Shown here piece by piece: positions 1 to 64,000 of a stretch of 64,000 bases of DNA. A model generated the notes under the pieces. It saw only the letters and a list, made by a program, of their open reading frames with translations. It had not been told where the DNA came from and searched no databases. The DNA is taken from assembly GCF_003477705.1 (NCBI RefSeq), contig NZ_QUDV01000006.1, positions 111,809 through 175,808 of the forward strand. Direction: 5' to 3'. The DNA comes from Dorea sp. AF36-15AT. GTDB taxonomy: Bacteria; Bacillota; Clostridia; Lachnospirales; Lachnospiraceae. The position numbers and the translations under genes were made by a program. Each line of letters starts with the position of its first letter. Position 1 is the stretch's first letter.

Positions 1-66
1 GCTATGGCAGGGGAATACCGCACTCTTGCAAATCAGATGTATGCCATCTGCAGGGAGGATGTATAG
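1..66 (+). CDS. NifH-like nitrogenase iron protein, 3' end only
   Basis: An open frame enters from outside the window and stops with TAG at 64-66, leaving 21 C-terminal residues (ending QMYAICREDV). The stop abuts the start of the next gene, a nitrogenase component-1 homologue, and that gene's Shine-Dalgarno site (AGGGAGG, 52-58) lies within these last codons. A NifH-type Fe protein normally sits immediately upstream of such subunits, and the YRTLANQMY tail fits the end of that family (compare YRxLA in NifH homologues). Its role would be ATP-driven electron delivery to the component-1 pair. The identification rests on 21 residues plus context, so it is tentative. Confidence 0.5.
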   Translation, partial: AMAGEYRTLANQMYAICREDV

Positions 67-1404
67 ATGTTGCAGCGAGCAGGGAAAAAAATAGATTCAA
101 AAGAGGCTGTGTTAAAAATCAAAGACGCATCGTATCCGGCTCCATTTGCTTCGGAACTGGAGTATAATTCTCCGGTGCATGGTAACTGGAACATTGTACA
201 TAGCGGAATGCAGGTACCGGAATCTATTCAGATCTATGTATGTGCAGACAATTGTATGCGTGGTGTTGTGCTGACAGCGGCAGAGATGAATGCGGCAGAT
301 CGTTTTTCATTTGTTATTCTGGAAGAGCAGGACCTGCTGAACAGTAATCTGGAGGATATTACCGTTGAGGGTGTGACGGATGTGTTGAACAAACGTGGAG
401 ATCATCCAAAAGCGGTGCTGCTGTTTACGGTATGTCTGCATCATTTTGTGGGAAGCAATCTGGATTACATTTACAGTGAATTGGAGCATCGTTTCCCGGA
501 TATCTGCTTTATTCGCTGTTATATGGATCCAATCATGCAAAAGCATGGGCTAACGCCGGATCAGAAGCTGCGGAAAGCCGTGTATGATCCATTGCCGGAT
601 GGGGAGCCGGATGAAAAAACAGTATCCGTATTGGGCAGTGACTTTGCATTGAATGAGAGCAGTGATATCAAGCGTTTATTAAAACGATATGGTTATACTG
701 TGCGGGAACTTCCGACGTGCGACACGTGGCAGGATCTATTGGATATGAGCAAAGGCAAGGTATTTCTTGACATTTATCCGGCTGGCAAATACGGGATGGA
801 GACACAGGCGCGCAGGCTGAATCGGGAGCATCTGTATCTGCCGGGAAGTTTCAATTATGAAGAGATCGAGCAACAGTTAAAGCAGCTTACGGATGCATTG
901 GGACTTCCGGAACTGACAGAAGCGGAACTGACACGCGAGAAGGAATCCTGTGAATCTGCGCTGGCAGCAGCAAAGGATCTGATCGGAGATATGCCGGTTG
1001 CACTGGATTATCTGTATCATCCGAGACCTCTTGGGCTGGCAAAACTGCTTCTGACACATGGATTTAACGTCAAAGCGGTGTATCTGGATGGTATCAGCCC
1101 GGAGGAAAAAGACGCATTTGACTGGCTGCAGGAGTGCGCACCGGAACTGGAACTGATCGCAACGATCCAGGTGAAAATGCGGATGTTGCCAAGAGGCGGA
1201 GAAAAGGAAGTGCTTGCCATCGGACAGAAGGCAGCGTATTTTAGCAGAAGCCGCCATTTTGTTAATCTGGTGCAGGGAGAAGGTCTGTATGGATTTGATG
1301 GTATCCGCAGGACAGCAGAACTGATGATGGAAGCATACCGTGAAGAAAAAGATACGGAACAACTTGTGGTACAAAAGGGATGGGGGTGCGAGTGCTGCCT
1401 ATGA
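67..1404 (+). CDS. Nitrogenase component 1-like oxidoreductase subunit (first of pair)
   Basis: A 445-residue soluble protein of the nitrogenase component-1 (NifD/NifK/BchN-type) oxidoreductase superfamily. It would bind Fe-S and accept electrons from a NifH-like protein. Candidate cluster ligands are C59 and C63 in a YVCADNCMRG segment and C123 (LLFTVCLHHF), spaced roughly as in component-1 proteins. The C-terminus ends in an unusual Cys cluster (GWGCECCL). The ATG follows AGGGAGG by 8 bases and directly follows the upstream stop. The last codons overlap the next gene by ATGA. No nifE/N/B or molybdenum genes are visible, so dinitrogen fixation is not implied. The substrate is unknown; other nitrogenase-like enzymes act on tetrapyrroles, coenzyme F430 precursors or methylthio-alkanes. 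Confidence 0.78.
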   Translation: MLQRAGKKIDSKEAVLKIKDASYPAPFASELEYNSPVHGNWNIVHSGMQVPESIQIYVCADNCMRGVVLTAAEMNAADRFSFVILEEQDLLNSNLEDITVEGVTDVLNKRGDHPKAVLLFTVCLHHFVGSNLDYIYSELEHRFPDICFIRCYMDPIMQKHGLTPDQKLRKAVYDPLPDGEPDEKTVSVLGSDFALNESSDIKRLLKRYGYTVRELPTCDTWQDLLDMSKGKVFLDIYPAGKYGMETQARRLNREHLYLPGSFNYEEIEQQLKQLTDALGLPELTEAELTREKESCESALAAAKDLIGDMPVALDYLYHPRPLGLAKLLLTHGFNVKAVYLDGISPEEKDAFDWLQECAPELELIATIQVKMRMLPRGGEKEVLAIGQKAAYFSRSRHFVNLVQGEGLYGFDGIRRTAELMMEAYREEKDTEQLVVQKGWGCECCL

Positions 1405-2507
1405 GACAATCATATCGAATTATACCGATTTATACGGCAGATGTGTCCGGCGTGTGTTCCGCACTGTATGAACTGGGCGGAATGACCGTGATGCACGATC
1501 CGTCCGGATGTAACTCTACTTATAATACTCATGACGAGATCCGCTGGTACGATCAGGACAGCCTGATCTTTATTTCAGGTCTGACAGAGATCGATGCGAT
1601 CCTGGGAAATGACCGGAAATTCATTGATGATATCGAGCATGCAGCCAGAGAACTGCATCCCAAATTCATCGCACTGGCAGGTTCTCCGATCCCATTTATG
1701 AACGGTACGGATTTTCCGGCAATTGCAAGAGTCATTGAGGTAGAAACCGGGATTCCGGCATTTCCTGTGCCGACGAATGGCATGCATGACTATGTGTATG
1801 GTGCAGGTATTGCACTGGAAGAAATTGCAAAGCGGTTTGTTGAAGTGCCCGATAGCAAGAAAGACGGTTCTTCCCGCAGTGTTAACCTGTTAGGCGTGAC
1901 ACCACTGGATTTTGGACCACAGGAAAATGTTGAATTATTAAAAGCTAATCTGGAGCAGTACGGATGGAAGGTTGTCTCAACGTGGGCAATGGGAGATGAA
2001 CTTGAGACGCTGCAGCGATCTGCGGAAGCGGATGTGAACCTGGTGGTATCAGCCGTGGGACTGCGCGCAGCGAAAGTGCTTCGGGAAAAATTCGGAATGC
2101 CATATGTAGTCGGAACACCGAATCAATGGATGGTAGAAGAAATCTCAAATGCACTGGACAAGGCAGGTGTCAGACAGCCAGAGCAGCCGACGGTATATTT
2201 GCAGAACCGCATGCAGCAGGATGCAGACATTACACTGATCGGTGAACCTGTTACGATGGGATCTTTAGCAGCGGGTATCGAGAAAAAGTATGGATGTGCA
2301 GTTCGCGTCTTGTGTCCATTAAAAGAATGTGAAGCATTACTTGGTGGAAAAGATAAAGTATTGCTTGGAGAAGAAGCAATGGAAGAGGCATTGAAAGATG
2401 CAAAGATCATTGTGGCAGATCCGCTGTATCGCCCGATCTGTCCAAAGAACAGTAGCTTTTATGAACTTCCGCATGTGGCATTTTCCGGAAGGATATATAT
2501 CAGATGA
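1401..2507 (+). CDS. Nitrogenase component 1-like oxidoreductase subunit (second of pair)
   Basis: A 368-residue partner of the preceding gene, started at the ATG of the ATGA overlap (1401), which gives the typical N-terminus MRQSYRIIPIYTADVSGVCS. An upstream in-frame ATG at 1380 lies inside the previous gene and is less likely. C19 and C37 (DPSGCNSTYN) correspond to the first two Cys ligands of component-1 proteins. The third position, usually a Cys just before an E-x-I-G-D-like segment, reads SGLTEIDAILGND here and has no Cys, so the bridging cluster is probably simpler than a P-cluster. Translational coupling to the upstream subunit suggests a heteromer. The substrate is unknown. Confidence 0.78.
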   Translation: MRQSYRIIPIYTADVSGVCSALYELGGMTVMHDPSGCNSTYNTHDEIRWYDQDSLIFISGLTEIDAILGNDRKFIDDIEHAARELHPKFIALAGSPIPFMNGTDFPAIARVIEVETGIPAFPVPTNGMHDYVYGAGIALEEIAKRFVEVPDSKKDGSSRSVNLLGVTPLDFGPQENVELLKANLEQYGWKVVSTWAMGDELETLQRSAEADVNLVVSAVGLRAAKVLREKFGMPYVVGTPNQWMVEEISNALDKAGVRQPEQPTVYLQNRMQQDADITLIGEPVTMGSLAAGIEKKYGCAVRVLCPLKECEALLGGKDKVLLGEEAMEEALKDAKIIVADPLYRPICPKNSSFYELPHVAFSGRIYIR

Positions 2508-2614
2508 GAGATTAACGAACCTCTTGATTGCAGTACTGTTTGTAATTGGAACTTATTTCTTCCGCAAAGCGGCAGTATTAGAATAGAAAATAAATAGTTA
2601 TAAGTATTCTTAAA

Positions 2615-2643
2615 TTGTGTTTTAAAAACTTTGATGCTATACT
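2615..2643 (+). promoter_or_regulatory. Predicted sigma-A promoter of the NhaC/C-S lyase unit
   Basis: TTGTGT (2615-2620) and TATACT (2638-2643) are separated by 17 bases. Transcription would start near 2650, about ten bases before the structured leader at 2661. The -10 is good and the -35 moderate. Confidence 0.5.
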
Positions 2644-2660
2644 GACTGCATTGAATATAA

Positions 2661-2739
2661 GGTGTTAGCGAATCTCCTGCTATCGGCATACCGGGAAAGC
2701 CGAGCTTTGGAAAAAGTGTAAGGAAGATTCGTTAACGCC
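2661..2739 (+). promoter_or_regulatory. Unidentified structured 5' leader (riboswitch-like)
   Basis: A 15-bp closing helix (2661-2675 with 2725-2739, two G-U/A-C style irregularities) encloses a hairpin 2683-2687/2699-2703 (TCGGC/GCCGA, 11-nt loop) and a short CTTT-GGAA-AAAG hairpin (2705-2716) with a GNRA-type loop, so it resembles a three-way junction. It lies in the 329-base gap between the nitrogenase-like genes and the transporter gene, directly downstream of a promoter and 98 bases before the start codon. The 3' arm is followed by TTTTCTGTTGTTC, so it could alternatively be an elaborate terminator of the upstream genes. It does not match the SAM, cobalamin, TPP, fluoride, guanidine or ZTP consensus as I remember them. 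Confidence 0.45.
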
Positions 2740-2836
2740 TTTTCTGTTGTTCTGAACAGTTATATCAACAGGGCAGCAGTTCATTTGGCCAGATGAAATA
2801 GTAACAAATAGTTGTATAAAATGAATGGAGATTACT

Positions 2837-4213
2837 ATGGAAAAGAAAAAAGCATCCCTTACTCTTTCATCCCTGGCAATCGTATTGATTGTCGCATTTA
2901 TTGCGGTAGGGATTGGCGTATTTAATGTAAATATTGCGATACTGTTGTTTTTATGCTGGATGATTATGTGGCCATTTGCAGCGCATCTGGGTTACAGCTT
3001 CTCAGAAATGGAAGGCTTTGCATATGAGATGGCACAGAAATGTATTGCTCCGGCAGCGATCATCCTTGCGGTTGGCATGATGATCGCGTCATTTATGGCT
3101 GCCGGAACGGTTCCGACCATCTTAGTAGCCGGATTGAAACTGATCACTCCTAAATTCTTCCTTGCACTTACATTCGTCATGTGCTGTATCATGTCAGTAA
3201 TCATGGGAACCTCATGGGGAACCCTTGGAACGGTAGGTATTGCGATGATGGGTGTTGGCGCTGGACTTGGCGTGAATCCTGCAATTACAGCAGGTGCGGT
3301 AGTCAGCGGCGCGTGGTTTGGTGATAAGATGTCACCGATGTCAGACAGCACGATCATGTGTTCTACGATTACAGAGACTTACATTATGGATCATATCAAA
3401 GCCATGATGCAGACTACAATTCCTGCAGCAGTTGTATCGTTAGTTATTTATCTGGGAATCGGTATCGGTATTTCCGGCGATAGCTACGATGCAAGTACTG
3501 TCGACAGTATTATGAATGGATTAAAGGGAATGTTTCACATCAATTTGATTCCGGTTATTCCGATTGTAGTTGTAATTGTGATGATTCTGATGAAAAAGGG
3601 AACCATCGTGTCTATGATGTCAGGAACCGTGGTTGCGATTCTGATCGCAGTGTTCTATCAGGGCTATTCTGTAGCTGATATGGGAACATTTTTATATAGC
3701 GGATTTACCTGTGAGACCAAGAATGAGATTTTGATCAGCCTGTTGAACCGTGGCGGTATGACAAGTATGCTGAGTCTGCTTGCAGTATTTGTAGGAGGAC
3801 TTGGACTTGGTGGAATCCTGGATAAGACAGGAATGCTGGAACCTATTTTCCATTACATTACGGAGAAATACAAATCACCAAGAGGTATTATGCTGATGGC
3901 ATGGTGTGCAACACTGCTGTGTATTCTGGTTATTGCGGATAATAACTTTGCTTTTGTCATGGTTGCAACCTTATTTGGAAGTGCATTCCAGAAATACAAT
4001 CTGAAGAGCCAGAACTTATCCAGAATCCTGGAGGATGTAGGTACGCTTGGTAGTGCATTGGTACCATGGAATGTAGGCGCACAGTTTGCAGCAGGAGTAT
4101 TAGGCGTATCGACACTGGCTTATATGCCGTATGCATTCCTGAACTGGATGACACCGATTCTTTCACTGGCATTTATCATTTTGCAGGTAAAGATAAAGAA
4201 GATTGAGGAATAA
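2837..4213 (+). CDS. NhaC-family Na+/H+ antiporter-type membrane transporter
   Basis: A 458-residue polytopic membrane protein with about 11-12 hydrophobic segments and the NhaC-family signature around GTSWGTLGTVGIAMMGVG and GAWFGDKMSPMSDSTIM. GGAG at 2827-2830 sits six bases before the ATG at 2837, so this start is preferred over the ATG at 2825. NhaC proteins exchange Na+ for H+ or organic anions, and some members move methionine or lactate/malate. The next gene, two bases away, encodes a cystathionine beta-lyase-type C-S lyase, so a sulfur amino acid or other amino acid substrate is plausible here, but that is inference. A promoter and a structured leader precede it. Confidence 0.82.
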   Translation: MEKKKASLTLSSLAIVLIVAFIAVGIGVFNVNIAILLFLCWMIMWPFAAHLGYSFSEMEGFAYEMAQKCIAPAAIILAVGMMIASFMAAGTVPTILVAGLKLITPKFFLALTFVMCCIMSVIMGTSWGTLGTVGIAMMGVGAGLGVNPAITAGAVVSGAWFGDKMSPMSDSTIMCSTITETYIMDHIKAMMQTTIPAAVVSLVIYLGIGIGISGDSYDASTVDSIMNGLKGMFHINLIPVIPIVVVIVMILMKKGTIVSMMSGTVVAILIAVFYQGYSVADMGTFLYSGFTCETKNEILISLLNRGGMTSMLSLLAVFVGGLGLGGILDKTGMLEPIFHYITEKYKSPRGIMLMAWCATLLCILVIADNNFAFVMVATLFGSAFQKYNLKSQNLSRILEDVGTLGSALVPWNVGAQFAAGVLGVSTLAYMPYAFLNWMTPILSLAFIILQVKIKKIEE

Positions 4214-4215
4214 GA

Positions 4216-5382
4216 ATGAAATATAATTTTGATGAAACAGGGGATCACAGGCAGGATGGATCGATCCGATGGGAACAGCCGAAAGGCAGAGACGATATCA
4301 TTGGAATGGGAACCGCAGATATGGATTTTACCTGTGCACCGTGTATACGGAAAGTACTGCAGCCAATCTGCGAGGAGAATACATATAATTACCGATTCAA
4401 GCCGGAGAGTTATTTTCAGTCTGTGATACGATGGTTTCGAGAAAACTATCAGTTAGATGTGAAGAAAGACTGGATGAGCAATGTGCCGGGAACGATCGGA
4501 GCGGTTCGTCTGGTTATGGAGAAATTCAGTGAAAAAGGTGATTATGTATTGATGCATACACCTTACTTCACTCCGCTCAGAAGCGCGATAGAGGCATCCG
4601 GAAGAAAGTTCCTGGGAAATGCTATGAAGCTTCAGGGTGGAAGATATGAGATTGACTTTGATGATTTTGAAAAAAAGATCAAGGAGTACAAGCCTTCGAT
4701 ATTTCTGCTTGTGAATCCGCAGAATCCGACTGGGCGTGTATTTACACAGGATGAGCTGAAAATAATGGTAGATATCTGTGCGGCAAATCAGGTGCGGATT
4801 ATATCCGATGAAGTACATTTTCTGATTACGTATGAAGATTATAAGCACATTCCGATTCTCGCTGTATCAGAGAAAGCCAGAGAGATTGCGATTCAGGTAT
4901 TCAGCTTCAGTAAAGGCTTTAACATCATGAGCCTTCCGCATGGAATTGTGTTTATTGCAAATGAGAAAATGCAGAAGGAATGGATGGATTATCTGATTCC
5001 ATATAGTTTTGCATATGCATCCAATTCTTATGCGATTGCAGCAGTAACAGCAGTGACTGGTGGAGAAGCGGATGACTGGCTGGAGCAGGTAACCGCATAC
5101 CTGACTGCCAACAGAGATTACTTTATCGAAGAAGTGAGACGAAGAAAACTGCCGATCACACCATTAAAGCCGGAAGCCAGTTTCCTGTTTTGGATTGATT
5201 GTAGAGAATCTGGTATTGATCCGGAAAAAGTAGATGAAGTATTCATGGAGCAGGCAGGAATTCAGCTGAATAATGGTCTGGAACATGGCGAAGAAGGACG
5301 TGGATTTGTCCGCATGAATTTTGCAGTGACCAGAGCAACACTGGATGCTGCTCTGGATAGAATAGAAAAAATATTTTTATAG
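4216..5382 (+). CDS. MalY/PatB-family PLP-dependent C-S lyase/aminotransferase
   Basis: A 388-residue fold-type I PLP enzyme of the MalY/PatB cystathionine beta-lyase group. The Schiff-base lysine is K233 (FSFSKGFN); N170 in NPQNPTGR and D198 in SDEVH are the usual cofactor contacts, and the N-terminal MGTADMDF is typical of the group. The expected reaction is beta-elimination from cystathionine or cysteine S-conjugates, giving a thiol, pyruvate and ammonia. It starts two bases after the NhaC stop, with GAGGAA as ribosome-binding site, so both are co-transcribed. The family overlaps with general aminotransferases, so the exact substrate is not settled. Confidence 0.85.
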   Translation: MKYNFDETGDHRQDGSIRWEQPKGRDDIIGMGTADMDFTCAPCIRKVLQPICEENTYNYRFKPESYFQSVIRWFRENYQLDVKKDWMSNVPGTIGAVRLVMEKFSEKGDYVLMHTPYFTPLRSAIEASGRKFLGNAMKLQGGRYEIDFDDFEKKIKEYKPSIFLLVNPQNPTGRVFTQDELKIMVDICAANQVRIISDEVHFLITYEDYKHIPILAVSEKAREIAIQVFSFSKGFNIMSLPHGIVFIANEKMQKEWMDYLIPYSFAYASNSYAIAAVTAVTGGEADDWLEQVTAYLTANRDYFIEEVRRRKLPITPLKPEASFLFWIDCRESGIDPEKVDEVFMEQAGIQLNNGLEHGEEGRGFVRMNFAVTRATLDAALDRIEKIFL

Positions 5383-5509
5383 ATTCTTATTGGTTCTGCT
5401 CCTGGTAAGCAGCAGAGCCATAATGCCGGATGCAGAAGAAGCCCTTCGGTATCGGAACTGAAGGATCCATCGATATGGATCAGAGCAGACATGACATTGT
5501 TCGAGGGCA

Positions 5510-5623
5510 GTGAAAAAGACTCTTAGCATTCCGGAATGGATGAATGAAGCTGCAATCAAAGCGGGAGTGAATTTCTCACAGGTGTTGCAGGAAGCGCTGA
5601 TGGCAAAATTAAATATTCAATAG
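5510..5623 (+). pseudogene. HicB antitoxin relic (C-terminal part)
   Basis: The frame reads VKKTLSIPEWMNEAAIKAG followed by VNFSQVLQEALMAKLNIQ and a stop, a near-textbook HicB C-terminal ribbon-helix-helix segment. An in-frame TGA at 5492-5494 blocks it upstream. The other forward frame (about 5430-5512) reads GSIDMDQSRHDIVRG, which looks like the preceding HicB residues displaced by a frameshift. No hicA toxin is nearby. This 380-base gap therefore holds a decayed toxin-antitoxin remnant followed by the promoter of the next gene. The frameshift could in principle be a sequencing error, but the HicB N-terminus is missing as well. Confidence 0.65.
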
Positions 5624-5690
5624 TTTGGAGAATAGAATCATATATAAGGCTTAAATATTCCTTAACATTTGACCTCTGAATTCTATGGGG

Positions 5691-5719
5691 TTGTTCTTTT
5701 TGAGAAAATGCTATATAAT
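5691..5719 (+). promoter_or_regulatory. Predicted promoter of the coiled-coil cell-wall protein gene
   Basis: TTGTTC (5691-5696) and a perfect TATAAT (5714-5719) are 17 bases apart. The promoter lies between inverted arms GGGGTT (5687-5692) and AACCCC (5731-5736), which might be an operator or chance. Confidence 0.6.
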
Positions 5720-5762
5720 ACCTAAGTGTTAACCCCAAAACATTCAGGAAAGGATTATATTT

Positions 5763-6821
5763 ATGAGAATGCATAAAAAACGAATCGCACGGTACGGAAC
5801 AGCCCTTATCTGTGCATTCGGTGTCGCACTGTCATCTATGCCGGTGCATGCAGAGGACATTAAGAGCCTTGAGAATAAGACCAGTAATCTGCAGGATCAA
5901 CTGGACGGGATTAATCAGGATATGGTTGAGATCAGTGATAAGATTGCTGAGACCGAGGCACAGATTGAAGAGTCGAACAATGAAGTGTTCCGACTGGAAG
6001 CATCACTTCAGATTTCGCGTAACAATGAAGAGAAGCAATATGAAAATATGAAGTCCCGTATTAAGTACATGTACGAGAATGGTTCGGAGAGTATGATCTC
6101 TATGCTATTCAGTGCAGACAGCATGGCAGATTTACTGAATAAAGCAGATTTTGTTCAGAATGTCACCGAGTATGACAGGGATATGCTGGAGAACCTGGTG
6201 AAAGTACGTGAAGGTATCGAGACACAGGAAGATGACCTGAAGAGCCAGCAGACAGAACTGGCAGATCTGAAGGAACAGCTGAACAGCGAGCAAGCAGAAT
6301 TGCAGGCGAAGGCTGCTGCCACATCGACAGATCTTGCTACATTTAATGCACAGCTTCAGGCAGCACGTGATGCTAAGGCAAAGGAAGAGGAAGCAGCGAA
6401 GCAAAAAGCAGCAGAAGCAGCTGCGAACACAACGACTTCTTCTAATAAGAATAATAGTTCGTCAAGTAACACGAATTCCGGAAGCAATAGTTCATCTAAC
6501 AGCAATTCTGGAAGCAATTCCGGAAATAATCATGGTAACTATGTGATCCCATCAGGTGGCTTGACCCCGTCTAAGGGACGTATCTGGTTTAATGGACATT
6601 CTGAGACCTATTATTCACAGAAAGTACTTCCGGGAGGAGGACTGGCGATTCCTGGACGCCATATTGCGAGCGATGGTACGATTCGCGACAAGGATAATTA
6701 CATCGTAGTTGCAAGTGATGATTATCCGAAAGGCACAGTTGTTCAGACTTCATTAGGAGCCGGCAAAGTGTATGACAGCGGAAGTGGAAAAGGTAATATT
6801 GACCTGTATACTGATTGGTAA
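5763..6821 (+). CDS. Secreted PcsB/CwlO-like coiled-coil protein with C-terminal 3D domain
   Basis: A 352-residue exported protein. Residues 1-30 form a signal peptide (KKR-type start, hydrophobic core, cleavage near PVHA-ED). Residues about 32-220 form a long coiled coil like the N-terminal part of PcsB/CwlO peptidoglycan hydrolases. Next comes an Ala/Glu/Lys stretch and a low-complexity Ser/Asn/Gly linker (about 221-262). The last about 75 residues (VVASDDYPKGTVVQTSLG ... IDLYTDW) resemble a 3D or double-psi barrel domain with Asp residues, as in lytic transglycosylase-like wall enzymes. The ATG follows AGGAAAGG by eight bases. It probably acts in cell-wall remodelling at the outer membrane face or in the wall. 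Confidence 0.75.
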   Translation: MRMHKKRIARYGTALICAFGVALSSMPVHAEDIKSLENKTSNLQDQLDGINQDMVEISDKIAETEAQIEESNNEVFRLEASLQISRNNEEKQYENMKSRIKYMYENGSESMISMLFSADSMADLLNKADFVQNVTEYDRDMLENLVKVREGIETQEDDLKSQQTELADLKEQLNSEQAELQAKAAATSTDLATFNAQLQAARDAKAKEEEAAKQKAAEAAANTTTSSNKNNSSSSNTNSGSNSSSNSNSGSNSGNNHGNYVIPSGGLTPSKGRIWFNGHSETYYSQKVLPGGGLAIPGRHIASDGTIRDKDNYIVVASDDYPKGTVVQTSLGAGKVYDSGSGKGNIDLYTDW

Positions 6822-6833
6822 GATCAGACACAG

Positions 6834-6864
6834 CGCCCTGTTTTCGGACAGGGCGTATCTTTTA
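6834..6864 (+). terminator. Rho-independent terminator after the wall protein gene
   Basis: CGCCCTG (6834-6840) pairs with CAGGGCG (6849-6855), followed by TATCTTTTATT. Confidence 0.8.
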
Positions 6865-6933
6865 TTGTAAAATACTGGTATGATAGACAGAGAAGGGAAT
6901 TATTGACAAAGGATTCTGAGGGAGTGAGTCAGA

Positions 6934-8295
6934 TTGAAGAAGAATAAATATGAAATAGATATGTGCAATGGCACGATTATGGATAAGTTAATCTCATTTT
7001 CAGTACCGCTTATGGTGTCAGGAATTTTGCAGTTACTGTTTAATGCAGTAGATATTATCGTGGTAGGAAGGTTCAGTGGAAGTTGGGCATTGGCGGCGGT
7101 TGGTTCTACAACGGCGCTGATCAATGTGTTTACGAATCTGTTTATCGGCGTGTCGTTGGGAGCCAATGTACTTGCGGCCAGATTCTATGCTGCCGGAAGA
7201 GACCAGGAGATGTCTGAGACAGTACATACAGCGATCACATTTGCCCTGATCAGCGGTGTTGTAATGGCTTTCGTAGGATTAATCTGTTCCAGATATGCAC
7301 TGGAGATCATGGGAACGCCGGATGATGTCATTGAGCAGGCAGCATTATATATGAAGATATATTTTATGGGGATGCCATTTTTTATGTTGTACAATTATGG
7401 TGCGGCGATACTGAGAGCGGTAGGAGATACAAAGCGTCCATTGATGTTTCTTATTATATCCGGAGTGATCAATGCAATACTGAATCTGATCCTGGTTATT
7501 GCATTTCATCTGGATGTGGCGGGAGTGGCGATTGCTACAGCCATTTCCCAGATGATATCCTGTATTTTAATCCTGCGCTGTCTGTACAAGACGGAGAGTA
7601 GTTATCAGCTTAGATTTTCTAAATTGACGATCAGAGGTGTGTATTTGAAGCAGATCTTTCAGGTGGGCATTCCGGCCGGCATCCAGAGTATGGTCATCAA
7701 TCTGTCCAATGCGCTGCTGCAGTCATCAGTAAATTCATTTGGTTCTGTAGCAATGGCAGGTTATACAGCTGCAAACAATATTCTTGGCTTCTTATATATG
7801 TCTGCTAATGCAGTGACACAGGCATGCATGAGTTTTACCAGTCAGAATTATGGTGCGGGAAAGCCGAAGCGGATGGATCGTGTATTGATTGATTGTATGA
7901 TATTGTCCTGCGGGATACTGTTAGTATTAGGAACATGTGCATATATGTTTGGTCCGGAGATTCTGCGGATCTACACATCAGAGGCAGAAGTAATAAAAAA
8001 TGGCATGGCAATATTCTCATGTACCACAATTACGTATTTCCTGTGCGGAATCATGGATCTGTTCCCGGGAGCACTGCGTGGAATGGGATATTCAACAGTA
8101 CCGATGATATTGTCGGTGCTTGGTACAGTAGGAACCAGAATCGTGTGGATCTTTATGATCTTTCCATCACACAGAGCATTGGATCTGTTGTTCATTTCTT
8201 ATCCGGCATCCTGGTTTATCACAATTGTTATGCAGGTGATCTGTTACTGGTTTGTACGTAAGAAAGTGAAAATGAAATTTGTGGCACGGGCATGA
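6934..8295 (+). CDS. MATE-family multidrug/toxin efflux transporter
   Basis: A 453-residue integral membrane protein of the MATE (NorM/DinF) family with about 12 hydrophobic segments and the repeat pattern of two MatE halves (PLMVSGILQLLFNAVDIIVVG in the first, GIPAGIQSMVINLSNALLQS in the second). It would export organic cations using Na+ or H+ gradients. The start used is TTG 6934, because GGGAG (6920-6924) is nine bases upstream; the next ATG (6961) would remove nine residues. The stop overlaps the region leading into the serine dehydratase genes, so the three may be co-transcribed. The substrate is unknown. Confidence 0.88.
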   Translation: MKKNKYEIDMCNGTIMDKLISFSVPLMVSGILQLLFNAVDIIVVGRFSGSWALAAVGSTTALINVFTNLFIGVSLGANVLAARFYAAGRDQEMSETVHTAITFALISGVVMAFVGLICSRYALEIMGTPDDVIEQAALYMKIYFMGMPFFMLYNYGAAILRAVGDTKRPLMFLIISGVINAILNLILVIAFHLDVAGVAIATAISQMISCILILRCLYKTESSYQLRFSKLTIRGVYLKQIFQVGIPAGIQSMVINLSNALLQSSVNSFGSVAMAGYTAANNILGFLYMSANAVTQACMSFTSQNYGAGKPKRMDRVLIDCMILSCGILLVLGTCAYMFGPEILRIYTSEAEVIKNGMAIFSCTTITYFLCGIMDLFPGALRGMGYSTVPMILSVLGTVGTRIVWIFMIFPSHRALDLLFISYPASWFITIVMQVICYWFVRKKVKMKFVARA

Positions 8296-8309
8296 GAAAG
8301 GAGAACGGT

Positions 8310-8978
8310 ATGAATATATTTGAGATCATAGGACCGGTGATGGTTGGACCGTCCAGTTCACATACAGCTGGTGCAGTGCGTATTGGATTTGTGGCGCGTA
8401 ATCTTCTGGGAGAAGAAGTAAAAGAAGCGGAGATACTGTTATATGGATCGTTTTTGGCTACTGGAAGAGGACATGGTACAGACCGTGCGCTGGTAGGCGG
8501 TCTAATGGGGATGAAGCCAGATGATTACCGAATCCCGAATAGTATAGAGATTGCAAAAGAGCGGGGAATCAAACTGAGATTTGGAGAGGCAATCCTAAAA
8601 GAAGGACATCCGAATTCCGCACTTCTTCGCCTGAAAGGAGAATCCGGTAAGAAGCTGGAGATTATCGGAGAGTCTCTTGGAGGTGGGAGAATCAATATCG
8701 CACAGATTGATGGTATCGAGACGAATTTCTCAGGAGAGAATCCGACGCTGATCGTACACAATCTGGATCAGCCGGGGCATGTATCAGAAGTGACGGCGAT
8801 GCTTGCGCACAAGTCGGTCAATATTGCTACGATGCAGCTATATCGCTCTGGCAAAGGCGGGCGGGCAGTTATGGTAGTAGAATGTGATCAGGAGATTCCG
8901 GAAGAAGGCATACGTTGGCTGGAGAGAGTAGAAGGCATCCTGAAAGTAACTTATCTGAAGAAAGCGGAGGACGAGTAA
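8310..8978 (+). CDS. sdaAB: L-serine dehydratase, iron-sulfur-dependent, beta subunit
   Basis: A 222-residue beta chain of the two-subunit clostridial L-serine dehydratase, which deaminates L-serine to pyruvate and ammonia. The N-terminus MNIFEIIGPVMVGPSSSHTAG is diagnostic. Residues about 148-222 form an ACT domain (LIVHNLDQPGHVSEVTAMLA). The ATG at 8310 is chosen over 8292 because AAAGGAG (8297-8303) is seven bases before it and family members begin here. The alpha-subunit gene starts directly after the stop codon. Confidence 0.95.
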   Translation: MNIFEIIGPVMVGPSSSHTAGAVRIGFVARNLLGEEVKEAEILLYGSFLATGRGHGTDRALVGGLMGMKPDDYRIPNSIEIAKERGIKLRFGEAILKEGHPNSALLRLKGESGKKLEIIGESLGGGRINIAQIDGIETNFSGENPTLIVHNLDQPGHVSEVTAMLAHKSVNIATMQLYRSGKGGRAVMVVECDQEIPEEGIRWLERVEGILKVTYLKKAEDE

Positions 8979-9860
8979 ATGGCAGAATATCACAGTATCA
9001 GAGAATTGCTGGAGATATGTGAATGTGGAAATCAAAAGATCTGGGAAGCTGTAATGGAACAGGAAGCGGCTGAAAGCGGATTGACGGAAGAACAGGTATT
9101 TCAGAAGATGGAGCGCATGTATGAAGCAATGCGTCTGGCAGATGAGAATTATGATGCAGAATTGCGATCCGGCAGTGGTGCAGCCGGTGGAGACGGTGAG
9201 AAGATGCGTGCATATAATGCCAGTGGGAAGAATCTCTGTAGTCCGTATACCAGTCTGGCGATGGAAAAGGCACTTAAGATGGCAGAGTCCAATGCCTGTA
9301 TGAAACGGATCGTGGCAGCACCGACAGCGGGATCCTGTGGAGTGATTCCTGCGGTAGTGCTTAGCTATGAGGACTGTGAGCATGCATCGAAAGAAGAAAT
9401 CGTGCAGGCACTCTTGGTGACAGCGGGGATCGGGAAAGTAATCGCAGAGAATGCATCAATTGCGGGAGCGTCTGGCGGTTGTCAGGCGGAGATTGGTTCG
9501 GCAAGTGCCATGGCAGCAGGAGCACTGGCTTATCTGCAGGGCGGTGATAATGAGCAGATCGTACAGGCGGCGACATTTTCTCTAAAGAATATGCTGGGAC
9601 TTGCCTGTGATCCGGTGGGTGGACTGGTAGAAGTCCCGTGCATTAAGCGGAATGTGGCAGGTGTGATGAATGCAGTAGCAGGAGCACAGCTTGCTATGGC
9701 TGGTATCCGCAGCGCGATTACACCGGATGATACGATTGACAGTATGCGGCGGATCGGTAATGATCTTCCGGTTTGTCTGAAGGAGACCAGTACAGGTGGA
9801 CTTGCGGTAACGGAGTCAGCGAAAAGAATTTTAGAAAAGATTAGTAAAAAGAATTTATAG
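8979..9860 (+). CDS. sdaAA: L-serine dehydratase, iron-sulfur-dependent, alpha subunit
   Basis: The 293-residue catalytic chain carries the [4Fe-4S] cluster that binds L-serine. Probable cluster cysteines are C168 (GASGGCQAEIG), C210 (GLACDPVGG) and C221 (VEVPCIKRN), and C120 lies in the conserved PTAGSCGVIP. ATG 8979 immediately follows the TAA of sdaAB, so the subunits are translationally coupled. Together they allow amino-acid catabolism to pyruvate. A strong convergent terminator follows. Confidence 0.95.
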   Translation: MAEYHSIRELLEICECGNQKIWEAVMEQEAAESGLTEEQVFQKMERMYEAMRLADENYDAELRSGSGAAGGDGEKMRAYNASGKNLCSPYTSLAMEKALKMAESNACMKRIVAAPTAGSCGVIPAVVLSYEDCEHASKEEIVQALLVTAGIGKVIAENASIAGASGGCQAEIGSASAMAAGALAYLQGGDNEQIVQAATFSLKNMLGLACDPVGGLVEVPCIKRNVAGVMNAVAGAQLAMAGIRSAITPDDTIDSMRRIGNDLPVCLKETSTGGLAVTESAKRILEKISKKNL

Positions 9861-9872
9861 AGAAAATAAAAA

Positions 9873-9910
9873 GAAGGCAACTGATAACGCAAAAGTTATC
9901 AGTTGTCTTC
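9873..9910. terminator. Bidirectional terminator between sdaAA and the DtxR-type regulator
   Basis: A 16-bp stem (9873-9888 with 9895-9910, one mismatch) around a GCAAAA loop is followed by TTT rightward and preceded by an A-rich tract for the leftward transcript. It overlaps the last codons of the leftward regulator gene. Confidence 0.75.
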
Positions 9911-10267
9911 TTTAATGTGCTTCTTCAGTGCTGCGAAACTCTCTGCGCTGATTACATGTTCGATACGGCAGGCATCTTCAGCGGCAATTTCAGCATTGAC
10001 ACCAAGCTTGGTCAGCCATGCGGAAATGACCTGATGACGTTCATAGATGCGTTCTGCAACTTCTTTACCTTCCGGAGTAAGTGTGATGTATCCTTCCGGC
10101 GATACGACGATGTGACCACTCTGGCGGAGCTTTTTCATAGCAACACTTACGCTTGATTTCTTGAAATCCAGTTCGGTAGCAATATCTACAGAGCGAACAA
10201 CCGGACACCGTTCGCTGAGGACCAGGATGGTTTCAAGATAATTTTCAGCGGATTCATTCTTAATCAT
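9899..10267 (-). CDS. DtxR/MntR-family metal-dependent transcriptional regulator
   Basis: A 122-residue protein with an N-terminal winged helix (residues about 1-65, SVDIATELDFKKSSVSVAMKKLRQSG) and a metal-binding/dimerisation helix region (about 66-120) containing ERIYERHQ, C-R-I-E-H-V and other His/Glu ligand candidates. It lacks the C-terminal SH3-like domain of DtxR/IdeR, as in MntR. It is divergent from feoA-feoA-feoB and palindromes of the TTAG/CTAA type overlap the feo promoter, so it is probably the ferrous-iron repressor of that operon. A manganese sensor is the alternative. Confidence 0.88.
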   Translation of the reverse strand: MIKNESAENYLETILVLSERCPVVRSVDIATELDFKKSSVSVAMKKLRQSGHIVVSPEGYITLTPEGKEVAERIYERHQVISAWLTKLGVNAEIAAEDACRIEHVISAESFAALKKHIKEDN

Positions 10268-10376
10268 TTATCATACCTCGTTTGCTAGTATCTTATTATC
10301 TTATTAATATACCATATTTAAATGAAAAGGGCAAATATGTAGAAAAAATCCAATTAAAAATGAGATATTTCGTCAG

Positions 10377-10430
10377 TTAGTTAAAACTAAGAAATATACT
10401 TGACATCTAATATATGTTAGTGTATACTAA
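10377..10430 (+). promoter_or_regulatory. feo promoter with overlapping DtxR-type palindromes
   Basis: TTGACA (10400-10405) and TATACT (10423-10428) are 17 bases apart, a near-consensus promoter. Palindromic elements flank and cover it: TTAGTTAAAACTAA (10377-10390), CTAATATATGTTAG (10407-10420) and TTAGTGTATACTAA (10417-10430), the last overlapping the -10. TTAG/CTAA dyads are typical of Fe/Mn-dependent DtxR-family repressors, and such a regulator is encoded divergently next door. A small hairpin (10444-10451/10457-10464) lies in the 5' UTR. Confidence 0.7.
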
Positions 10431-10496
10431 CGATGAAAATCATAGATGATAAGAAATATCATCTTTAATCTAACGCATTAAGAAAAGAGGTCGATT

Positions 10497-10709
10497 ATGA
10501 TGCCACTTACTATGGCAAATGTAGGTGAACCAGTAACAATTAAGAGGATTGGCGGAAAAGAAGAGACCAGGAAGTTTCTGGAAAGTCTGGGCTTCACGGT
10601 TGGTGGAACTGTCACAGTAGTATCAGACGTTCAGGGAAGCGTTATTGTTAATGTGAGAGATTCCAGAGTTGCGGTCGGTAAAGATATTGCAATGAAGGTT
10701 ATGGTTTAG
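10497..10709 (+). CDS. feoA: FeoA-type small SH3-like protein (first copy)
   Basis: A 70-residue FeoA-domain protein (MPLTMANVGEPVTIKRIGG ... LESLGFTVGGTVTVVSD ... VAVGKDIAMKVMV). FeoA is a cytosolic SH3-fold partner of FeoB in ferrous iron uptake. The start is ATG 10497 or the adjacent 10500; AAGAGG is upstream. It is the first gene after the metal-regulated promoter and is followed 23 bases later by a second FeoA. Confidence 0.92.
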   Translation: MMPLTMANVGEPVTIKRIGGKEETRKFLESLGFTVGGTVTVVSDVQGSVIVNVRDSRVAVGKDIAMKVMV

Positions 10710-10732
10710 GAAGGTAAGAAAGGAAGAAGGAA

Positions 10733-10954
10733 ATGAAGACTTTAAAAAATGTAGCCTGTGGTCAGACAGTAAAAGTAACCAAACTGACAGGTGACGGTCC
10801 GGTTAAGAGAAGAATCATGGACATGGGAATCACCAAAGGTGTAGATGTATTTGTAAGAAAAGTAGCGCCTCTGGGAGATCCGATCGAAGTCACTGTTCGT
10901 GGATACGAGCTTTCCATCAGAAAAGCAGATGCTGAAATGATCTGTGTAGATTAA
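10733..10954 (+). CDS. feoA: FeoA-type small SH3-like protein (second copy)
   Basis: A 73-residue second FeoA homologue, with the hallmark VKRRIMDMGITKGVDVFVRK and VTVRGYELSIRKADAEMI. It differs clearly from the first copy, so this is an old duplication and not an assembly artefact. Tandem feoA genes before feoB are common in Clostridia. AAGGAAGAAGGA precedes the ATG. A hairpin at 10962-10990 separates it from feoB. Confidence 0.93.
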   Translation: MKTLKNVACGQTVKVTKLTGDGPVKRRIMDMGITKGVDVFVRKVAPLGDPIEVTVRGYELSIRKADAEMICVD

Positions 10955-10961
10955 TTTTTTG

Positions 10962-10990
10962 CCCAATAGTTAGTAAGAACTTACTTTGGG
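10962..10990 (+). promoter_or_regulatory. Hairpin in the feoA-feoB intergenic region
   Basis: CCCAA...AGTAAG (10962-10977) pairs with CTTACTTTGGG (10980-10990) with a five-base bulge. No T-run follows, so it is more likely an mRNA stability or processing element than a terminator. Confidence 0.35.
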
Positions 10991-11026
10991 AAGAAATGAC
11001 AAACTAATAGGAAAAGGAGAAATGAA

Positions 11027-13207
11027 ATGTCAGTAAAAATTGCACTTGCGGGTAATCCGAATAGTGGTAAGACAACATTGTTTAACGCACTGACAGGTTC
11101 CAATCAGTTTGTAGGAAACTGGCCTGGCGTTACAGTAGAGAAAAAAGAGGGTAAATTAAAAGGACACAAAGACGTTGTGATCATGGACCTTCCGGGTATC
11201 TATTCCCTGTCTCCATACACATTGGAGGAAGTGGTTGCCAGAAATTACCTGATCGGCGAGAGACCGGATGCGATCATCAATATCGTAGACGGAACCAATA
11301 TCGAGCGTAACCTGTATCTGACCACACAGATTATGGAGCTTGGTATTCCGGTAATTATGGCAGTTAACATGGCTGATCTTCTGGAAAAAAATGGTGATAA
11401 GATTCACTTGAATAAACTTTCAGAAAAACTTGGCTGTGAAGTGGTATCTATTTCCGCACTGAAGGGAACTGGAATTAAAGAAGCAGCTGAAAAAGCAGTG
11501 AAGCTGGCTAATGCCAGAAAAGTGATCGAGCCTGCGCACGAGTTCAGTGCCAAGGCAGAAGAGATCATCAGTGCAGTAGAAAACCGTCTGACTGGTATTG
11601 TTCCGGCAGAACAGGAGAGATTCTTCGCTATCAAACTTCTTGAGAAGGACGATAAGATTGCATCTCAGATGAAGAGTGCACCGGATGTATCTGCTGAGAT
11701 CAAAGAGATGGAAGATGCGTTTGATGATGATACAGAAAGCATTATCACAAATGAAAGATATGTATATATTTCATCTATCATCGGTGACTGCGTAACTAAG
11801 AACAGAGCCAAAGAAATGTCGACATCTGATAAGATTGACCGTATCGTGACCAACAGATGGTTAGCGCTTCCAATCTTTGCAGTCATCATGTGGATCGTTT
11901 ATTATGTATCTGTAACAACTGTAGGTGCTATCCTGACAGACTGGACCAATGATACACTGTTTGGAGAATGGATCATTCCGGCGGCACAGTCTTTCTTCGA
12001 AGGAATCGGCTGCGCAGACTGGTTAACAGGACTGATCGTTGATGGTATTATCTCTGGTGTAGGTGCCGTACTTGGATTCGTACCACAGATGCTGGTACTG
12101 TTCTTCTTCCTGGCAATCCTGGAGTCCTGCGGATACATGGCTCGTGTAGCATTTATCATGGACCGTATCTTCCGTAAATTCGGACTGTCCGGTAAATCAT
12201 TTATCCCGATGCTGATCGGAACCGGTTGTGGTGTTCCTGGAGTTATGGCTTCCCGTACCATCGAGAATGATCGTGACCGTAAGATGACAATTATGACTAC
12301 AACATTTATCCCTTGTGGAGCGAAGCTTCCTATCATTGCCCTGATCGCAGGAGCAATCTTCAATGGAGCTTCATGGGTAGCACCGAGTGCTTACTTTGTA
12401 GGTATCGCAGCTATCATCTGCTCAGGTATTATCCTGAAGAAGACTAAGATGTTCGCGGGAGATCCGGCACCATTCGTTATGGAGCTGCCTGCATACCATA
12501 TGCCAACCATCGGTAATGTACTGAGAAGTATGTGGGAACGTGGATGGTCATTTATCAAGAAAGCTGGTACAATTATTACATTATCAACAATCGTTGTTTG
12601 GTTCCTGCTGAACTTCGGATGGACAGATGCAGGATTCGGCATGTTGAACTTTGACGGACTCGAAGGAGCAGCTATGGAAGCAGCTCAGGCAGAGTGTATC
12701 CTTGCTAAGATCGGTAACCTGATCGCCTGGATCTTTACACCGCTGGGATGGGGCAACTGGAAGATGGCTGTTGCAGCTATCACAGGACTTGTAGCAAAAG
12801 AGAACGTAGTAGGAACATTCGGACAGCTGTTCGGTTTTGCAGAAGTAGCAGAAGATGGTACAGAAATCTGGGGACAGCTCGCAGGAAGCATGACTGTAGC
12901 AGCAGGTTACTCATTCTTGGTATTTAACCTCCTGTGTGCACCTTGCTTTGCGGCAATGGGAGCTATCAAGAGAGAAATGAACAATGCAAAATGGTTCTGG
13001 TTTGCAATCGGATATCAGTGTGGTCTTGCATACATCGTTTCACTTTGCATTTACCAGATTGGTACACTTGCTATGGGTGGTGGATTTGGACTTGGAACGA
13101 TCGTGGCATTCATTCTGATCCTTGGATTTGTTTATCTGCTGTTCAGACCATACAAAGAAAGTAAGACATTAAATGTAAATGTAAGAAGCGTGGCAGGCGC
13201 TAAATAA
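11027..13207 (+). CDS. feoB: Ferrous iron transport protein B (GTP-gated Fe2+ transporter)
   Basis: A 726-residue inner-membrane Fe2+ transporter. The N-terminal G domain has G1 GNPNSGKT (residues 9-16), G3 DLPGIYSL, and a G4-like VNMAD; a helical GDI-like region follows to about residue 260. The C-terminal part has two Gate domains with multiple membrane spans and conserved Cys-containing motifs (GCGVPGVMASRT, IPCGAKLPI, LLCAPCFAAMGAIKRE). The length is normal for FeoB. It follows two feoA genes and precedes the Cys-rich FeoB-associated protein. Expression is probably repressed by metal through the upstream operator. Confidence 0.97.
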   Translation: MSVKIALAGNPNSGKTTLFNALTGSNQFVGNWPGVTVEKKEGKLKGHKDVVIMDLPGIYSLSPYTLEEVVARNYLIGERPDAIINIVDGTNIERNLYLTTQIMELGIPVIMAVNMADLLEKNGDKIHLNKLSEKLGCEVVSISALKGTGIKEAAEKAVKLANARKVIEPAHEFSAKAEEIISAVENRLTGIVPAEQERFFAIKLLEKDDKIASQMKSAPDVSAEIKEMEDAFDDDTESIITNERYVYISSIIGDCVTKNRAKEMSTSDKIDRIVTNRWLALPIFAVIMWIVYYVSVTTVGAILTDWTNDTLFGEWIIPAAQSFFEGIGCADWLTGLIVDGIISGVGAVLGFVPQMLVLFFFLAILESCGYMARVAFIMDRIFRKFGLSGKSFIPMLIGTGCGVPGVMASRTIENDRDRKMTIMTTTFIPCGAKLPIIALIAGAIFNGASWVAPSAYFVGIAAIICSGIILKKTKMFAGDPAPFVMELPAYHMPTIGNVLRSMWERGWSFIKKAGTIITLSTIVVWFLLNFGWTDAGFGMLNFDGLEGAAMEAAQAECILAKIGNLIAWIFTPLGWGNWKMAVAAITGLVAKENVVGTFGQLFGFAEVAEDGTEIWGQLAGSMTVAAGYSFLVFNLLCAPCFAAMGAIKREMNNAKWFWFAIGYQCGLAYIVSLCIYQIGTLAMGGGFGLGTIVAFILILGFVYLLFRPYKESKTLNVNVRSVAGAK

Positions 13208-13236
13208 TTCTCCTGCCTGTTAAGGGAGGAATTGTC

Positions 13237-13413
13237 ATGGGAACAATTGTGGTATTGGCGGTTTTGTTGGTGATCGTATATTTCGCGGCAAGAAGCGTGA
13301 TTCGTGATAAAAAGAACGGAAAATGCAGTGGGGGATGCGCTGGATGCAGTGGATGCGCCGGAAGCTGTTCATCCGAACATACGACATCAATAAACCAGAC
13401 AAAGAAGAAATAA
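13237..13413 (+). CDS. FeoB-associated Cys-rich membrane protein
   Basis: A 58-residue protein with one N-terminal transmembrane helix (TIVVLAVLLVIVYFAA) and a C-terminal Cys cluster, KCSGGCAGCSGCAGSC. This is the arrangement of the FeoB-associated Cys-rich membrane proteins found after feoB in Firmicutes. AAGGGAGGAA (13222-13231) precedes the ATG at 13237. The cysteines may bind iron or take part in metal hand-over; the function is not proved for the family. It is co-transcribed with feoB and the following Fur-like gene. Confidence 0.85.
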   Translation: MGTIVVLAVLLVIVYFAARSVIRDKKNGKCSGGCAGCSGCAGSCSSEHTTSINQTKKK

Positions 13414-13424
13414 GAGGTCTCAAT

Positions 13425-13673
13425 ATGAATGAACAGAAAGAACTGATCATTGCAAGGCTCAGGGAAAAAGGATGCCGTATCACAAAGCAGCGACTGGAAC
13501 TTCTGGATGTTATACTTAATAATCAGTGTTCCAGCTGCAAGGAGATCCACTATCTTGCCTCTAAGGTAGACAGTGGGATTGGAATTGCAACCGTATATCG
13601 GATGGTCAATGAACTGGAAGATATCGGTGTGATCAGTCGTAAGATTGTGTATGACCGGGCAATGGCAGTATAA
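13425..13673 (+). CDS. Short Fur-family protein (DNA-binding domain only)
   Basis: An 82-residue protein matching the winged-helix half of Fur regulators (LREKGCRITKQRLELLDVIL ... GIATVYRMVNELEDIGVISR). It starts at ATG 13425, seven bases after AGAGG; a longer in-frame extension overlaps the Cys-rich gene and is unlikely. The C-terminal dimerisation and metal-binding domain (HHxH region) of normal about 140-residue Fur proteins is missing. It ends the feo operon, so it may be a natural short regulator or a truncated Fur. It retains a CSSC pair (residues about 29-32). Confidence 0.8.
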   Translation: MNEQKELIIARLREKGCRITKQRLELLDVILNNQCSSCKEIHYLASKVDSGIGIATVYRMVNELEDIGVISRKIVYDRAMAV

Positions 13674-13734
13674 CAGTAAGACAAACATATAAGAACATAC
13701 AAAGGGGCTGTCGGGAAATAGATAGTTCCAAAGC

Positions 13735-13771
13735 AGGGAGGGTATGACTCGTTATGAGTCATACCCTCCCT
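13735..13771. terminator. Long perfect hairpin between the feo operon and DUF4364 gene
   Basis: AGGGAGGGTATGACTC (13735-13750) pairs perfectly over 16 bp with 13756-13771 around a GTTAT loop. It lies between convergent genes and probably ends both transcripts, although its T-runs are short. Confidence 0.65.
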
Positions 13772-13785
13772 TGTAAAATGAATGA

Positions 13786-14301
13786 CTATCCAAGAAGCTT
13801 TGCCATAATAGTGGCGTAGAGCTCCTGGTTCTTTTTCTGCCAGTTGTCGGTTACAGCCTGTGCTTCGGCTTCGGAAGGCACTGTAATCGTAAGATCGATC
13901 AACGGCAGTGCGTTCTCGGTTACCTGACAGTGTACCGAATATTCCTGATTGGTATTGCGGTAGTAATCTGCTTTGACAGAACTTTCATTCTTTAAATCAT
14001 ATTTCTTTTCTTTCAGATATTCATTAACATCTTTTTGAATATCCTGTGAAATGTTGTTTTTAAAATAATCAATCGTAGAGGAACCGTCTTCTGTCAGATG
14101 ATACAAGGTACGGTTATGTGTGGATTCATCCCGGATCAGTCCGGCATCCATCAGTTCCGACAGAGCCTGCTGCAGCTTAAAGTAAGTAGTATAGCCTTTG
14201 TCCAGCACGAATTCTGATATCTGCGATGTGGACAGCGGGAAATCTACACGATCCAGCATATATAATACGATTAGCTTATACAGTGTAAGTGGTTGTGCCA
14301 T
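13786..14301 (-). CDS. DUF4364 family protein (predicted winged-helix regulator)
   Basis: A 171-residue protein of the DUF4364 family, found mainly in Clostridia. Residues about 1-80 look like a winged helix (LYMLDRVDFPLSTSQISEFV, LSELMDAGLIRDE, YHLTEDG), followed by a mixed alpha/beta region. Its start overlaps the end of the radical SAM gene by 26 bases, indicating translational coupling. A DNA-binding role is inferred from the helix pattern; no target is known. Confidence 0.8.
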   Translation of the reverse strand: MAQPLTLYKLIVLYMLDRVDFPLSTSQISEFVLDKGYTTYFKLQQALSELMDAGLIRDESTHNRTLYHLTEDGSSTIDYFKNNISQDIQKDVNEYLKEKKYDLKNESSVKADYYRNTNQEYSVHCQVTENALPLIDLTITVPSEAEAQAVTDNWQKKNQELYATIMAKLLG

Positions 14302-15250
14302 TGGTATAACTCCTTCCCTGCCAGATGTTCTGGGTTTTTAGATAGGCATTTAGCCGATTTAGCGTGTCGCGCTTACGCGTGGTCCATTGCGGCTCGATCA
14401 AGAGCTTAGATGGACCGTCGCCGGTTAACCGGTGAATCACAATGTCTGGTCTCAGATGGCTGATACAGTCACCTAAGAGTGCCAGATATTCATCCATAGT
14501 CATAACCGGAAATGGATGCTCGCGGTAATAATCCGCAAGATCCGTACCCTCCAGTATGTGGAGGAGCTGTAATTTGATGCCCTGGATATCCAGTGTATTT
14601 AGATATTGAACGGTCTCAAGCATCTGGTCGAAAGTCTCACCCGGAAGTCCGAGGATTACATGGACGATAACAGAGATTCCAATCCTGCGCAGATTCTCTA
14701 CGGCTTCCAGAAACACCGAAAGCTCGTATCCCCGCCTGATGAATGTAGCAGAATCCGGATGGATGGTCTGCAATCCAAGTTCGACCCAGACTGGTTTGAT
14801 CTGAGACAGTTCCTGCAAAAGTTCTAATACTTCCGGTCCGAGGCAGTCCGGTCTGGTAGCGATGGACAAGATTTCTACATCCGGCGCATTGATTGCTTCG
14901 GTAAAAACCTGGCGCAGTCGTTCGACAGGCGCGTAGGTGTTCGTAAATGCCTGAAAATAAGCAATGTATCCATCTGCGTGGAATTTGTTCCGGATGATTT
15001 CTTTACCCTGAATAAGCTGTTCGGTGACAGACAACGAACGGTCGGCTGCAAAGTCACCGGAACCTTTGGCACTGCAGAAGATGCAGCCGCGTGTCCCCAG
15101 CGTACCGTCTCTGGTGGGACAGGTCATGCCGGCATCCAGTGCGATCTTATAGAGCTTGTGCCCGTAAGTCTGTTTCAGGTAGTAATCCAGAGAATAAAAG
15201 CGTTTTTCGCCCCAGCGGACTGGCTGGGGCGTTCTGTTTTCTTTCTGCAT
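14276..15250 (-). CDS. Radical SAM protein, TIGR01212/YtqA family
   Basis: A 324-residue radical SAM protein. The cluster-binding cysteines are C44, C56 and C59 (CPTRDGTLGTRGCIFC), the spaced motif typical of the TIGR01212/YhcC-YtqA family rather than the canonical CX3CX2C. The downstream IGLQTIHPDSATFIRRGY-like segment and GLPGETFDQMLETV are characteristic of Elp3-like radical SAM enzymes. Family members have been linked to RNA modification, but the reaction here is not established. The gene starts one base after the malic enzyme stop and overlaps DUF4364, forming a three-gene leftward unit. Confidence 0.9.
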   Translation of the reverse strand: MQKENRTPQPVRWGEKRFYSLDYYLKQTYGHKLYKIALDAGMTCPTRDGTLGTRGCIFCSAKGSGDFAADRSLSVTEQLIQGKEIIRNKFHADGYIAYFQAFTNTYAPVERLRQVFTEAINAPDVEILSIATRPDCLGPEVLELLQELSQIKPVWVELGLQTIHPDSATFIRRGYELSVFLEAVENLRRIGISVIVHVILGLPGETFDQMLETVQYLNTLDIQGIKLQLLHILEGTDLADYYREHPFPVMTMDEYLALLGDCISHLRPDIVIHRLTGDGPSKLLIEPQWTTRKRDTLNRLNAYLKTQNIWQGRSYTNGTTTYTV

Positions 15251-15251
15251 A

Positions 15252-16400
15252 TTATATCAGCTCTTTGACAGCTTTGCTCACGACATCAGCAATGATAGGA
15301 TCCAGTGCATCCGGTACGATGTGTGTCTCAGTCAGTTCGTCGTCCGGTACCAGACTTGCGATTGCTTCCGCGCAGGCAAGCTTCATTTCTTCTGTGATCT
15401 TAGTAGCATGTCCTTCCAGTGCACCACGGAAAATGCCAGGAAATGCCATAACGTTGTTAATCTGGTTCGGGAAATCGCTGCGTCCCGTACCAACAACTTT
15501 GGCTCCGGCTTCTTTTGCAAGATCCGGCATGATCTCCGGAACAGGATTCGCCATGGCAAAGAGGATAGCATCGTGGTTCATAGAAGCGACCATTTCTTTG
15601 GTGACAATATTTGGAGCAGATACACCGACAAAAATGTCAGCACCTTTTAATGCGTCGGCAAGAGTTCCCTGTCTGCCTTCCAGATTGGTTACTTTCACCA
15701 TTTCCTTCTGCATCCAGTTCAGATTCGGTGAGGATTCATTTAACATACCATTGATGTCACACATGGTGACATGCTTGAAACCATAACGGAGCAGAAGCTT
15801 AGTAATGGCAACTCCGGCAGAACCGGCACCATTTACAACGACCTGTGCAGTCTCTTTGTCTTTGCCTGCAACTTTCATAGCGTTAATAATGCCTGCGAGG
15901 ACGATGATGGCAGTACCGTGCTGATCATCGTGGAATACCGGAATATCCAGGAGTTCTTTCAGTCGTTCCTCAATTTCAAAACAGCGTGGAGCACTGATAT
16001 CTTCCAGGTTGATGCCACCAAATGCAGGTGCGATATTTACTATAGTACGGATGATTTCTTCTGTATCCTGTGTATCCAGACAGATTGGTACAGCATTAAT
16101 ACCACCAAGTTCTTTGAAGAGGACAGCCTTACCTTCCATAACAGGCATACCTGCCAGAGCACCGATGTTACCGAGTCCCAATACGGCACTTCCGTCAGAG
16201 ACAACGGCAATTGTATTTGCTTTCATTGTATAAGTGTAGGCTGCCGTTGGATCCTTGGCAATAACCTTACAAGGTTCTGCTACACCTGGAGTATATGCGA
16301 TAGCCAGATCTTCCCTTGTTCTGACGTGAGATTTGGCAGTGGTTTCAATCTTACCATTCCATTTCTTGTGCATCTGTAATGCAAGTTCATTTGCTGTCAT
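15252..16400 (-). CDS. NAD(P)-dependent malic enzyme
   Basis: A 382-residue short-form bacterial malic enzyme that oxidatively decarboxylates malate to pyruvate. Conserved segments include YTPGVAEPCKVIAKDP, VSDGSAVLGLGNIG, the metal/substrate region ISAPRCFEIEERL, VFHDDQHGTAIIVLAG and the NAD-binding VVNGAGSAGVAITKLL. The length is typical for the small bacterial class. It heads the leftward unit with the radical SAM and DUF4364 genes. Cofactor preference cannot be told by eye. Confidence 0.94.
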   Translation of the reverse strand: MTANELALQMHKKWNGKIETTAKSHVRTREDLAIAYTPGVAEPCKVIAKDPTAAYTYTMKANTIAVVSDGSAVLGLGNIGALAGMPVMEGKAVLFKELGGINAVPICLDTQDTEEIIRTIVNIAPAFGGINLEDISAPRCFEIEERLKELLDIPVFHDDQHGTAIIVLAGIINAMKVAGKDKETAQVVVNGAGSAGVAITKLLLRYGFKHVTMCDINGMLNESSPNLNWMQKEMVKVTNLEGRQGTLADALKGADIFVGVSAPNIVTKEMVASMNHDAILFAMANPVPEIMPDLAKEAGAKVVGTGRSDFPNQINNVMAFPGIFRGALEGHATKITEEMKLACAEAIASLVPDDELTETHIVPDALDPIIADVVSKAVKELI

Positions 16401-16535
16401 ATTGATTCACCTTTTCTTTATCTTCGTTAATGTTAGAATACAATGTCTTCGGAGTGTTCCGACGACATTAAATATCATAACATCCTTAACAGTTCAAGTC
16501 AAATTGGAAGAGCTATCAGAGTGGACAAAAAAGGT

Positions 16536-16563
16536 TTGCAAAAATATCAGAATCGTGTATAAT
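16536..16563 (+). promoter_or_regulatory. Predicted rho promoter
   Basis: TTGCAA (16536-16541) and TATAAT (16558-16563) are 16 bases apart. It leaves a leader of about 135 bases before rho. The 305-base gap 16401-16705 otherwise shows no gene; the divergent malic enzyme promoter must lie in its left half. Confidence 0.6.
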
Positions 16564-16705
16564 AAGATACATAAATTCAACAGCCAGTTCGGCTGCATTC
16601 CCTATGCTAATGAGTGTGAATTAAAATTGAAGATTAATGAAGATTAATAACGGTGGTTAATAAGTTAATAATCAGAAAAGAACTCAGAAAGGAAACGAAG
16701 ATTAT

Positions 16706-18031
16706 ATGATGAGAGAAAAGTATGAATCGCTTCCTCTGGCTACATTAAAAGAGCTTGCCAAAGCACGCGATATATCCGGTATATCAGGCATGAAGAAGGC
16801 ACAGCTTATAGAACGTATGCTGGAAGAAGATATTCGCGATAAAGAGCGTTCTGCTAATACCGGAGACCGGGACAAGCAGGAGATTCACGATATAGATAAG
16901 TTGGACAGCGGTGAGACGGCCAGCGGTATTCTGGAAGTAATGACGGAAGGCTTTGGATTCATCCGTTGTGAAAACTATCTGCCGGGAGAGAATGATGTAT
17001 ATGTATCGCCTTCACAGATCCGCAGATTTAATCTGAAGACGGGAGATATCCTGGAAGGTAATACGAGAATTAAGACACAGCAGGAGAAATTCAGTGCATT
17101 GTTGTATTTATCTAAAGTTAACGGTATTCATCCTGCAATTGCTGCCAAGAGACCAAACTTTGAAGATCTTACACCAATTTTTCCAAATAAGAGATTATCT
17201 CTTGAGACGGGAAAGACCAGCACTGCCATGCGTATCATGGATCTTATGTCTCCAATTGGTAAGGGCCAGCGAGGTATGATCGTATCGCCACCGAAAGCCG
17301 GTAAGACAACGCTTTTAAAACAGGTGGCATTGTCTGTGCGAAAGAATAATCCGGAAGTGCATATGCTGATTCTTCTGATTGATGAACGCCCGGAGGAAGT
17401 AACCGATATTAAGGAGGCAATTGAAGGAGCAAATGTGGAAGTAATCTATTCCACATTTGATGAATTGCCGGAGCATCACAAGCGGGTATCCGAGATGGTG
17501 ATTGAGCGTGCTAAGAGACTGGTAGAGCATGGTAAAGATGTTATGATTCTTCTGGATAGTATCACCAGACTTGCAAGAGCTTATAACCTGACGGTAGCAC
17601 CGTCTGGAAGAACGCTGTCCGGCGGTCTTGATCCGGCAGCACTTCATATGCCGAAGCGATTCTTCGGTGCAGCAAGAAATATGCGCGAAGGCGGAAGCCT
17701 GACCATTCTTGCAACAGCACTGGTAGATACGGGAAGCCGTATGGATGATGTGGTATATGAGGAATTTAAGGGAACCGGTAATATGGAGCTGGTGCTTGAC
17801 AGAAAGCTTTCTGAGAAGCGTATGTTCCCGGCAATCGATATTCCGAAGTCCGGAACCAGAAGAGAGGATCTGCTGTTGTCTCCGGAAGAGCTGGAAGCGG
17901 TAGATCATATGCGCAAGGCACTCAATGGAATGCGCTCTGACGAGGCAGTAGAGAATATCTTAAATATGTTCTCGAGAACCAGAAGTAATAAAGAATTAAT
18001 TCAAATGGTAAAAAAGACAAAATTAATCTAG
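16706..18031 (+). CDS. rho: Transcription termination factor Rho
   Basis: A 441-residue hexameric RNA helicase that ends transcription. Residues 1-45 are the Rho N-terminal helical domain ([21 protein letters not shown]), about 70-145 the cold-shock-like RNA-binding domain ([14 protein letters not shown]), and the rest the RecA-like ATPase with Walker A PPKAGKTT (195-202), a Q-loop region and the R-loop/secondary channel ([20 protein letters not shown]). The start could be the first or second Met. The long leader may allow autoregulation, as in other bacteria. Confidence 0.97.
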
Positions 18032-18057
18032 ACAATGTAAAAGTTTTATGATACAAT
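18029..18057 (+). promoter_or_regulatory. Predicted rpmE promoter
   Basis: TAGACA (18029-18034) and TACAAT (18052-18057) are 17 bases apart, with a TG at 18049-18050 giving an extended -10. It would let rpmE be transcribed separately from rho. Confidence 0.5.
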
Positions 18058-18126
18058 AAATAAGCTGTTTATGAAACGAAATAAAGTGCATTAAGCACGA
18101 CGATAATAAAGAAGAGGTGAAACGAA

Positions 18127-18327
18127 ATGAAAGAAGGAATACATCCAGCATATCATCAGGCAACTGTAACTTGTAACTGTGGTAACACTTTTGTAACAGG
18201 ATCTACAAGCGAAGATATCCACGTAGAAATCTGCTCTAAGTGCCACCCATTCTACACAGGACAGCAGAAAGCAACACAGGCTCGTGGTCGTGTAGACAAG
18301 TTCAACAAGAAATACGGATTAAAATAA
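18127..18327 (+). CDS. rpmE: 50S ribosomal protein L31, zinc-binding type
   Basis: A 66-residue L31 of the C+ type, with zinc ligands C16 and C18 (TCNCGN) and C36 and C39 ([10 protein letters not shown]). GAAGAGGTG precedes the ATG. The position after rho is classic for Firmicutes. A terminator follows. Confidence 0.97.
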
Positions 18328-18342
18328 TCCAAGAAGGTAACG

Positions 18343-18372
18343 GGTTGAGATTTTACGGAATCTCAACCTTTT
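18343..18372 (+). terminator. Terminator after rpmE
   Basis: GGTTGAGATT (18343-18352) pairs with AATCTCAACC (18359-18368), followed by TTTTC. Confidence 0.85.
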
Positions 18373-18393
18373 CTATTATCAGGAGGACAATAT

Positions 18394-19332
18394 ATGAAAT
18401 CTTCAGGTATCGGCGGACAGGCTGTGATGGAAGGCATCATGATGAAGAATAAGGATGACTATGCAGTGGCAGTGCGGAAGCCGGATGGAGAGATTGTAGT
18501 GGATAAGCAGACATACCGCAGCATTGTTGGAAATCATAAGGCTCTGACTAGAATCCCATTTGTCAGAGGAGTGTTTAATTTTATCGACTCGATGATCATT
18601 GGTATGAAGACCTTGATGTTTTCAGCCTCCTTTTTTGAGGATGAGGAAGAAAAGAAGCCGATGACAGAGGCAGAACAGAAGAAGAAAGAAAAACAGGAAA
18701 GTGCGTTGATGACCGGGACAGTGATCGTGTCAATTGTATTTGCGGTTGCAATTTTTATGGTGTTACCGTACCTGTTGTCCGGCCTTTTGAAACGATGGAT
18801 TCCCTCTTATGGAGTTCGTACTGTAATCGAGGGTCTGGTGCGAATCGGCATTTTTATTTTGTATATACTGCTGATTTCCCGCATGGAAGATATTCAGCGT
18901 ACTTTTATGTACCATGGTGCAGAGCACAAGTGTATTAACTGTATTGAACACGGATTGCCATTGACAGTGGAAAATGTCAGAATCAGTTCCAGACAGCATA
19001 AGCGCTGTGGAACCAGTTTTCTGTTCTTTGTATTGATTATCAGTATCTGTCTTCTTTGTATTGTGAGGGTAGAAACGGTACTGATGCGTGTGGTGGTTCG
19101 TATCGCATTACTTCCGGTTATCGCAGGTATTTCCTATGAGATTCTGCGACTTGCAGGTAACAGTGACAATCCACTGATCAATCTGCTTAGTAAGCCAGGA
19201 CTTGCAATCCAGAAGCTTACGACAAAAGAACCGGATGACAGTATGATCGAGGTGGCTATTCAGGCAGTGGAAGCGGTATTCGACTGGAGAACTTATGAAG
19301 CAGAAAACTTTAACACTGAAACAATTATATAA
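18394..19332 (+). CDS. DUF1385 (YqhQ-family) membrane protein
   Basis: A 312-residue DUF1385 protein. The N-terminus SSGIGGQAVMEGIMMKNKDD and the central MYHGAEHKCINCIEHG are family hallmarks. About four to five membrane helices follow the soluble N-terminus (e.g. GTVIVSIVFAVAIFMVLPY; LFFVLIISICLLCIVRV), with a charged KKKEKQ stretch around residue 90. Its function is unknown; in Firmicutes it sits between rpmE and prmC-prfA. The 3' end overlaps prmC by 38 bases. Confidence 0.9.
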   Translation: MKSSGIGGQAVMEGIMMKNKDDYAVAVRKPDGEIVVDKQTYRSIVGNHKALTRIPFVRGVFNFIDSMIIGMKTLMFSASFFEDEEEKKPMTEAEQKKKEKQESALMTGTVIVSIVFAVAIFMVLPYLLSGLLKRWIPSYGVRTVIEGLVRIGIFILYILLISRMEDIQRTFMYHGAEHKCINCIEHGLPLTVENVRISSRQHKRCGTSFLFFVLIISICLLCIVRVETVLMRVVVRIALLPVIAGISYEILRLAGNSDNPLINLLSKPGLAIQKLTTKEPDDSMIEVAIQAVEAVFDWRTYEAENFNTETII

Positions 19333-20164
19333 GGTAGGAACAGTAAAACTGGCTGAGGAAGGAATTGAAGAATTCTCATTGGATGCATGGTATCTGTTGG
19401 AGTATGTCACAGGTGTCAGTAAGGCAATGTATTTTGCAGAGCCAGAGCGTGCTGTGTCTGAAGAAAATGCGGACAGGTATATAGATTGTATCAGACGGCG
19501 CGCAGCGCATATTCCATTGCAGCATATTACGGGTGAACAGGAATTCATGGGTTATCCGTTCTGTGTGAATGAACATGTGCTGATTCCGAGACAGGATACG
19601 GAGATTCTGGTAGAAGAAGCAATCCAGGTTATGCGTCCGAAGATGAAGGTCCTTGATATGTGTACTGGATCCGGATGTATTGTTCTCAGCATTCTGAAAA
19701 TGTGCAGAGAGAAATACTATATGACGGATCTTCAGGGGATCGGCGCAGATGTGTCAGAAGAAGCCTTGAAAGTGGCCAGAGAGAACGGCAGGCGGTTGGG
19801 AGTCCCGGTGACATGGATACAGAGTGATCTTTTTGCGAAGATACCGGAAGAGGGGAAGTATGACGTGATCGTGTCTAATCCACCGTATATTGAGACAGCT
19901 GTGATCGACACACTGCAGGAGGAAGTACGGCTTCATGATCCGTACATTGCACTGGATGGGAAAGAAGACGGTCTGTATTTCTATCGCAGGATCATTTCCG
20001 AAGCAGGTAAATATTTAAAACCGCAGGGGAAACTTATGTTTGAGATTGGCTGTGATCAGGCAGAGGCGGTTGAAGAACTTATGAAAAATGCCGGTTATGA
20101 ACAGATAACCGTAAAAAAAGACCTGGCAGGACTTGACCGGGTAGTGTATGGAACGTTACAATGA
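19295..20164 (+). CDS. prmC: Release factor glutamine methyltransferase
   Basis: A 289-residue PrmC/HemK that methylates the GGQ glutamine of release factors. The SAM-binding motif is DMCTGSGCI (121-129) and the catalytic motif NPPY is at 195-198. The N-terminal helical domain (1-90) contains PLQHITGEQEFMG. The ATG lies five bases after GGAG inside the end of the DUF1385 gene. Its substrate RF1 is encoded next. Confidence 0.95.
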   Translation: MKQKTLTLKQLYKVGTVKLAEEGIEEFSLDAWYLLEYVTGVSKAMYFAEPERAVSEENADRYIDCIRRRAAHIPLQHITGEQEFMGYPFCVNEHVLIPRQDTEILVEEAIQVMRPKMKVLDMCTGSGCIVLSILKMCREKYYMTDLQGIGADVSEEALKVARENGRRLGVPVTWIQSDLFAKIPEEGKYDVIVSNPPYIETAVIDTLQEEVRLHDPYIALDGKEDGLYFYRRIISEAGKYLKPQGKLMFEIGCDQAEAVEELMKNAGYEQITVKKDLAGLDRVVYGTLQ

Positions 20165-20207
20165 AATAATGTCAGGTGAGTAAGATCACCGATCAGGAGG
20201 TAAAAAG

Positions 20208-21281
20208 ATGTTTGATAAATTAGAAGATATCGTGCTTCGTCTGGAGGAAGTTTTGAACCAGCTTCAGGAGCCGGATGTAGCGAATGACCAGAATCGCTTC
20301 CGCAAGCTTATGAAAGAGCAGGCAGAACTGACTCCGATTGTTGAAGCATATAAGGAATATAAAGCGTGTAAGCAGAATATTGAAGACAGTCTGGAGCTTC
20401 TGAATGAAGAGTCCGATGAAGAGATGCGCGAGCTTGCAAAAGAAGAATTAAATGAATCCAAAGCGAGAGTAGAGGAGCTTGAGAATGAACTGAAGATTCT
20501 GCTTCTTCCTAAGGATCCTAATGATGATAAGAACGTTATCGTGGAGATCCGTGCAGGTGCAGGTGGAGATGAGGCGGCATTGTTTGCGGCAGAGATCTAC
20601 CGTATGTATGTACACTATGCAGAGAGCCGCAGATGGAAGGTAGAACTGGTTGAGTGCGAAGAGATCGGTATCGGTGGTATGAAGAATGTGACCTTTATGA
20701 TTGACGGTCAGGGTGCATATTCCGTTATGAAATATGAATCCGGTGTACACCGTGTACAGCGTGTGCCTGAGACAGAGTCCGGCGGACGTATTCATACATC
20801 TACAATCACAGTAGCAGTAATGCCTGAGGCAGAGGATGTAGATGTACAGATTGATGAGAAGGACATTCGTATTGATGTCATGCGTGCATCCGGTAATGGT
20901 GGACAGTGTGTCAATACCACAGACTCAGCAGTACGACTGACTCATTATCCTACGGGAATTGTAATCTATAGCCAGACAGAGAAGTCACAGCTGCAGAATA
21001 AAGAAAAGGCATTTGCATTACTGCGTGCCAAGTTATACGATCTGGAATGTCAGAAGCAGCACGATGCAGAGGCTGAGGCAAGAAAGAGCCAGATCGGCAC
21101 CGGAGACCGTTCTGAGAAGATTCGTACTTATAACTTCCCGCAGGGAAGAGTGACAGATCATCGTATTGGTCTGACCTTATATAAGCTTGATAAGATCATG
21201 AATGGAGATATCCAGGAGATTCTGGACGCATGTATCGCAGCAGATCAGGCAGCTAAGATAGCTTCTATGAATGAAGATTAA
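20208..21281 (+). CDS. prfA: Peptide chain release factor 1
   Basis: A 357-residue RF1. The codon-recognition tripeptide P-E-T is at 187-189 (RVPETESGG), which marks RF1 and not RF2, and the catalytic GGQ is at 231-233 ([17 protein letters not shown]). GGAGG precedes the ATG. The gene follows the prmC gene of its modifying enzyme, and a terminator follows. Confidence 0.97.
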
Positions 21282-21299
21282 TAAAATGAAGAATAAGTA

Positions 21300-21342
21300 A
21301 CAGGATGAATCAGAGTTAACCGTGGTTCGTCCTGTTCTTTTT
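21300..21342 (+). terminator. Terminator after prfA
   Basis: ACAGGATGAA (21300-21309) pairs with TTCGTCCTGT (21326-21335), followed by TCTTTTT. Confidence 0.8.
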
Positions 21343-21355
21343 GCGTTCGATTTGA

Positions 21356-21384
21356 TTGACAGCGTCACGGGAGTTCTATATAAT
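21356..21384 (+). promoter_or_regulatory. Consensus promoter of the 5'-nucleotidase gene
   Basis: TTGACA (21356-21361) and TATAAT (21379-21384) with a 17-base spacer is a perfect sigma-A consensus. Confidence 0.8.
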
Positions 21385-21446
21385 TTATAAATGGCATAGT
21401 GTCGAAAAAAGATTACTACAGTATGAAGAATTGGTAAGGGAGAATA

Positions 21447-23441
21447 ATGATGAGAAGACGAATTAAATCAGCTATGCTGATGATTATAATGGTATGTACT
21501 CTGTGTGTGAATTCTGTCGTGGCGGAGGCGGAGTCTGCGACAGATTCAGGCGACAGGGTGACTATATTATTTACACATGATATTCATTCCAGACTGGATG
21601 AATATAAGGCAAGCCAGGCAGACGGGGAGACTGAGATGATAGGCGGGCTTGCCAGAATTAAAACAGAGATTGACAGAGTAAAAGAGGAAGATCCGGCAGC
21701 ATTTGTATTTGATGCCGGAGATTTTTCTATGGGTACGCTCTATCAGACGATATATGAGACAGATGCGGCAGAGCTTACCATGCTTGGCAAGATTGGTGTG
21801 GAAGCAACTACTTTTGGCAATCATGAATTTGACTACCGTGCAGAGGGACTTTCCAATATGTTCCACAGTGCGTTACGTAATGCAGAAGAAGATGCCGAGC
21901 TTACATTGCCACAGTTCCTGATTGCGAACATCGATTGGAAAAAGAATAAATCCGATGATAATAAACTGATTCAGACAGCACTGGAAGATTATGGTAGTAA
22001 AGAATATACGGTGATTGAGCATGATGGTGTGCAGATTGGCGTGTTTGGTGTACTGGGAGAAGATGCAGCAGCCTGTGCGCCAGAGAGCGGTCTGGAATTT
22101 GACGATATTGTAGAGACTTCTAAACGTGTAGTAAAAGAACTGCAGAAGAAAGATGTAGATATGATTGTCTGTCTGTCTCACAGTGGAACCAATGAAGATG
22201 AAGATAAGTCTGAGGACGAGATTCTTGCGGAGAAAGTACCAGAGATTGATGTGATCATCAGCGGACATACACATACTACATTGGAACAGCCGATCATTCA
22301 TGGCAATACGGTGATCGCATCAGCAGGATGCTATGGAGCAAATCTTGGTGAGATGAGCCTTGTACCGGATGGTGATGGCAGATGGACATTGGAAGAATAT
22401 AAGTTAAAAGCAATGGATGGCACGGTAGAGAAGGATGCGGATATTGAAGCAGAACTTGCACAGTACCGCAGTGTGATTGATGAAGAATATCTGTCCAGAT
22501 TTGGATATACAATGAATCAGGTATTGGCAGAAAATGACGTGGCATTTGATTCAGTAGATGATATGTATGCAGAACACAGAGAGGCGGGACTTGGTAATCT
22601 GATATCTGACTCTTATATCTATGCAGTGAAGCAGGCAGAAGGTGAAGATTACGAGCCGGTGGATCTGGCAGTTGTAGCGACAGGTGTAATTCGTGATTCC
22701 TTCCCAAAGGGAGAAATTACGGTATCGGACGCATTTAATGTAAGCGCTCTTGGTATCGGAGCAGACCGTATTACAGGATATCCGCTGGTTAGTGTATATT
22801 TGACCGGAGCAGAACTTAAGACGGTAGCAGAGGTGGATGCTTCGGTGTCTTCGCTGATGAGTGCTGCACAGCTTTATCCAAGCGGTATGGCGTGGACATT
22901 TAACCCGCACCGCATGATTCTGAATAAAGTGACGGATGTGTATATGACGACTGATCAGGTAGGCAAGGAAGAGCCTTTAACACAGGAGAAGCTTGAGAAT
23001 ATTCAGGATGATAAGCTGTACCGTGTGGTATCGGGACTTTATTCTGCGCAGATGCTTGGCGCAGTAGAAGGACAGTCTAAGGGCATCCTTAAGATTACAC
23101 CGAAGAATGCAGATGGAGAGCCTATTACAGATTTTGAAAAGTATATTATCCACGATCAGAATGGCGCGGAAGTAAAAGAATGGTACGCACTGGCAAGCTA
23201 TCTTGAATCCTTCTCTGAAAACGATAAGGGTGTGTCTGTAGTACCTGAACGCTATGAGAAGACAGAGAACCGCAAGGTTATCAATGACAGCCGGAATCCG
23301 ATCGAGTTACTGAAACATCCGAATAAGATCGCATTGGTGATCTATGCTGTTATTCTGGTACTGATCCTGTTGATTGTATTGGTTGTCCGGATATGCTATA
23401 CTAAAATCCGTGCAAGAAAAAATAAGAAAGAGAATAAGTAA
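21447..23441 (+). CDS. Membrane-anchored 5'-nucleotidase/metallophosphoesterase (UshA-like)
   Basis: A 664-residue exported enzyme. The signal peptide spans about 1-27 (MLMIIMVCTLCVNSVVAEA). The calcineurin-like metallophosphoesterase domain (about 35-300) has metal motifs FTHDIHS, DAGDFSMGT, GNHEFDY and SGHTHTT; the 5'-nucleotidase C-terminal domain (about 345-600) contains LGNLISDSYIYAVKQAEG. A single C-terminal membrane helix (KIALVIYAVILVLILLIVLV) and a basic tail anchor it outside the membrane instead of an LPXTG motif. It would release phosphate from extracellular nucleotides. ATG 21450 has better spacing to AAGGGAG than 21447. Confidence 0.9.
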   Translation: MMRRRIKSAMLMIIMVCTLCVNSVVAEAESATDSGDRVTILFTHDIHSRLDEYKASQADGETEMIGGLARIKTEIDRVKEEDPAAFVFDAGDFSMGTLYQTIYETDAAELTMLGKIGVEATTFGNHEFDYRAEGLSNMFHSALRNAEEDAELTLPQFLIANIDWKKNKSDDNKLIQTALEDYGSKEYTVIEHDGVQIGVFGVLGEDAAACAPESGLEFDDIVETSKRVVKELQKKDVDMIVCLSHSGTNEDEDKSEDEILAEKVPEIDVIISGHTHTTLEQPIIHGNTVIASAGCYGANLGEMSLVPDGDGRWTLEEYKLKAMDGTVEKDADIEAELAQYRSVIDEEYLSRFGYTMNQVLAENDVAFDSVDDMYAEHREAGLGNLISDSYIYAVKQAEGEDYEPVDLAVVATGVIRDSFPKGEITVSDAFNVSALGIGADRITGYPLVSVYLTGAELKTVAEVDASVSSLMSAAQLYPSGMAWTFNPHRMILNKVTDVYMTTDQVGKEEPLTQEKLENIQDDKLYRVVSGLYSAQMLGAVEGQSKGILKITPKNADGEPITDFEKYIIHDQNGAEVKEWYALASYLESFSENDKGVSVVPERYEKTENRKVINDSRNPIELLKHPNKIALVIYAVILVLILLIVLVVRICYTKIRARKNKKENK

Positions 23442-23466
23442 GAAAAGTAATATAAGAAGGTAAGTT

Positions 23467-24402
23467 ATGATAGAGATAGGCTTTAAGAAGATAGAACTGG
23501 AAGATAAAGATCTCATCACACATTATTTCAAGCATCATACCAGCAGAAGCTGCGAGCGTACATTTGTGAATGTATATTTATGGGCGCGATTTTATCATGT
23601 GAAGTTTGCTGAGGTAGAACATACATTGGTATTCCGTACGGAGGATGAGGATGGATTCTCTTTTGCATACCCGGCGGGAGAACCGGAGAATGTTAAGAAA
23701 GCGCTGGATGTGTTGATGGTATATAGCAAGGAGCGGGGAGTTCCGTTCCTCATGTATACTGTGACACCGGATAATTTTGAATATCTGGAGAAATGGTATC
23801 CGGGAAGATTTGAGATTGAATATGTGGAAGGTGATGCAGATTATGTATATGAATCTGAGAAACTGGCCACACTTTCCGGCAAGAAGCTTCACAGCAAACG
23901 TAACCATGTTAATAAGTTTAAAATCGTATATGCAGACCGCTGGTCTTATGAACCGATCAGTGAGGATAATCTGGAAGAATGTGTACAGACAGGTTTGAAA
24001 TGGCGTAATGAAAATGGCTGTGAAGAGGATGAAGAGAAGAATGCAGAGCTTTGTGTGACGCTGAATTCCCTGCGACTCTTTAAAGAATTAGATCTGGTAG
24101 GTGGCGCATTAAGGGTGGATGGCAAGATCATAGCATTTACCATCGGAGAACCGCTTTCTGAAGATACATTTGTTGTGCACATTGAGAAGGCGCTGGGAGA
24201 GATCGAAGGCGCTTACACGATGATCAATCAGCAGTTTGTACAGCATGCCTGTATGGATTATAAATACGTGAACCGCGAAGAAGATACAGGTTCCGAAGGA
24301 CTCAGAAAAGCGAAACGATCTTACCGTCCGGCATTCATGGTAGAAAAGGGATGGGTAAGAGAAAAGACACAAGATGATCAGATACGGGAGGTAGAAGAAT
24401 GA
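23467..24402 (+). CDS. DUF2156 domain protein (GNAT-like, MprF C-terminal-like)
   Basis: A 311-residue cytosolic protein of the DUF2156 family, related to the aminoacyl-tRNA-dependent transferase domain of MprF. Characteristic segments are the N-terminal LEDKDLITHYFKHHTSRSCE with F-N-x-Y-L-W-like VNVYLWARFY, and KLATLSGKKLHSKRNHVNKF. It has no membrane part, so it is a stand-alone transferase-like protein of unknown substrate. Its stop overlaps the start of the aminotransferase gene by ATGA. Confidence 0.85.
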   Translation: MIEIGFKKIELEDKDLITHYFKHHTSRSCERTFVNVYLWARFYHVKFAEVEHTLVFRTEDEDGFSFAYPAGEPENVKKALDVLMVYSKERGVPFLMYTVTPDNFEYLEKWYPGRFEIEYVEGDADYVYESEKLATLSGKKLHSKRNHVNKFKIVYADRWSYEPISEDNLEECVQTGLKWRNENGCEEDEEKNAELCVTLNSLRLFKELDLVGGALRVDGKIIAFTIGEPLSEDTFVVHIEKALGEIEGAYTMINQQFVQHACMDYKYVNREEDTGSEGLRKAKRSYRPAFMVEKGWVREKTQDDQIREVEE

Positions 24403-25586
24403 TAGCAGAGAAAATGAAAGGCCTGGTAGCGAACAGTTCCGCTATTCGTGCCATGTTTGAAGAAGGTAACCGTCTGGCAGGTATTTACGGTGCTGAGAAT
24501 GTATTTGATTTCAGCCTGGGCAATCCAAATGTACCGGCTCCGGAGGCTGTAAAGAAGGCAATCGAAGATCTGGTTGAGAATGAGGATCCGTTGGTACTTC
24601 ATGGATACACCAACAGCAACAGTGGTTACGCAGATGTCCGCGAAGCGGTAGCAAAGTCTCTGAACGAACGTTTTGGTACAGCATTTGAGGGAAAGAATAT
24701 TATCATGACCGTAGGTGCAGCAGGAGGCCTGAATGTTATCCTGAAGACGATCATCAATGCAGGAGATGAGGTGCTGACATTTGCCCCATATTTCGGTGAA
24801 TACAGAGCCTATGTCAATAACTTTGACGGTGTACTGGTAGAGGTATCTCCGAATACCGTAGATTTTCAGCCGAAGTTGGATGAATTCGAGCAGAAGATCA
24901 CACCAAAGACAAAAGCAGTTATTGTGAATACACCGAACAATCCGACCGGTGTGGTATATTCTGAAGAGACCATTAAAAAGATGGCAGCTATTATGGAAGC
25001 AAAGCAGAAAGAGTATGGAACAGAGATTTTCCTTATTTCTGATGAGCCTTACCGTGAACTGGTATACGATGGAGCAGAGGTACCATATCTGACCAAGTAT
25101 TATGATAATACGATCGTAGGGTATTCTTACAGCAAATCCCTGTCATTGCCGGGTGAACGTATCGGATATCTGGTAATTCCGGATGAAGTGGCAGACAGCG
25201 AAGATATGCTTTCAGCAGCGAACGTAGCAAACCGGATCCTTGGATTCGTAAATGCACCGACCTTACAGCAGAAGATCGTAAAGGCGTGCCTGAATGAAAA
25301 GACGGATATTTCCTACTATGACAGAAACAGAGAAGCACTGTACAATGGCTTGAAAGAGTGTGGATTCGACTGCATTAAGCCAGAGGGAGCATTCTATCTG
25401 TTTGTGAAGTCGCCGGTTGAGAATGAAAAGGAATTCTGCGAAGCAGGTAAGAAATACAACATTCTGATGGTTCCGGGAAGTTCTTTTGCATGCCCGGGTT
25501 ATGTAAGACTGGCATATTGTGTATCTTATGAGACGATTGTAAATTCACTTCCGAAATTTGCTGAACTTGCGAAGGAGTACTTTTAG
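24399..25586 (+). CDS. Class I/II pyridoxal-phosphate aminotransferase
   Basis: A 395-residue fold-type I aminotransferase of the aspartate/aromatic aminotransferase class. The PLP lysine is K246 (GYSYSKSLSLPGERIGY); NTPNNPTG and SDEPYREL are the cofactor-binding segments. It is translationally coupled to the DUF2156 gene and followed four bases later by hisC. The exact amino donor is not predictable by eye. Confidence 0.9.
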   Translation: MIAEKMKGLVANSSAIRAMFEEGNRLAGIYGAENVFDFSLGNPNVPAPEAVKKAIEDLVENEDPLVLHGYTNSNSGYADVREAVAKSLNERFGTAFEGKNIIMTVGAAGGLNVILKTIINAGDEVLTFAPYFGEYRAYVNNFDGVLVEVSPNTVDFQPKLDEFEQKITPKTKAVIVNTPNNPTGVVYSEETIKKMAAIMEAKQKEYGTEIFLISDEPYRELVYDGAEVPYLTKYYDNTIVGYSYSKSLSLPGERIGYLVIPDEVADSEDMLSAANVANRILGFVNAPTLQQKIVKACLNEKTDISYYDRNREALYNGLKECGFDCIKPEGAFYLFVKSPVENEKEFCEAGKKYNILMVPGSSFACPGYVRLAYCVSYETIVNSLPKFAELAKEYF

Positions 25587-25589
25587 AAT

Positions 25590-26648
25590 ATGAAAGCATT
25601 TGAGAAGAATATACGAAAGGTAGAGCCGTACGTGCCGGGCGAGCAGCCTGGCCGTAGGGTGATCAAATTGAATACCAATGAGAATCCGTATCCGCCGGCA
25701 CCAGGCGTGCAGAAGGCAATGGAACAGATCAGTCCGGATAAGCTCCGGATGTATCCGGATCCGACAGCCAGTGTGCTGGTAGACAGCCTGGCAGAGTATT
25801 ATGGCGTGAATAAAGATCAGGTATTTGTTGGCGTGGGATCAGATGATGTACTGTCGATGTGTTTCCTGACGTTTTTTAATTCCGAGAAACCAATCCTGTT
25901 TCCGGACATTACCTATTCTTTCTACAAGGTGTGGGCAGATCTTTACCGGATTCCGTATATCTGTCCGAAGCTTATGGATGATTTCCGCATTCGCAAGGAA
26001 GACTATTATCAGGAGAATGGCGGCGTCATATTCCCGAATCCGAATGCACCGACCGGAATCTATGAAGGTCTTGAGTTTGTAGAAGATATCATTGCGCACA
26101 ATCAGGATGTGATCGTGATTGTAGATGAGGCATATATTGACTTTGCAGGAAAGTCTGCACTGGAACTGATCGATAAGTACGAGAATCTGATCGTGGTACA
26201 GACCTTTTCCAAATCCCGCTCTATGGCAGGAATGCGTATTGGATATGCCATCAGTAATCCGACGCTGATCAAATATCTGAATGATGCCAAATATTCATTT
26301 AATTCCTATACTATGAATCAGGCGGCGCTGGTATGTGGCGCGGAAGCTGTGAAGGATAAGGTATATTTTGAGAAGACCGTTCAGAAGATCGTAGAGACGA
26401 GAGCATGGTCTGTGGAACAGTTCAAAGAACTGGGATTTCAATGCCTGGATTCGCAGGCAAACTTCATATTTGTGATGCATCCGGAATATGATGCGAAAGA
26501 GATGTTTGAGGCATTGAAGAAAGAAGACATCTATGTAAGATTCTGGGGCAGTGAGCGCATTGAACAGTATATGCGTGTGACTGTGGGCACCAGAGAAGAG
26601 ATGGAAGCGTTGTTTGCTTTCCTGAGAAGATATATTAAAGGAGAATAA
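25590..26648 (+). CDS. hisC: Histidinol-phosphate aminotransferase
   Basis: A 352-residue HisC-type enzyme. N28-N30 region LNTNENPYPP is the HisC hallmark; other signatures are LRMYPDPTA, FPNPNAPTG, VDEAYIDF and the PLP lysine K208 in TFSKSRSMAGMRIGY. It would convert imidazole-acetol phosphate to histidinol phosphate in histidine synthesis, but isolated copies outside a his operon may also act on aromatic amino acids. No other his genes are in view. The length is normal. Confidence 0.9.
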   Translation: MKAFEKNIRKVEPYVPGEQPGRRVIKLNTNENPYPPAPGVQKAMEQISPDKLRMYPDPTASVLVDSLAEYYGVNKDQVFVGVGSDDVLSMCFLTFFNSEKPILFPDITYSFYKVWADLYRIPYICPKLMDDFRIRKEDYYQENGGVIFPNPNAPTGIYEGLEFVEDIIAHNQDVIVIVDEAYIDFAGKSALELIDKYENLIVVQTFSKSRSMAGMRIGYAISNPTLIKYLNDAKYSFNSYTMNQAALVCGAEAVKDKVYFEKTVQKIVETRAWSVEQFKELGFQCLDSQANFIFVMHPEYDAKEMFEALKKEDIYVRFWGSERIEQYMRVTVGTREEMEALFAFLRRYIKGE

Positions 26649-26650
26649 TT

Positions 26651-27163
26651 ATGACAGAGACACTTGTGCAGGGGATTATCCATGCATTGAGCGGTACATT
26701 GAGCAAAGAGGCAATTGTATTCGTGATCTCAATGATCCCGATTCTGGAGCTTCGAGGAGCACTTCTGGTGGCAGGACCTGTGCTTGGTGTACCGGTAGCA
26801 AAGGCAATTCCGCTTTGTGTAATCGGTAATATCGTTCCGGTGCCATTTATCCTGCTTCTGATCACACCAATCTTTACTTGGCTGAAAGGCACGAAGACCT
26901 TTAAACCGATGGTACACAGACTGGAAGCACGTGCCATGAGTAAGAGTGATCAGATTGAGAAATATGAGTTCTGGGGGCTGGTACTCTTTGTGGGAATTCC
27001 GCTTCCAGGTACAGGAGCGTGGACAGGATCGCTGATCGCAGCACTTCTGGGTGTGAAGTTCCGCAAAGCATTTCCGGCGGTTGTGCTTGGAATCTGTATG
27101 GCGACAGTGATTATGTGGTTTATTTCATATGTAATTTTAGGCGGTGTACATTTACTGGGGTAA
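26651..27163 (+). CDS. COG2426 small multidrug export-like membrane protein
   Basis: A 170-residue membrane protein of the COG2426/Sm_multidrug_ex family with four to five hydrophobic segments (e.g. AIPLCVIGNIVPVPFILLL; VVLGICMATVIMWFISYVIL) and the conserved PILELRGALLVAGPVLG. The ATG is nine bases after AAAGGAG. The export role in the family name is weakly supported. It lies between hisC and a MATE gene in the same orientation. Confidence 0.85.
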   Translation: MTETLVQGIIHALSGTLSKEAIVFVISMIPILELRGALLVAGPVLGVPVAKAIPLCVIGNIVPVPFILLLITPIFTWLKGTKTFKPMVHRLEARAMSKSDQIEKYEFWGLVLFVGIPLPGTGAWTGSLIAALLGVKFRKAFPAVVLGICMATVIMWFISYVILGGVHLLG

Positions 27164-27167
27164 TCAA

Positions 27168-28529
27168 ATGAAAAAGAAGAAAGATACAATTGATCTGACC
27201 AAGGGATCAGTTGCGAAGGGGATCGTTGCATTTACGATTCCTTTAATTTTCGGACAACTATTACAACAATTATATAATATGGCAGATGCCTGGGTAGTCG
27301 GTAACTTTGCGGACAATACGGCATTTGCAGCGGTAAGCACATCGGGAAGCCTCGTCTTTCTGGTGGTAGGAATGTTTAATGGTATTGCTATCGGAGGAGG
27401 AGTGGTGATATCCCGCTATGTGGGAGCTGAGGATGAGAAAAATATCGAGAGATCGATCCATACCAATATCCTGTTCGGTATCATTGCATCGGTGTTGATG
27501 ACAGCGATCGGGCTGATTTTTGCTCCGCAGATTCTGAATATGATGGATGTGCCGGAGAATGTGCTACCACAGTCACTGACCTATTTTAAGATTTATTTTG
27601 CAGGCAGTGCAACGATCATCATGTATAACATTTTCATGTCCATTATGCGGGCACTTGGAGACAGTGTGCGGCCGATGTATTATCTGGCGATCTGTTCTGC
27701 TGTGAATGTGGTGCTGGATCTGATCTTTGTGGCAGTCTTTCACTGGGGCGTGGCAGGAGCGGCTATCGCAACGGTGATCGCACAGGGCTTAAGTGCTGTA
27801 CTCTGTATATTAAGGATGAGGAAGAATCAGGGATGCACAAGGGTCAGTATTAAGAAGCTGAAATATCATGCGCATATCATGGGAGATGTGATTCGTCAGG
27901 GACTTCCGGCTGGTATCCAGAATTCAGTTATCAGCATTGGTAATCTGGTAGTGCAGACCAATATCAATTCCTTTGGAGAATATGCCATGTCGGGCGCAGG
28001 ATCACATTCAAAAGTGGAAGGCTTTGTGTTTATCCCGATCATGGCGATGTCTTTAACGATGTCTACGTTCATCAGCCAGAATCTGGGTGCAAAGGAGTAC
28101 GAACGCGCAAAGAAAGGAGCAATCTTTGGTATCGTAAGCTGTGCCGTAGTTGCTGCGGTGATTGGCATTATGGAATACATCTATGCGCCATGGCTGGTAG
28201 GAATCTTTGCCAAGGCACCGAAAGCGGCTGAATTTGGCGTGATACAGGAGCGTACAGTGTGTCTGTTCTATTTTCTGCTTGCGTTCTCACACAGCGCGAC
28301 AGGCGTGTTGAGAGGCTGCGGCAAGTCTGTGATACCTATGGCAACGATGCTTGGTTTCTGGTGCGGGTTCCGTATTGTGTATGTGACCATTGCAATACGT
28401 ATTGTTCCGGTATTTAAGACTATCTGTTGGGCCTATCCGATCACATGGTCACTGAGCAGTCTGGTATTTCTGCTGTTCTTGTTAAAGACGGACTGGACGC
28501 ACAGTTATGAGAAGATTACAGCACGATAG
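27168..28529 (+). CDS. MATE-family efflux transporter (second)
   Basis: A 453-residue MATE exporter with two MatE halves (IPLIFGQLLQQLYNMADAWVV; QGLPAGIQNSVISIGNLVVQ). ATG 27168 is preferred; the upstream in-frame ATG at 27144 lies inside the previous gene. It is clearly divergent from the MATE protein at 6934. It is the last recognisable host gene before the prophage. Confidence 0.88.
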   Translation: MKKKKDTIDLTKGSVAKGIVAFTIPLIFGQLLQQLYNMADAWVVGNFADNTAFAAVSTSGSLVFLVVGMFNGIAIGGGVVISRYVGAEDEKNIERSIHTNILFGIIASVLMTAIGLIFAPQILNMMDVPENVLPQSLTYFKIYFAGSATIIMYNIFMSIMRALGDSVRPMYYLAICSAVNVVLDLIFVAVFHWGVAGAAIATVIAQGLSAVLCILRMRKNQGCTRVSIKKLKYHAHIMGDVIRQGLPAGIQNSVISIGNLVVQTNINSFGEYAMSGAGSHSKVEGFVFIPIMAMSLTMSTFISQNLGAKEYERAKKGAIFGIVSCAVVAAVIGIMEYIYAPWLVGIFAKAPKAAEFGVIQERTVCLFYFLLAFSHSATGVLRGCGKSVIPMATMLGFWCGFRIVYVTIAIRIVPVFKTICWAYPITWSLSSLVFLLFLLKTDWTHSYEKITAR

Positions 28530-28708
28530 AAGGATTAACATTTGCATGCCTAATTTAACTTAAACTTAAGAATCACGAAAATTGTGTAAACCAACAAAAT
28601 AAAGGAAAAAGTGCCGTGAGCCCAGTAAAATCAAGGACTTTCGGCACTTCTACTTTGACTTTGTTAGACACAGAAAATACGGCATAAATACAGTTCGTTA
28701 GTGACACG
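28530..28708. other. Host-phage junction region (attL expected here)
   Basis: This 179-base stretch lies between the last host gene and the 3' end of the integrase, where attL is expected. It contains AAGTGCCG (28609-28616) pairing with CGGCACTT (28642-28649) around a 25-base loop; on the minus strand T residues follow, so it may also terminate the integrase transcript. The core sequence cannot be fixed because attR lies outside the window. Confidence 0.4.
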
Positions 28709-29866
28709 TTAGCGACAAATTTTTATCTTCTCAATTTCTAATCTCAGATCTTCCAGTGTACGGTGTAAGTACACTTTATTTGTTACATCGCCAAATGCAT
28801 GCCCAAGCATTAATTTTTTGCATTTCCAGTCTATCTTGTAATCATCACACAGCTTGCTGAATGTATGCCGACAGTCATGTGGTGTGTGCTGCTTCAATCC
28901 AAGTTCTGAAAGAGTGGAGGTCATCTGTTCGCGAAATTTATTAGGAGTGCATGGCAACAGAGTGCCTTCGCGGGATATTTTCTTTTCGACAAGTGGCATG
29001 ATCTCAGAGTGGATCGGAACGATCCGGTTCTTGCCTGCATCGGTCTTTAGCCCACCGAAGAAATATTTCTTTTCCAAGTTCACTTCCAAATCGATATATT
29101 CCGAGATCCGGAACCCGGAATAACACATGATTAATAACATTTCGGCTGTTGGGTGATCAGAGTGCTTCCAAAGTACCAGCAGATCATCGTCAGTGAATGG
29201 CACACCATGTTCGTCATCATCTGGGATTCCAATCTGTACATAATCGGAATACTTTTTGTCGCACAAGTCATTGGCATCGGCGTATTTGTACATCTGGTTG
29301 TACAGGTTTTTTACGAGCTCCAGAGAAGAGTGCTTCAATCCTTTTACCGTGTTGCAGTCATCCAGAACAGCTTGAAGATCATCTGTGGTCAGCGATCGGA
29401 AACTTTTGGAGTGTAGCTCTTCGCAGTTTTTAAATGCAGCGCGATAGCTGTTCTCAGATGACGTTCGCTTTTCTTTTTTGGTCGTATATTCCTTTTTAAA
29501 CTTCCATTGATAGAAATCCTTGAATACATCCTCGAATGTCTTCTGATCGGCAATCTCGCGCTGTGTCTGGGTGTACTTGCCGAGGATCGTGGCGATCATG
29601 TTATTCAGTTCGGCATTTCCGGATTCGGTCAGTTCTTTTTCCCTGCCAGGATAATACTCTCCGTGCTTGTACCAGGTAAGGACTGTGAAACCTTTATACC
29701 AGTCATCCACGTAGCAGAGGGCTTTCTGTGCCACCGGATTGCCGTCCTCATCGAATTTTTCTGTAGGAGGGTAAACTCCATAGGGGTTGGTTCTATTCTT
29801 GCCGGAAAGGCGCTTTATGGAGCCGTAGCCGTTTGGTAATTTTGGATGTTTCTTTCTTCGTGCCAT
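28709..29866 (-). CDS. int: Phage integrase (tyrosine recombinase)
   Basis: A 385-residue tyrosine recombinase. Catalytic residues are visible: R253 (CYSGFRISEY), K274 (GGLKTDAGK), H330 and R333 (HDCRHTF), H356 (LGHAF) and nucleophile Y366 (NKVYLHRT). The N-terminal part (about 1-110) has an AP2/arm-binding-like region followed by a SAM-like core-binding domain (about 110-205). It sits at the left prophage end pointing outward, the usual place for the enzyme that recombines attP and attB. A 14-bp palindrome lies just upstream. Confidence 0.95.
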   Translation of the reverse strand: MARRKKHPKLPNGYGSIKRLSGKNRTNPYGVYPPTEKFDEDGNPVAQKALCYVDDWYKGFTVLTWYKHGEYYPGREKELTESGNAELNNMIATILGKYTQTQREIADQKTFEDVFKDFYQWKFKKEYTTKKEKRTSSENSYRAAFKNCEELHSKSFRSLTTDDLQAVLDDCNTVKGLKHSSLELVKNLYNQMYKYADANDLCDKKYSDYVQIGIPDDDEHGVPFTDDDLLVLWKHSDHPTAEMLLIMCYSGFRISEYIDLEVNLEKKYFFGGLKTDAGKNRIVPIHSEIMPLVEKKISREGTLLPCTPNKFREQMTSTLSELGLKQHTPHDCRHTFSKLCDDYKIDWKCKKLMLGHAFGDVTNKVYLHRTLEDLRLEIEKIKICR

Positions 29867-29884
29867 TATATCAGTCCTTCCTAT

Positions 29885-29898
29885 GTGCGACGTCGCAC
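29885..29898. promoter_or_regulatory. Perfect 14-bp palindrome upstream of int
   Basis: GTGCGACGTCGCAC is a perfect palindrome 18 bases upstream of the integrase start on the minus strand, and so overlaps its likely leader or promoter. It is a candidate operator for a dimeric regulator of integration. Confidence 0.45.
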
Positions 29899-29943
29899 AA
29901 AAATGGGTATAAAAAATACACCTATGCAGGTGCCAAGAAAATG

Positions 29944-30044
29944 TGATATAATACTCTTGCTTAGGGATTATTATATCGTGTCCTTGACACTGTATAGTAT
30001 CTTTGATTCCGCCTCTGTTGTCAGCAGGGGCGGTTTTCTTTTTT
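29944..30044 (+). ncRNA. Candidate small RNA between int and the PH-domain gene
   Basis: An extended -10 element TG-A-TATAAT (29944-29952) is followed about 57 bases later by a strong plus-strand terminator: CCGCCTCTG (30009-30017) pairing with CAGGGGCGG (30025-30033), then TTTTCTTTTTT. Both neighbouring genes are on the minus strand, so the terminator serves no visible gene. A transcript of roughly 85 nt (about 29,959-30,044) is predicted, convergent with the PH-domain gene. No good -35 box is seen. Confidence 0.4.
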
Positions 30045-30045
30045 A

Positions 30046-30423
30046 TTATTTCAGTGCATACATTCCAATAACTTGTCCAATTTGAACGATGTTACTTGAT
30101 CCTGAAAATTCAAATCTGACTTTGCCGAGTCCACTGAAATACATCTCAAGTTCACTATCTAAATCAAAAACTCCAGCTGTTTCAACAGAGAATGCTGAAA
30201 TTTTAGCATAAGGCAATGAAGTGAAGTCTTTCTTTGCCCCGGTTAATCCCTGGACGTTACATGAGATCACTCGCTTGTTCGTAAATACAACAAAGTCACG
30301 AATGCTTTTGTATGCACCAATAACAAGTTCATCATTGATAAGAAGTGGTTCTATATCTTTCATTACTGCCTCAGGTTTAGTCTGTTTCAACTTTACGAAT
30401 GAACTGTTTTTAAAATCGATCAT
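30046..30423 (-). CDS. Bacterial PH-domain-like protein (lysogeny module)
   Basis: A 125-residue protein that looks like a bacterial PH domain (PF08000/bPH type): LLINDELVIGAYKSIRDFVVFTNKRVISCNVQG, then LPYAKISAFSVETAGVFDLD and a terminal helix. The start is the ATG at 30423, preceded by GAGAGGA on the minus strand; an upstream ATG is less likely. Such proteins occur in the lysogeny modules of Firmicutes prophages, but their role is not known. It is probably expressed in the lysogen. Confidence 0.75.
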   Translation of the reverse strand: MIDFKNSSFVKLKQTKPEAVMKDIEPLLINDELVIGAYKSIRDFVVFTNKRVISCNVQGLTGAKKDFTSLPYAKISAFSVETAGVFDLDSELEMYFSGLGKVRFEFSGSSNIVQIGQVIGMYALK

Positions 30424-30649
30424 AATACATTCCTCTCTTTTCCTTTGTATTTTATTACACACAACATATATAAACGCCGAAGCGATTATATCATTTTAAT
30501 GTAGCAAAACGACACATATATTGAAATATGTTAATCTTTATGCATATTCTAAATATGCGGATGCAACCATACTAAATCCGCTTACCTTTAGACTCTTCTG
30601 ATAGAGTCTCCATTTGGCTCCTGACTCCACAGGAGCTTCTCTACTTTTA
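30424..30649. terminator. Gene-free stretch with several hairpins
   Basis: Hairpins at 30542-30558 (GCATATT/AATATGC), 30591-30608 (GACTCT/AGAGTC) and 30617-30636 (GCTCCTG/CAGGAGC). The last two probably end the leftward ImmA/repressor transcript. The promoter of the PH-domain gene should also lie here. No coding potential was seen. Confidence 0.45.
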
Positions 30650-31114
30650 TCATTCAATTTTTCCTACAGCCAAATATGGAATAAACATGATGTAGTAGTT
30701 ATCTACAGTCGTTCCAACACCATATTTCTGTCTGTAGCATTCAATACATTCTGCCAAAAATTCATTGGTGACTTCCAGATACTCAGCCACCTCATATCGA
30801 TTCTGGCATCCGGCTTCGTAGGCTCTGATCAGACCTTGCAAGCCGATCTGTTTATTGTACGCCCAGAGTCTTGCCTGACGTTCCTGTTTGCGGTTCTGGG
30901 CAGACTCCATATCTATAATTTTTCCAACGGATGTATGGTGATGTCCCATCTCTTCTGCCAGGGTACACGCTTTCTGTGTAGAGTCCATATCTTTTTTTAT
31001 GGCTACAACACCATCACAGTACAATCCTTTAATCCGATCACTTTCAAATGTATAGTCCACAACTTCTATACCGTCCTCGCAGGCTTCTTCCTGTAAACGC
31101 TCGTATGTATTCAT
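30650..31114 (-). CDS. ImmA/IrrE-type metallopeptidase of the lysogeny module
   Basis: A 154-residue protein of the ImmA/IrrE (COG2856) family. The zinc-peptidase motif reads LAEEMGHHHTSVG, the EExGHH variant common in Firmicutes prophages. ImmA cleaves the cI-like repressor in ICEBs1 and related phages, releasing lysogeny. ATG 31114 is used because GGGAGGTG lies just upstream; the ATG at 31129 has none. It follows the XRE repressor gene 45 bases downstream in the same transcript, its likely substrate. Confidence 0.88.
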   Translation of the reverse strand: MNTYERLQEEACEDGIEVVDYTFESDRIKGLYCDGVVAIKKDMDSTQKACTLAEEMGHHHTSVGKIIDMESAQNRKQERQARLWAYNKQIGLQGLIRAYEAGCQNRYEVAEYLEVTNEFLAECIECYRQKYGVGTTVDNYYIMFIPYLAVGKIE

Positions 31115-31158
31115 ATAAGCACCTCCCACTCAAGTATATCTGACAAGCTGTCCAATAA

Positions 31159-31503
31159 TTAGGACTGCTTTCTTTTTGTCTTTACGTATTCAGCAAAGTT
31201 CTTGATTTCTTCCAGTTCGGATTCTGTATATTCTTCGCCATCGAAGTGTGCGGCGAGAGTAGTTGGCTGATAATCCTCCCAACCCATAAGATAAGCTGGA
31301 GAGACGTTGAGAGCGTTGGCAATTTCTTCCAATTTATCTACAGGCATATTTTTTATATATCCAGTTTCATATCTTTGAAGAGTAGATTTGCTGATTCCAA
31401 CTTTCTCAGACAGAGTCTGATATGACATATTAAGCTCTTCACGTCTATTTTTCATTCTTTTCATTATATCTTGCATTTTTTCGCTTATTTCTTTTTCACT
31501 CAT
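31159..31503 (-). CDS. XRE-family phage repressor (cI-like)
   Basis: A 114-residue protein with a helix-turn-helix at about residues 17-70 (LNMSYQTLSEKVGISKSTLQRYETG) and a short acidic C-terminal tail without a LexA-type peptidase domain. It would maintain lysogeny by binding the ATATGCAAC-type operators in the divergent region. Absence of a self-cleavage domain fits relief by the adjacent ImmA-like peptidase. Confidence 0.92.
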   Translation of the reverse strand: MSEKEISEKMQDIMKRMKNRREELNMSYQTLSEKVGISKSTLQRYETGYIKNMPVDKLEEIANALNVSPAYLMGWEDYQPTTLAAHFDGEEYTESELEEIKNFAEYVKTKRKQS

Positions 31504-31547
31504 ATCGGTACCTCCGTATAATGTTAATTATAAACTATTTTTTCATA

Positions 31548-31646
31548 TTTGCAACATATATTTAAAGAATATTAAAAAAATGTTGCATATATGGGTTGAC
31601 AAGATAATCTAATAGGTGTACTATACAAATATCCCAAATATGCAAC
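31548..31646. promoter_or_regulatory. Lysogeny switch: early promoter and three repressor operators
   Basis: TTGACA (31596-31601) and TACTAT (31619-31624), 17 bases apart, form the rightward early promoter. Three copies of a TTTGCAACATAT/ATATGCAAC motif surround it: 31548-31560, the inverted TGTTGCATATATG at 31581-31593 immediately before the -35, and AAATATGCAAC at 31636-31646 after the start site. The leftward repressor promoter should lie in 31510-31580. Confidence 0.72.
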
Positions 31647-31662
31647 GAAAGGAAGTGGAGAG

Positions 31663-31905
31663 ATGTCATTTGATAAATTAAAGGGGAAAATGGTTGAGGC
31701 GCATGTATCTCAAGCAAAATTATCAGAGAAATTGGGTATTACTGTCCAGTCTTTGAATGCAAAGCTCAATGGACGAACACAGTTCACTTTGGAAGAAGCA
31801 GTTAGAATTACTGAGTTCTTGAATTTGAAAGATCCTATAGATATTTTTTTTGACCCAAGCGTCCCGAAAATGCAACGAAAGACAGACACACAAGACGATG
31901 GTTAG
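31663..31905 (+). CDS. DUF739 Cro-like phage regulator
   Basis: An 80-residue DUF739 protein with a helix-turn-helix (VSQAKLSEKLGITVQSLNAKLNGRT), opposite the XRE repressor and first after the rightward promoter, the classic Cro position. AAAGGAAGTGGAGAG precedes the ATG. It would compete for the ATATGCAAC operators. Confidence 0.88.
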   Translation: MSFDKLKGKMVEAHVSQAKLSEKLGITVQSLNAKLNGRTQFTLEEAVRITEFLNLKDPIDIFFDPSVPKMQRKTDTQDDG

Positions 31906-31918
31906 GAGGTGAACAGGG

Positions 31919-32083
31919 GTGAACATCAATATTATGTGCTTTATTGCTGTAACAATCATAGCAATAGCGTGTGGGATTGCTGAATATAAAATGAAGCTCC
32001 CGAATTGGAAGCTTCTGGTATCGTGGACTATTCTGATGGAAGTATTAGCGGTTCTCCTTTTAATAGGCAGGCTAACGACTTAG
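31919..32083 (+). CDS. Small phage membrane protein (54 residues)
   Basis: GTG at 31919 follows AGGAGGT (31904-31910) by eight bases. The 54-residue product has two hydrophobic helices (IMCFIAVTIIAIACGIAEY; VSWTILMEVLAVLLLIG), so it is a two-span membrane peptide. It follows the Cro-like gene. Its 3' end overlaps the convergent gene at 32028-32447. The function is unknown. Confidence 0.6.
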   Translation: MNINIMCFIAVTIIAIACGIAEYKMKLPNWKLLVSWTILMEVLAVLLLIGRLTT

Positions 32084-32447
32084 CGATTCCGTTAAAGAGC
32101 TCACGAGCTTCAGTCCAGTCATCAGATTCAATCCTATCGTTTAGCTCATCTAAAAATGACCATAAAGACTGTGGAGTATAAGCGTATATGTGGAAAAAGC
32201 TTTCGGCACATTCTTTGCAGGTAGTAGTAGTTGGATGAGAAATACATTTGCCGACTTTAGAAATGAAATCTTCGATGGTTGAAGCTCTGGCGGCGTTGTA
32301 TGTACTGGTATGCTTCTCTTGAATATCAAGCTTTCGAAGCTTGAGCTGATGACGATTAGTAAGAATGGTTGTGATTGCCGGACTAATGATAGAAATAGCC
32401 AAAGCAATCCATGCAGCAGTGGCGCTCCAATCAATTTGATGCTCCAT
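32028..32447 (-). CDS. Membrane-anchored phage protein of unknown function
   Basis: A 139-residue protein with one N-terminal membrane helix (ATAAWIALAISIISPAITTI) and a cytosolic helical domain containing CISHPTTTTCKECAESFFH. It starts at ATG 32447, after GGGGGA on the minus strand; the longer frame to 32564 lacks a good site. It is the only minus-strand gene inside the early region, so it has its own promoter and may be expressed in the lysogen, like morons that alter superinfection. This is inference. Confidence 0.7.
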   Translation of the reverse strand: MEHQIDWSATAAWIALAISIISPAITTILTNRHQLKLRKLDIQEKHTSTYNAARASTIEDFISKVGKCISHPTTTTCKECAESFFHIYAYTPQSLWSFLDELNDRIESDDWTEARELFNGIAKSLACLLKGEPLILPSE

Positions 32448-32542
32448 AAAAATCCCCCTTTCATAATTATTTAGTGTGGCAGTGCCTGTAATTAAAGTAT
32501 AGGAGAGTACAAGAAAAATCACAAGAGAAAGAAGGTGTAAGA

Positions 32543-32746
32543 ATGAAACGATTATGTCCAGCATGCTTCACGGAATTGTCAGCAGAAGCAAATTACTGTT
32601 CGATATGCGGAAAATGCGTGAGAGGAACAGTAGAACAGACAAAACAGTTTCTGGGAGGACCAGAAGAGACTATTGTAGTCGGAATTGCGGACAGTGCGAT
32701 TCTGATCGGGGGCAAGAAAGCCACAATAATAGAAGAAGGTGAGTAG
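32543..32746 (+). CDS. Small zinc-ribbon phage protein
   Basis: A 67-residue protein with an N-terminal CPAC ... CSICGKC zinc ribbon and a short beta-rich tail (ETIVVGIADSAILIGGKKATII). AGAAGGTG precedes the ATG. The stop is followed directly by the next gene. The function is unknown. Confidence 0.65.
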   Translation: MKRLCPACFTELSAEANYCSICGKCVRGTVEQTKQFLGGPEETIVVGIADSAILIGGKKATIIEEGE

Positions 32747-32968
32747 ATGAAAGACATTCTAACAGCCAACCAGACAGCCAGGGTGATTGGCTGCGGACCA
32801 CAGAGAGTCCGAGAGCGGATCAAGAGAGGTATCTGGACATTTGGCAGCGTAGTAACCAGAAAAGAATCCGGGAACGCCCAGAAAAACACTTATGAGATCA
32901 ACAAGCATAAGCTGGCGGACTTTCTTGGGATTCCAGTAGAGGAAGTAGACAGGAGGTTGGGAGCATGA
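32747..32968 (+). CDS. Excisionase-like helix-turn-helix protein
   Basis: A 73-residue protein with a MerR/Xis-type winged-helix pattern (LTANQTARVIGCGPQRVRERIKRG ... YEINKHKLADFLGI). It is in the early region after Cro; it may be an excisionase or a small regulator. It overlaps the next gene by four bases. Confidence 0.7.
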   Translation: MKDILTANQTARVIGCGPQRVRERIKRGIWTFGSVVTRKESGNAQKNTYEINKHKLADFLGIPVEEVDRRLGA

Positions 32969-33159
32969 AAGCACAGACAATGAAGCAGATCGGCACGGCG
33001 CTGATCGTGATCGGACTGGCGGGAGCATATTACACGATTGCTACCATGAATAACCGTGGCGGAGTGATGGCACTGGATTTTGTGAGAGAAGCAATCTGGT
33101 GTGTGGTGATGTCCGTCGGGGCGCATTTGAGAGGAAGGGGTGAGATAGGTGGAGAATAA
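32965..33159 (+). CDS. Small phage membrane protein
   Basis: A 64-residue protein with one or two hydrophobic helices (IGTALIVIGLAGAYYTI; AIWCVVMSVGAHL). It is in the early operon, coupled by ATGA to the gene before and overlapping the next. I do not recognise the family. Confidence 0.6.
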   Translation: MKAQTMKQIGTALIVIGLAGAYYTIATMNNRGGVMALDFVREAIWCVVMSVGAHLRGRGEIGGE

Positions 33160-33352
33160 GCAGAGAATCCTGGACTTGCTGTTATCGGCATTACAGGAGA
33201 CACGTAATCTGCATGATCTGGTGGAGCTGGAGTACAGGGCAGACCGGGAACTGGTGTATGCGAAGTTTGCCAGTGGAAATTACAAGATCGTGAATGTCGC
33301 AATGGACTCAGGAACAGCAATGATCTGCGATGTGGTACATCAGATCGTATAA
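33149..33352 (+). CDS. Small phage early protein, unknown
   Basis: A 67-residue protein with a GTG start (33149) behind GGAAGGGG. It is helical and acidic at the N-terminus (RILDLLLSALQETRNLHDLVE), then beta-rich, with no recognised domain. A short hairpin (GAGTGCT...AGCACTC, 33357-33393) follows before the next gene. Confidence 0.6.
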   Translation: MENKQRILDLLLSALQETRNLHDLVELEYRADRELVYAKFASGNYKIVNVAMDSGTAMICDVVHQIV

Positions 33353-33435
33353 AAAAGAGTGCTCTCATAAGCCCGGCAAGGCGAGAAGCACTCAGAAAAT
33401 TAGTCAACTTTATTATAACGGATAAGGAGACAAAA

Positions 33436-33816
33436 GTGAAGACATTAAAGATAACAACTAACAATGAGATTTTAATTGTCGATGTGGATCTTAATGATTA
33501 TAAAAGCATTAAGAAGGAACTTGGAGGGTATGCAGAGAGTGTACTTACTGGAGTTATGCATGAGTATTTTAAAACATCAGTACTCATGCTGGTGGATGAG
33601 GAGGGACTGATTAAAAACCTTCCAATCAATGTGGTGGCATCTCATTTCTATGGCTACCAGATTCATGGACAGGTCATAGCCGGGGATGTGATCTTTGCAA
33701 TATCACTTGGTGAGAACATGACTGGATTTGGAGAAAGGGATTCGGAGCAGTGGATGGATAAGATGTTACGCGATTTTCCAGTGTTGAGAAGGAGCAGAAG
33801 TAATGACAGCAAATAA
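33436..33816 (+). CDS. DUF3846-like phage protein
   Basis: A 126-residue protein with a GTG start and AAGGAG upstream. The pattern ILIVDVDLNDYKSIKKELGGYAE ... LVDEEGLIKNLPINVVASHFYG ... IAGDVIFAI resembles the DUF3846 family (VDEEGxLKxLPxN) found in Firmicutes phages and conjugative elements. The function is unknown. It overlaps the PC4-like gene by 14 bases. Confidence 0.72.
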   Translation: MKTLKITTNNEILIVDVDLNDYKSIKKELGGYAESVLTGVMHEYFKTSVLMLVDEEGLIKNLPINVVASHFYGYQIHGQVIAGDVIFAISLGENMTGFGERDSEQWMDKMLRDFPVLRRSRSNDSK

Positions 33817-34039
33817 TTATGAGATCAAAGAAAATATTCTGACTTTACCAAAAGAGAATGACTCAGATATTTATCATAAAGAACTGAATCTGATCAGTTG
33901 GTATGGAAAACCAGTAAAATTTGATATCCGGGGATGGTCGGATGATCACACCAGGATGACAAAAGGAATCAGCCTTACAGAGGATGAATTCATACATATT
34001 GCCCGTGTGGGGCTTGAAAAATTAGGAGGTAAAGCATAA
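33803..34039 (+). CDS. PC4/YdbC-family ssDNA-binding protein
   Basis: A 78-residue protein of the PC4/YdbC fold (KELNLISWYGKPVKFDIRGW ... MTKGISLTEDEFIHIARVGLEKL), which binds single-stranded DNA as a dimer. In phage early modules it probably supports replication or transcription. It overlaps the next gene by one base (TAATG). Confidence 0.82.
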   Translation: MTANNYEIKENILTLPKENDSDIYHKELNLISWYGKPVKFDIRGWSDDHTRMTKGISLTEDEFIHIARVGLEKLGGKA

Positions 34040-34464
34040 TGGCACAGATTACAGTTACATTTGACAGTTACGAGGAAATGAAGACTTTTGCAGAGGAGCT
34101 TCTTGGTACAAAGAATGCACCAGTCAGCGCAGATAGTAAGGAGGTACCGGCACAGACACAGAGCGTACCCGTTTCACAGCCAGCCCCGGCGGCACCAGTA
34201 ATGCCAATAACAACAGGACAGGCACCTGTGCAGACAGTGCCAACAGCGCCAATTCAGCCACCAGTAACGCCTGTACCGACCACAGAACGTACATACACAC
34301 TGGATGAACTGGCAAATGCCGCAATGACTTTGATGGACAAGGGCATGCAGTCACAGTTACAGGAGCTTCTGGCAAGCTATGGCGTGGAGGCACTTCCTGC
34401 ACTTCCGAAGAATCTGTATGGAAACTTTGCAACTGCGCTTAGAGGAATGGGGGCAAATATCTAA
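34039..34464 (+). CDS. Phage early protein with Pro/Ala-rich linker
   Basis: A 141-residue protein with an N-terminal beta segment (AQITVTFDSYEEMKTFAEEL), a long Pro/Ala/Val/Gln linker (about 30-85) and a C-terminal helical part (YTLDELANAAMTLMDKG). It lies between the PC4-like and DUF2800 genes and overlaps both by one base, so it belongs to the replication module. No catalytic motif is visible. Confidence 0.75.
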   Translation: MAQITVTFDSYEEMKTFAEELLGTKNAPVSADSKEVPAQTQSVPVSQPAPAAPVMPITTGQAPVQTVPTAPIQPPVTPVPTTERTYTLDELANAAMTLMDKGMQSQLQELLASYGVEALPALPKNLYGNFATALRGMGANI

Positions 34465-35639
34465 TGGGACATGCAGAAAGAGCACATGCACTGTTAAGTG
34501 CATCAGGTGCACATCGGTGGCTTGTGTGCACACCGAGCGCGAAGCTGGAGGAACAGTTTCCGGATTCTACATCAGAAGCAGCCAAAGAAGGTACACTGGC
34601 CCATGAACTGGCAGAGTTAAAGGTACGACATTATTTCTATACTCCGGATTTTGGAAAGAAAAAATACACGACCAGAGTCAACAAGCTGAAAAAAGAGGAT
34701 CTCTGGAAGGATGAGATGGAACGGTACACTGATGAATATCTGGATATGTTAAGGGTTACAGCGCTTGGTCTGGGAGCTCCACCATATGTTGCCATAGAAC
34801 AGCGTCTGGATTTGAGTGACTGGATTCCGGAAGGATTCGGTACTGCAGACTGTGTGATGGTGTATGGAAACACGGTGCACGTATTTGATTTCAAATATGG
34901 AAAGGGAGTGCAGGTGGACGCGGAGCAGAATCCTCAGATGATGTTATATGCGTTAGGGGCTTACAGGGCATATAAAATGCTGTATCCGATAGCGCAGATC
35001 AAGATGACGATCATACAGCCGCGTATCGATCATATCTCAGAGTGGACTTGTACCCTGGAGGAATTATTAGCTTTTGGAGAAGAGGCAAGATCAAAAGCAA
35101 TGCTTGCGATGGAAGGAAAGGGTGATTATCATCCGGATGAAAAAGCCTGCCGGTTCTGCAGGGCGAAGGCACAGTGCCGGGCAAGATCTGACCATAACGT
35201 GAAGAAAGCATTTAATATCGGAGAGTTACCACCGCTGATCAGCGCAGAGGAAGCCGGAAAAAGGCTTCTGGAGCTTCAGGATGTGGTCAAGTACCAGAAG
35301 GATCTACAGGACTGGGCATTGAGTGAGTGCCTTGCCGGAAAGGATGTTCCTGGATGGAAAGCCGTAGAAGGAAGAAGCACAAGAGACTGGACGGATATGG
35401 ATGATGCTTTTGATAAGTTGATCAAAACCGGAATAACGCCGGAGGAAATGCTATACGAGAAAAAGCCATTGACTCTGGCTCAGGTAGAAAAACTGATCGG
35501 TAAAAAGGAATTTCAGGATGCGGTCGGAGAATTTGTCGTAAAGAAATCTGGAAAGCCGACCTTAGTAAAAGAATCAGATAAAAGAGAAGCAATTACGAAT
35601 AGAGTGACAGCCGAACAGGCATTTGAGGAGGAAAAGTAA
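34464..35639 (+). CDS. DUF2800 protein, PD-(D/E)XK nuclease superfamily
   Basis: A 391-residue DUF2800 protein, a Cas4/RecB-like nuclease family common in Firmicutes phages. Nuclease motifs include GTLAHELAELK, GTADCVMVYG and VFDFKYGKG (D-x-K core), plus a Cys set (CRFCRAKAQCRAR with more upstream) that could hold an iron-sulfur cluster. It precedes the DUF2815 ssDNA-binding gene; the pair probably acts as a recombination/replication exonuclease with its annealing or binding partner. Confidence 0.88.
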   Translation: MGHAERAHALLSASGAHRWLVCTPSAKLEEQFPDSTSEAAKEGTLAHELAELKVRHYFYTPDFGKKKYTTRVNKLKKEDLWKDEMERYTDEYLDMLRVTALGLGAPPYVAIEQRLDLSDWIPEGFGTADCVMVYGNTVHVFDFKYGKGVQVDAEQNPQMMLYALGAYRAYKMLYPIAQIKMTIIQPRIDHISEWTCTLEELLAFGEEARSKAMLAMEGKGDYHPDEKACRFCRAKAQCRARSDHNVKKAFNIGELPPLISAEEAGKRLLELQDVVKYQKDLQDWALSECLAGKDVPGWKAVEGRSTRDWTDMDDAFDKLIKTGITPEEMLYEKKPLTLAQVEKLIGKKEFQDAVGEFVVKKSGKPTLVKESDKREAITNRVTAEQAFEEEK

Positions 35640-35640
35640 T

Positions 35641-36246
35641 ATGAATAATTTATGCAATGTAACTACAGGAAAAGTGAGATTTTCGTTTGTACATTTATTT
35701 AAGCCTTACGCATATCAGCAGGGGCAGGAGGAAAAATATTCGGTAACAGTGCTGATACCGAAGACGGATGTTGATACGAAGGCAAGAATCGATGCTGCGA
35801 TTGAAGCTGCTAAGCAGAAGGGAACTGCCGAGAAATGGAATGGTATTTGTCCACCGATCATTCCAACTCCGGTCTATGATGGGGATGGGGTGAGACCATC
35901 AGATGGAATGGAGTTTGGTCCTGAATGCAAAGGGCACTGGGTGTTCACGGCGTCCTCCAAAGCGGATTATCCGCCAGAGATTGTGGATGCTGTGGGGAAT
36001 CCGATCATTAATCAGTCAGAGGTATACAGCGGAATGTATGGACGTGTGAATGTAACATTTTTCCCATATATGTTCGGAGGAAAGAAAGGAATCGGATGCG
36101 GACTGGGACCGGTACAAAAACTGGAAGATGGAGAGGTGCTTGGAGGAAGCATGCCGAAAGCATCTGCCGCATTCGGAACAGGAGCACCACAGCATGTTGC
36201 TGGCGGTACACAGAGAATCAATCCGATCACAGGATTGCCTATGTAG
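35641..36246 (+). CDS. DUF2815 ssDNA-binding protein
   Basis: A 201-residue DUF2815 protein, an ICP8/SSB-like ssDNA-binding family (VRFSFVHLFKPYAYQQGQEE, SVTVLIPK, YGRVNVTFFPYMFGGKKGIGCGL-type core). It starts at ATG 35641 after GAGGAGGAAAAG, two bases past the DUF2800 stop. It is probably the phage single-strand-binding protein used by the following polymerase. Confidence 0.88.
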   Translation: MNNLCNVTTGKVRFSFVHLFKPYAYQQGQEEKYSVTVLIPKTDVDTKARIDAAIEAAKQKGTAEKWNGICPPIIPTPVYDGDGVRPSDGMEFGPECKGHWVFTASSKADYPPEIVDAVGNPIINQSEVYSGMYGRVNVTFFPYMFGGKKGIGCGLGPVQKLEDGEVLGGSMPKASAAFGTGAPQHVAGGTQRINPITGLPM

Positions 36247-36292
36247 AGAGGGAGGTCATACCGACCTCTCCCATTAGCAGAAGGAGAACATT

Positions 36293-38263
36293 GTGAAACA
36301 TTTAAGCATAGACATCGAAACAAAAAGCAGCGTAGATATCGGAAAAGCCGGATTATACAGATACGCACAGTCGGAGGATTTTGAGATTCTTTTATTTGCG
36401 TATCGCTATGACGGCGGAGATGTCCAGATCATTGATTTGGCACTTGGTGAGAAAATGCCAGATATGGTGTTGGGTGATTTGGAAAATCGAGATGTTGTGA
36501 AACACGCTTATAATGCCGCATTTGAGTGGTACTGCCTGAACCGTGCCGGTTACACGACTCCTTTAGAACAATGGAAATGCACGATGATCCACGGCTTATA
36601 TTGCGGATATACAGCCGGACTTGATGCGACAGGAAAGGCTATCGGTCTCCCGCAGGATAAGAGAAAACTAACGACAGGCAAGGCGCTGATTCGGTATTTT
36701 TGTACACCATGCAGACCAACGAAGAACAACGGTAACCGTATCTGGAACCTGCCAAAGCATGCTCCGGAAAAGTGGGAACTGTTCAAAGAGTACTGCCGGC
36801 AGGATGTTATAACGGAGAGTGCGATTCTCGCAAGACTGAATGCATTTCCTGTTCCGGAAGAGGAAGAGAAACTGTGGCAGATGGATATTCGCATGAACGC
36901 TTTTGGGATAAAGGTGGATTCAGAACTGATCCGGGGTGCTCTACAGGTCAATGAGCAAAGTACAATTCTTCTTGAGACAGAAGCGAAAGAAATAACGGGA
37001 CTGAATAACCCGAATAGCTCCACACAGTTACTGGACTGGATCCATAAACACGGGGTGGAAATGGACAACCTACAGAAGGCGACTGTAACAGAAAAGTTAG
37101 CTGATGATCTTCCGGACAATGTGAGACGGGCGCTGGAAATCAGGCAGCAACTTGGAAAGACGTCAATCAAAAAGTATGTGGCTATGGACGTAGCGAAAGG
37201 AAACGATGACAGAGTGCGAGGACTTACACAGTATTATGGCGCGAACCGGACAGGACGATGGGCGGGACGATTGGTGCAGATGCAGAACCTTCCGAGAAAT
37301 TATATCAAGTCCCTAGATTATGCAAGAAAACTTGTAAAGGCTCAAAACTATGACGGAATCAAGCTCTTATACGGGAATGTGCCGGATACGCTGTCACAGC
37401 TTATCCGGACAGCATTTATCCCGTCACAGGGGAACAAATTCGTGGTTGCCGATTTTTCGGCAATCGAAGCGAGGGTGATAGCGTGGCTGGCAGGAGAGAC
37501 ATGGGTAAATGAAGTGTTTGCTACCCACGGAAAGATCTATGAAGCCACAGCTTCGCAGATGTTTCATGTACCAATAGAAAAGATAGTGAAAGGAAATCCG
37601 GAATATTCACTGCGCCAAAAAGGAAAGGTGGCGACACTTGCCCTTGGGTATCAGGGTGGATCAAATGCGCTGATCGCCATGGGGGCTCTGGATATGGGGC
37701 TGTCAGAAGAAGAACTTCCGGATATCGTACATAGATGGAGAAATGCAAATCCAAGGATCAGGGATCTGTGGTATGCAGTTGAAGAGGCAGCACTTGCAGC
37801 TATGCGGACAGCACAGCCACAAGCAATATACAATCTGATCTTTAATGTTGAGAGTGATATCGTATATGGACAGAATTTTTTGACAGTTCAGCTGCCAAGC
37901 GGACGGAAGTTATATTATCCCAGACCGTTTTTGAAAGAGAACCAGTTTGGCAAGATGGCGATCCATTATTACACAGTCGGACAGCAGACAAGGAAATGGG
38001 AAGTGACATCTACCTATGGCGGTAAGATGACTGAGAATATCGTACAGGCGATCGCAAGAGACTGTCTGGCGGAGACGTTGAGAAGAATTGATGCCAAAGG
38101 ACTACAGGTGGTATTCCATGTGCACGATGAAGTAATCATTGATGCACCGATGGATACGACTGTGGAAGAGATCTGTGACTTGATGGCAGTCCCGATGCCG
38201 TGGGCGCCGGGGCTGATCCTGAAAGGTGCAGGATTTGAGAGTAACTATTATAAGAAAGACTAG
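36293..38263 (+). CDS. Phage family A DNA polymerase
   Basis: A 656-residue DNA polymerase I-type enzyme. The N-terminal DEDD exonuclease begins with SIDIETKSS; the polymerase domain has motif A DFSAIEARVIAW (D387), motif B RQKGKVATLALGYQG and motif C HVHDE (D612/E613). It starts at GTG 36293 after AAGGAGA. It lacks the 5' nuclease domain of cellular Pol I, as usual for phages. It would replicate the phage genome with the adjacent DUF2815 and VapE proteins. Confidence 0.95.
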   Translation: MKHLSIDIETKSSVDIGKAGLYRYAQSEDFEILLFAYRYDGGDVQIIDLALGEKMPDMVLGDLENRDVVKHAYNAAFEWYCLNRAGYTTPLEQWKCTMIHGLYCGYTAGLDATGKAIGLPQDKRKLTTGKALIRYFCTPCRPTKNNGNRIWNLPKHAPEKWELFKEYCRQDVITESAILARLNAFPVPEEEEKLWQMDIRMNAFGIKVDSELIRGALQVNEQSTILLETEAKEITGLNNPNSSTQLLDWIHKHGVEMDNLQKATVTEKLADDLPDNVRRALEIRQQLGKTSIKKYVAMDVAKGNDDRVRGLTQYYGANRTGRWAGRLVQMQNLPRNYIKSLDYARKLVKAQNYDGIKLLYGNVPDTLSQLIRTAFIPSQGNKFVVADFSAIEARVIAWLAGETWVNEVFATHGKIYEATASQMFHVPIEKIVKGNPEYSLRQKGKVATLALGYQGGSNALIAMGALDMGLSEEELPDIVHRWRNANPRIRDLWYAVEEAALAAMRTAQPQAIYNLIFNVESDIVYGQNFLTVQLPSGRKLYYPRPFLKENQFGKMAIHYYTVGQQTRKWEVTSTYGGKMTENIVQAIARDCLAETLRRIDAKGLQVVFHVHDEVIIDAPMDTTVEEICDLMAVPMPWAPGLILKGAGFESNYYKKD

Positions 38264-38274
38264 GAGGCCGTAAG

Positions 38275-40695
38275 GTGGAAAATAACAGAACTCTGCTGAT
38301 CAGCATGGCAGGAACAAGAAAAACAAAACACTGGCCGAGAACGGAGCTTACATGGGCGGAGTTTGTGGAAAAATTGAAGACTCCGGTCCGCAGTACGGAA
38401 TCTCTGGATGAATATCTGAATTATGCGAAGGTAAAGCAGGATGAGTTAAAAGATGTGGGAGGATTTGTAGGCGGTACGTTTGCAGGAGATATAAGAAAGG
38501 CAGCGTACGTTGAGGGAAGAGACCTTCTGACACTGGATTTGGATAATATACCGACAGGAAAGACAGAGGACATACTGAAGCGAGTAGCCGGATTAGGATG
38601 CAACGCTGTTGTTTACAGTACCAGAAAGCATTGTGGCTATAAACCGAGATTAAGGGTGGTCGTGCCACTGGATACGACCGCCAGTGCGGATGAGTATGAG
38701 CCAGCAGCAAGAAAGCTTGCGTCCCTGATCGGAATGGAATTCTGTGATCCGACAACGTTTGATGTTGCGAGACTGATGTACTGGCCAAGCTGCTGCAAGG
38801 ACAGTGAGTATATCTGTGAAGTGTATGACCGCCCGTTCTGCAGTCTGCAGGGACTCCTTCAGATGTATGGGGATTGGACAGATATTTCCCAGTGGCCACA
38901 GGTGCCGGGAACGGATGCTGTAGAAAGACGCAGACTTGCAAAGCAGGAGAACCCGACCGAAAAGAAAGGTGTCATCGGTGCATTCTGCCGGACGTACAGT
39001 ATTACCGAGGCAATGGAGAAATTCATTCCGGGAATGTATGATGCTACGGATGTAGAGGGCAGATATACCTATACCGGAGGATCTACCGTTGGCGGAGCTG
39101 TCGTGTATGACGGGGATTTGTTTCTGTACAGCCACCATGCAACGGATCCATGCTCCGGATTACTAGTCAATGCATTTGACCTGATCCGACTGCATAAATT
39201 TGGTGATCTAGACCAGGAGGCAAAAGAAGGAACACCGAACAGTAAAATGCCGTCTTTTATGGCGATGACAAGACTTGCGAGCAATGATAAGGCAGTGTCC
39301 GCATTATTGGCGAAAGAGACCTTTGAGAAGGCACAGGATGCCTATGACAACGCTGACAATTCAGAAGATTTGGATCTTGCATGGCTGGACCGTCTGGCAA
39401 GAGATGGAAACGGTAAAATAGCAAAGACGATCAATAATGCTGTACTGGTATTGGAAAATGATCCCCTGTTAAAGGGAAAGATCGTGACAGACGAGTTCGC
39501 CAGCTGCGGGCTTATCCTTGGAAAGGTTCCGTGGAGCAAAGAGGATGGGAAGCGCAGATGGAGAGACGAAGACGATGCAGGATTCTATAACTATATGGAG
39601 TTGTTTTACGGAATCACTGGAAGGGATAAGCTGGACAGTGCACTGCTGATCGTAAGCAGCCAGAACAGGATCAATGATGTAAAAGAGTACCTGAAGAGTC
39701 TGACCTGGGACGGTAAAAAACGTATCGATACCCTGTTGTCGGATTATCTGGGTGCAGAGGATAACCTTTATACACATGCAGTCATGAGGAAATCCCTGTG
39801 TGCTGCAGTAGCAAGAGCCATAGTAGGTGCAGTGAAATATGATTACATGCCAATCTTTACAGGTCCACAGGGGATCGGAAAGAGTACATTCCTCAGTATC
39901 CTTGGGAAAGAATGGTTTTCGGATTCACTGACCAGTTTTGAAGGGAAGGAATCCGCAGAGCTGATACAGGGAACCTGGATCAACGAGGTAGGGGAACTGA
40001 CAGCCATGACGAAGCAGGAGACGAATGCCGTCAAGCAGTTCCTGAGTAAGACGGATGATATCTACCGCGCTGCTTACGGGCGCAGGACGAATAAATATCC
40101 CAGACGGTGTGTATTCTTCGGCACCAGCAATGAAGAAGAATTCTTAAAGGATATGACGGGAAACCGCCGGTTCTGGCCGGTGGATGTCGGGGTGCATCCG
40201 GCAAAGAAATCTGTGTGGAATGATCTCCCGCAGGAAGTGGATCAGATATGGGCAGAAGCCTACATGTACTGGAAAATGGGAGAGCCCTTATATATGTCCA
40301 AAGAAGAGGAAGAGATGGCTGCAGAGATGCAGGAGAGCCACAGGGAGTCCTCTGGAAAGGAAGGCATCATCCGCGAATTTCTGGAACGTAAGATACCGTC
40401 AAACTGGGACTCTTTGAGTCTGTTTCAGAGAAAGCAGTACTGGAATGGGAATCTGCATCTGGATGAAAAGACAGAGCTTGTAGACCGGGATAAGGTGTGC
40501 GCTTTGGAGATATGGACGGAGTGCTTCGGCGGTGAGGCAAAGTACATGAAACGGATGGACAGCAGGGAGATCAACCAGATTTTGGGGAGCATGCGAGGGT
40601 GGAAACCCAATCGTTCTAAGAGAAGATATGGACCACATGGAATCCAGAAAGGGTTTGAGCCTGTTGCCAAAAGCGTTGCCATAGCAGAAAATTGA
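38275..40695 (+). CDS. VapE-family primase-helicase
   Basis: An 806-residue replication protein with a GTG start 10 bases after AGGAGG. The N-terminal 1-200 region resembles a PrimPol/DUF3987-like primase segment (DLLTLDLDNIPTG ... YKPRLRVVVPLD ... FDVARLMYWPS). The C-terminal VirE/D5-like helicase has Walker A GPQGIGKS (530-537), WINEVGEL as Walker B region and the arginine-rich GNRRFWPVDV. It probably opens and primes the phage origin. A cluster of GTTGCCA repeats spans the end of this gene. Confidence 0.92.
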   Translation: MENNRTLLISMAGTRKTKHWPRTELTWAEFVEKLKTPVRSTESLDEYLNYAKVKQDELKDVGGFVGGTFAGDIRKAAYVEGRDLLTLDLDNIPTGKTEDILKRVAGLGCNAVVYSTRKHCGYKPRLRVVVPLDTTASADEYEPAARKLASLIGMEFCDPTTFDVARLMYWPSCCKDSEYICEVYDRPFCSLQGLLQMYGDWTDISQWPQVPGTDAVERRRLAKQENPTEKKGVIGAFCRTYSITEAMEKFIPGMYDATDVEGRYTYTGGSTVGGAVVYDGDLFLYSHHATDPCSGLLVNAFDLIRLHKFGDLDQEAKEGTPNSKMPSFMAMTRLASNDKAVSALLAKETFEKAQDAYDNADNSEDLDLAWLDRLARDGNGKIAKTINNAVLVLENDPLLKGKIVTDEFASCGLILGKVPWSKEDGKRRWRDEDDAGFYNYMELFYGITGRDKLDSALLIVSSQNRINDVKEYLKSLTWDGKKRIDTLLSDYLGAEDNLYTHAVMRKSLCAAVARAIVGAVKYDYMPIFTGPQGIGKSTFLSILGKEWFSDSLTSFEGKESAELIQGTWINEVGELTAMTKQETNAVKQFLSKTDDIYRAAYGRRTNKYPRRCVFFGTSNEEEFLKDMTGNRRFWPVDVGVHPAKKSVWNDLPQEVDQIWAEAYMYWKMGEPLYMSKEEEEMAAEMQESHRESSGKEGIIREFLERKIPSNWDSLSLFQRKQYWNGNLHLDEKTELVDRDKVCALEIWTECFGGEAKYMKRMDSREINQILGSMRGWKPNRSKRRYGPHGIQKGFEPVAKSVAIAEN

Positions 40696-40870
40696 TGGCA
40701 ACTTAATGGCAACACGGCAACGGGCAAAAAATAGGGGTGTTGCCAATGTTTCCGATGAAAATGAAAAGTGTAACGGATTCAGCAACAAGAAAACCCCCGA
40801 AAACAAAGGATTTTTAATGTAATGTTACCAATGTTGCCATTATTTATATATGAAGATAAAAATAAATAAT
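40663..40870. other. Candidate phage replication origin: GTTGCCA iterons and AT-rich stretch
   Basis: Seven copies of GTTGCCA or its complement lie within 177 bases: 40663-40669, 40675-40681, complement at 40696-40702, 40707-40713 and 40715-40721 (CGGCAAC variant), then 40739-40745 and 40833-40839. An AT-rich tract (about 40840-40880) follows. The cluster overlaps the end of the primase-helicase gene and fills most of a 262-base gap, the arrangement expected for an initiator-bound origin. Confidence 0.5.
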
Positions 40871-40957
40871 AAAAAACGTACATGGCGTATATAACGCACA
40901 TAATACAGGGGTACATATACGTGTGTACGCGAGGAACAGTAACAGGAGGGATGTTAA

Positions 40958-41242
40958 ATGCTAGAGCGCGAGATAGAGAAAAAACTGGTGGACGGTGTAA
41001 GAAAGCTGGGAGGCAGGGCGTATAAGTTCGTCAGCCCTGGCAACGATGGGGTGCCGGATAGGATCGTGGTTTTTCCGCAAAGAGTGCCTAAATTTATCGA
41101 ACTGAAGACAGAGTACGGAAGATTATCCGACCTGCAGAAAGTGCAGATCAAGAGACTCAGAAATTTAGGTCAGGACGTCCGGGTGCTGTATGGGTTGAGA
41201 GACGTGGAAAGATTTCTGGAGGAGATGCGACATGGAATTTAA
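40958..41242 (+). CDS. VRR-NUC domain nuclease
   Basis: A 94-residue VRR-NUC protein, a stand-alone PD-(D/E)XK nuclease module. Catalytic pattern: GVPDRIVVFPQ with D, then FIELKTEYGRLS (E-x-K), followed by QKVQIKRLRNLG. In phages it commonly precedes a SNF2-type helicase, as here, where the genes overlap by 11 bases. It probably processes branched DNA in replication or recombination. Confidence 0.92.
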   Translation: MLEREIEKKLVDGVRKLGGRAYKFVSPGNDGVPDRIVVFPQRVPKFIELKTEYGRLSDLQKVQIKRLRNLGQDVRVLYGLRDVERFLEEMRHGI

Positions 41243-42614
41243 ACCTCATGCCTATCAGGCGCACTGCATCCAGAAGATCATAGAGATCAACAAGATCGGA
41301 TTATTTCTTGACATGGGGCTTGGAAAAACAGTCACTACACTGACAGCGGTGAAAGAACTGAAATACAATCGCTTTCAGGTCAGAAAGGTTCTGGTGATTG
41401 CACCGAAGAAAGTGGCAGAGGGAACCTGGACGAAGGAAAAGGATAAATGGGAGCACACGAAAATGCTTCGGGTATCTCAAGTTCTTGGAAGCCAGACAAA
41501 AAGGATCCGGGCGTTAAATACGCCGGCAGATATTTATATCATCAACCGGGAGAATGTGTGCTGGCTGGTGGATTATTACAAACAGACATGGCCATTCGAC
41601 ATGGTGGTTGTGGATGAATCTTCCTCGTTCAAGAGTCATAATGCGAAAAGGTTCAAGGCACTGGCAAGCATGGGAAGCCACATCAACCGGATGGTGGAAC
41701 TGACAGGAACCCCGTCACCGAATGGGCTGGAAGATCTTTGGAGTCAAATATTTTTGCTGGATGGCGGTGAGAGACTTGGTAAGAGATATACACAGTTCCG
41801 GGAGAGATACTTTGATCCGGGAGACCGGGGACAGAATGTTATTTATAATTACAAAGCAAAGCCGGGAACGGAGGAGAGCATCCTGTCCAAGATATCAGAC
41901 ATCTGTATCAGCATGAAGGCTGAGGATTACCTGCAGCTTCCAGATATCATTTATCATCAGGTGCCGGTGACTTTGGACACGAAAGCAGAGAAAGCTTATA
42001 AAGAGCTGGAGCGAAAAATGGTCCTGGCACTTCCGGAAGACGAAGAAGAGATCAGTGTTACAAGTGCAGCAGCTTTGAGTAATAAATTGTTACAGTTGTC
42101 GAATGGTGCGATCTACGATGAGGACCACGAGGTACATGAAATTCATGGCTGCAAGATCGAGGCCTTTCTGGAGCTGATCGAGAGCCTGCAGGGAAAATCA
42201 GTCCTGGTATTTTATAATTTCCAGCACGACAGGACACGGATATTGAAAGCACTGAGCAAACTGAACCTCCGGGTGAGAGAGTTGCACACGACAGAAGACG
42301 AGGATGCCTGGAACCGTCATGAGGTCGATGTGCTGCTGACACACCCGGCAAGCAGTGCCTACGGTTTGAACCTGCAGCAGGGCGGGAACCATGTGATCTG
42401 GTTCGGATTGACATGGAATTATGAATTATATACCCAGGCAAATAAACGACTGCACAGGCAGGGGCAGGAGGAAAAAGTAATTATCCATCATCTGGTGAGC
42501 AGTGGGACAAGAGACGAGGACGTTATGCTGGCTCTGGAGAAGAAGGACGATGTGCAGAACTGGGTCATGGAGAGTCTGAAAGCAAGAATCCGGAAGATAC
42601 GACAGGAGGTGTAA
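41232..42614 (+). CDS. SNF2/DEAD-box-type phage helicase
   Basis: A 460-residue superfamily 2 helicase-like ATPase. Walker A is DMGLGKT (27-33), Walker B VVDES (127-131), motif III ELTGTPSPNGLEDLW, and motifs V/VI GLNLQQGGNHVIWF and QANKRLHRQGQ. It lacks accessory domains. With the VRR-NUC protein it forms the usual replication/recombination pair of Firmicutes phages. Confidence 0.93.
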   Translation: MEFKPHAYQAHCIQKIIEINKIGLFLDMGLGKTVTTLTAVKELKYNRFQVRKVLVIAPKKVAEGTWTKEKDKWEHTKMLRVSQVLGSQTKRIRALNTPADIYIINRENVCWLVDYYKQTWPFDMVVVDESSSFKSHNAKRFKALASMGSHINRMVELTGTPSPNGLEDLWSQIFLLDGGERLGKRYTQFRERYFDPGDRGQNVIYNYKAKPGTEESILSKISDICISMKAEDYLQLPDIIYHQVPVTLDTKAEKAYKELERKMVLALPEDEEEISVTSAAALSNKLLQLSNGAIYDEDHEVHEIHGCKIEAFLELIESLQGKSVLVFYNFQHDRTRILKALSKLNLRVRELHTTEDEDAWNRHEVDVLLTHPASSAYGLNLQQGGNHVIWFGLTWNYELYTQANKRLHRQGQEEKVIIHHLVSSGTRDEDVMLALEKKDDVQNWVMESLKARIRKIRQEV

Positions 42615-42618
42615 AGTG

Positions 42619-42828
42619 ATGCACTTAAGCGAGGCAAAGAAAAAAAGCATGATAGAAAAATGGGCGGAAAAGCATAAGGCACTTGTTAGCTGTCCCGGAT
42701 GTAATGAAGCCATCCGGGAGGACGACGATCTTGAAACAATCGAATACATAAAAACAAGACGGGGCACTGAGATATTTTTACATCGTGGATGTGTGGAAAA
42801 AGTGTGGAAAGGGCGAGGTAGACAATGA
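42619..42828 (+). CDS. Small zinc-finger phage protein
   Basis: A 69-residue protein with CPGC ... HRGC metal ligands (SCPGCNEAIREDDDL ... FLHRGCVEK). The ATG at 42619 is six bases after AGGAGGTG; a GTG three bases earlier is less well spaced. It overlaps the lipoprotein gene by ATGA. The function is unknown. Confidence 0.7.
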   Translation: MHLSEAKKKSMIEKWAEKHKALVSCPGCNEAIREDDDLETIEYIKTRRGTEIFLHRGCVEKVWKGRGRQ

Positions 42829-43148
42829 ATAGAATCAATAGAGCATTAACCATCCTGATGGCATCTCTGGCATTAACCGGATGTGCTGACCAGCAGGAAC
42901 AGGCAGAGCCGACGCCGATCACTGTTGAGAAGAAAGATATCACGGATACGGCGGAGTTTAAACAGGCGGTATCACAACGTGTGGATGAGGTGTTGGGCGG
43001 CGAAGTCAGTTTAACAGTATATCTTGATACGGCAGAGGATTTTAATTACATAGGCGAGATGGAGATCATCAACGATGGTTCGGACGGAACCAGACCGGTG
43101 ATATTCATTCATGCCGATCACAAGACCGAAGAAAGCGGGTGGTGGTAG
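42825..43148 (+). CDS. Phage-encoded small lipoprotein
   Basis: A 107-residue protein with a lipoprotein signal (NRINRALTILMASLALTGC, lipobox LTGC, lipidated Cys about residue 20) followed by an acidic domain (EFKQAVSQRVDEVLGGEVSL, YLDTAEDFNYIGEMEII). It would be attached to the outer face of the membrane. Prophage lipoproteins often block superinfection or alter the lysogen surface, but this one lies in the early operon and its role is unknown. Confidence 0.72.
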   Translation: MNRINRALTILMASLALTGCADQQEQAEPTPITVEKKDITDTAEFKQAVSQRVDEVLGGEVSLTVYLDTAEDFNYIGEMEIINDGSDGTRPVIFIHADHKTEESGWW

Positions 43149-43317
43149 ATGCGGAAGAAGAGAGACAAAAAAAGAACAGAAGATAGCTCAGAAGAAGCAT
43201 TATGACGGTCTGGAAGCCAAGACAGATGAGAAAGCTCTGGCAGACTTCCGGAAACCGGCATATCAGAGTGTGAGTGCGTCAGAGTATATCAGACGGAAAT
43301 ACGGCAAGGGGGAGTGA
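43111..43317 (+). CDS. Small basic phage protein
   Basis: A 68-residue Lys/Arg-rich protein (KKAGGGRCGRRETKKEQK ... YIRRKYGKGE). The frame is open from ATG 43111, which overlaps the lipoprotein gene by 38 bases; no better start and no strong ribosome site were seen. The next gene starts close to its end. The function is unknown. Confidence 0.5.
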   Translation: MPITRPKKAGGGRCGRRETKKEQKIAQKKHYDGLEAKTDEKALADFRKPAYQSVSASEYIRRKYGKGE

Positions 43318-43322
43318 TGCGG

Positions 43323-43763
43323 ATGGAAGAAGTGATGACAAAAGAACGTCTGGAGTCATACCGGAGCAATAAGATGGAGATCCTGGAGTTGGATTATGTA
43401 TTGGAGAATCGGTGGCGATCAGATACTATGATTGGGAATGATGTGATATTTGATTACAGCAAGGGATATCCGATGCCCCAGAGCGTGACGGGATTTGATT
43501 ATGAGAAATACAGCCGATTGCAGGAAAGAGACCTCAGACGTAAGAAGAAACTGGAAGCAGAATGCAAAGAGATTGAGGATTTTGTGAGCGGAATCACGGA
43601 TAGTGTGACCAGGAGAATCTTCCGGATCTATTACATTGATGGACGGAAGAACGTGACACAGAGGGATGTGGCGAAGAAGATTCATTTGGATCGCAGTCGT
43701 GTGAGTAGAAAAATTGATGATTTTTTGAAAAACGCACAAAAAGCACAGAACGCACATTTATAA
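43323..43763 (+). CDS. DUF1492/ArpU-like phage late transcription regulator
   Basis: A 146-residue protein with a sigma-70 region 4-like C-terminal helix-turn-helix (RIFRIYYIDGRKNVTQRDVAKKIHLDRSRVSRKIDDF). Such DUF1492/ArpU/RinA-type proteins activate late genes just before the terminases. ATG 43323 is nine bases after GGGGGAG; GTG 43314 and ATG 43317 are too close to it. An AT-rich insert separates it from the terminase genes it would control. Confidence 0.8.
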   Translation: MEEVMTKERLESYRSNKMEILELDYVLENRWRSDTMIGNDVIFDYSKGYPMPQSVTGFDYEKYSRLQERDLRRKKKLEAECKEIEDFVSGITDSVTRRIFRIYYIDGRKNVTQRDVAKKIHLDRSRVSRKIDDFLKNAQKAQNAHL

Positions 43764-43892
43764 TAATACTTGAGCCAAAGGCGGAAAACCGGCGGCTTAT
43801 AAAAACTCCATATGACAACCACCCAAAAGACATTTTATGTTTAGCAGATGAATATATTAATTAATATTCTTACATATAAGGGGGAGTTTGAC

Positions 43893-46040
43893 ATGATCAG
43901 TAACTGGGAGTATACTTTGAATAAAAGAGTCGGAGATATGGAGGAAAACATAGTGACTTTAGATAGTATACTCGTGAAAGTGAAAAAGCAAGGAAACCAA
44001 TTTAAATTAAATCCTGCTTATAAAACAATACGTTACATTGAAGAAAAAGAATACAGACAAGATGTATATAAATATGTAGAGCCTAATTTTATCGCATCAT
44101 ATATAAAAACAAATGTTAATCCAAGGTTTATTTTATTTTCAGCCCCAGGTGCAACGGGAAAGACAGCGTTGGCAAAATATATTTGTCATACTAAAAATGG
44201 TATTTATTGGGATTTGCCAGAAAATAAAATTGCTGAATATAGTTTTCAAGGAGCCATTACAGAAGCGGTCGGGTTTGAAAATATAAGTAATTTTATGCAA
44301 AGTATAGTAGAAGGATTAAATTTTCTGGTTATAGATGCGTTTGACGAAGCTGAGGCTGGATCAGGAAGATCAGGAATAGAATTCTTTTTAAGAGATCTGA
44401 ATAATGTGACGAGTGGTAGTAATAATACATGTGCAATCCTTTTGGCAAGAACTGAGAGTGCAATCTTTATAAAGGAATTCTTCGAAAAAAATAATATCCC
44501 ATATGGTCATTACGAAGTGGGATACTTTGAAGAATATAATTCTAAAACATATATGAGAAACAAACTGGAAAAGTGTGATGTGGAAATATCATCAGTTGTA
44601 AATGAATGTATTGAAGAGCAGTTCAAGGAAATACATAGAATTTTCCCAAGAAATGGAGCAAAAGAATTCTTGGGATATGCGCCGGTTTTAGATGCGTTGG
44701 CTGCTTCATATAATAAAGAGAGAAATACGGTTAATCTCTTGCAGTCTATTTCAAATGGAGAAAAAAATTGTACAATTATAGTAAAGATTCTCGATGATTT
44801 ATTAAATAGAGAACAGAATAAATTTATTAAGGCATTAAAAAATAAATTTTCAAAAAATAAGATAGATATTAAATGGGAGGAAATATATAACAGAGAAGAG
44901 CAGATTTATCGTATTATAGGAATGCTTTTGTTTGATGATTCAACACTTTTTGCTGAAATTAGTAAGGAGATTCCAGTTGAGTATCGTGATGAATATTTGG
45001 AAGTTGTAAATACGCAGTTACCACAACATCCGTTTATATGTTCAAAAGACTTAAAAAGCAGGGTTGTGTATGATTTTACTGGTCCAGCTTTTAAAGATTA
45101 TGTAATTGCATACGGTCTTGCAGAGGTAGCTACATCTGACTTTGTAAATGAGTTTTTTGCTCAAAATGTAAAATACTGTCCATCACAGTTACTTGTAGAA
45201 TTTTTTGAATTATTTTCTGGTGGGAATGTAAAAGGTGAACAAGTTTCATTGATGTATAATTCCTTTAAAGCGCATGCTCAATTAGGAGATTCCAGTGCTT
45301 TGCGTATAAGTGGGGATAAAGAAGAAGGCTACGTAGAATTTGTGTTAATGAGAAATGGTGAGGAAACTCTGAATATAGAGTTTGCTATAACAAACATAGA
45401 TAAAGGAATCTATATTAGTCAGTTATCGAATTGCTACATAGATATTGAAGGAAAGGTGTATGTAGGAAGCGTAGCTGGTGAAGCTAGAATTAATAATTCG
45501 GTTATTATTTGTGATGAATTAATATGGAGTAGTGAACAGATATTGATAGAAGCTTATTCTCCTGGAAAATGTATTTTAACAGCTGGAAAATTCAATAATA
45601 TTACGCCGAATATTAATCCAAGATTTGAAGTCAAGACGGATAAGAAGGCAAATTTGCGTGTATCGGCAAGCAATTTAGGAAATTACTATAAACTGTTAGG
45701 ATATAAGGATGATGGAAAATTTGAATTTGATTATTCGGTTTACGAAGAATTTTCTAATATTGTTAGGCGCATATTTAGCTGCTTGAGATCACACAGTAAA
45801 GATACGCCAGCGAGAAAAATGGATTTTATAGATAATAGAATAGTAAACAACAATGAAAAGAAGAAAGATATTTTGAAATTTTTATTAAATGAAGGAATTC
45901 TTTATACAGATGAACAGGACTGGTTGTATAAATTGGAAACAGACAAACTTTCCACATTTAAAATTATGTGGAATAATGTTAAAAATGGAGATTTCGAATC
46001 ACTTCGTGATTTATATGATAAATATGTATCGGTACATTAG
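43893..46040 (+). CDS. STAND-like P-loop NTPase, candidate anti-phage defence cargo
   Basis: A 715-residue protein in strikingly AT-rich DNA compared with its neighbours. ATG 43893 is six bases after AAGGGGGAG. The NTPase domain (about 60-330) has Walker A APGATGKTALAKYI (G86-T91) and a Walker B-like LVIDAFDEAEAG (D148, D151, E152), the D-x-x-D-E pattern of STAND/NACHT ATPases, followed by LLARTES. A helical region (about 250-420) and a beta-rich region (about 450-600) precede a C-terminal winged-helix-like segment (about 630-700). No nuclease or protease motif is obvious. Its position as a self-contained insert with its own terminator between late regulator and terminase genes fits a moron. 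The defence role is inferred. Confidence 0.75.
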   Translation: MISNWEYTLNKRVGDMEENIVTLDSILVKVKKQGNQFKLNPAYKTIRYIEEKEYRQDVYKYVEPNFIASYIKTNVNPRFILFSAPGATGKTALAKYICHTKNGIYWDLPENKIAEYSFQGAITEAVGFENISNFMQSIVEGLNFLVIDAFDEAEAGSGRSGIEFFLRDLNNVTSGSNNTCAILLARTESAIFIKEFFEKNNIPYGHYEVGYFEEYNSKTYMRNKLEKCDVEISSVVNECIEEQFKEIHRIFPRNGAKEFLGYAPVLDALAASYNKERNTVNLLQSISNGEKNCTIIVKILDDLLNREQNKFIKALKNKFSKNKIDIKWEEIYNREEQIYRIIGMLLFDDSTLFAEISKEIPVEYRDEYLEVVNTQLPQHPFICSKDLKSRVVYDFTGPAFKDYVIAYGLAEVATSDFVNEFFAQNVKYCPSQLLVEFFELFSGGNVKGEQVSLMYNSFKAHAQLGDSSALRISGDKEEGYVEFVLMRNGEETLNIEFAITNIDKGIYISQLSNCYIDIEGKVYVGSVAGEARINNSVIICDELIWSSEQILIEAYSPGKCILTAGKFNNITPNINPRFEVKTDKKANLRVSASNLGNYYKLLGYKDDGKFEFDYSVYEEFSNIVRRIFSCLRSHSKDTPARKMDFIDNRIVNNNEKKKDILKFLLNEGILYTDEQDWLYKLETDKLSTFKIMWNNVKNGDFESLRDLYDKYVSVH

Positions 46041-46064
46041 TTGAAATTATAAACATTAGAAATG

Positions 46065-46095
46065 AAAAGCACTCAGGGTAAACGGGGGTGCTTTT
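46065..46095 (+). terminator. Terminator after the NTPase cargo gene
   Basis: AAAAGCAC (46065-46072) pairs with GTGCTTTT (46088-46095), followed by CTAAT. It isolates the cargo gene from the late operon. Confidence 0.7.
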
Positions 46096-46135
46096 CTAAT
46101 ACAACAAAACAAACGAAGAAGAGAGCGGTGGTGAT

Positions 46136-46903
46136 GTGGCTGATGTAAAAGAGCAGATTAAGAAAGATTACTTGTCTGGCATCCCGCCCAAGAAATTGGC
46201 GGAAAAGTATGATACCAGTTTGAATACGATAAAGAGTTGGATTAAGCGGTATGGCTGGTCTGAGATAAAAAAACGGGGTGCACTCTCAAATACGCAGGGT
46301 GCACCCTCTGTTGCATCCAGAAAAAGGAAGCAGGGGGGTCAGCCAGGCAACAAGAATGCCGAAGGTAGCGGAGCACCGGAACAAAACAAGAACGCTGAGA
46401 AGCACGGATTCTTTTCGAAGTATCTTCCGGAAGAGACATTGTCGATCATTCAGGAGATGCCGAAGAATCCGCTGGATGTCCTGTGGGATCAGATACAGAT
46501 TGCTTATGCTGCCATTATCCGGGCGCAGAAGATCATGTATGTCCGTGATCAGAATGACAAAACTAAGGAAATGACCTTGGATGGAAGTGAAGCTACCGGA
46601 TATGATGTACAGCAAGCCTGGGACAAGCAGGCGAACTTCCTGTCAGCCCAGGCAAGGGCGCAGAAGACATTGGAGGGTATGATCAACCGGTATGAGGATC
46701 TGCTGCATAAGAACTGGGATCTTGCGACAGAGGAGCAGAAAGCCAGAATAGTGCAGTTAAAGGCTAATACTGAGCGGATTCAGAATGGTAGCAATGATGA
46801 TGGAGAGGACGGTGTGACGATTGTCAACGATGCGCCAACAGGTGAAGATATCGGATATAGTGATCCCGAAGTACTTGCAGATATTCAACAACAAGAAGAT
46901 TAA
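46136..46903 (+). CDS. Terminase small subunit
   Basis: A 255-residue PBSX/YqaS-type small terminase with a GTG start. The N-terminal HTH ([30 protein letters not shown]) binds the packaging site; a Gly/Lys/Asn-rich linker ([13 protein letters not shown]) and helical oligomerisation part follow. Its 3' end overlaps the large subunit by 83 bases in another frame. Confidence 0.9.
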
Positions 46904-48215
46904 GCACATTATCCTGACTTCCGGACGTGCTGGCACAAAGTCCAGCTATGCTGCTATCAGGACAGATTATCAGATTGTATCAGAGCCGCATGGTTCAGCG
47001 GTGGTTCTTCGTAAGCATCACAATAAGCTTCGGAAGACAGTGTACAAGGAGATGCTCCGCGGGATCAATCGTCTGGGGATTTCTAAGAAGAAATTCACGA
47101 TCACGAAATCACCAATGGAGATTACGTACAAGAAATACGGCACGACCATTTACTTTTCCGGATCAGACGGTATCGATGACACAAAAGGTATTATCGATGA
47201 GGATAAGCCGATCAAGTTGGTTGTGTTGGATGAGTTGACGGAGTTCTTCGATGATGGTGAAGGTGAGGATGAGCTGAGCAATATCGAGGCGACATTCGTT
47301 CGAGGTAATAGCAGCGGATTCCAGATGATCTATCTGTACAACCCGCCGAAGAATCCAAACGCACCGATCAATCAGTGGTGCAAGAAGATGGAGAAGCGTG
47401 ACGATTGTATCCACATTCACACGGATTACAGGGACGTTCCGGTCAAGTGGCTGGGGCAGGACCTGATTGCATCTGCAGAAGCTATGAAGCAGGCTGATGA
47501 GAAAATGTATCGTTGGGTATGGCTTGGCGAAGCGGTCGGTGTGGATGAGCTGATTTATTACATGTTTGGGGACAGGCACAGGCAGAAGCCGGATCCAGAC
47601 AGGAGATATGACAGAATCTACATCGGTGGCGACTATGGACAGCAGAATGCAACGACGTTCCAGGCATTTGGATTGGACAGCTACCGACAGAAGTTCCCTG
47701 GTCTGGGTGAATATTATCACAGCGGCCGGGAGACAGGCAAACAGAAGAGCCCATCAGAATATGCGAAAGACTTGGTTGAGTTCATGAATAATCTGCATGA
47801 ACTGTATGAAAACCGAGTCTTTTATATTTTCCTTGATCCGTCAGCAAAAGGTCTGGCAGAAGAGGTGCGGCGTGCTACCAGAACTGGGCTGGATTATCAG
47901 GTGATACTCAGGGATGCGGAGAATGATGTTGGTCTCGGTATCAGCCGGGTGCAGAAGGCATTATGCTTTGACATCATGAGTGTGTCTCCGAAACAGGAGA
48001 ATGCGGTCAGAGAGTTCGGTACCTATGAGTATGACAAAAAGTCGATAGAAAAGGGTAAGGAAGTACCCGTAAAAGAATCAGATCACTGCATGGATGCTAT
48101 CCGGTATGTGGTTATGGGTGCCTGGAAGAGACTAAAACACTGGCTTCCAAGAGAAGTGCAGGATGATAAAGCGGATATATTGACCAAGGAGGTGAGAGAT
48201 GATGAATATCTTTAA
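46821..48215 (+). CDS. Terminase large subunit (PBSX family)
   Basis: A 464-residue packaging motor. The ATPase has the Walker A-like [11 protein letters not shown] and Walker [11 protein letters not shown]; the nuclease domain includes [20 protein letters not shown] and [12 protein letters not shown]. The start is uncertain: TTG 46821 (12 bases after GGAGAGG) or ATG 46830, both inside the small subunit gene. It overlaps the portal gene by 14 bases. Confidence 0.93.
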
Positions 48216-49611
48216 TTATTTTAAAAGAATTGGCATCGATACGGTAGATGCAGCGTTCTATCGAAAGATAGCAGAATGGATATCTTGGTATCGGGGGAGC
48301 GTTCGAGGCTTCTCTTTTTACAGGGTGTATACAGGACGAGGCAAATATAATCGATGCAAGCGAAAGAGCATGGGAATGGCTAAAAAGTTGAGTGAAGATA
48401 TCGCGGATCTGCTTCTGAATGAGCGAGTCACGATTACACTGAGTGATGAGACGACTCACAATTTTGTTCAGCAGGTGTTGGAAGAGAATCGTTTTCTGGT
48501 CATGGGGAATGATTACCAGGAGCGTAAAGCATTTACCGGTACAGTGGCATATATTCCATATCTGGATGATATGGAAGTGACAGAAGATGGTGAGATCTTA
48601 TCGGGAACGATCCAGATTAATTATGTGGATGCGCCAAATATCTATCCTGTAAGTTGGAATAATGCCCGTGTAACAGAGTGCATTTTCACATTTCCACATA
48701 CAGTTGCCAGAAAGAAATACGTTCAGGTGCAATCGCATTTATTGGAAAATGGGGAATATGTGATCAGGAATGTGGTACTTCGGTGTGAATCTGGAAGTCC
48801 AGAAGGAACGGAGCTCAGCGAGGAAGAATGGAAACAGCTTAAGCCATTTAAAACGCTTGCAAAGGAGACGAAAACGGGATCAGCGGATCCGCAGTTTGTT
48901 ATTGATCGGCTGAACATCACAAATAATGCGGATGAAAGCAATCCAATGGGGCTGGCTATTTTTGCAAATTCCATTGATGTACTTAAGAAGTTAGATATTG
49001 AATACGATTCTTACTGCAATGAGTTCGAACTTGGCAGAAAGCGTATTTTCGTAAAGCCAGAGTTGTTGACGAATGAAGATGGATCACCTGCTTTTGATCC
49101 GAGCGACAGTGTTTTTTACAGTATGCCGGAAGATGATAACAATAAAGAGGGATTGCTTAAAGAAGTCGATATGTCGCTTCGTACAGAGCAGCATAGTAAG
49201 GCAATTAATGATGATCTGAACTATTTGTCATTGAAATGCGGATTTGGCACGGATCGATACCAGTTCGGTGGCAGTGGTGTGAAAACAGCTACAGAGATCA
49301 TATCAGAGAATTCAGATATGTATCGCATGATCAAAAAGCATGAGATTCTTCTGGAAGATGCGATGAAGCAATTGATTCAAATTATCATCCGTCTGGGAAT
49401 CGTGCTTCGTAACCCGTTAAATCTGGAGACCGACATCGTTATAGATTTCGATGACTCCATCATTGAGGACAAGGAGACGGAGCGAAACAGGGATCGTCAG
49501 GATGTCAGCATGGGAGTAATGAGTCATGCAGAATATCGGGCTAAATGGTATGGAGAGACACTGGAGGAAGCAGCAAAGAAATTGCCAGAACAGAATCAGG
49601 TGATGGAGTAG
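48202..49611 (+). CDS. Portal protein (SPP1 family)
   Basis: A 469-residue SPP1-type portal, the dodecameric ring at the capsid vertex through which DNA passes. ATG 48202 is eight bases after AGGAGGT. Typical segments are the mid-protein ELGRKRIFVKPELL and the C-terminal GSGVKTATEIISENSDMYRM. It follows the terminase and precedes the minor capsid gene. Confidence 0.92.
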   Translation: MNIFNYFKRIGIDTVDAAFYRKIAEWISWYRGSVRGFSFYRVYTGRGKYNRCKRKSMGMAKKLSEDIADLLLNERVTITLSDETTHNFVQQVLEENRFLVMGNDYQERKAFTGTVAYIPYLDDMEVTEDGEILSGTIQINYVDAPNIYPVSWNNARVTECIFTFPHTVARKKYVQVQSHLLENGEYVIRNVVLRCESGSPEGTELSEEEWKQLKPFKTLAKETKTGSADPQFVIDRLNITNNADESNPMGLAIFANSIDVLKKLDIEYDSYCNEFELGRKRIFVKPELLTNEDGSPAFDPSDSVFYSMPEDDNNKEGLLKEVDMSLRTEQHSKAINDDLNYLSLKCGFGTDRYQFGGSGVKTATEIISENSDMYRMIKKHEILLEDAMKQLIQIIIRLGIVLRNPLNLETDIVIDFDDSIIEDKETERNRDRQDVSMGVMSHAEYRAKWYGETLEEAAKKLPEQNQVME

Positions 49612-49612
49612 T

Positions 49613-51280
49613 ATGCGGGACGAGTACAAGAATAAGGTTGTCAGCAAGATTGCCAGTAAGTATCAGGATCTGGAAGAACGAATCATGCAGGATATTGTCC
49701 GGAGAATTCAGAAAGCTGGTGAGATCACCAGTACAGCTGACTGGCAGATTAACAGATTGCGGATTCTCGGGTATTCGTCGGAGGATATTGAAAAAAGTAT
49801 TAAGGATGCGCTGAATGCATCATATCCGGAGATGTTTGAGTTGTATGACAAGGTGATCAACTGGGAATATGTCCGGAATAAGGATGTATACGAACAGATC
49901 AATGTCAAGTACATACCGTTTGAACAGAACAAACAACTGCAGCAGCTCACGGACGCCATTATAGAACAGAGCCTGTCTGATATGGAGAATATCACCAGAT
50001 CGATGGGATTCTATCTGGATTATGGTGGAAAGAAGGTGCTCACTCCATTATCACAGGTCTATGCCGATTACCTGGACAGTGCTTGTATGGATATTGTATC
50101 TGGGGCATTTGATTACAACAGCGTCCTGAGACGGACTGTTACGCAGCTCACGAACAGCGGACTACGGAAGATTGATTATGCTTCAGGAAGAGCTGATCGG
50201 GTGGATGTGGCTGCCAGAAGGGCGGTCATGACTGCAGTCAGTCAAATTACCGGAAAGATATCTGAGTACAACGCACAGAAGCTTGGAACAGAGTATTTTG
50301 AAGTGGAGTGGCATGCGGGAGCACGTCCGACTCATGCAGTGTGGCAGGGACGTGTCTGGTCGAAAGAGCAGTTGTATTCAGTCTGTGGGCTAGGTACCGT
50401 GACCGGACTTCTGGGAGCTAACTGCTACCATACTTATCATTTGTTCTTTCCAGGATTATCCGAACGTAACTGGACAGATGATTGGTTGGAAGAGCAGAAC
50501 CGAAAACAAAATGAACCAAGAGAGTTCCTAGGTAAAGAATATACTTTGTATGAAGCCAAGCAGAGACAGCGTCAGATGGAAGTGGCTATGCGTGCTCAGC
50601 GCGAGAAGGTGCGGTTGTTGCAAACCGGTAAAGCTGATCGGGATGAGATCATCCTCCATAAGGCGAAGTATCAGGGGCAGCTGAATGAGTATTCCAGATT
50701 CTGCCGGAAGATGGGACTTACAGAAGAGCGTGAGCGTATTTATCTGGATATGCGTGGTCATGTGGCGACAAACACGAAATGGCAGAATGCCATGTTCCCG
50801 CCAGAAATGATTAAGAATGCATCTAAAGATATTGCGCAGTATCGGAGATACAAAGAAGTTCTTGGAGATTCCATAGGTTCGCTTGCTAAGTTTGGTCAGG
50901 TGAAATATAATGATAGTGAGAAGTGGAAAAAGCTTCAGAATAGGTTTTCCACATATCTTGAAATCAACAAGAAAGATTGGTCTGAAGAATTTAAAAGTAA
51001 GTCCAAACAGGCATATGATAGGTTCGCGAAAGAGAATATTATAATGTCTGTACATGCACTTAGTCGAATTCCTCGATTGAATAAGCCTGGATTGCCGGAA
51101 GTGTCAGAAGAAATGCTGATAAAAATAATTAGAGGTGAGTCTAATTATGCAGAGGGAGAAGATAGGCAAATCTATTTTATTCAAGAATTACAGTTGTTAA
51201 TTGTGAGAAATAAAGGAACTGGAGATATTGTATCTGTTGTGAGAAGAAACAATCCGAAGGAGGTATGGAAAAATGTTTGA
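49613..51280 (+). CDS. Minor capsid protein 2 with C-terminal nuclease-toxin-like extension
   Basis: A 555-residue protein. Residues about 1-300 match the phage minor capsid protein 2 family (DYASGRADRVDVAARRAVMT, HAGARPTHAVWQGRVW, GANCYHTYHLFFPG), an injected head protein of the MuF/SPP1 gp7 type. A helical linker (about 300-450) follows. The final about 95 residues (AKENIIMSVHALSRIPRLNK ... RNKGTGDIVSVVRRNNPKEVW) are in more AT-rich DNA and resemble BECR-fold (Barnase-EndoU-ColicinE5/D-RelE) RNase toxins attached to phage head proteins. The next gene overlaps by eight bases and is a likely immunity gene. The toxin assignment is inference from pattern and context. Confidence 0.8.
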   Translation: MRDEYKNKVVSKIASKYQDLEERIMQDIVRRIQKAGEITSTADWQINRLRILGYSSEDIEKSIKDALNASYPEMFELYDKVINWEYVRNKDVYEQINVKYIPFEQNKQLQQLTDAIIEQSLSDMENITRSMGFYLDYGGKKVLTPLSQVYADYLDSACMDIVSGAFDYNSVLRRTVTQLTNSGLRKIDYASGRADRVDVAARRAVMTAVSQITGKISEYNAQKLGTEYFEVEWHAGARPTHAVWQGRVWSKEQLYSVCGLGTVTGLLGANCYHTYHLFFPGLSERNWTDDWLEEQNRKQNEPREFLGKEYTLYEAKQRQRQMEVAMRAQREKVRLLQTGKADRDEIILHKAKYQGQLNEYSRFCRKMGLTEERERIYLDMRGHVATNTKWQNAMFPPEMIKNASKDIAQYRRYKEVLGDSIGSLAKFGQVKYNDSEKWKKLQNRFSTYLEINKKDWSEEFKSKSKQAYDRFAKENIIMSVHALSRIPRLNKPGLPEVSEEMLIKIIRGESNYAEGEDRQIYFIQELQLLIVRNKGTGDIVSVVRRNNPKEVWKNV

Positions 51281-51539
51281 GAAAATAATGAATTATATCA
51301 AAGATTTTTTGGAAAATACTCCAGAGGATATCTATGATTTTTCTTGTGAACTGGAAGGAATGCTAATTATTCATTATGACGAAATGTATAAGGAACAGCC
51401 AAGGGCTACAAGAATATTGAATGAAGAAACGCCTGATATTTGCGCATCCGGAGAACCGGGAATGAAACCAGAAGAGATTGAAAAATTTAAACGTGAGTTG
51501 GAAATTGAATACAACAAAGCGTTAAAAGCAGTTGTGTAG
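51273..51539 (+). CDS. Small acidic protein, candidate immunity protein to the capsid toxin domain
   Basis: An 88-residue acidic, helical protein (MNYIKDFLENTPEDIYDFSCELEG...) starting inside the last codons of the minor capsid gene, preceded by GAAGGAGG. It is followed by a terminator, so toxin end and small gene form one cassette. Acidic small proteins directly behind polymorphic toxins are usually immunity proteins. I do not recognise the family. Confidence 0.65.
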   Translation: MFEKIMNYIKDFLENTPEDIYDFSCELEGMLIIHYDEMYKEQPRATRILNEETPDICASGEPGMKPEEIEKFKRELEIEYNKALKAVV

Positions 51540-51540
51540 T

Positions 51541-51573
51541 TACCACCAGTTGATAAGACCGGTGGTATTTTTA
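51541..51573 (+). terminator. Terminator after the putative toxin-immunity cassette
   Basis: TACCACC (51541-51547) pairs with GGTGGTA (51561-51567), followed by TTTTTATA. It lies within the head gene operon, so read-through or antitermination would be needed for the downstream genes unless they have their own promoter. Confidence 0.75.
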
Positions 51574-51604
51574 TACTCATTTTTAAGGCGAGGAGGTGAG
51601 AAAA

Positions 51605-51880
51605 GTGAAGAAGAGAGTGGCAATAGCATTGACTGCTATTTGTATGGCGGTAGTGTGCTTGACAGGATGCCAGACTGTAACAAAGAATTACGGTGGAGAG
51701 ATGACAGTAAACCTTGAAGCGAATCAGAAGTTGGAAGAAGTTACATGGAAAGATAATTCACTGTGGTATCTTACGCGACCTATGACTGATGAGGATGTAG
51801 CTGAAACGCATTCATTTCAACAGCAGACAGATCTGGGAGTTTTTGAAGGAACTGTAACTATCGTAGAGTCAAAAGAATAA
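51605..51880 (+). CDS. Small phage lipoprotein in the head gene cluster
   Basis: A 91-residue protein with GTG start eight bases after AGGAGG. The signal KKRVAIALTAICMAVVCLTGC carries a lipobox (LTGC), then a short acidic domain (NLEANQKLEEVTWKDNSLWYL ... LGVFEGTVTIVESKE). It would sit on the outer membrane face. Similar prophage lipoproteins in Firmicutes can block DNA entry by related phages; the role here is not shown. Confidence 0.75.
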   Translation: MKKRVAIALTAICMAVVCLTGCQTVTKNYGGEMTVNLEANQKLEEVTWKDNSLWYLTRPMTDEDVAETHSFQQQTDLGVFEGTVTIVESKE

Positions 51881-51889
51881 GGACAAAAT

Positions 51890-52177
51890 ATGATAATCGT
51901 GAAGATAAAAGATAACGGCATTAACATGGTCGGTCATGCTGATCGGAAAGATCAGACTGGCATTGATCGTGTGTGCGCTGCAGTATCAGCTTTGACCTGC
52001 AATCTGATCAATTCTCTAAGGGATTTGACTGGTGACAGAATTCGGGCAGATACAGGCGGTGGTATGACAGTAATTGAATGGGAGAATCTGTCAGATGGAG
52101 GTAAGCTTCTGGTGGATTCGTGGTTTCTGGGACTTGTAGACATCAACCAGGAATACAAATGTATAGAATTTCAGTAA
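51890..52177 (+). CDS. Prp-like cysteine protease
   Basis: A 95-residue homologue of the ribosomal-processing cysteine protease Prp. The catalytic pair is visible as GHA (H16) and DRVCAAVSALTCNL (C about 29). Host Prp removes an N-terminal extension of L27. Phage copies near the capsid gene, as here just before the scaffold and major capsid genes, are probably head maturation proteases. Confidence 0.85.
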   Translation: MIIVKIKDNGINMVGHADRKDQTGIDRVCAAVSALTCNLINSLRDLTGDRIRADTGGGMTVIEWENLSDGGKLLVDSWFLGLVDINQEYKCIEFQ

Positions 52178-52180
52178 CAA

Positions 52181-52203
52181 GCACCCGAGAGGGTGTTTTT
52201 ATT
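52181..52203 (+). terminator. Small terminator-like hairpin before the scaffold gene
   Basis: GCACCC (52181-52186) pairs with GGGTGT (52191-52196) over a GAGA loop, followed by TTTTATT. Confidence 0.65.
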
Positions 52204-52261
52204 ATGTCCAAAACATGAAGACAGAAAAAGCATTGGAAAGCACTCATATTTGGAGGTAAGA

Positions 52262-52858
52262 ATGAAAAAAAGAATGTGTTTACAGCTCTTTGAAGACGGC
52301 GGCGGAGCTGGCTCTGGTGGTCAGGGTGGAAACGCCGGAGATGGTAACGGCAGCCTGGGAAATGCCGGTGGATCAGGAAACCAGGGGACATACAGTTATG
52401 CGCAGGCAGAAGAGATTGCCAATGCAAGGGCAGAAAGAGCCGAAAAGGCAGCGCTCCGTTCTTATTTTCAGCAACAGGGAATGACAGAACAGCAGGTGAA
52501 TCAGGCAATTGCTGATTATAAGGATCAGCAGAAAAAGAATCAGCCAAATGTAACGCAGTTGCAGCAGGATCTGGAGAATTCCAGAAATGAAGTGCAGCGG
52601 ATGAAGAATGAAAAGTTCTTGTCTAGTAAGGGTGTCAAAGCAGACGACCTGGACTATGTGGCTTACAAGGTTTCCAAAATGGTAGATGATAAGACAACAT
52701 TTGAAAAGGCTGCGGAGAAGTATCTGAAAGAAAATCCGAGATATGTAGGAGGCAACACTTACCGTGTGTCTACCTCTTCCGGAAGTTCCTCAGAAGGCTC
52801 TGGTGGAAGTGCAAACGCTTCTATCAATGACCGTATTCGTGCTGCAGCGAGACGATAA
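52262..52858 (+). CDS. Phage scaffolding protein (DUF4355-like)
   Basis: A 198-residue scaffold protein. It has a conserved N-terminus (MCLQLFEDGGGAG), a Gly/Asn/Ser-rich segment (14-45), a coiled coil (about 48-140) and a basic C-terminal hook (SINDRIRAAARR) that binds capsid. ATG 52262 follows GGAGG. It directly precedes the major capsid gene. Confidence 0.9.
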   Translation: MKKRMCLQLFEDGGGAGSGGQGGNAGDGNGSLGNAGGSGNQGTYSYAQAEEIANARAERAEKAALRSYFQQQGMTEQQVNQAIADYKDQQKKNQPNVTQLQQDLENSRNEVQRMKNEKFLSSKGVKADDLDYVAYKVSKMVDDKTTFEKAAEKYLKENPRYVGGNTYRVSTSSGSSSEGSGGSANASINDRIRAAARR

Positions 52859-52874
52859 ACGGAGGGTGAAAGCA

Positions 52875-53855
52875 ATGAATAAGAACAGAATGAATTTGAG
52901 AATTTTCGATAATGATGTGAACATTATCGATCGTACTGGTGCGGAGTCTCTGATCCCTACTCAGGAAGCGAATGAGATTATCCAGGGCACAATCACACAG
53001 TCAGCAGTTCTTTCCAGAGGACGAAAGCTGGCGAACATGACCAGCAGACAGTATAAAATGCCGGTGCTGGATATGCTGCCGATTGCTTATTTTGTAAATG
53101 GCGATGCAGGTCAGAAGAAAACTACAAAACAGGCATGGGATAAGAAATACATCACCGCAGAGGAGATTGCAGTAATTGTTCCGATTCCGGAGGCTGTTCT
53201 GGATGATTCTGAGTATGATATCTGGGCAGAAGTTAAGCCGAGAGTCGTAGAAGCATTCGGACGTGTTATTGACGGAGCGATTCTGTTTGATGTGGATAAA
53301 CCATCTACATGGAGAGATGGCGTGGTTGCAACTGCGACAAAAGCCAGCTCTGTAGTTACATTAGGTTCTGCGGATCCATTGTATGACAGGATCATGGCAG
53401 AAGATGGCGTGATTGCAAAGGTTGAAAACTCTGGCTATTTTGTAAATGGCCACATGGCAGATATTTCCATGAGAGCTAAGCTTCGTGGATTAAAGAATGA
53501 AAATGGTGATCCGCTGTTCAAAACAGATATGCAGGGTTCAACTCAGTATGCGCTGGATGGTTCACCAATGAACTTCCCGAACAATGGAGCATTTGATAAG
53601 TCAAAGGCACTTATGATCTCCGGTGATTTTTCACAGTTGGTATATGCTATCAGACAGGATATCACCTTTAAATTGTTTACTGAGGGTGTTGTACAGAATA
53701 CGGATGGATCTATTGCCTATAACCTGATGCAGAATGACATGGTAGCTCTGAGAGCGACTATGCGTCTTGGATGGGAGATTCCCAACCCAATCAACAGCCT
53801 GCAGAAGGATAAGACAAAGAGATGTCCATTTGCGATTCTGAAAGCAGGAGAATAA
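52875..53855 (+). CDS. Major capsid protein (HK97 fold)
   Basis: A 326-residue HK97-type major capsid protein; it has no long delta domain because a separate scaffold is encoded. Segments such as KMPVLDMLPIAYFVNGDAG, KYITAEEIAVIVPIPEAVLDD and DITFKLFTEGVVQ fit the E-loop, P-domain and C-terminal A-domain. ATG 52875 follows GGAGGG. Confidence 0.92.
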   Translation: MNKNRMNLRIFDNDVNIIDRTGAESLIPTQEANEIIQGTITQSAVLSRGRKLANMTSRQYKMPVLDMLPIAYFVNGDAGQKKTTKQAWDKKYITAEEIAVIVPIPEAVLDDSEYDIWAEVKPRVVEAFGRVIDGAILFDVDKPSTWRDGVVATATKASSVVTLGSADPLYDRIMAEDGVIAKVENSGYFVNGHMADISMRAKLRGLKNENGDPLFKTDMQGSTQYALDGSPMNFPNNGAFDKSKALMISGDFSQLVYAIRQDITFKLFTEGVVQNTDGSIAYNLMQNDMVALRATMRLGWEIPNPINSLQKDKTKRCPFAILKAGE

Positions 53856-53868
53856 GGATGTGATGTAA

Positions 53869-54279
53869 ATGTATGTGGATTATGCATATTATGCTTCAGA
53901 GTATGGTGGCGAGATAATTCCGGAGGAGAAATTCTCCGGATACGAACGCCGGGCAGAAGCTTACATTCGTAAAATCACATATGTTCGGGGTGATATTTTT
54001 TCAATGGAAAGCGATATGGTAAAAGATGCAGTATGCGCTGTAGCAGACGTATACTGCAGTTATGATCAGAAACAGGCATCGGCTGGAATGGTCAAGTCTG
54101 AAAACAATGACGGATATAGCGTTACGTATGTTACGGAACAAACAGACGGACAGACAACGGAGGAAGTACTTTGCAAAAAAGCTTATGCGGCTGCATCTGC
54201 ATATCTGCTTCCAACCGGATGGCTATCGAGAAAGGTGGGATGCTGTTATGTTGGCGAATGCAACGATTACAATCTATAA
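53869..54279 (+). CDS. Head-tail connector protein (gp6-like)
   Basis: A 136-residue helical protein of the head-tail connector/adaptor type (YYASEYGGEIIPEEKFSGYERRAEAYIRKIT, VKDAVCAVADVY), following the capsid gene as usual. It would form the ring under the portal. Its end overlaps the next gene by 32 bases. Confidence 0.82.
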   Translation: MYVDYAYYASEYGGEIIPEEKFSGYERRAEAYIRKITYVRGDIFSMESDMVKDAVCAVADVYCSYDQKQASAGMVKSENNDGYSVTYVTEQTDGQTTEEVLCKKAYAAASAYLLPTGWLSRKVGCCYVGECNDYNL

Positions 54280-54652
54280 CCGGAAAACCGGCAGTAAAAC
54301 CACCTTTGACACCTGGAATCGAACGGTGATCCGGGGCGTGCATGTGTATGTGGACCATAAAGTATCTGCAGGTGATTCCGGACTGAACAGCGCAGAAGTG
54401 TACAAGATCCGTATTCCTGCTGATGTGGAGAATGCGGATCAGTATCTTCCGCCGGAAGAGTATGCAGAACTAGAGAATCCGGCTGGATATTGGACAATCC
54501 AGAATGATGATCACATTGTTCTGGGTGAATGTAGCAAAGACATTGTGAAGCCAGCAGATCTGCTAAAGATGAGCCAGCGGCATTGCAAAGTGTTGTCCTG
54601 GTCTGACAACCGGTTCGGTGGACTTCCACATTGGAGGATTGGAGGGGCGTAA
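54248..54652 (+). CDS. Minor head protein / head closure protein
   Basis: A 134-residue protein beginning MLANATITIYNRKTG at ATG 54248, eight bases after GGTGGG; the longer frame upstream is inside the connector gene. The beta-rich core with YVDHKVSAGDSGLNSAEVYKIRIP fits the minor capsid/head-closure family placed second after the capsid in Firmicutes siphophages. Confidence 0.75.
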   Translation: MLANATITIYNRKTGSKTTFDTWNRTVIRGVHVYVDHKVSAGDSGLNSAEVYKIRIPADVENADQYLPPEEYAELENPAGYWTIQNDDHIVLGECSKDIVKPADLLKMSQRHCKVLSWSDNRFGGLPHWRIGGA

Positions 54653-54653
54653 G

Positions 54654-55037
54654 ATGGCACAGAAGAAGCAATTTAGTATCACGACTCCCAGAGGTAGTAT
54701 CACAACTGTACAAACTGACGGAGGTATTGTGACAGCTAAATTAGAGTGGAATCCGGCATTTGCGAGCCAGAAGGCAGAGTCCTTTTCTAAGGCGCAGGCA
54801 TTTGTAGATTCCGAATGTCTTAGATATATGAACCCACTCTCACCAAGGAGAACCGGCATGATGATCAAGTCCGCAACGCTTGGCACGGTGATTGGATCCG
54901 GATATATTGAATACCTGACGCCTTATGCCCGCCGGCAGTATTATGAACACAAATCACGGGCAAGGTGGTTTGAGACCATGAAGGCGAGCAAGAAAGACGT
55001 AATCAGAGAGGGGGCTGAGAAGCTTGCCGGACGTTAA
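54654..55037 (+). CDS. Minor capsid protein (HK97 gp10-like tail completion)
   Basis: A 127-residue protein, ATG 54654 after GGAGGGG. The sequence FVDSECLRYMNPLSPRRTGMMIKSATLGTV and LTPYARRQYYEH is typical of gp10-like minor capsid or neck proteins. It overlaps the next gene by 14 bases. Confidence 0.82.
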   Translation: MAQKKQFSITTPRGSITTVQTDGGIVTAKLEWNPAFASQKAESFSKAQAFVDSECLRYMNPLSPRRTGMMIKSATLGTVIGSGYIEYLTPYARRQYYEHKSRARWFETMKASKKDVIREGAEKLAGR

Positions 55038-55443
55038 GAGACCGATTATTGATAGTATCCGGGAGTACATTGCCACTTGTCCGTACATCGATGATCGAAA
55101 GATTAATATTGATTATCTCGGTGATGGAATGGAATATTCCATTGATCCGATCGGGGCAGATCCCATCTACAAAAGATATACCGATGGAACCTGCCTGAAA
55201 CAGTTCCAGTTTGCTTTGACCAGTAAAGAAGCTTATGACGGTGATGCCAGAACCGGCATTGCGAACAGCGGTTTTTACCAGTCGTTTGAAGAGTGGACGG
55301 AACAGAACAACTTAGATGATATTCTCCCAGAGCTGGATGGGCACGATGCCATAAAGGTGGAAGTGCTGCAGTCCGGCTATTTGTTTGCACCGGATGTAGA
55401 CCTGGGACGGTATCAGATGATCTGCAGATTGATTTACAAATAG
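55024..55443 (+). CDS. Tail terminator / minor capsid protein
   Basis: A 139-residue protein starting at TTG 55024 (nine bases after GGGGG). PIIDSIREYIATCPYIDD and FQFALTSKEAYDGDARTGIANS are typical of the tail-terminator family in this gene position, which caps the tail tube at the head. It overlaps the previous gene. Confidence 0.8.
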   Translation: MPDVKRPIIDSIREYIATCPYIDDRKINIDYLGDGMEYSIDPIGADPIYKRYTDGTCLKQFQFALTSKEAYDGDARTGIANSGFYQSFEEWTEQNNLDDILPELDGHDAIKVEVLQSGYLFAPDVDLGRYQMICRLIYK

Positions 55444-55453
55444 GAGGTAGAAC

Positions 55454-55963
55454 ATGGCAGGAGATACAAATAAAAAGAAATTAGTAGGCAGGCATAAGCG
55501 GGTAGCGTTTATGGATGTTGCCGGTGATGGTAAGACATTTACCAGGATGACAGGATTCACGTCAATGTCAGATTCAAAGAACTCTACAGAGTACAGCAGA
55601 CAGTATGTGGATGAAGCATCAGAACGATCAGACGTAGTTGGATATGCCCCGTCTATGGATTATGAGTTTGACCGTTATACAAATGATGCGGTGCATGCAA
55701 AGCTGGCAGGGATTACAGATGATGAGATTCTGGGATCAGATGCACAGGTAACTGTTGTGGTTGTGGATCTTTTTGACGCTACGGCAGAAGATGCCAATAC
55801 ATGTACAGCCAGAAAGCGTGACTGGAGTGTGATTCCGGATTCAGAAGGTGATGGAACGGATGCACTGATCTACAAGGGTAGTCTGAAAGCAGCAGGAGAG
55901 ATCGTAAAGGGTACTGCGACAACGACAGATAAGTGGCAGACGTGTACGTTCGCAGCAGAGTAA
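55454..55963 (+). CDS. Major tail tube protein
   Basis: A 169-residue beta-rich protein (MDVAGDGKTFTRMTGFTSMSD, YSRQYVDEASERSDVVGYAP) of the phage tail tube family. GGAGG precedes the ATG. It is followed by the two chaperone-like genes and the tape measure. Confidence 0.87.
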   Translation: MAGDTNKKKLVGRHKRVAFMDVAGDGKTFTRMTGFTSMSDSKNSTEYSRQYVDEASERSDVVGYAPSMDYEFDRYTNDAVHAKLAGITDDEILGSDAQVTVVVVDLFDATAEDANTCTARKRDWSVIPDSEGDGTDALIYKGSLKAAGEIVKGTATTTDKWQTCTFAAE

Positions 55964-55983
55964 AAAGATAGGAGTGTGAGCCG

Positions 55984-56403
55984 ATGAGCCTTTTTAAATA
56001 TGGAGATCTTGAAAGAGAGATTGATTTTACGGATGTAGAGTTCCTGGAGAATCTGGATGAAGCAAAGGAACTGATTAAGGAAGAAGCAGCGCAGGTGCCG
56101 AAGGTAGGAAAGACCGCTGATATCATCCGCGCACAGTGTCAGTGCTATTTTAATTTCTTCGATCGTGTAATCGGAGAAGGAGCGCATGAGGAAATGTTCG
56201 GTGGGAAAACCAGTCTGAACGCGTGCTTGAATGCTACAGATGCACTATTGGCTTTTGAGAATAAAGAAGCCGACAAGCTGAATCAGAAATATGGTAATTA
56301 TACTGTTCAGCAGCATGGTAATAGACAGCAGAGACGAAAGTATGATAAGAACAATCGCAATAAGAATCGCGGCAATGGAACTTATTACAACGGTAATAGG
56401 TAA
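55984..56403 (+). CDS. Tail assembly chaperone
   Basis: A 139-residue mainly helical protein (DVEFLENLDEAKELIKEEAAQ) ending in a basic, Asn/Arg-rich tail (QQRRKYDKNNRNKNRG). Its position between tail tube and Gp15/tape measure genes is that of the tail chaperone. No clear slippery sequence for a frameshift into the next gene was seen; the next gene has its own ATG. Confidence 0.8.
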   Translation: MSLFKYGDLEREIDFTDVEFLENLDEAKELIKEEAAQVPKVGKTADIIRAQCQCYFNFFDRVIGEGAHEEMFGGKTSLNACLNATDALLAFENKEADKLNQKYGNYTVQQHGNRQQRRKYDKNNRNKNRGNGTYYNGNR

Positions 56404-56409
56404 TGCGTT

Positions 56410-56970
56410 ATGAATATTCTATTTGAAGAATTCCCGGATTCAGTGTGTGTGAATGGAGAAAACTACCCAATTGAGACAGATTTCAGAGAATGGATCCGTT
56501 TCATTCAGTTGGTAGAAGATGATGAAGTTCCTTGGCAGATTAAATGCCAGTTGATGATGCAATGGTATACAGATGGAATGCCAGATGATTTGGAAGGAGC
56601 TGTCTATGCGCTGGGAGGATTCCTCGAAATGAGGGTAGATAGATCTGACAGTGAAGAACATTCGGAATCAGTGCCGAAGCAGCTGTATTCCTTCGAGCAG
56701 GATGCAGACTGTATTTACAGCGCATTCCGGGAGGTATATGGAATCAACCTGCAGACGGTTCCATACATGCACTGGTGGGAATTCCAGACGCTATTTATTG
56801 GACTTCCAGAGAAGACGGAGATCAAGCAACGGATCATGTACCGGAACACAGATCTCCGGGATATCAAAGATAAGGATGAGCGTAAGCGGATCCAGAAGAT
56901 ACAGCGAGCGATTTCGCTGAAAAAGAACAGAAAAATGACAGATTATGAGATAGGGGATATGTTTGCATGA
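56410..56970 (+). CDS. Bacteriophage Gp15-family protein
   Basis: A 186-residue Gp15-family protein: EEFPDSVCVNGENYPIETDFREWIRF, YSFEQDADCIYSAFREVYGI, YMHWWEFQTLFIGLPEKTEI and MTDYEIGDMF are family hallmarks. It probably acts as the second tail chaperone before the tape measure. It overlaps the following zinc-ribbon gene by ATGA. Confidence 0.9.
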   Translation: MNILFEEFPDSVCVNGENYPIETDFREWIRFIQLVEDDEVPWQIKCQLMMQWYTDGMPDDLEGAVYALGGFLEMRVDRSDSEEHSESVPKQLYSFEQDADCIYSAFREVYGINLQTVPYMHWWEFQTLFIGLPEKTEIKQRIMYRNTDLRDIKDKDERKRIQKIQRAISLKKNRKMTDYEIGDMFA

Positions 56971-57119
56971 TAAAGAAGATTGGCATCCCGACAGAACGGA
57001 AGTGGTTCAGATGCCCCTATTGCGGTAAGAAGCTACTGATTTATGATGATACCGCCGAGTGTAATGGCGTGTACCTGAACTGTCGGGAGTGTAGAAAAGA
57101 GGTAAAGATTAAGATCTAA
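56967..57119 (+). CDS. Com-like small zinc-ribbon protein
   Basis: A 50-residue protein with two CxxC pairs, WFRCPYCGKKLL and YLNCRECRKEV, resembling the Mu Com/zinc-ribbon type. The start overlaps the Gp15 stop (ATGA). It lies directly before the tape measure gene. Mu Com is a translational activator; the role here is unknown. Confidence 0.75.
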   Translation: MIKKIGIPTERKWFRCPYCGKKLLIYDDTAECNGVYLNCRECRKEVKIKI

Positions 57120-57168
57120 GCACATGTGAGCCGTTGAGCCGTGCTATTAGCCTAGAAAGGGTGGTAGT

Positions 57169-59796
57169 GTGGCAGACGGCTATTTGAATTTTGATACAAA
57201 AATTAATGAAAAGGGATTCAACGAAGGAGTTGGCAAGCTAAGTAAACTTGGAAAATCCGGGCTGTCGATAGTATCTAAGGCAATGACCGGAGCTGTGGTT
57301 GCAGTTGGAACTGCTGCTGGCGCAATCATAAAGTCATCACTTGGCGTTGTTGCGAATATGGAACAGCAGGTCGGTGGTGTAGAAACCCTATTTAAGGATA
57401 GCGCGAATACAGTTATCGATAATGCTAATAGGGCGTATAAAACGGCAGGAATGTCTGCAAACAACTATATGGAAACTGTAACCAGTTTCTCGGCATCGCT
57501 GTTACAGAGCCTTGGAGGAGATACTGCGAAAGCAGCGTCTTATGCAGACAGGGCTATCGTGGATATGTCCGACAATGCAAATAAGATGGGCACAAGTATG
57601 CGTGACATCCAAAATGCTTATCAGGGTTTTGCGAAGCAGAACTATACCATGCTTGATAATTTAAAGCTTGGTTATGGTGGTACTCAAGAAGAAATGAAGC
57701 GGCTCGTTTCCGATGCAGCAAAACTTACAGATGTCCAGAAAGAACTCGGTGTTACAGTTGATGCCAACAGTCTATCCTTTGGAAATATTGTAAATGCTAT
57801 CAGCGTTGTGCAAAAGCAGATGGGAATTACTGGAACTACTTCGAAAGAAGCAGCGACCACGATTGAAGGTTCTGTAAGCTCTGCTAAAGCAGCTTGGGAA
57901 AACTTTGAAGCTGGAGTTATAAGTGCAAATGACCTTGTAGAGACATTCTGGACTGCAACACAGAACATTTTTACAAATTTAGGTCAGATCATTCCAAGAC
58001 TAGGAAAAACAGGGATAGATGTTGTTAGTGCGCTTGCTGGAAAAATTGGTGGCGCTGTTCCTCAGGTAAAAGGCTTCACTGATGCAATTGAGAGTATTGC
58101 TGACAAACTTGGCAGTATGGATACCGGACAACTTACGAATCTTGGTAAGATGTCCGCAGTTCTGATTGGAGCCGCGCCTGCGTTATCTCTAATTGGTAAG
58201 GGTGCCGGAACATTTTCTGATGCTCTTGGCGGACTAGGAAATGTCACTGGTGGGGCAATTACTGCTATTAGTAAGCTTCCCGGTACAGTGAAAAGCGCGT
58301 CTGCATCTCTTGGGAAGGCTGGAACAGCATTCAAGAATGTCGGTGATGCTATCGCATTGCCGTTCCAGGATCTCGCACCAAAGATTGCTCCGGCAATCAG
58401 TAAGTTGGGAGGATCTGTTTCCGAAATGTGGAATGCCGGTCCCGGTGGAAAGCTCACAAGTGCTGTTACACAGACAGCCGGAAAAGTAGGAGAGTCGTTT
58501 GCAAAGGTAGGTCCTAAATTAGCAGAGAAGTTTCCAACAATTACCGGTAAGGTCGGAGAGCTTGGGAAAAAGGTATCTGCAATCGTTCCGAAATTTGGAG
58601 CAGTTGGGGAAAAGATAGCTAGTTACGGTGGAGTGATCGGAGATTCGTTCAAGCCAATTCTGTCCAAGGCAGCTACATTTGCACCGGCATTCCTGAAATG
58701 CATGAACATTGCTGGAGGACTCGGTATTGTCGTAGCAGGACTCGGGCTCTTGCAGGGCGCGTTCGGTGATCAGATCGGACAGATCCTTACGATGGTCCAG
58801 ACAAAAGGGCCAGAGGTAATCACAAATTTCTGCAATGGAATTACAGCAGCACTTCCGAACTTGATTGCGCAGGGAGCTATGTTGCTTAACAATTTGTTAC
58901 AGGCAATTACAGCAAATCTGCCGGCTATCATTAGTGGTGGAATTTCCATCGTATCAACACTGATTTCTGGAATTGCACAACAGTTACCTACATTGATCCC
59001 GACAGCATTAATGATGATTGTTACATTGGTAGGATCGCTACTTTCCAATGTAGGTCAGATCGTGGATGCCGGTATCGACTTGTTGGTTGGTTTGGCGCAG
59101 GGATTGGTAAATGCATTGCCGCAGCTGATTAATCAGGCACCGACTATTATCGGTCAGTTGGCGACGGCGATTATTTCGAACCTGCCGAAAATCTTACAAG
59201 CCGGAATTAAGATCATCACAATTCTTGCGACCGGACTTGTACAGGCAATTCCACAACTGATCGGTAAGATTCCGGCTATCATTAGCCAGATCAAGAATGC
59301 ATTTACCAGTGTGAACTGGGGCAGTGTTGGAATGAATATCGTCAAAGGCATTGCCAGTGGATTAACAAATGCGGCGAAGAGCCTGGCAGATGCAGCGGCA
59401 AATGCAGCAAGTAATGCATTGGATTGGGTGAAGTCAAAGCTTGGTATTCACTCGCCGTCACGAGTATTCCGTGATCAGGTTGGTAAGATGATGGCTCTTG
59501 GTATGGGCATTGGATTCGAGAAGAATATTCCGATCAGATCCATGAGTGCAGGAGTTCAGAAAGCAGTATCCGGATTGCAGAGATCCGTAAATATTGCGAT
59601 GTCAGGCGGAGTTGACACACCGTCAGTAGACAAGTTAAAGAACCAGCCGGGATTTGATGACAAAGGTTTAATTGATTATGACCGTTTGGAGAAAATCCAG
59701 ATGAGAGCTGCAGAAAAAATGGCGAAGCGTCCAATTTTCCTTGGAACCAAGAGGATAGATGAACCATTGCCGAAAGGAGCGGTGCCGGCATTATGA
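57169..59796 (+). CDS. Tail tape measure protein
   Basis: An 875-residue tape measure protein with a GTG start. The N-terminal region has MEQQVGGVETLFKDSANTVI and GMSANNYMETVTSFSASLLQ, typical of the TMP core; central hydrophobic stretches (about 520-720) are probable membrane-active helices; near the C-terminus is the common KLGIHSPSRVFRDQVGKMMA. Its length would set a tail of roughly 120-130 nm by the usual about 1.5 A per residue rule. Confidence 0.93.
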   Translation: MADGYLNFDTKINEKGFNEGVGKLSKLGKSGLSIVSKAMTGAVVAVGTAAGAIIKSSLGVVANMEQQVGGVETLFKDSANTVIDNANRAYKTAGMSANNYMETVTSFSASLLQSLGGDTAKAASYADRAIVDMSDNANKMGTSMRDIQNAYQGFAKQNYTMLDNLKLGYGGTQEEMKRLVSDAAKLTDVQKELGVTVDANSLSFGNIVNAISVVQKQMGITGTTSKEAATTIEGSVSSAKAAWENFEAGVISANDLVETFWTATQNIFTNLGQIIPRLGKTGIDVVSALAGKIGGAVPQVKGFTDAIESIADKLGSMDTGQLTNLGKMSAVLIGAAPALSLIGKGAGTFSDALGGLGNVTGGAITAISKLPGTVKSASASLGKAGTAFKNVGDAIALPFQDLAPKIAPAISKLGGSVSEMWNAGPGGKLTSAVTQTAGKVGESFAKVGPKLAEKFPTITGKVGELGKKVSAIVPKFGAVGEKIASYGGVIGDSFKPILSKAATFAPAFLKCMNIAGGLGIVVAGLGLLQGAFGDQIGQILTMVQTKGPEVITNFCNGITAALPNLIAQGAMLLNNLLQAITANLPAIISGGISIVSTLISGIAQQLPTLIPTALMMIVTLVGSLLSNVGQIVDAGIDLLVGLAQGLVNALPQLINQAPTIIGQLATAIISNLPKILQAGIKIITILATGLVQAIPQLIGKIPAIISQIKNAFTSVNWGSVGMNIVKGIASGLTNAAKSLADAAANAASNALDWVKSKLGIHSPSRVFRDQVGKMMALGMGIGFEKNIPIRSMSAGVQKAVSGLQRSVNIAMSGGVDTPSVDKLKNQPGFDDKGLIDYDRLEKIQMRAAEKMAKRPIFLGTKRIDEPLPKGAVPAL

Positions 59797-60578
59797 TAAA
59801 GGCATATTATAAAAATAGTAAAGGAGAGGTGCTTTGGTTGACCAAGGCGCCTTTTCGTACTGTTGAGGCTGATTGGTTTGACAGTACGTGGGAAGAGACA
59901 GAGGACGGTTATGAAAAGGTAGTTACCTTAGATGTCTTTGGAAAGAGAATGGAGTTCGTGCAGAACATGGAAACTCTGTACAGAATCATTTCTGTAGACG
60001 CTGAGACGGGCAAATACGGACGTTTGTATGTGAATGATACATTCTTACCATGCCAGATTTACAAGACCAAGAAAACAGGATGGAAGGGGTATGTGTATAC
60101 GGAAGTGGAGCTCACATTCCTTGCACCGGAGTTGTCGTGGATCACAGTTCTGGAGAAGAGGTTTTATCCGCAAACAGAACCAGTTGCAGTAAGTGGATTA
60201 GATTTTCCTACGGATTATCCATTTGAGCTTGTGGAAGAAAAGCGAGGATCTGGAGTGTTTGAAATTGATCACATTATTCCATCAGATTTTGAAATGGTGA
60301 TCTACGGTCCATGTTCAAATCCAAAGGTGTTGATCAATGGGTATCCTTATGAGATTTTAACCACATTGGAGAAAAATGAGTATCTGATATTAAATACGCT
60401 AGAAGAGACAATCACGAAATATCTATCCAATGGCATGACAGCGAATTTGTTTAATGCCAGAGGATATGACTATTCCGTATTTGAACAGATACCACCCGGA
60501 TTAATATCTGTGAATTGGAGCGGAGAGTTTGGAGTGGATCTGTATATCTTTCTGAAGCGGAAGGAGGCAGCATGGTAA
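59793..60578 (+). CDS. Distal tail protein (Dit)
   Basis: A 261-residue Dit-type protein, overlapping the tape measure gene by ATGA. RIISVDAETGKYGRLYVNDTF and YVYTEVELTFLAPELSW fit the N-terminal ring domain. It joins the tail tube to the baseplate and overlaps the next gene by seven bases. Confidence 0.87.
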   Translation: MIKAYYKNSKGEVLWLTKAPFRTVEADWFDSTWEETEDGYEKVVTLDVFGKRMEFVQNMETLYRIISVDAETGKYGRLYVNDTFLPCQIYKTKKTGWKGYVYTEVELTFLAPELSWITVLEKRFYPQTEPVAVSGLDFPTDYPFELVEEKRGSGVFEIDHIIPSDFEMVIYGPCSNPKVLINGYPYEILTTLEKNEYLILNTLEETITKYLSNGMTANLFNARGYDYSVFEQIPPGLISVNWSGEFGVDLYIFLKRKEAAW

Positions 60579-61573
60579 TACTAGCAACGCATCAAAGAGA
60601 GATTGGCAGTAATCCACTGAAGAGAGCCAACTGTACCTTCGACGTGAACGGGGAAATGAAGTTCTCCGTGAAGATTGCCCGGAGCTATTGGACTAAAGAT
60701 ATGACATATGGGAATCTGGTGTACATTCCGGATACGGAGTATGGCGGGATCATCGGCAAGGTTCTTACCAGTACAACACTGGATTACGTGGAACTGAAAG
60801 GTTACACCTGGCGCGGAAGATTGGCATACAAAGCCATTGAGCCGCCATCCGGAAGGGATTATAAGGTTGTGTCAGGAGAACTCAACAAGGTACTCAAAGC
60901 ATTGATAGAGCCGGAATTTGATGGATTATACGTGGTATCCAGTGAAGATACAGGCGTATCTGTAAGTAATTATCAGTTTGATCGGTATTGCACGTTGTTG
61001 GAAGGTGTCACGAAGATGCTGACTTCGGTTGGATATCGGCTGGATATTCAGCACAAGCGGGAGAAGGGCGTTCCGGGGTATGTTTTGATCAGAGCAATTC
61101 CAATCGTAGATTATTCTGATCAGATTGAATTGTCCAAAGACTGTGGATTGAATTATACGATGGAAGACATTCGAGATGGAGTTAATCATCTGATCGTCAC
61201 CGGCAAAGGGGAATTGCAGGACAGAAATGTATTTCACCTGTATGCTTGGCCGGATGGGAGTATTAAAAAGACTCAGTATTACACCGGACTGGATGAGATT
61301 GTCCAGGTCTACGAGAACACATCCACTGAGACAGATCAACTGGAAGACCAGTCACTTGATAAGTTGACTGAGCTGATGAGTAAGAAGAAATTCAGCATGG
61401 ATGTGGAGAAGCTTGGCATTGATGTAGGTATCGGAGATATCGTTGGCGGACGAGATTACCTTACTGGTATGTATGGAGCAAAGCCTATCGAGAACATTAC
61501 CTGCAGCGTAATTGCAGGAGTAACATCGAAAGAATATGAATTGAAAGGAGAAAATGACGATGGAGATAGTTAG
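60572..61573 (+). CDS. Gp37-like tail protein (siphovirus ReqiPepy6 family)
   Basis: A 333-residue baseplate protein starting at ATG 60572 behind AAGGAGG. CTFDVNGEMKFSVKI, YVELKGYTWRGRLAYKAIEPP and DCGLNYTMEDIRDGVNHLIV match the Gp37-like tail hub family, which replaces the Tal endopeptidase in many Firmicutes siphophages. It overlaps the receptor-binding protein gene. Confidence 0.85.
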   Translation: MVILATHQREIGSNPLKRANCTFDVNGEMKFSVKIARSYWTKDMTYGNLVYIPDTEYGGIIGKVLTSTTLDYVELKGYTWRGRLAYKAIEPPSGRDYKVVSGELNKVLKALIEPEFDGLYVVSSEDTGVSVSNYQFDRYCTLLEGVTKMLTSVGYRLDIQHKREKGVPGYVLIRAIPIVDYSDQIELSKDCGLNYTMEDIRDGVNHLIVTGKGELQDRNVFHLYAWPDGSIKKTQYYTGLDEIVQVYENTSTETDQLEDQSLDKLTELMSKKKFSMDVEKLGIDVGIGDIVGGRDYLTGMYGAKPIENITCSVIAGVTSKEYELKGENDDGDS

Positions 61574-62525
61574 TGGAAGAACCGGAAGCCCGCATGTGAC
61601 AAGTCAACAGTTCAGGCAATTTGTCGAGGGAACAGTTGGACAGGAGAGTTATATTCTAACATCCGGTGAAAATTTAGAACCGGAACTTGCGTCGAATAAT
61701 ATATTGAAGATTCGAAGCGGTATGATGAGTCATCATGGAAATATTTCCAGTATAAAAATTGGAACTTATGATGAGGTGGAACTGACTAATGGTAGTCAGG
61801 GAATGAAGCGCATTGACCTAGTGGTGAATCGGTATACAAGGAATGCTGAGACGAATGTTGAAGCAAATAATTGGGTAGTTATTACAGGAACGCCAGCGGC
61901 GTCTGATCCAGCTGTGCCGGCATATACTGTTGGCAATTTGCAGGAGGGAGATTTGACTGATGATTGCCCGGTATTTGAAGTGCATTATGACGGATTGAAT
62001 GTCACAGAGATCAAAAAGCTATTGGATGTAGCTGATAATTTGGGGAAGATGAAAAAAGAGCTTGCTGAATTAAATGGCAAGATCAATCATAATTCCAACA
62101 AGCACATTCTGATCGGCAAATGGAGCAGTGCATGGAATCTTTCCGATACTGCCAAAAATATCGGATCTAAAAAAGCCGCGATTGATAACGAATACTATAA
62201 GACCACCACCGGAGCGGATTCTGCCGTGACCGTCAAAAAGTCTGGGTTGTACTACGTATCAATGTATGCGCAGGGATCAGCTGCTTCCGGTGCATCGGCA
62301 TCCATACAGGCACAGGTTGTAGCAAGTGCCACAGTAGTAGATGATGCATACGTCCTGTTTGGAGCTGGCTATTCCTATAATGGATTAAGTGCGAACATCA
62401 ACATTGGGCGCGTAGTGTTCCTACAAGCTGGAACAGTGCTCACGCCACAGCTTAAGAAATCCTCGGCATCTGGAGCTGCGTCAACCACAGGAAGCTCTTA
62501 TATGGAGGTTGTGCATATTTATTAA
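61560..62525 (+). CDS. Receptor-binding/baseplate protein, expressed allele of an inversion switch
   Basis: A 321-residue protein. ATG 61560 is nine bases after AAAGGAG and gives the family start MEIVSGRTGSPHVTSQQFRQ; ATG 61554 is too close. Residues 1-170 form the conserved baseplate-attachment part ending in a coiled-coil-like linker (VADNLGKMKKELAELNG). Residues 174-321 form a separate C-terminal beta domain (GLYYVSMYAQGSAASGASAS ... MEVVHIY), probably C1q/TNF-like and receptor binding. The 13-bp recombination site lies at the codons for E-L-N-G (residues 170-173). The stop overlaps that of the silent alternative C-terminus on the other strand. Confidence 0.85.
   Translation: MEIVSGRTGSPHVTSQQFRQFVEGTVGQESYILTSGENLEPELASNNILKIRSGMMSHHGNISSIKIGTYDEVELTNGSQGMKRIDLVVNRYTRNAETNVEANNWVVITGTPAASDPAVPAYTVGNLQEGDLTDDCPVFEVHYDGLNVTEIKKLLDVADNLGKMKKELAELNGKINHNSNKHILIGKWSSAWNLSDTAKNIGSKKAAIDNEYYKTTTGADSAVTVKKSGLYYVSMYAQGSAASGASASIQAQVVASATVVDDAYVLFGAGYSYNGLSANINIGRVVFLQAGTVLTPQLKKSSASGAASTTGSSYMEVVHIY
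62068..62080 (+). repeat. Left inverted repeat of the tail-protein switch
   Basis: AATTAAATGGCAA, in frame as E-L-N-G-K in the receptor-binding gene. Its exact reverse complement is at 62823-62835. Confidence 0.8.
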
Positions 62526-62833
62526 GATAAGGTTATTGCACCAGCCGGTGAATAGTAGAGCAGTCCTGTAATCCGAAAGCGTCCGTTGACATTCTTGTTG
62601 AATACAGCGTATAGATTCTCACCTTGCCAAGTTACGCCCTCAGCATGTAAAGAGTCAGCATTTCCGTCTCCATTCATGATGACGGCTCCTGAATTTTGCG
62701 GAGTAGCATCTGTTATCCCAAACAACGAATTGATCTTTGTAATGGTGGTTATCAATGCACTGGAGTTACCAGTTCCATACGGAGTCATTGTGAAAGAAAT
62801 GAACCGGATATTGTTCGCATAATTGCCATTTAA
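62522..62833 (-). pseudogene. Silent alternative C-terminal segment of the receptor-binding protein
   Basis: The minus strand is open from the repeat (LNGNYANNIRFISFTMTPYG...) to a stop at 62522-62524, 103 codons without its own start signal; an internal Met at 62788 has no good ribosome site. The sequence (GAVIMNGDGNADSLHAEG, FRITGLLYYSPAGAITLS) looks like a folded beta-rich domain and is unrelated to the plus-strand C-terminus. It is a silent cassette, not a decayed gene, and becomes expressed only after inversion. Confidence 0.78.
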
Positions 62834-62835
62834 TT
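62823..62835 (-). repeat. Right inverted repeat of the tail-protein switch
   Basis: TTGCCATTTAATT on the plus strand, i.e. AATTAAATGGCAA on the minus strand, where it reads L-N-G-N in the silent C-terminal frame. It is identical over 13 bp to 62068-62080 and the match stops abruptly on both sides. Confidence 0.8.
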
Positions 62836-62856
62836 AAGGAAGCGCTTGGCGAAAAT

Positions 62857-62886
62857 GCTACACTCAAATAAAAAAAGGAGTGTAGC
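62857..62886 (+). promoter_or_regulatory. Hairpin covering the recombinase ribosome-binding site
   Basis: GCTACACTC (62857-62865) pairs perfectly with GAGTGTAGC (62878-62886). The Shine-Dalgarno sequence AAAAGGAG (62873-62880) lies in the loop and the 3' arm, just before ATG 62889, so the mRNA can hide it. This could keep recombinase translation low. Confidence 0.5.
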
Positions 62887-62888
62887 AG

Positions 62889-63875
62889 ATGGAACAAAAG
62901 ATTATGGAAGTAATGAGAAGAATGCAGGACATATTGTCAAAAGAACAGCTTCGAGAATTGCAGTCAGCTCTCAGAGTTACGTTTAATGGATGCGAGCTAC
63001 AGCCAAGAAGTGAGCTGATGGTGCTGGATGACAGTTGGAATGGTGATTTGGAAGACTTTCTGATGTCCAAGGCTCTGGAAGGGAAGAGCCAGGCGACAAT
63101 CATCCGGTATCGGTACGAACTGGAAAGATTGTTAGCGTACATCAACAAGGCAGTAATTGATATTACAGATTCGGATATATCGAATTACATGAGGGTATAC
63201 AAGAGAATCCGGAACATTAAAAACAGCACTCTTAAAGGTGTGCGGTCGATATATAGCAGTTTCTTTTCGTGGCTGCGTGATCGAGACCGGATCCGAAAGA
63301 ATCCGATGGTGTTGGTGGAAGACATTAAGGTTCCGATCAGGGTGAGAGAACCGTTCACTGATGCAGAACGGGAGAAACTTCTGAGAGAATGCCGAACGCT
63401 TCGGGATAAGGCTATGATGGAATTTCTATATTCCACAGCTGTCAGAGTCGGAGAATTGGTAAAGCTGAACCGGGGCGACATCAGATTTTCCACAAAGGAT
63501 CTGATTGTATGTGGTAAAGGCGACAAGGAACGAGTTGTTTATTTGAATGAACGTACTCACATGTACCTGTTGGAATATCTGGAGAGTCGAACAGATACAA
63601 ATCCGGCACTGTTCGTGTCATTGCGATCGCCGCACAAGAGGCTGACAGATAAGGGCGTGGAAGATATTGTTCGTAGGACCGGCAGAAGAGTTGGCGTGAA
63701 AGCGTACCCGCATAAGTTCCGAGGTACATCAATTACCAATGCTCTCAATAGAGGAATGCCATTGCAGGAAGCATCCTGTATGGCAGGTCATGTCAAATCA
63801 GACACAACATTAAGGTATGCTCAACTGGATCAGGATTCAGTGAGATACCATCACAAGAAATATTTAAGTGCATAA
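62889..63875 (+). CDS. XerC/D-like tyrosine recombinase, probable tail-protein invertase
   Basis: A 328-residue tyrosine recombinase with SAM-like N-terminal core-binding domain (about 50-140) and catalytic domain. Catalytic residues are R186 (STAVRVGEL), K210 or K213 (CGKGDKERVV), H275 and R278 (YPHKFRGT), H301 (MAGHVKS) and Y310 (TLRYAQL). It is not closely similar to the prophage integrase at 28709. It lies 53 bp after the right inverted repeat of the switch, a typical invertase position. ATG 62889 is eight bases after AAAAGGAG. An alternative role in excision or dimer resolution cannot be excluded. Confidence 0.88.
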   Translation: MEQKIMEVMRRMQDILSKEQLRELQSALRVTFNGCELQPRSELMVLDDSWNGDLEDFLMSKALEGKSQATIIRYRYELERLLAYINKAVIDITDSDISNYMRVYKRIRNIKNSTLKGVRSIYSSFFSWLRDRDRIRKNPMVLVEDIKVPIRVREPFTDAEREKLLRECRTLRDKAMMEFLYSTAVRVGELVKLNRGDIRFSTKDLIVCGKGDKERVVYLNERTHMYLLEYLESRTDTNPALFVSLRSPHKRLTDKGVEDIVRRTGRRVGVKAYPHKFRGTSITNALNRGMPLQEASCMAGHVKSDTTLRYAQLDQDSVRYHHKKYLSA

Positions 63876-63928
63876 CATAAAAAATAAATAGGAAAGGAGA
63901 CTCCCCTTTAATCTCCGTGTTGTCAATA

Positions 63929-63955
63929 CATCCGGCTGGTAGTCGGGTGCTTTTG
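63929..63955 (+). terminator. Terminator after the recombinase gene
   Basis: A nine-pair stem with G-U pairs (63929-63937 with 63941-63949, loop GGT) is followed by CTTTTG. No gene is recognisable in 63876-64000 beyond this; an AAAGGAG at the window end suggests a gene starting just outside. Confidence 0.65.
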
Positions 63956-64000
63956 TTATGCGCTTTTATATAGTAACTATTAACTTTAGATTCAAAGGAG

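Follow-up and report, generated by a model that had tools for sequence, protein, structure and literature searches.

A probable receptor-binding-protein shufflon in a siphophage-type prophage of Dorea sp. AF36-15AT

Near the end of a 64,000-nucleotide stretch of contig NZ_QUDV01000006.1 from Dorea sp. AF36-15AT (the window), two short inverted repeats bracket different C-terminal coding segments on opposite strands, the first of them inside a prophage tail-protein gene, which raises the question of whether this gene is switched by DNA inversion between alternative ends. A first-pass annotation made from the sequence had proposed a frame-preserving inversion switch in a prophage receptor-binding protein (RBP). 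We found that the locus is very probably an RBP shufflon, a site-specific inversion switch with exchangeable heads, and we put the probability of this reading, which draws on sequence comparison, at nearly nine in ten. It rests on the repeat geometry and the shared codon phase, on natural proteins that represent the alternative state, on relatives in which the segment is inverted, on the predicted RBP fold, and on silent heads that lack start signals. In the proposed mechanism, the RBP gene (61554–62525) would encode a fixed shoulder (residues 1–172) and an exchangeable head; the recombinase at 62889–63875 would act on short inverted sites (core AATTAAATGGCAA, Leu-Asn-Gly) and flip the intervening segment, and the flip would let the shoulder be translated into either head without a frameshift.

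The core AATTAAATGGCAA is a 13-bp perfect inverted repeat with exactly two copies in the 64,000-base window (sites 1 and 2 in Table 1), as compared to 0.00 copies expected by chance from 100 dinucleotide shuffles; after ungapped extension the arms are 25 nt long and 88% complementary. Both copies read Leu-Asn-Gly in the same codon phase. The RBP open reading frame (plus strand, 323 aa; an in-frame ATG at 61560, giving 321 aa, is the start in most database relatives) reads through the first repeat as L-N-G, and the minus-strand frame from site 2 opens with LNG-NYANN and has 101 aa after LN (62522–62827). With the count starting at the Asn codon of the site, the C-terminal frames are 150 and 102 codons long and lie tail to tail, with stop codons that overlap in TTAA (62522–62525). 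The first-pass description of 13-bp inverted repeats around two opposite-strand C-terminal domains, in the same phase and with overlapping stops, is confirmed in the sequence.

Table 1. Positions of the switch, its recombinase, and neighbouring prophage features in the window.
Feature	Position	Strand	Basis or remark
Prophage integrase, a different tyrosine recombinase	28709..29866	-	PF00589, phrog_1
Tape measure protein	57169..59796	+	phrog_58 and others
Distal tail protein Dit	59793..60578	+	phrog_33
Tal-position protein upstream of the RBP (minor tail protein in PHROG)	60515..61573	+	phrog_538
Constant N-terminal part (shoulder) of the RBP gene	61554..62067	+	PHROG 25635/9994 over the protein; likely start ATG 61560
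Inversion site 1	62068..62080, extended arm 62056-62080	+	Core AATTAAATGGCAA, Leu-Asn-Gly in the RBP gene; junction for all C-terminal clusters
Cassette C1, head currently in frame	62081..62525	+	TNF/C1q-like jelly roll predicted
Cassette C2, silent head	62522..62822	-	Open frame from site 2, without start signal
Inversion site 2	62823..62835, extended arm 62823-62847	-	Site 1 sequence in inverted orientation
Xer-like tyrosine recombinase, probable invertase	62889..63875	+	Pfam PF00589, E 1.2e-27
AAAGGAG, probably where the outer arm of site 3 (second bank) starts	63994..64000	+	Comparison with the site-3 arms of 21 relatives

The element is best read as a siphophage-type prophage at the window end, to which the integrase belongs, and its tail genes follow the order tape measure, Dit, Tal-position protein, RBP, and recombinase. 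The IMG/VR record 2840399886_000004 (G001), which is 35,291 bases long, matches the window without difference across 61554–63875 and spans 28709–63999 by offset. A scan of viral contigs with the tail protein recovered no more than the window's own phage and a single relative at 68%. A second prophage record from the same genome (L002 / L118, IMGVR_UViG_2840399886_000001) carries the same 13-bp core pair with other heads, and its recombinase is 96% identical; its silent C2 head clusters with heads carried on the window-type N-terminus (P0078, P0079, and P0086).

Natural proteins provide the alternative state. A protein search seeded with the tail protein produced 4,168 matches, of which the best 120 were analysed. 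Residues 1–172 are at least 90% identical in 85 of these 120, and the C-termini of the 85 relatives with the shared N-terminus fall into 19 clusters and two very short ends; two of the 19 clusters are truncated copies of others, which leaves about 17 different domains among the best 120 of the 4,168 matches. The C-terminal clusters begin at LNG[K/N], which is the repeat, and an alignment of 18 relatives shows near-complete identity up to LNG and a collapse beyond it. For example, in protein P0062 the N-terminus of the window (98.2% over 170 aa) continues at LNG into the silent domain (92.1% over 101 aa); this metagenomic protein, with 23 member sequences and 2 contigs, is evidence of the fused product rather than of the flip itself. 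Searching with the silent domain by itself returned 71 proteins. The domain is present at 74% identity or more in 17 proteins; in 16 it forms the end of a 266–290 aa protein whose N-terminus ranges from 98% down to about 23% identical to that of the window, and the seventeenth carrier is a 182-aa protein without a match to the window N-terminus.

The tail protein is predicted to be an RBP by its fold, as the predicted structure of the shoulder is that of the RBPs of lactococcal phages p2/1358. The head of the in-frame state was modelled with low confidence, as was the alternative-state protein P0062 (mean pLDDT 50), whose model gave no match against the PDB at E <= 0.001. A sequence search for solved-structure relatives of the tail protein found none.

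One could also suppose that the minus-strand domain is an independent gene with its own expression, a point on which the first-pass annotation had made its proposal depend. A bare ATG open reading frame of 88 aa does lie inside the domain (62522–62788), but the first 35 codons of C2 hold no Shine-Dalgarno sequence plus start codon, as had been claimed. Such a signal was found in 1 of 68 silent cassettes as compared to 22 of 30 recombinase starts; moreover, the minus-strand frame starts at the site and in phase, and the domain occurs as the end of full-length proteins. On the start-signal counts, an independent gene was set aside, and we regard it as barely credible.

To describe the family, we listed the sites at 29 loci whose recombinases are at least 53% identical, window included. 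An upstream site pair with tail-to-tail cassettes lies beside the recombinase at 24 of the 29 loci (bank 1). The five loci without a listed upstream pair are L059, whose upstream partner at -1257 lies further away than the 1,100 bp that the site search reached, L021 and L030, where the contig ends, and L025/L056, which have a variant core. Behind the recombinase, a second pair (bank 2) is present at 21 of the 26 loci that continue more than 800 bp past it; among the other five, L025/L056 (two records of one locus) have a variant pair, and none was found in L024, L029, and L030. These three have a related recombinase and are possibly reduced two-state forms, L029 with bank 1 only. The second pair starts about 100 bp after the recombinase gene, or about 0.9–1.1 kb after it in L059 and L026. 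When 73 loci, including less similar ones, were scanned for repeats only, no clear repeat pair was seen near many of the more distant recombinase relatives.

Whether the inverted orientation ever occurs among related phages was a further point raised by the first-pass annotation. The reverse-strand comparison gave 95 matches, many of which merely reflect opposite gene order, and 14 chosen pairs were inspected. In L007/L012, bank 1 is inverted at 87%, with 5.4 kb upstream collinear at 93%, the recombinase at 90%, and the downstream part collinear at 98%. Bank 1 is also inverted in L005/L012 (85%; upstream 93%, recombinase side 97%, and only 73% just behind bank 2) and in L081/L084 (99.5%; recombinase side 80%, and upstream of bank 1 only 144 bp at 75%). 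Bank 2 is inverted in L005/L010 (89%; recombinase 93%, downstream 74%) and in L006/L107 (97.7%; recombinase 94%, downstream 76%), bank 2 of L008 is bank 1 of L010 in inverted form at 99.3%, and both banks are exchanged and inverted in L083/L084 (99.7% and 93%; recombinase collinear at 97%, no match upstream of bank 1). Some of the 14 chosen pairs showed no inversion, namely bank 1 of L006/L010 (same orientation), L010/L012, and L082/L085. Together with P0062, which is the other state, these inverted segments support the proposed frame-preserving switch. Loci L081–L085 form a more distant group with the same layout, recombinases 36–37% identical, and the core CTAAATTCTGA.

The same data bear on the idea that heads are swapped by homologous recombination or horizontal transfer and that the repeats are mere conserved joints, with no programmed inversion. 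Heads are common to loci with different N-termini, and some inverted pairs have unlike flanks; L081/L084 and L083/L084 differ upstream, which leaves room for a contribution from transfer between phages. However, the segments inverted exactly in place, with collinear flanks, in L007/L012 and other pairs, the tail-to-tail cassette pairs with inverted sites beside the recombinase at 24 of 29 loci, and outer site differences in L005/L012 that do not move while the cassettes change sides make this explanation very improbable as compared to site-specific inversion.

Nearly all the sites keep the reading frame across the family. We tested 93 sites in 27 loci with recombinases at least 53% identical (sites hand-chosen from the site listing; L001/L018/L020, the window's own phage, and L025/L056, one locus from two collections with a variant core, were left out), and 89 of the 93 have an inward frame of at least 70 aa in the shared phase, as compared to 1 and 0 in the other phases. 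The four that fail are site 1 of L004, where the next phase is open, one site each in L026 and L029, and one in L030 at a contig end. Some of sites 2–4 in L004, L005, L006, L010, and L012 read TTAATAAAATAGCAA, within which an in-phase TAA would terminate the tail gene, and site 1 there is GAATTAAATAGCAA. Between L005 and L012, the outer site differences are fixed in position and the cassettes have swapped sides, which we read as placing the probable strand exchange within about AAATAGCAA. The core differs by recombinase group (TTAAATRGCAA here, CTAAATTCTGA in the distant group, and CGGCCATTTG in Bifidobacterium loci) and is common within one locus.

Which enzyme would carry out the inversion? 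As the first-pass annotation had stated, a second tyrosine recombinase lies just downstream of the repeats. It is a 328-aa, Xer-like, phage-encoded protein separate from the integrase, with which it aligns at 20% identity, and serine-type inversion was set aside because it belongs to the tyrosine family (PF00589). Residues R186, K210, H275, R278, H301, and Y310, which we take to be the tyrosine-recombinase catalytic set, are invariant across 11 aligned relatives. The NCBIfam XerA/C/D models match the protein only below their cut-offs, and its length, together with models covering residues 54–325 only, suggests that it has no arm-binding domain. We infer that this recombinase is the enzyme for the inversion and that it is probably active in this strain. 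Alternatively, the inversion could be real and be driven in trans by the recombinase of the second prophage, or by a host Xer-like enzyme. Cross-action is plausible given the 96% identical enzyme and the same 13-bp core in the second prophage record, but cores that are common within a locus and differ between recombinase groups are expected of cognate pairs, and the catalytic set of the local enzyme is intact; a trans-acting enzyme as the explanation is thus quite improbable.

Close relatives of the recombinase in named genomes (L021–L030) are mostly from Lachnospiraceae. At about 40% full-length identity, enzymes are found among hsdS genes in Ligilactobacillus and Lactococcus plasmids and in Bifidobacterium. 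Relatives amid type I restriction hsdS genes are found in L121 (4001–4969), L122 (3986–4978), and L045, a Bifidobacterium locus where the relative lies beside HsdS and HsdM genes. One enzyme family appears to serve restriction specificity and phage tail heads alike.

The first-pass annotation had spoken of a simple two-state switch; relatives, however, usually carry four cassettes in two banks. A strict two-state switch would have two heads only and a window end unrelated to a second bank. A single bank is visible in the window, and L024, L029, and L030 lack the second one though the contig runs on. Against this stand the second bank at 21 of 26 loci, its variant in L025/L056, and the position at which the window ends. 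The window, L002, and L004 stop 128–162 bp after the last sense codon of the recombinase. The second prophage's record closes with the same 59 nt as the window, and both stop at the same base, where the outer arm of site 3 would start; an AGGA[G/A] word is found at this start in 12 of 21 relatives. The IMG/VR record of the window's own phage stops one base before the window end. We read these coincident ends at the site-3 arm as an assembly break. L004 runs, at about 7100–7149 and right inside its site-3 arm, into what resembles sequencing-adapter sequence.

Among the best matches listed, the longest contig measures 1,140–1,299 bp, roughly the spacing between sites 2 and 3, in 34 of the 120 best recombinase clusters as compared to 2 of 119 tail clusters (tail row P0032 has no value), an indirect indication that fits assemblies breaking at the sites. 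Because a second cassette pair stands behind the recombinase at 21 of 26 loci, the two-state description is probably incomplete. A strict two-state switch was set aside as the likelier reading; we consider it unlikely, and a second bank is presumably present in this phage beyond the window.

In the wider family, the unit would thus have the form site1> C1 C2 <site2 - recombinase - site3> C3 C4 <site4, and combinations of inversions, some of them turning the recombinase round, could put any of the four heads in the gene. Three loci, L023 (a complete genome), L026, and L060, have the tail gene on the opposite side and strand with respect to the recombinase; hence the recombinase-bearing piece turns as well. 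The fused genes of L023 and L060 match PHROG tail families, as does the neighbouring paralogue in L026, and L026 and L060 have a lysis amidase on the minus strand upstream of the recombinase. We favour, with clear reservation, a broader reading in which Lachnospiraceae siphophages carry a four-state shufflon as a plug-in unit, with a self-inverting recombinase from the hsdS-invertase family flanked by two banks of paired heads, a Leu-Asn-Gly/Ser joint to unlike distal tail proteins, and a shared stock of dozens of heads that pass between phages. The window would most likely be the left half of such a two-bank unit, cut off by the assembly break, and the two prophages with the same core could swap heads. 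Different heads may bind different hosts, in which case the inversion would switch host range.

The nearest described counterpart is Rin, a shufflon found in prophages of Bifidobacterium (Bb423phi1 and two others). It is reported to have an XerD-like tyrosine recombinase apart from the integrase, a constant 168-residue RBP N-terminus related to the phage 1358 RBP, C-termini of 95–100 residues, and 11-bp repeats, with inversions seen in sequencing reads (PMC6109161). A similar Rin locus in Eggerthella lenta clade 1 prophages is described in another report (PMC8778435). Rin, as described, and the present locus both combine an XerD-like tyrosine recombinase separate from the integrase, a gut siphophage, C-terminal parts of roughly 100 residues that are exchanged at short repeats, and a constant RBP N-terminus (168 residues in Rin and 172 here; related to 1358 there and matching the 1358 fold here). 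In contrast, the variable genes of Rin, as described, sit together in a single block that separates the constant gene from the recombinase, and the 11-bp repeat is TTCCCTAACCC, while here two tail-to-tail pairs flank the recombinase (21 of 26 loci), the core is AATTAAATGGCAA, and the phages are of Lachnospiraceae type. The Rin flips were, by that account, read directly, whereas the present switch is known from comparing sequences, and the enzyme is likened to Rin by description. Bifidobacterium relatives of the recombinase (L040, L041, L043–L047, and L051) were considered as Rin. None of the nine loci examined (these eight plus L042 from Eggerthellaceae) contains the published repeat TTCCCTAACCC, and L045, the only one scanned for families, has HsdS and HsdM, so this link was dropped.

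Other systems share single features. Inversions around prophage tail fibres are reported for four Proteobacteria (PMC5903667), and, in another study, only one of three isoforms of the Gin-type tail-fibre shufflon of Enterobacter phage FRphi infected the tested strain (PMC13418256). As in Gin/Cin/Min and FRphi, inversion here would exchange tail-fibre C-termini, and FRphi is a functional precedent for a role in host range; unlike here (PF00589), the recombinases of those systems are, as described, serine recombinases. Inversion systems of hsdS also use tyrosine recombinases, e.g., PsrA of Streptococcus pneumoniae (PMC7096588). The resemblance to the present locus lies in the enzyme family, represented by the hsdS-associated relatives at about 40% identity, and, in L. 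salivarius and L. cremoris, in hsdS pieces on both sides of the recombinase; the target here, unlike in hsdS systems, is a tail protein behind Dit and Tal, and PsrA is likened by description. The R64 shufflon has the tyrosine recombinase Rci, multiple inverted sites, and the plasmid pilus adhesin PilV. It is comparable by description in its multiple sites, its tyrosine recombinase, and one constant N-terminus with several C-termini; its target, a plasmid pilus adhesin, is different.

Since Rin is the closest described system, the switching principle is already known, and what differs is the cassette arrangement, the site sequence, and the host group. The first-pass remark that such switches are little described held in part. 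Rin (Bifidobacterium and E. lenta) was the sole tyrosine-recombinase RBP shufflon found in the literature searched, whose scope left out most subscription papers, but this kind of shuffling in gut siphophages had been reported in 2018 under that name (PMC6109161). Lachnospiraceae hosts, a two-bank layout with the recombinase inside, and heads common to unlike tail proteins were not found in that literature. Our results would extend RBP switching by tyrosine recombinases from prophages of two actinobacterial genera to gut phages of Firmicutes, with the recombinase inside the shuffled unit, and fixed-site inversion together with heads common to unlike tail proteins offers a handle on the diversification of phage host recognition.

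These loci also carry a warning for annotation, as assemblies can break at inversion sites and silent heads resemble stray small genes. In L006, site 1 is surrounded by a nearly duplicated stretch of about 138 bp that contains an N (5062–5230), which may reflect a collapsed or mixed assembly there. In L026, the gap between the recombinase and the second bank holds two small minus-strand open reading frames (7149–7731) that by eye resemble a RelE/RelB-type toxin–antitoxin pair.
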